Part shown: positions 1 through 14,679 of the stretch, in pieces
How the letters are laid out: the number at the start of each line of letters is the position of its first letter
How positions within the stretch are numbered: the stretch's first letter is position 1
Assembly: GCA_003505155.1 (NCBI GenBank)
Contig: DNYJ01000004.1
Span: 5,587-20,265, forward strand
Origin: Candidatus Uhrbacteria bacterium
GTDB lineage: Bacteria; Patescibacteriota; Patescibacteriia; UBA9934; UBA10169
Reading direction: 5' to 3'
DNA length: 14,679 nucleotides
Notes under the pieces: model-generated
What the model saw: the letters and a program-made list of their open reading frames with translations, nothing else
Told to the model about the DNA's origin: nothing
The model's database searches: none
Made by a program: the position numbers and the translations under genes

Positions 1-1
1 C

Positions 2-496
2 ACCGACGGGCAGATCTATCTTGAAACGGATCTGTTCTATCGCGGGATTCGTCCGGCTTTGAACGTTGGTCTCTCGGTCTCGCGCGTGGGAGGCGCGGCG
101 CAAACGAAGATCATGAAGAAGGTGGCTGGAAAACTTCGTCTTGAGCTTGCCCAGTTTCGCGAGCTGGAGGCGTTTGCGCAGTTCGCCTCCGACCTCGACG
201 AGAATACGCGCAATCAGATCGAACGCGGCCGTCGTTTGACGGAGATGCTCAAGCAGAAGCAGTACGCGCCCATGCCGTTTGAAGAACAGGTGGCGGTGAT
301 CTTTGCGGTCACGCAGGGGCATGTGGATAGAGTGGCTGTCGAGCGCGTGGGTGAGTTTGAGATCGGGCTCCTCGAATATCTGCGAGGGAGTAAGGCTGAG
401 CTTTTGAAAAAGATGAACGAGGAAAAGAACCTGACGGAAGAAATCGAGAAGGAACTGAACGCCGCTTGCAGTGAGTATGTGAAGATGTTCGAGTAG
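2..496 (+). CDS. atpA: F1Fo ATP synthase subunit alpha, C-terminal part (5' end outside window)
   Basis: This is the last 164 residues of the alpha subunit of the F1 catalytic head; the frame enters at base 2 and stops at TAG 494-496. The first visible residues ([13 protein letters not shown], then [14 protein letters not shown]) are an alpha-subunit hallmark. SVSRVGG contains the arginine that reaches into the catalytic site of the neighbouring beta subunit (Arg376 in E. coli numbering). The rest is the usual helical C-terminal domain, ending in KMFE. Alpha carries non-catalytic nucleotide sites and alternates with beta in the hexamer at the cytoplasmic face. It is followed by atpG, atpD and atpC, the canonical order, but a 204-bp repeat-filled spacer separates it from atpG, which is long for a compact operon. 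The upstream part (P-loop, N-terminal beta barrel) is not in the window. Confidence 0.97.
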
Positions 497-513
497 AATG
501 TAGATAGCACGGA

Positions 514-662
514 CCTACAGAATTACAGATGCCACTGCAGATTTACAGATCTACAGATCGCTTCATACAGATTCCGAAGATCCAATCTTATCCCTCGCAT
601 CTGTATAATCTGTACTCATCCGTACATCTGTAAATCTGCAGTGGCATCTGTAATTCTGTAGG
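514..662. repeat. Perfect 37-bp inverted repeat filling the atpA-atpG spacer
   Basis: The left arm (514-550) and right arm (626-662) are exact reverse complements over 37 bp, separated by 75 bp. The arms are built from ACAGAT/ATCTGT units (left arm CTACAGAATTACAGAT, then a second TTACAGAT), and further copies lie in the loop (near 552-558, 567-572, 599-604 and 608-613). In the atp mRNA this would fold into a very stable hairpin ending 38 nt before the atpG start. There is no T-run after the right arm, so it is not a standard intrinsic terminator. It could be an RNA processing or stability element that tunes subunit amounts, or a non-autonomous repeat that landed here. A GCAC tetramer lies near both outer ends (507-510 and 663-666), but it is too short and too unevenly spaced to call a target duplication. 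Confidence 0.9.
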
Positions 663-700
663 GCACTTGTAAATCCCTGGTCCATGTCATTCTGTAATCT

Positions 701-1609
701 ATGCCCGTTTCGACAAAAGTTATCAAACAACGGATTCGATCCGTAAAGAACACGAAGAAAATCACGAAAGCGATGGAGCTTGTGGCCGCATCGAAAATGC
801 GTAAAGCCATCTCGTCGGTAACGGGAACGCGGCCGTTTTCCAGACTGGCGTGGGAGACGGTCGGACTGGTTGGCGGGCATGTTGATGCTTCTCTGCATCC
901 GCTCTTGTCCGCTCGAGAGGGGGCAAAGCGAACGCTTTACATCGTCTTTACGAGCGACCGCGGGCTCTGCGGAGGATACAACGCGCGCGTGCTCAAGGAG
1001 AGTTTTGCCGATATGCAGAAACGGGAGAAGGGGAGTTTTGACGTCGTAACCGTGGGGCGGAGGGCGGAGGGCGTCATGAAGCGCGCCGGAATTGCCGTGA
1101 TGGCGAGCTTCGTCAATGTGACCAACAACCCCGCGTTTAAGGAGATCCAACCCGTCGCACAGCTCGCGATGGAAGAATTTAAGAAGGGGACGTACGCCCG
1201 TGTGATCGTCGCCTACACGGATTTCGTTTCCGCTCTTTCGCAGAAGCCGGCTCTGTTCACGCTCCTGCCGCTTGCTCCGGATGGGGTGGAGGGATTGGGA
1301 GAGGCAGGCTCGGAATCCTCTGATTACCGATTACCGATTACTAATGACCCTCATGAATACACCTTCGAACCTTCTCCCGCACGCGTGCTGGATGTCATGC
1401 TTCCTCGCATCACCGAAACGATGGTTTGGCAAACGCTTCTCGAAGCCGCCGCAAGCGAACATTCGGCGCGCATGATGGCGATGCGTAGCGCGTCCGACGC
1501 CGCGTCCGAAATGATTGACGATCTCACCCTCTCTTTTAATCAAGCCAGACAAGCCGGCATCACGCAGGAGATCGCGGAGATTTCCTCCGGCGCCGCCACT
1601 TTACAATAA
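701..1609 (+). CDS. atpG: F1Fo ATP synthase subunit gamma
   Basis: Gamma is the central rotor shaft of F1 and couples ring rotation to catalysis in the beta subunits. The N-terminal helix (residues 1-35, with RIRSVKNTKKITKAMELVAA) and the C-terminal helix ending in ITQEIAEISSGAAT are the two conserved coiled-coil strands of the family. SDRGLCGGYN near residue 85 is also typical. At 302 residues it is slightly longer than the usual 285-290. The extra length lies in a loop at about residues 190-222, between LLPLAP and YTFEPSP, which includes a short tandem DNA repeat read in frame. The ATG at 701 gives the normal gamma N-terminus. No Shine-Dalgarno sequence precedes it; the start sits just downstream of the inverted-repeat spacer, so initiation probably depends on coupling or on a weak, unstructured leader. 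Confidence 0.96.
   Translation: MPVSTKVIKQRIRSVKNTKKITKAMELVAASKMRKAISSVTGTRPFSRLAWETVGLVGGHVDASLHPLLSAREGAKRTLYIVFTSDRGLCGGYNARVLKESFADMQKREKGSFDVVTVGRRAEGVMKRAGIAVMASFVNVTNNPAFKEIQPVAQLAMEEFKKGTYARVIVAYTDFVSALSQKPALFTLLPLAPDGVEGLGEAGSESSDYRLPITNDPHEYTFEPSPARVLDVMLPRITETMVWQTLLEAAASEHSARMMAMRSASDAASEMIDDLTLSFNQARQAGITQEIAEISSGAATLQ
1322..1342 (+). repeat. GATTACC heptamer tandem repeat inside atpG
   Basis: Two GATTACC units and a third GATTACT unit run back to back (1322-1328, 1329-1335, 1336-1342). Because 21 is a multiple of three, the frame is kept, and the repeat encodes about seven residues in the variable loop of gamma (DYRLPIT and flanks). The loop is about 15 residues longer than in E. 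coli gamma by eye. The repeat looks like a short-sequence expansion or insertion tolerated in a non-conserved loop. Confidence 0.8.
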
Positions 1610-1611
1610 CC

Positions 1612-3543
<1,932 letters not shown>

Positions 3544-3596
3544 AGCGGATGTGCTCTGTGTTATTATTGAAGGCATAAATCCTTTAGAATCATTTT

Positions 3597-5558
3597 ATGT
3601 CTAGAGAACAACAAGGTTCCGGTTTGGAACATGGACGCGAGGAAGGAGAATCTTCCCTCGATGACTTAGACGCTCTTCTAGCATCTGCCGACGTGGCGGC
3701 GGTTGAAGCGGTGCGCGCGGCAAGAGCCGGAGAAATCGCTTCGGTGGAGGAGAAGAAAAAGCAATCAAAGGCGGCCGCCCTGCGCGCGGAGGAACTTCAG
3801 CGAGCTTATGCTCTCCTTTCCTCGGAAGATGCTGGCGTGGATCATGTTGGATACGAATGGGCGTTACAGGCCGCCGAAGAGGAAACCGGCATTGCGGCTC
3901 CCGAGGGGTCAAAGGAGGTGATCGCGCGTCTGCGCAAAGTAAGCGATGCCCTTCGACGCCTGACGGCGGTTGAACCAAAGACGGAAGATCTTGAAGGCAA
4001 GATCGAAGCACTTAGGGACGTACGCGAACAACTGTTTGAAAAAGCGCGTGATTTTGCGATGGAAGCTTTGGAATCGGTGAAACTAAAATATCGAGGCGAG
4101 GAATCCGAATTTGAAGAGAAGTTTCGCGTGTTGCAGGCAAGCCCGCTCACCGCGCGTCTGGAGTTTCCTCCCGATTCTCCCGAAGCGCGCGAACAGGGGA
4201 TGAAGATGGAGATCATGGAGCTTTTTTTCAGACCGGCGGCAAAAGCCATGACAGAGTGGGATGGAGAAACGTTCGCGATGAAAGAGAAGTTGAAACCGGC
4301 TCATGAAGCTTTGGCTCATGAAGATGCATCCAAACAAGCTAATGAACATGCAAGTTTCAAAGCGCTCAGGGATGCCATGCTCGCGTTGCGTGGTAGCGCG
4401 CAACTCAAGGAAAGTGACGGTAATTATTCTTGGATGCTAAAACGGACACTAACAAGCGAACTAGAAGAACGAGAAGGAGCTATCCAAGCGCGAGAAGAGG
4501 CTCAAAGAAAAAATCTCGTTTTCTTTGAAGCGAACCGCATGAGGGTCGAGTCGGTTCTTGAAACGATCACTTCCGAAGATGAATTGCGAACGGCTCTGAC
4601 GGAACTGCGTCAACTTGTCACCGCATGGTCTGGCAACTTCCTCGAACCGGAGAGGATGTTGGAGAACGTAAATAAGATGAACCACCCCGCGTCTTATCGG
4701 CTTTACGACGCTTTCGTGCGTTATGGCAGTGGTTTCATCTCACCTACGGACAAGAAGGATCATATCTCTCCAAGAAGACAACTGGCGGGCAAAATAACGC
4801 GATTCAATGGGAATACATCTGGATGGTCTGACGAACCAATCCCGGAGCATCGAAGGCAAAAGTACCAAAGAGAGGCAGATGATATGACCTTTGCTAATAT
4901 CAAACGCGCTCTTGATAAGATTGTTCCTCCTACACCGTCGTATCATTCGGAAGACTTTGCAACCTTGACGGATAAGCGCAAAGCGGCGGGGTGGACGGAG
5001 TCAAAGCTTGGTGCCCTGGTTCCTCCGGATGGCAATGTGCGCGCTCTCGACAAACAGTTTGCCGCTACCATTGAACGTCTCTCTCATCCAATCGCTTCGG
5101 CAGAGAAGGCTTTTGACATCAAGGGTGAAGGCAGCGAGTTGAGAGTCTATACGCTTGGGCAGGCAAAGGATTTATTGCTCCGCGCTCGGCGTGATGCTCG
5201 AGCCATACTCGTGAGGACGGTTGCGGAGAGAGATCGGGAGGTCGCCGGAAAAGAGAGAAGCATTGAAGAAGTACAGATCGAAAATAGGTCTTTGGCATTT
5301 CAACTTGGAGTTGTAAGGACACGAAACGAAGAATTGAAGGCCTCGGGTGCTGAAAGTGAAACAGGCTTCACAAAGCGTTTGGCTGAAGTAGGGGATGAGG
5401 TGAACAAAATCGAGAAGAGAGCGAGAGTTGCTGAAGGAAGACATGAGAAACTCTTGCTAGCATTACAAGATGCGTTGGGTGAGAAAAAATCCGGTCTCCT
5501 TGGCGGCGACAAAGCTCTCCGCGTTCGCATACAAGCAATCCTTGAAGCCGCTTCCTAA
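3597..5558 (+). CDS. Unrecognised coiled-coil-rich cytoplasmic protein, 653 residues
   Basis: I do not recognise a family. The protein is highly charged and mostly helical, with Glu/Arg/Lys/Ala-rich stretches typical of coiled coils at about residues 15-75, 110-170, 280-315 and 535-635. A less charged central part (about 350-500), with more aromatic residues, may be a folded domain. I see no cysteine, no signal peptide and no membrane segment, so a cytoplasmic scaffold or filament-like role is possible but unproven. The ATG at 3597 has no Shine-Dalgarno; a TAGAAT hexamer upstream could be a -10 box, but no convincing -35 accompanies it. The gene follows atpC by 53 nt on the same strand and ends before strong palindromes. 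Codon use is continuous with the atp genes and I see no frameshift. Confidence 0.85.
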   Translation: MSREQQGSGLEHGREEGESSLDDLDALLASADVAAVEAVRAARAGEIASVEEKKKQSKAAALRAEELQRAYALLSSEDAGVDHVGYEWALQAAEEETGIAAPEGSKEVIARLRKVSDALRRLTAVEPKTEDLEGKIEALRDVREQLFEKARDFAMEALESVKLKYRGEESEFEEKFRVLQASPLTARLEFPPDSPEAREQGMKMEIMELFFRPAAKAMTEWDGETFAMKEKLKPAHEALAHEDASKQANEHASFKALRDAMLALRGSAQLKESDGNYSWMLKRTLTSELEEREGAIQAREEAQRKNLVFFEANRMRVESVLETITSEDELRTALTELRQLVTAWSGNFLEPERMLENVNKMNHPASYRLYDAFVRYGSGFISPTDKKDHISPRRQLAGKITRFNGNTSGWSDEPIPEHRRQKYQREADDMTFANIKRALDKIVPPTPSYHSEDFATLTDKRKAAGWTESKLGALVPPDGNVRALDKQFAATIERLSHPIASAEKAFDIKGEGSELRVYTLGQAKDLLLRARRDARAILVRTVAERDREVAGKERSIEEVQIENRSLAFQLGVVRTRNEELKASGAESETGFTKRLAEVGDEVNKIEKRARVAEGRHEKLLLALQDALGEKKSGLLGGDKALRVRIQAILEAAS

Positions 5559-5565
5559 AAAATAA

Positions 5566-5582
5566 TTGTCACGACGTGACAA
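5566..5582. promoter_or_regulatory. 17-bp palindrome TTGTCACGACGTGACAA
   Basis: Two 8-bp arms (TTGTCACG and CGTGACAA) meet around one central A, 7 bp after the preceding stop codon. A perfect short dyad with almost no loop suits a dimeric DNA-binding protein. It could also form a 7-bp stem with a 3-nt loop, but no T-run follows. Function is inferred. Confidence 0.5.
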
Positions 5583-5590
5583 GTTATGTT

Positions 5591-5636
5591 CGGTGAGTAA
5601 AGATGTCCGATCGGATACTTTTACTCACCGATTTTT
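5591..5636 (+). terminator. 40-bp palindrome followed by a T-run, probable intrinsic terminator
   Basis: Bases 5591-5630 form a near-complete palindrome. The outer arms CGGTGAGTAAA and TTTACTCACCG (11 bp) match exactly. The centre TCCGATCGGA (5606-5615) is itself a 10-bp palindrome, and four mismatched positions lie between. Five T residues follow at 5632-5636. It ends transcription from the coiled-coil gene and perhaps the whole atp unit, and it isolates the next gene. The symmetric centre is unusual for a terminator loop, so a second role as a protein-binding site is possible. Confidence 0.7.
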
Positions 5637-5638
5637 AG

Positions 5639-5667
5639 TTGACAATTAGTGGGAAAAGGTACATCAT
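5639..5667 (+). promoter_or_regulatory. Possible promoter for the carbonic-anhydrase-like gene
   Basis: A perfect -35 box TTGACA lies at 5639-5644, just after the terminator T-run. The hexamer at 17-bp spacing is CATCAT (5662-5667), a weak -10. The position between a terminator and a stand-alone gene supports the call, but the weak -10 leaves doubt. Confidence 0.4.
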
Positions 5668-5720
5668 TTCGCCGCCTTTCGCATGAAGCGATGGCGTAGC
5701 TGTGGGAGAAGCCGGACGTG

Positions 5721-6347
5721 ATGAGCATTTCTGACGAGACTCGAACCTTCCTCCAATCCCTGCGCGACCCCTCGGAACGCGTCCTCACGGACTTCGTGCC
5801 CGAGGAGCTCCGGCTTGACGAGACTGGCGCCATCGTCGTCGTCTGCTCCGACTGCCATCAGCGCAAGGACATGTCGGCGTTTCTCGCCCGCGTAGCCGAG
5901 GCCTGCGGTGTGTCCGAGCTCTACCACAAGCTCAAAGTGAACGCGGCGGGCATCGCGCTTGATCCCGACTCGTCTCTGCACCGAAAGGGCAAGCATCGCC
6001 TCCTCACCCTCGAGGAGGATATCCGCGATACGATGCTCCCATCAGTCAAGGGCATCACGACGGTCATTCTCATCGCGCACTTCCCGTGCGGGAAGGCCGG
6101 GCTCGAGGGCATCAGCGACGAGGAACAGATGCAGTCGCTTCTGGTGGGCAAGGCTCGGCTCAAGGAGCATCTCTACGTCCCGCGCGTGGTCTGCGCCGTC
6201 CATGTGGACTGGGGCGGCCACAACCGCCGCATGTACCGCATCACGCGACGCGATTGGGAGGCGTGGTGCCATCGGCATGATCGAACGCCGACCTTCCGCC
6301 GAATTTCTCCGGTTGCACCATCCGACTTCGTCGTCCTCGCCGATTAG
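5721..6347 (+). CDS. Divergent beta-carbonic-anhydrase-like protein
   Basis: The beta-carbonic anhydrase pattern is visible. Cys42-Ser-Asp44-Cys-His46 stands where the family has Cys-x-Asp-x-Arg. LKVNAAG (around residue 75) resembles the RNAG segment. LLTLEEDI precedes a hydrophobic strand and then His120-Phe-Pro-Cys123-Gly, the HxxCG zinc motif. Enzymes of this family hydrate CO2 with zinc held by Cys, His and Cys. Two things are odd: the Asp-Arg dyad is Asp-His, and Cys42 to His120 is 78 residues against about 56 in E. coli Can, implying an insertion around the basic stretch HRKGKHR. Catalysis is therefore uncertain; a CO2 or bicarbonate sensor or partner subunit is possible. There is no signal peptide or membrane segment. 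GGGAG (5704-5708) precedes the ATG at 5721, and an adjacent GTG at 5718 would add one residue. Codon use is more C-ending than its neighbours by eye, which may point to transfer. Confidence 0.6.
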   Translation: MSISDETRTFLQSLRDPSERVLTDFVPEELRLDETGAIVVVCSDCHQRKDMSAFLARVAEACGVSELYHKLKVNAAGIALDPDSSLHRKGKHRLLTLEEDIRDTMLPSVKGITTVILIAHFPCGKAGLEGISDEEQMQSLLVGKARLKEHLYVPRVVCAVHVDWGGHNRRMYRITRRDWEAWCHRHDRTPTFRRISPVAPSDFVVLAD

Positions 6348-6369
6348 AACCGGCGTCTGGACCAACCTC

Positions 6370-6391
6370 GCCCTGTAGTCATCTGCAGGGC
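6370..6391 (+). terminator. Possible terminator hairpin after the carbonic-anhydrase-like gene
   Basis: GCCCTGTA (6370-6377) pairs with TGCAGGGC (6384-6391) through eight pairs including one G-T wobble, around a 6-nt loop GTCATC, 23 nt after the stop codon. The following CTTCGCATTTG is only weakly T-rich, so termination may be partial. Confidence 0.4.
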
Positions 6392-6433
6392 CTTCGCATT
6401 TGAGATTTCAGCAAAGTTACTCTTGACATCCCA

Positions 6434-6462
6434 TTGATCCGTTTCTCGTTCGGGTCTACAAT
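6434..6462 (+). promoter_or_regulatory. Promoter of the six-gene complex I/hydrogenase-like operon
   Basis: TTGATC at 6434-6439 and TACAAT at 6457-6462 (5 of 6 to the -10 consensus) are separated by exactly 17 bp. Transcription would begin near 6469, giving a leader of about 13 nt before the ATG at 6482. This rules out a longer reading of the first gene from the in-frame TTG at 6434, which would lie inside the promoter. A separate TTGACA at 6423-6428 has no matching -10 at normal spacing. Confidence 0.6.
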
Positions 6463-6481
6463 CTTGGCTGATTTTTACCCT

Positions 6482-7009
6482 ATGTATATTTTGAATCTGT
6501 TTCAGACGCTATTCTTGGGTCCCAAAGTGACAGAACACCCATCGGCATTTGCGTCGGATGATGAACTGGAGACGGCCGGAAGCGAGCTCAAGCGGATCAT
6601 TGATGCTCTCTATGGCGGCCGATCACTTCGCATCCGCGCGGTTGACGGAGGGTCTACCAATGCGGAAGAAATCGAGCTCACGGCGCTTGGCAATGCTTAC
6701 TATGACATCGAACGTTTTGGACTTTCCTTCGTTGCTTCTCCCCGCCACGCCGACATGCTGTTTGTTACGGGCCCTGTAACTCGCAATCTTGAAACTGCGG
6801 TCAAAACGACCTATGAAGCCACGCCACATCCCTGCATCGTGGTGGCGGTGGGGGACGGAGCCTGCACGGGCGGCATCTGGAAAGATTCTTATGCCGTGGT
6901 CGGAGCGGTTGAGAATGTCATTCCCGTTCACCTCAAAATCCCCGGCGATCCGCCGTCGCCCGCGCAGATTCTGAAAGCTCTGATGGGCGTTTTGAAGCAT
7001 CCTGCCTAA
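6482..7009 (+). CDS. NuoB/HyfI/HycG-like small subunit lacking its Fe-S cluster cysteines
   Basis: The fold family is the small (NuoB-like) subunit of complex I and group 4 NiFe hydrogenases, which normally holds the proximal Fe4S4 cluster (N2) with four cysteines. The frame of the domain is well kept: GGSTNAEEIEL (residues 56-66), DMLFVTGPVTRN, VVAVGDGACTGGIW (120-133) and IPGDPPSP (153-160). Against the canonical GSCNGCDIE, GDCAxxGG and IPGCPP, the ligands read Thr59, Glu62, Gly126 and Asp156, so all four canonical positions are lost. Cys128 is two residues off. It therefore probably cannot hold the cluster. The protein is 175 residues and soluble, and would cap the membrane arm with the large subunit. 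The ATG at 6482 is chosen because the promoter covers the upstream in-frame TTG. It is first in the operon, with 3 bp to the next gene. Confidence 0.85.
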   Translation: MYILNLFQTLFLGPKVTEHPSAFASDDELETAGSELKRIIDALYGGRSLRIRAVDGGSTNAEEIELTALGNAYYDIERFGLSFVASPRHADMLFVTGPVTRNLETAVKTTYEATPHPCIVVAVGDGACTGGIWKDSYAVVGAVENVIPVHLKIPGDPPSPAQILKALMGVLKHPA

Positions 7010-7012
7010 CCT

Positions 7013-8998
7013 ATGTCGTTTTTCATTCCCTATCTTCTCTTTGCGAGCCTCTCGCTTACCGTTATCTCGGGCATCGCGGCTCTTGGCGGGCGTGCGATGA
7101 TCTTTCATAAGCTCTCGCAAATTTTCCTCGCGCTTTCCGGCCTTCTGGGTATGGCGGCAAGCGTCGCGGTGTTCCTTTCTCCCGAAATAGGCATGCGCGT
7201 TTCTATCGCTTCCGCCAAATTTTCTCCCGTGTTCGGACTGGATCTGTTTGGCGCTGTCTTCTTTTTTCTCGTTTCTCTCGTGAGCGTCTTGTGCGCCGTT
7301 TACGCCGTGCCGTACCTGCGTTCTTATCGGACGACGTATCATCTGCCAAGCCTGAACGCGCTCGTGGCGGCTTTTGTGCTCGGCATGCAGATCGTGATCG
7401 TATCTACCGGACCTTTTCCTTTCATGATCGGCTGGGAAATCATGTCTCTCGCCTCGTTCTTTTTGGTCGTGAGCGACCGCTCGGCGGAATCTGTCCGCGC
7501 CGCGCTTCTGTACTTGGTCATGACGCATCTTGGAGCCGCCGCCATTCTCGCCGCGTTCCTCCTGTTGGCTCAAGGATCCTTCTTTGCGGATTTTTCCCTG
7601 CTCACAAACTTGGCTGGGACGGCACCAGCATGGGTACTTCCGGTTTCGTTCGGTCTGTTTCTCTTCGGCTTCGGTTCCAAGTCTGGTCTCGTTCCGTTCC
7701 ATGTATGGTTGCCCGAAGCTCATCCGGCCGCCCCGAGCCATGTCTCCGCTCTCATGTCGGGAGTGATGTTGAAGATTGCCATCTATGGATTTTTGCGTGT
7801 AACGCTCTTTCTTCTGCCTCCCATCGGAACAACGGCGTCGCTCGTGATTCTTGGGTTCGGACTTCTCACGGCGCTCTACGGAGTTCTCTACGCCGCCCTT
7901 GACCGCGACTTCAAGCGCACGCTCGCCTTCAGCAGTATCGAAAATATCGGTCTCATCTTTACGATGATCGGCATTTCATTTTTTGCCGCCTCCCGCGGCT
8001 TGGAAGTGTTGTTTGAGGTGGTGTTCTCCGCCGCCGTCTTTTTCACGATCGCCCACGCCCTCTTTAAGTCGGGTCTCTTTCTTATTTCAGGAGTCGTGGT
8101 GCGCGCGTTCCATTCTAGAAGTCTCGAGAAGATGGGCGGACTTTCCAAACGCCTGCCGGTTTTTTCCGCGTTCTTTTGCATCCTCGCGCTTGCCGCGGCG
8201 TCCCTGCCGCCCTTCGGTCCCTTTTTTGGCGAGTGGATGTTTTTCCAGAGTCTCCTTGGGCATTTCTCTTTGCATGATCCGTTTGTGAACGCCATCCTGC
8301 TTCTCACGTTTGCCATCTCGGCGCTCGTGGGAGGACTTGCGATCTTTGCTATGGTGAAGCTGTTTGCCCTCTCCATGCTTGCGGAGTCGAGAAGCCCGGA
8401 GAACGCTTTGGAGCACTGCGAGCGGCCGGCTTGGGGAGAGATGTTTTCTATCGGAGTCTTTACTTTGAGCGTTCTTCTGCTTGGACCCTTTGCGCCCGCG
8501 GTCATGGCTCTCATTCGGGGAGAAGCCGCTGTCCCATCGCTTTGGCTCCTCTCCGTCGGTTCGGCGGCGATTCAGCCTTCCGTCCTTCTGCTCTTTCTCT
8601 TCGCGTGCGTGCTTGCCGTTTGGATTCTGCGCCGTCTCATGAGCCGCGTGGAGCATGAACGCGCGTATCACCGCTGGGATTGCGGAGCGCCCGTAAACGC
8701 TTCCATGGAATACACCGCCACAGCTTTTTCCGCTCCCATTCGCTTCTTCTTCCGGCTTATCCTTCGCACCAAGAAGAGCGTGGATGTCTTGCCGGTTCTC
8801 GCGACCAACCCCTGGATTGCCTCAAAGAGTTTCAACATGAACCTTCGGTCCATTTGGATGGATTTCGGGTATCTTCCCCTCGGTCGATTTTTTATCGGGC
8901 TTTCCCTTCAGGTGAAGAAAATCCAGAGCGGGAATATCCGGTTCTATCTTTTCCTGATTTTTGCCGCTCTCATTTTGACTCTCCGCATCGCCCTATGA
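7013..8998 (+). CDS. HyfB-like proton-translocating membrane subunit (NuoL/MrpA-type)
   Basis: This is a 661-residue membrane protein (E. coli HyfB is about 670) with roughly 16 hydrophobic segments, of the antiporter-like subunit family that moves H+ or Na+ in complex I, hydrogenase-4 and Mrp systems. Hallmarks of an ion path are intact: Glu142 in GWEIMSLASFF, Lys223 in GFGSKSGLVPFHVWLPEAHP, and Lys352 in HALFKSGLFLISG. The PSHVSALMSG stretch after the HVWLPEAHP loop is typical of the family. The C-terminal third (after about 440) is less conserved, with further membrane segments and a soluble patch around 535-590. The ATG at 7013 has no clear Shine-Dalgarno and starts 3 bp after the preceding stop. 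The end overlaps the next gene by 4 nt (ATGA). Gene symbol hyfB would fit by similarity, but the complex is not a hydrogenase. Confidence 0.93.
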   Translation: MSFFIPYLLFASLSLTVISGIAALGGRAMIFHKLSQIFLALSGLLGMAASVAVFLSPEIGMRVSIASAKFSPVFGLDLFGAVFFFLVSLVSVLCAVYAVPYLRSYRTTYHLPSLNALVAAFVLGMQIVIVSTGPFPFMIGWEIMSLASFFLVVSDRSAESVRAALLYLVMTHLGAAAILAAFLLLAQGSFFADFSLLTNLAGTAPAWVLPVSFGLFLFGFGSKSGLVPFHVWLPEAHPAAPSHVSALMSGVMLKIAIYGFLRVTLFLLPPIGTTASLVILGFGLLTALYGVLYAALDRDFKRTLAFSSIENIGLIFTMIGISFFAASRGLEVLFEVVFSAAVFFTIAHALFKSGLFLISGVVVRAFHSRSLEKMGGLSKRLPVFSAFFCILALAAASLPPFGPFFGEWMFFQSLLGHFSLHDPFVNAILLLTFAISALVGGLAIFAMVKLFALSMLAESRSPENALEHCERPAWGEMFSIGVFTLSVLLLGPFAPAVMALIRGEAAVPSLWLLSVGSAAIQPSVLLLFLFACVLAVWILRRLMSRVEHERAYHRWDCGAPVNASMEYTATAFSAPIRFFFRLILRTKKSVDVLPVLATNPWIASKSFNMNLRSIWMDFGYLPLGRFFIGLSLQVKKIQSGNIRFYLFLIFAALILTLRIAL

Positions 8999-9918
8999 CC
9001 ACGATTGTCGCACTCATTCTGCAACTTGTCCTCGTGCTTCTTCTCTCACCTTTGACGATCGGTTTGGTCCGGTGGTTCAAGGCTCGCTTGCAAGGGAGGC
9101 TTGGAGCTCCTCCGTGGATTGTGTACACGGCTCTTTTGACCACGCTTAAAAAACAGCACGTCATTTCGGAGAACGTCTCTTGGGTGTTCCGTTTCGTCCC
9201 GTTTGCGGTTTTAGGAATGGCGGCGTTCTTGGTCCTTTCACTTCCGCTCCTGTTCTCAAACGGCGGACTTCCTCAAATTGATCTTTTCATTCTTGCGGGC
9301 GTGCTCTCGCTCGGTTCCGTCTTCCTTGTTTTTGGCGGACTGGATGCCGGAACGGCATTCGGAGGCATGGGAGCAAGCCGCGAGATGACGATCGCCGCGC
9401 TCGTCGAGCCGGTGGCACTCATCACGTTTTCTGCTTTTGCCGTGGTGGCGGGAAGTTCTTCCATTCAAGACGTGTTTGGAAACGGCATGTCCGTGTTCTC
9501 CCATCCGGCTTTGGTCTTGAGTTTCGCCGCGCTGGTTTTGGTCGCCCTTGCGGAAAACGCCCGTTATCCGGTGGACAATCCGGCCACGCATTTGGAACTC
9601 ACCATGGTGCACGAGGCCATGCTCTTGGAGTACTCGGGTCCGTATCTCGCCATGCTTGAGTATGCTTCCTCGATCAAGTTGACGGTGTTTCTCGTTCTGC
9701 TTGGAAACCTCATCTGGGTGAAGCCGTCTGCCGCTCTCGCTCCCGAGGCGATCGGTTTGGCGGCCGCAGGCATCCTCTCTACGCTCATCGTCGGATCATT
9801 CGCTCTTGCGCTCCTCGAGTCGAGCATCGCGAAGATGCGGTTCTTCCGCCTGCAGGAATACATGAGCGTTGCGTTCTTCCTTTCTCTCTCCGGATTTATT
9901 CTCGTGTTTCTTCTATGA
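8995..9918 (+). CDS. HyfC/HycD/NuoH-like membrane anchor subunit
   Basis: This 307-residue protein, the same length as E. coli HycD, has about eight membrane segments. It belongs to the NuoH-like family that joins the soluble arm to the ion-moving arm. GGMGASREMTIAALVEP (123-139) and ENARYPVDNPATHLELTMVH (187-206) are signature stretches of the hydrogenase-type branch; Glu207, Glu130 and Glu187 are charged residues of the kind expected in the coupling path. The frame is open further upstream to 8680, but the ATG at 8995 is chosen because it forms an ATGA overlap with the previous stop and gives the family's normal N-terminus. It ends in a 4-nt overlap with the next gene. In true complex I the NuoH-NuoB contact forms the quinone site; with no N2 cluster here, that use is doubtful. 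Confidence 0.93.
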   Translation: MTTIVALILQLVLVLLLSPLTIGLVRWFKARLQGRLGAPPWIVYTALLTTLKKQHVISENVSWVFRFVPFAVLGMAAFLVLSLPLLFSNGGLPQIDLFILAGVLSLGSVFLVFGGLDAGTAFGGMGASREMTIAALVEPVALITFSAFAVVAGSSSIQDVFGNGMSVFSHPALVLSFAALVLVALAENARYPVDNPATHLELTMVHEAMLLEYSGPYLAMLEYASSIKLTVFLVLLGNLIWVKPSAALAPEAIGLAAAGILSTLIVGSFALALLESSIAKMRFFRLQEYMSVAFFLSLSGFILVFLL

Positions 9919-10580
9919 CCAACGCTTCGCTTTTTTCCATGCTCATGATCGGGCTCTTCGTTGCGGGCACGCTTTCCTGTTTTTCCACGATGCGCCTGCA
10001 GAGTCTTTTGCGGTCGTATGCCTTTTCTTCCGCGGCGTTGGGAGGTTTGGCGCTCGGCTTGGCCGTGGAGGAGTCTGCAATCCACCTCATCACCGTTGCC
10101 GGCGCCGTAATCGTCGTAAAATCGTTCCTGGTGCCGTCCGTGATTTCACGCATGGCGGAACGTTCGCACGCATCGAAGCGCCTCGCTTCCTCCCTGCGCC
10201 CTTCGGCGAGCTGGTTTGTCGGCGGCGCGGTGTTTGCCGTCGGGATTTATCTGGCTTTGCGCTCGCCACTCTTTGTGGGCGGATTGGAACCCACTCAAAT
10301 GACCGCACTGCTTCCCATTTCGGTCGGAGTGGTGTTTATGGGTTTTGCGATGATGATTCTTCGAAAAGACGTGCTCTCCCAACTGCTTGGATTTCTCGTT
10401 TTAGAAAACGGCATTGCGGCTTTCTCCTTGAGCGCCTTGGGAGGCATTCCCGTGGCCATCGAATTCGGCGTGTACTCCGCCGTCCTCATCGGAGCGATTC
10501 TGATGGCGACGTTGAGCGGTCGCGTTCAACAACTCTTTGGCACTCATGATACCTCTCGTTTGAGCGAATTGACCGACTAA
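9915..10580 (+). CDS. HyfE-like (NuoK-type) membrane subunit
   Basis: At 221 residues (E. coli HyfE is about 216), this is the HyfE/HycP-type subunit, whose C-terminal half resembles NuoK. About six membrane segments are visible. Glu164 in LLGFLVLENGI and Glu183 in IEFGVYSAVLIGAILMA lie inside membrane helices, where NuoK carries its ion-path glutamates. A charged loop at about residues 77-93 (RMAERSHASKR) separates the halves. The C-terminus (QLFGTHDTSRLSELTD) is soluble. The start overlaps the preceding gene by ATGA and the next gene begins 2 bp after the stop, so all are co-translated. In M. tuberculosis the equivalent position is Rv0085 (hycP). Confidence 0.88.
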   Translation: MTNASLFSMLMIGLFVAGTLSCFSTMRLQSLLRSYAFSSAALGGLALGLAVEESAIHLITVAGAVIVVKSFLVPSVISRMAERSHASKRLASSLRPSASWFVGGAVFAVGIYLALRSPLFVGGLEPTQMTALLPISVGVVFMGFAMMILRKDVLSQLLGFLVLENGIAAFSLSALGGIPVAIEFGVYSAVLIGAILMATLSGRVQQLFGTHDTSRLSELTD

Positions 10581-10582
10581 GT

Positions 10583-12061
10583 ATGCTTCTTTTTCTTGCC
10601 TTTGGAATTCTCCTTCTTGCCGCCCTCCTCTCCCTTCTCCCGAAGATGAGCGGGCGTTCCTTGCGATGGACCGGCCTCGCCTCGTCCGTCTTGATACTCT
10701 GCGCCATCCTTTGGTCAGTCGGTCCCGTCCTCTTGGGGTGGACGGATCCGCGACTTACGTCTTGGTGGGAGGTCAGTCGTTTTGCGTCCTTGATGGGAAT
10801 CCTTGTGGCGTGGCTCTACGTCTGCGCCATGCTCGTCAGCCTTCACTATCTTCACGTCGAAGAGCGCAAGGGGATCGTCTCTATCCGCCAGATGCGTTTG
10901 TATATGGTGTGCGTTCCGCTCTTCGTGCTTTCCATGCTTGCGGCGATCTTTGCCGACAACGTCGGGATTCTCTGGGTCGCTCTCGAGTCCACGACGCTCT
11001 CCACAACGCTTCTTGTCTCCTTCTACGGAAAGAAATCTTCGATGGAGGCGGCATGGAAGTACATCGTTATCTGTTCTACGGGCATTGCGCTCGGACTCTT
11101 CGGGATCCTCATTTTGGGTTACGCCGGAGCACAAGCGGGACTGCAGGAGGCATCAGCATTCAAAATCAGTCTTCTTCGCGGCGCAACTGGATCCATGGAT
11201 CAGGGCATCGTGATGTGGGCTTTCGTGTTTCTTTTTATCGGGTTTGGCACGAAGATCGGACTCGTGCCCATGCACACGTGGCTTCCCGACGCGCACAGCA
11301 AAACGCCGTCTCCTGTTTCCGCCATGCTCTCGGGCATCTTGCTCAATGTCGCTTTCTTCACTCTTCTGCGGTTTAAGGGCATCGTGGACTTAACGCTTAA
11401 GAGCGGTGCGTGGACCGATCAATTCTTCCTCGTCTTTGGCGTCCTCACGATTCTCCTCCCTTCCATCGTCCTCTTGTCCCAGCGCAACTACAAACGCATG
11501 TTGGCTTACCACAGCGTGGAGCACATGGGTATCATGGCGTTTCTTGCGGGTCTTGGACCTTTGGGAATGGTCGGATTTACCATTCACATGATCGGACACG
11601 CCCTCTCAAAGTCGGCATTGTTCTTTGGCGCCGGCGAATTGCTCCAGCGGTTTGAGTCCACGAAGTTTCATCTGGTACACGACGTATTAAAGCGCGCGCC
11701 TCGCACGGGATTGCTCTTCTTGGCCGCCGCGCTGTTCTTGATCGGCGTGCCTCCGTCCGGACTCTTTTTGAGCGAGTACGTTCTTGTGGGTACGGGGCTC
11801 GTCGCACATCCGTTTCTTTCCGCCGCGGCATTGGCAGGAATCACGATGGCGGGACTCGGGCTCATGCGGCATTTGTTCGAACTCCTGTTTCATCCGACGA
11901 TTCCGGAAGAGAAACAGGATGTTCCGGTTGAAACATGGAATCTCACTCACACGGTTATGGCGCTCCAGCTCGGCATCGGTCTCATCTTCGGCCTTTGGAT
12001 GCTTTCGGGGCAAGGCTGGCCTCTTCTTTCTTCCGTGAGTGCTGATCTCCTTTCTCTATGA
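10583..12061 (+). CDS. HyfF-like proton-translocating membrane subunit (NuoM/NuoN-type)
   Basis: This is the second antiporter-like subunit of the complex: 492 residues with about 14 membrane segments. The key ion-path residues are present: Glu135 in ALESTTLSTTLL, Lys224 in GFGTKIGLVPMHTWLPDAHS, and Lys343 in HALSKSALFFGAGELL. The motif HTWLPDAHSKTPSPVSAMLSG is a strong signature of the HyfF/NuoM group. The ATG at 10583 lies 2 bp after the preceding stop, without a good Shine-Dalgarno, and the end overlaps the next gene in ATGA. Together with the HyfB- and HyfE-like subunits it gives the complex at least two full antiporter-type channels. No residue needed for ion movement appears lost, in contrast to the two soluble subunits. 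Confidence 0.93.
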   Translation: MLLFLAFGILLLAALLSLLPKMSGRSLRWTGLASSVLILCAILWSVGPVLLGWTDPRLTSWWEVSRFASLMGILVAWLYVCAMLVSLHYLHVEERKGIVSIRQMRLYMVCVPLFVLSMLAAIFADNVGILWVALESTTLSTTLLVSFYGKKSSMEAAWKYIVICSTGIALGLFGILILGYAGAQAGLQEASAFKISLLRGATGSMDQGIVMWAFVFLFIGFGTKIGLVPMHTWLPDAHSKTPSPVSAMLSGILLNVAFFTLLRFKGIVDLTLKSGAWTDQFFLVFGVLTILLPSIVLLSQRNYKRMLAYHSVEHMGIMAFLAGLGPLGMVGFTIHMIGHALSKSALFFGAGELLQRFESTKFHLVHDVLKRAPRTGLLFLAAALFLIGVPPSGLFLSEYVLVGTGLVAHPFLSAAALAGITMAGLGLMRHLFELLFHPTIPEEKQDVPVETWNLTHTVMALQLGIGLIFGLWMLSGQGWPLLSSVSADLLSL

Positions 12062-13611
12062 CGTACGAACAAATCAAACTTTTCCTTCCCTCCGCGTCTT
12101 CACGGGTGAACGACGAAATTCGATGCCGCGTGGAGGCACCGCTCTTTGCCGGAATCGTGGAACGGCTGATGAAAGAAGGCGGATTGCCGCTTTCGAGCCT
12201 CTACGCCACGGATGATCGAGCCACCGATAAGTCGTTTGGCATCCATGTCATTTTGTCTTTAGATGAAGAGAGGCTTTGGATGACGCTCTCCACGTCTGTC
12301 TCGGGAAATGATCCGACGTATCCGTCTCTGACGCGATCCGTCATGGCAGCGCATTGGTACGAACGCTATGCGCAGGATATGTTCGGCATTGTCCCCGAGG
12401 GGCATCCGGATCCTCGTCGTCTCGTCCATCACGAAAACATTCCCGTAGGGACGCATCCACTTCGGAAAGATTTTCGATGGGATACGAAATTAGATCATGC
12501 GCAAGTTCCTTATCCTCTGCATCATGTGGAGGGGGAGGGGATCTATGAGATTCCCGTGGGACCCATCCATGCTGGCATTATTGAGCCCGGGCATTTCAGA
12601 TTCAATGTGGCCGGAGAGCGGATCATCACACTTGAAGGCAAGCTGTTCTTCACGCACAAGGGAGTCGAGAAACTCCTCGAGGGCAAGACGCCTTTGGAGG
12701 CTCTGCCGTTTATCGAACGCCTCTCCGGAGACATGGCCGCTTCGCACGCGCTGGCGTTTTGCCAAGCGATAGAAAAAATTTCCGAGACGGTTGTGCCTCC
12801 CCGCGCGAAGGCGATCCGAACGGCACTGTGCGAGCTTGAGCGCATCACGATGCATCTGCACGATCTTGCCAACATTACGGGAATGGGGACAGGATACACG
12901 CTCATGGCGGCGAACGGATTCCGGATCAAGGAACGTCTCGTGCGGCTTTCTCAAACGCTTTTGGGAAATCGGTTTTGGAGAGGGGCGATCGTTCCTGGCG
13001 GCGTCTCTCGTGATTGGACAAGCGGGGAATGCGCTCTCATCAAGACGACAGCGACGGAAGCGGTTAAAGAGATGCAGGATCTCGTGAAGATGGCTTTGCA
13101 GTCCGATGGATTGCGGGAGCGTCTTGAGACGACGGGCATCTTGACGCGCGAAGCGGCGGTGGCGTACGGAGCCGTTGGTCTTCCCGCCCGCGCCTCCGGA
13201 GTTGCGCGCGATGTCAGGCTCTCCCATCCCTACGCGGCGTATGCACAACTCCCATGGGAAATCGTGACGGCTGAAGAAGGAGACGTCTATGCTCGTTATC
13301 GTTGTCGAGTGGAGGAGCTGGAAATCTCTCTGCGCGTTCTCTTGGCGGCTGTGGATCTTCATGCCGGAGAACCGGTTGTCACGCGCGTTTCCCTCAAAGA
13401 CGGATGGGGCGTCGCGGCCGTTGAATCATGGCGAGGAGAAATCCTCACGGCGGTTCATCTGAAAAATGGGAAGATCGAGCGTTGCTTTCCTCGCGATCCG
13501 TCGTTTTGTAACTGGCCTCTCTTTGGCGAAATCGGTCCCGGCAACATCGTCCCTGATTTCCCCCTTTGCAACAAATCGCTCAACTTGAGTTATTCCGGAA
13601 CGGACATGTAG
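12058..13611 (+). CDS. HycE/HyfG-like large subunit (NuoC-NuoD fusion) lacking NiFe-site cysteines
   Basis: The 517-residue protein fuses a NuoC-like domain (about 1-150; WYERYAQDMFGI 100-111 and THPLRKDF 132-139) to a NuoD/hydrogenase large-subunit domain (about 160-517; IPVGPIHAGIIEPGHFRF from 165). In group 4 hydrogenases a CGxC near the start of this domain and a DPCxxC near the end hold the NiFe metal. Here the first reads Ser223-Gly-Asp-Met226 (context IERLSGDMAASHALAFCQ). The C-terminal end reads NIVPDFPLCNKSLNLSYSG, with lone Cys484 and Cys504 and no CxxC. It therefore cannot be a NiFe hydrogenase. This matches energy-converting-hydrogenase-related complexes, whose large subunits are known to lack the metal site. 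The ATG at 12058 overlaps the previous stop. It is the last gene of the operon. Confidence 0.9.
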   Translation: MTYEQIKLFLPSASSRVNDEIRCRVEAPLFAGIVERLMKEGGLPLSSLYATDDRATDKSFGIHVILSLDEERLWMTLSTSVSGNDPTYPSLTRSVMAAHWYERYAQDMFGIVPEGHPDPRRLVHHENIPVGTHPLRKDFRWDTKLDHAQVPYPLHHVEGEGIYEIPVGPIHAGIIEPGHFRFNVAGERIITLEGKLFFTHKGVEKLLEGKTPLEALPFIERLSGDMAASHALAFCQAIEKISETVVPPRAKAIRTALCELERITMHLHDLANITGMGTGYTLMAANGFRIKERLVRLSQTLLGNRFWRGAIVPGGVSRDWTSGECALIKTTATEAVKEMQDLVKMALQSDGLRERLETTGILTREAAVAYGAVGLPARASGVARDVRLSHPYAAYAQLPWEIVTAEEGDVYARYRCRVEELEISLRVLLAAVDLHAGEPVVTRVSLKDGWGVAAVESWRGEILTAVHLKNGKIERCFPRDPSFCNWPLFGEIGPGNIVPDFPLCNKSLNLSYSGTDM

Positions 13612-13638
13612 GAAGTTTTCAAGAGGAATTCTAAAAAG

Positions 13639-13674
13639 AAAAATGACCTTTTATCTTGACAAATGGTCGTTTTT
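13639..13674 (+). terminator. Possible weak terminator of the complex I-like operon
   Basis: AAAAATGACC (13639-13648) pairs with GGTCGTTTTT (13665-13674), allowing one wobble, and ends in five T residues. Only four of the pairs are strong, and the next gene's -35 box lies inside the loop, so terminator and promoter overlap. It lies 28 bp after the last operon stop codon. Confidence 0.4.
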
Positions 13675-13684
13675 CGATTAAGTT
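13656..13684 (+). promoter_or_regulatory. Promoter of the 3'-truncated unknown gene
   Basis: A perfect TTGACA (13656-13661) is followed after 17 bp by TAAGTT (13679-13684), a weak -10; TTAAGT at 16 bp is an alternative. As at 5639, the box is tucked next to a hairpin and T-run that end the upstream unit. Confidence 0.45.
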
Positions 13685-13729
13685 CGTCTGTCGCTTCCAT
13701 GCGGCAAACGGCCTTTCCACAGCTGAAGC

Positions 13730-13734
13730 GGAGG
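13730..13734 (+). promoter_or_regulatory. Strong ribosome-binding site GGAGG that fixes the start at 13745
   Basis: GGAGG ends 10 nt before the ATG at 13745. Most genes in the operon upstream have no such site, so it both supports this start and marks the gene as different from its neighbours. Confidence 0.6.
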
Positions 13735-13744
13735 TTCCAAGCTG

Positions 13745-14679
13745 ATGTGTCTTGACCGACAGACTAAGCGAGTTCTCGCTGACCCAAAACCCAGCTCTTG
13801 TGGCGCTATCCTCGAGCTGGTTCTTCGTGATCAAGCGATCATCCTCTGGCTTGACCTCATCCCACGTCTTCAGAAGAAGGGGTGGGAGAACAAAAGCATC
13901 CTCGCGTTCTTCCAGTGGATTGACAGGTATGTTCCCGTTCTGAACGCGAACGGCAAGGTCGATCCGGTGGCTCTGTGCTGGGCTCTTCTCGAAGCGCACC
14001 GAGCGGGCATCGCGAAGATCGCCCGCGAGTCTGATGCGCGCCGAATCGATCCTCGCGACCGGTTGATCCGCAACGTCCCCTGGCTCAAGAAGCTCGACAA
14101 CTCGACGCGGATCGCCAACGCGAGGATTCGCAGAGCCATCGAGAACAACGTCGTCCTCGAAAGCGACCGCCGGCTTCTTGAAGCGATCCTGAACCGTGAA
14201 GGCGTCGTCACTTCCGCCGGCAACGTCAAGCCAGCCCTGCTCCGTGCGGTCTTCGAAGAGTATGGGTTCAACATTGGCGCTCATTACGAACTCACACTCG
14301 CGAGTTCAGTCAAGGTCGTCCTCTTCCCTGAGCTCGATCCTGTGGTGACGCATCGGTCTCCCATTCGTATCATCACTGATCCGGGTGCAAGCAGACCAAA
14401 AATGGAGAGCAGGCCGACGGAGAGTGTCAGCGTTCGCACGGTCTCCAAACGGATGGCCGCGACGCATCGCTCGCTCCTGATCGTCCTCGATATCCTGGTG
14501 TGCAATCATCGATGGACGAGGGATGAGAACCTCCTCCCGCCCGCAATCATCTGGGCGGTGATCCGAAACTTCTGGCCGCGCAAGAGAAACCCGGATAAGT
14601 GCTTCGACTGGCTGGAGGACAACGGTCTCGTCGTGTGGCATCTCACGGCTGAACTGGAGTCCGGCCAGTACGTGCTCTA
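13745..14679 (+). CDS. Unrecognised protein, 3' end outside the window
   Basis: An open frame starts at ATG 13745 and runs without a stop to the window edge, giving 311 codons plus two bases. The protein begins MCLDRQTKRVLADPKPSS. It is rich in Arg, Leu and Ala and looks soluble and helical, with no signal peptide. Segments such as LLEAHRAGIAKIARESDARR and RIRRAIENNVVLESDRRLL suggest a basic helical protein, perhaps nucleic-acid binding. A linker-like stretch around residues 210-235 (polar, Pro/Ser/Arg) separates two parts. I recognise no catalytic motif. Promoter, GGAGG site and start codon agree. An overlapping frame on the - strand (13631-14284) is also open but has no comparable signals and would cover this promoter. 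The gene is GC-rich and C-ending in codon use, like the carbonic-anhydrase-like gene. Confidence 0.65.
   Translation, partial: MCLDRQTKRVLADPKPSSCGAILELVLRDQAIILWLDLIPRLQKKGWENKSILAFFQWIDRYVPVLNANGKVDPVALCWALLEAHRAGIAKIARESDARRIDPRDRLIRNVPWLKKLDNSTRIANARIRRAIENNVVLESDRRLLEAILNREGVVTSAGNVKPALLRAVFEEYGFNIGAHYELTLASSVKVVLFPELDPVVTHRSPIRIITDPGASRPKMESRPTESVSVRTVSKRMAATHRSLLIVLDILVCNHRWTRDENLLPPAIIWAVIRNFWPRKRNPDKCFDWLEDNGLVVWHLTAELESGQYVL

Follow-up and report, generated by a model that had tools for sequence, protein, structure and literature searches.

The coupling of electron transfer to distant proton movement in complex I is a long-standing question, and a gene cluster in the window (the whole 14,679-nucleotide stretch of Candidatus Uhrbacteria DNA analysed here) raises a related one: could such a complex move ions without passing electrons?

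Identity of the six subunits

The open reading frames, assigned using Pfam and NCBIfam, revealed six genes on the + strand (6482–13611), encoding NuoB-, HyfB-, NuoH-, HyfE-, HyfF- and NuoCD-like proteins, in agreement with the initial annotation of a six-subunit complex I-like set with a complete membrane arm. All NCBIfam matches given here lie below the curated cut-offs of those models. The first gene (6482–7009) encodes a 175-residue Ehr small subunit of the NuoB/MbhJ/HycG fold (NuoB-HyfI). It is followed by a 661-residue HyfB-like antiporter subunit (7013–8998; Pfam Proton_antipo_M, 4e-47; NCBIfam hydrogenase 4 subunit B, 4e-139) and a NuoH/HyfC/HycD-like subunit (ATG at 8995, end at 9918; Pfam NADHdh, 1.5e-23; HycD, 3e-25), whose 5' end overlaps the end of the HyfB-like gene. 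The 221-residue HyfE-like (NuoK-type) subunit (9915–10580) has no Pfam family match and was assigned from the NCBIfam hydrogenase 4 membrane subunit (1.2e-15). A 492-residue HyfF-like antiporter subunit (10583–12061; Proton_antipo_M, 2e-48; NCBIfam hydrogenase 4 subunit F, 2e-96) precedes the Ehr large subunit (12058–13611), a 517-residue HyfG/HycE-like NuoC-NuoD fusion (Pfam Complex1_49kDa, 5e-40; Complex1_30kDa, 3e-21; HycE alignment, 1e-68). An AlphaFold model reached a pLDDT of 90 from 50 diverse alignment rows, and an unusable 53 from 32 close rows.

The occurrence together of antiporter-like, NuoH-like, NuoB-like and NuoC/D-like subunits fits the gene set of Ehr, defined in PMC6349859 as relatives of group 4 large subunits without the Ni- and Fe-coordinating residues. 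In the large subunit of the window, S223, D225, S511 and G514 occupy the positions of the four cysteines of nickel-iron enzymes, and the two CxxC-type NiFe-binding motifs of group 4 [NiFe] hydrogenases are absent. Judged from its sequence, the complex belongs to the Ehr branch of the complex I/group 4 hydrogenase superfamily, as a member without redox centres. The Ehr identity had been missed in the initial annotation, while its description of a complete arm without a recognisable redox centre stands and extends to many relatives. The best PDB matches were formate hydrogenlyase/hydrogenase 4 and membrane-bound hydrogenase (MBH), whose subunits are homologous to those of the window, which differs in lacking the nickel-iron site, the Fe-S ligands and the ferredoxin-like subunits.

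Metal ligands and electron carriers

Alignment with E. coli formate hydrogenlyase subunit 5 places the L1 motif ERLSGDMAAS opposite DRVCGICGFA and the L2 motif NLSYSGTD opposite DPCYSCTD. In the small subunit, T59, E62, G126 and D156 stand at the positions that bind the [4Fe-4S] cluster in nickel-iron enzymes (GGSTNAEE, VGDGAC and PGDPP, against CGGCNGCE, YGACGN and PGCPP in E. coli formate hydrogenlyase subunit 7), and the N2 ligands of complex I are likewise absent from the alignment. Metal ligands have thus been lost from both soluble core subunits, as first annotated. Ser223, Asp225, Ser511 and Gly514 are present in 120/120 of the best 120 of 7,944 large-subunit matches (own protein included), as are Glu62 and Gly126 in the best 120 of 7,999 scored small-subunit matches (own or near-identical protein included). 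Since the replacements are uniform in the best 120 matches for each soluble subunit, they are not due to chance. C118 and C128, which lie off the old ligand positions, are also found in all of these 120 small-subunit matches.

Loss of the small-subunit cluster was found at 22 loci, which belong to several phyla of the Candidate Phyla Radiation (CPR) and to archaeal bins. All 22 retain at most one of the four cysteines, and in 21 of them acidic residues occupy two or more of the four former ligand positions. In contrast, wherever the small subunit of another Ehr locus could be read (39 loci), it keeps three or four cluster cysteines (38 CCCC, 1 PCCC). Ehr from Nitrospira, Methylobacter, Rokubacteria and the plasmids of Rhizobium and Rhodococcus (the literature adds Geobacter), which keep three or four as well, resemble the window in their subunits, in having no ferredoxin subunit in the loci shown and, mostly, in the S-D-S-G-type large-subunit motif; the window differs in having lost all four small-subunit cysteines. 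S223, S511 and G514 occur in 21/22, 22/22 and 21/22 redox-free loci, and in 38/39, 39/39 and 38/39 loci with cluster cysteines, respectively. This near-invariance across Ehr indicates that the head is conserved beyond the needs of a plug, perhaps for the sake of some chemistry or of a particular ligand. At one locus (G177, L113), a Fer4 domain is fused to a ligand-less NuoB domain, so that there is a redox-linked form.

The initial annotation had noted no NuoI/HyfH- or HyfA-type ferredoxin-like gene, and this holds genome-wide: the 976-kb genome of the window, rated 100% complete, gave no match to Fer4_7 or Fer4_10, models that both detect all 14 control genomes. These two ferredoxin models, along with the NuoF-type domain, served to look for an Fe-S subunit encoded elsewhere, and none was found. 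The NuoF/RnfC-type 51K domain and haem-copper oxidase are absent from all 12 genomes searched; UbiA is absent from the window's genome, as is the maturation gene HypD, found in just one of the 12 (G087). Of the 10 genomes that carry a full redox-free cluster, none has a Fer4_10 match at E ≤ 0.01, and such matches occur in just 120/379 genomes across the phylum (Fisher p = 0.034, uncorrected for relatedness; p = 0.35, also uncorrected, when G177 and G226, both with Fer4_10 matches, are counted). Such ferredoxin-free genomes are consistent with the redox-free reading without proving it. Respiratory complex I shares the architecture of membrane arm and Q-module, whereas the window lacks the N2 ligands, its genome lacks the 51K and ferredoxin-type domains, and no quinone route was identified. 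That electrons do not flow through the complex is, on these sequence comparisons, well supported.

Membrane arm and ion currency

Residue conservation in the membrane arm was counted over the redox-free loci after removal of three duplicate contigs. HyfB E142, K223, K254, K352 and E407 are kept in 21/21 loci, and HyfF E135, K224 and K343 and HyfE K69 and E164 in 22/22; alignments with MBH, FHL and Mrp add to the evidence for the HyfB-like subunit. The acidic coupling channel of the NuoH-like subunit (E142, E191, D198, H203 and E205; the numbering starts at base 8983, four codons upstream of the ATG) is retained in 21/21. Of the membrane Glu/Lys residues described at the outset, HyfB E142/K223/K352, HyfF E135/K224/K343 and HyfE E164 are therefore general, but HyfE E183 is not, this position being E in 13, Q in 8 and D in 1 of the 22 loci. 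With the metal sites gone and the ion-conducting residues kept, the complex probably moves ions without passing electrons. Mrp cation/proton antiporters share the antiporter-subunit Glu/Lys residues and perform no redox chemistry, as we propose for the window. Unlike Mrp, the window keeps NuoH-, NuoB- and NuoCD-like subunits, and none of its six proteins belongs to an MrpE/F/G-type Pfam family, leaving no obvious Na+ path.

Upstream on the same strand lie F-type ATP synthase genes, named by eye from the open reading frames: atpG (701–1609), atpD (1730–3109) and atpC (3106–3543). More genes of the operon, including the c-subunit (PF00137), lie further upstream on the same contig. The end of atpC is 2.9 kb from the cluster, close to the 3 kb first estimated, and the suggested partnership is supported by how often ATP synthase genes lie near such clusters: they occur in the fetched flanks of 10/27 redox-free-type loci (5 assigned from the large subunit alone) and of 0/64 others. 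At the other 17 such loci the flanks, which range from kilobases to almost none, contain no ATP synthase gene. The small-subunit open frame starts 252, 106 and 115 bases past atpC in L006, L007 and L022, respectively.

The c-subunit of the window's genome lacks the Na+ motif, as do the c-subunits read in 8/12 genomes. The membrane pyrophosphatase of the window's genome carries the K+-independent signature GNTTKA, and 7/8 pyrophosphatases have the K+-independent, H+-type lysine (exception G234), following the class table in PMC10897367; 4/12 genomes gave no pyrophosphatase match. The other pumps found in the window's genome thus look proton-type. An Na+ circuit was set aside on these grounds, and H+ is the likelier currency, although cation exchange is also possible.

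Just upstream of the cluster (5718–6347) lies a gene for a 209-residue protein that appears carbonic-anhydrase-like by eye (CSDC..R, HFPCG). CO2-hydrating antiporter-like systems (DAB, NDH-1MS) have a carbonic-anhydrase-like partner subunit. The protein gave no Pfam or PDB match, BLAST against the ORFs neighbouring 22 other loci found no relative, and it was seen again only in G305 among 15 survey loci scanned; L006, L007 and L022 have no room for it between atpC and the small subunit. Carbonic anhydrase was accordingly rejected as a required partner.

Possible modes of action and origin

Our best explanation, held tentatively and at not quite even probability, is an ion transporter or exchanger coupled to the proton-motive force (pmf), with the hydrogenase-like head as a non-redox gate or ligand site. 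Protons would move by themselves or in exchange for another cation, either down or against a pmf set up by the H+-type ATP synthase/ATPase together with the H+-pumping membrane pyrophosphatase. The NuoB/NuoCD head would not pass electrons; as a gate or ligand-binding site, it would control the antiporter-like subunits via the retained NuoH-like channel. Isolated antiporter modules of complex I conduct protons when driven by pmf alone, according to PMC11496545. Counting against this explanation are the lack of an obvious Na+ path, a head conserved more strongly than a plug would require, and the 17/27 loci without an ATP synthase gene in their flanks. In addition, PMC6349859 suspects that Ehr links charge transfer to redox reactions in the cytoplasm, and names Mbx as a NiFe-less relative that uses ferredoxin. 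The portions of the Ehr literature examined contain no report of transport activity for any Ehr complex.

The head might instead perform non-redox chemistry, in which the Ser/Asp site remaining from the nickel-iron centre, with or without a divalent metal bound to the carboxylates that took over the cluster-ligand positions, turns over or transports a substrate in coupling with H+ movement. The near-invariant S223, S511 and G514 in Ehr with and without the cluster, the acidic residues of 21/22 redox-free small subunits and the carbonic-anhydrase-like protein upstream and in G305 would fit, yet no family match points to a substrate or cofactor and the neighbour lacks the support and recurrence described above; we consider this rather unlikely. 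Electron transfer might still drive the pump, with electrons delivered by a flavin, by some soluble partner or by a metal site of non-canonical type. This would accord with the cysteines kept at 39/39 other Ehr loci, the Fer4-NuoB fusion, the invariant C118 and C128, the ferredoxin use cited for Mbx, and proposals, in the excerpts seen of PMC6349859 and PMC7894505, that tie Ehr to formate dehydrogenase. Neither soluble subunit has a canonical ligand set, however, and the Fer4_7, Fer4_10, NuoF-type and UbiA models found nothing in the window's genome, leaving this reading quite improbable. To a similar extent we doubt that the complex serves the ATP synthase as a sensor or regulated leak for protons, opened by a metabolite or the pmf to avoid wasteful ATP hydrolysis or over-energisation. 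The nearby ATP synthase genes, the absence of the 51K domain and haem-copper oxidase from these genomes, and the passive proton conduction of dissected complex I modules (PMC11496545) are in its favour, but six subunits with full coupling residues would be costly for a leak, and the gene is patchy in the phylum. Loss of all metal sites in a small genome could also suggest a decaying relic without function. This is scarcely credible and is contradicted by the conserved motifs and membrane residues: the frames are intact, the motifs near-invariant in the best 120 matches per soluble subunit, and the membrane residues fixed across lineages of several phyla.

A lineage that has lost every known redox centre, yet keeps the antiporter residues, the NuoH-like channel and the head itself, provides a natural test of the head's non-electron role. 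It bears on how ion gradients are used by CPR bacteria that have no respiratory chain. It also suggests that the last Fe-S cluster may be dispensable for Ehr function in general. A broader proposal, which we regard as unlikely, is that a widespread complex I branch transduces energy without a redox cofactor: a non-redox, hydrogenase-like head powered by a ligand or substrate would drive, or be driven by, H+ through the full arm, exchanging energy with the neighbouring ATP synthase. Such a branch would have arisen at least once, possibly separately in CPR and archaea.

Loss of the large-subunit metal cysteines in CPR bacteria is already published: the available text of Jaffe et al. 2020 (PMC7304191) describes a monophyletic CPR Ehr, probably the same clade as the window. 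That text, supplements aside, does not mention the Ehr small subunit, membrane residues, ferredoxin absence or ATP synthase linkage. As far as the literature was searched, the new observations are the additional loss of the small-subunit cluster (22 loci, against 39/39 other Ehr keeping three or four cysteines), the fixed antiporter Glu/Lys and NuoH-like acidic residues, the ATP synthase genes close to 10/27 such loci against 0/64 others, and the proton-type look of the genome's other pumps. Independent losses are hinted at by the tree, yet a single origin was not rejected (p-AU 0.294; L113 and L114 omitted as long branches). Eighteen redox-free rows form one group (SH-aLRT 86), three archaeal-type redox-free rows are placed elsewhere, and L113 stands alone on a long branch. 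Within the phylum, 16/379 genomes have any small-subunit match, 11 of them being complete redox-free loci and one a fragment.

Loss of small-subunit ligands in an Ehr cluster

NuoB-, HyfB-, NuoH-, HyfE-, HyfF- and NuoCD-like proteins are encoded by six adjacent genes (6482-13611, + strand), and structure matches identified formate hydrogenlyase, MBH and complex I as their best solved relatives. The surrounding genome (976 kb, 43 contigs) is rated 100% complete with 2% contamination, and the nearest named relatives of the large subunit among the matches listed carry Patescibacteria and Uhrbacteria labels. In published descriptions, the absence of NiFe ligands characterises Ehr complexes. Ehr function is called unknown (PMC10284858), redox-coupled charge transfer is suspected, possibly with formate dehydrogenase (PMC6349859), and Geobacter Ehr is raised on formate (PMC7894505). 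Jaffe et al. described a monophyletic CPR Ehr clade without large-subunit cysteines (PMC7304191). No published report of the small-subunit loss was found in the literature searched.

The comparison set comprised the 80 top-ranked of at least 579 confirmed stretches from a scan of named genomes, together with three plasmid loci. A further 15 loci were drawn from 379 surveyed genomes of the phylum, among which 16 gave a small-subunit match. Three or four small-subunit cysteines were present in all 39 Ehr loci with readable small subunits outside the redox-free set (38 CCCC, 1 PCCC); the 22 distinct redox-free loci had none (12) or one (10). By sequence, the complex lacks a canonical redox centre. 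C118 and C128 of the window's small subunit (6482-7009), located away from the old ligand positions, occur in 120/120 best-listed matches.

By record title or survey label, redox-free loci occur in Uhrbacteria, Moranbacteria, Magasanikbacteria, Staskawiczbacteria, Daviesbacteria and Levybacteria, and also in three untitled bacterial bins (L006, L025, L031) and genome G177. An archaeal-type group comprises Altiarchaeales, a Methanosarcina bin and a Dehalococcoidales bin, as recorded. Locus L038 is labelled Thermoleophilia, yet clusters with Daviesbacteria. Phylogenetic analysis placed 18 redox-free rows in one group (SH-aLRT 86), with archaeal-type rows separate and L113, from G177, by itself; a single origin was not rejected (p-AU 0.294). 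On Altiarchaeales contig L069, the redox-free cluster (4865-12037) is followed by a tandem second HyfB-C-E-F set (15793-20831).

Electron supply

The initial annotation proposed a pump without electron input, and suggested searching the genome for ferredoxin, NuoF-type, hydrogenase maturation and quinone genes. The window's genome has no match to Fer4_7 or Fer4_10, and the NuoF/RnfC 51K domain was absent from all 12 genomes searched that carry a redox-free gene (only a fragment in G226), as was haem-copper oxidase. HypD was present in one of the 12 and a UbiA-type prenyltransferase in three. Given that 120/379 genomes of the phylum have a Fer4_10 match at all, the association of ferredoxin absence with the redox-free gene is weak. 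The G177 small subunit (L113 9659-10411, -) is a counter-example to a simple story, having a single fused Fer4 domain (sub-cut-off match) and its own cluster ligands replaced by D-A-D-N; it is possibly an intermediate. Genome G087, with a redox-free Ehr cluster and no Fer4_10 match, has a HypD gene at C38:4707-5702.

Membrane arm and proposed mechanism

Among distinct redox-free loci, HyfB E142, K223, K254, K352 and E407 and NuoH-like E142, E191, D198, H203 and E205 (residue count starting at base 8983) are kept in 21/21, L068 being truncated ahead of HyfB and HyfC, and HyfF E135, K224 and K343 and HyfE K69 and E164 in 22/22. Retention of the membrane Glu/Lys residues noted initially was thereby borne out except at HyfE 183, which is Glu in 13 of 22 loci, Gln in eight (L021, L037 and kin) and Asp in one. 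These conserved residues show an intact ion path; since comparison loci mostly keep them too, they indicate a working arm rather than a new one.

We propose that the complex would move ions coupled to pmf, with the NuoB/NuoCD head serving as a putative gate or ligand site. Antiporter modules isolated from complex I conduct protons with pmf as sole driver (PMC11496545), so conduction is possible for an arm that receives no electrons. Conservation of large-subunit S223, S511 and G514 is the same whether or not the Ehr complex retains its cluster, which suggests a head function independent of the Fe-S cluster. The main rival to a gate or ligand site is a non-redox reaction at the head.

Ion circuit and ATP synthase linkage

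An ATP synthase c-subunit was found in all 12 genomes with a redox-free gene, and the Na+ motif was missing in the 8/8 readable. Membrane pyrophosphatase occurs in 8/12. That of the window's genome (G000 C20:33491-35419, L132) has the K+-independent lysine (GNTTKA), a class described only among H+ pumps (PMC10897367), and is expected to be one.

The ATP synthase partnership guessed initially gained support from gene order: the flanking sequence retrieved contains ATP synthase genes in 10/27 redox-free-type loci (9/22 with verified small subunit; 1/5 assigned by large subunit only, namely L009, L015, L020, L023 and L027) and 0/64 others, a contrast that is no fair control by itself because the 64 belong for the most part to different genomes, which are often larger. 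In an even draw of genomes, 3/10 complete loci besides the window were linked (G305, G234, G189) against about 3% expected on a rough estimate (P 0.003, ignoring relatedness). In L006, L007 and L022, which cover two subgroups, the small-subunit open frame starts 106-252 bases past atpC. Gene positions show a recurrent proximity to ATP synthase genes.

Between atpC and the cluster, the window encodes a charged 653-aa protein (3597-5558, +), probably a coiled coil by eye, with no Pfam family above its cut-off. A 209-aa protein (5718-6347, +) had no Pfam or PDB match; it carries CSDCHQR and HFPCGKA motifs and appears carbonic-anhydrase-like by eye, and a divergent copy occupies the same place in G305 (L104 10481-11281, -).
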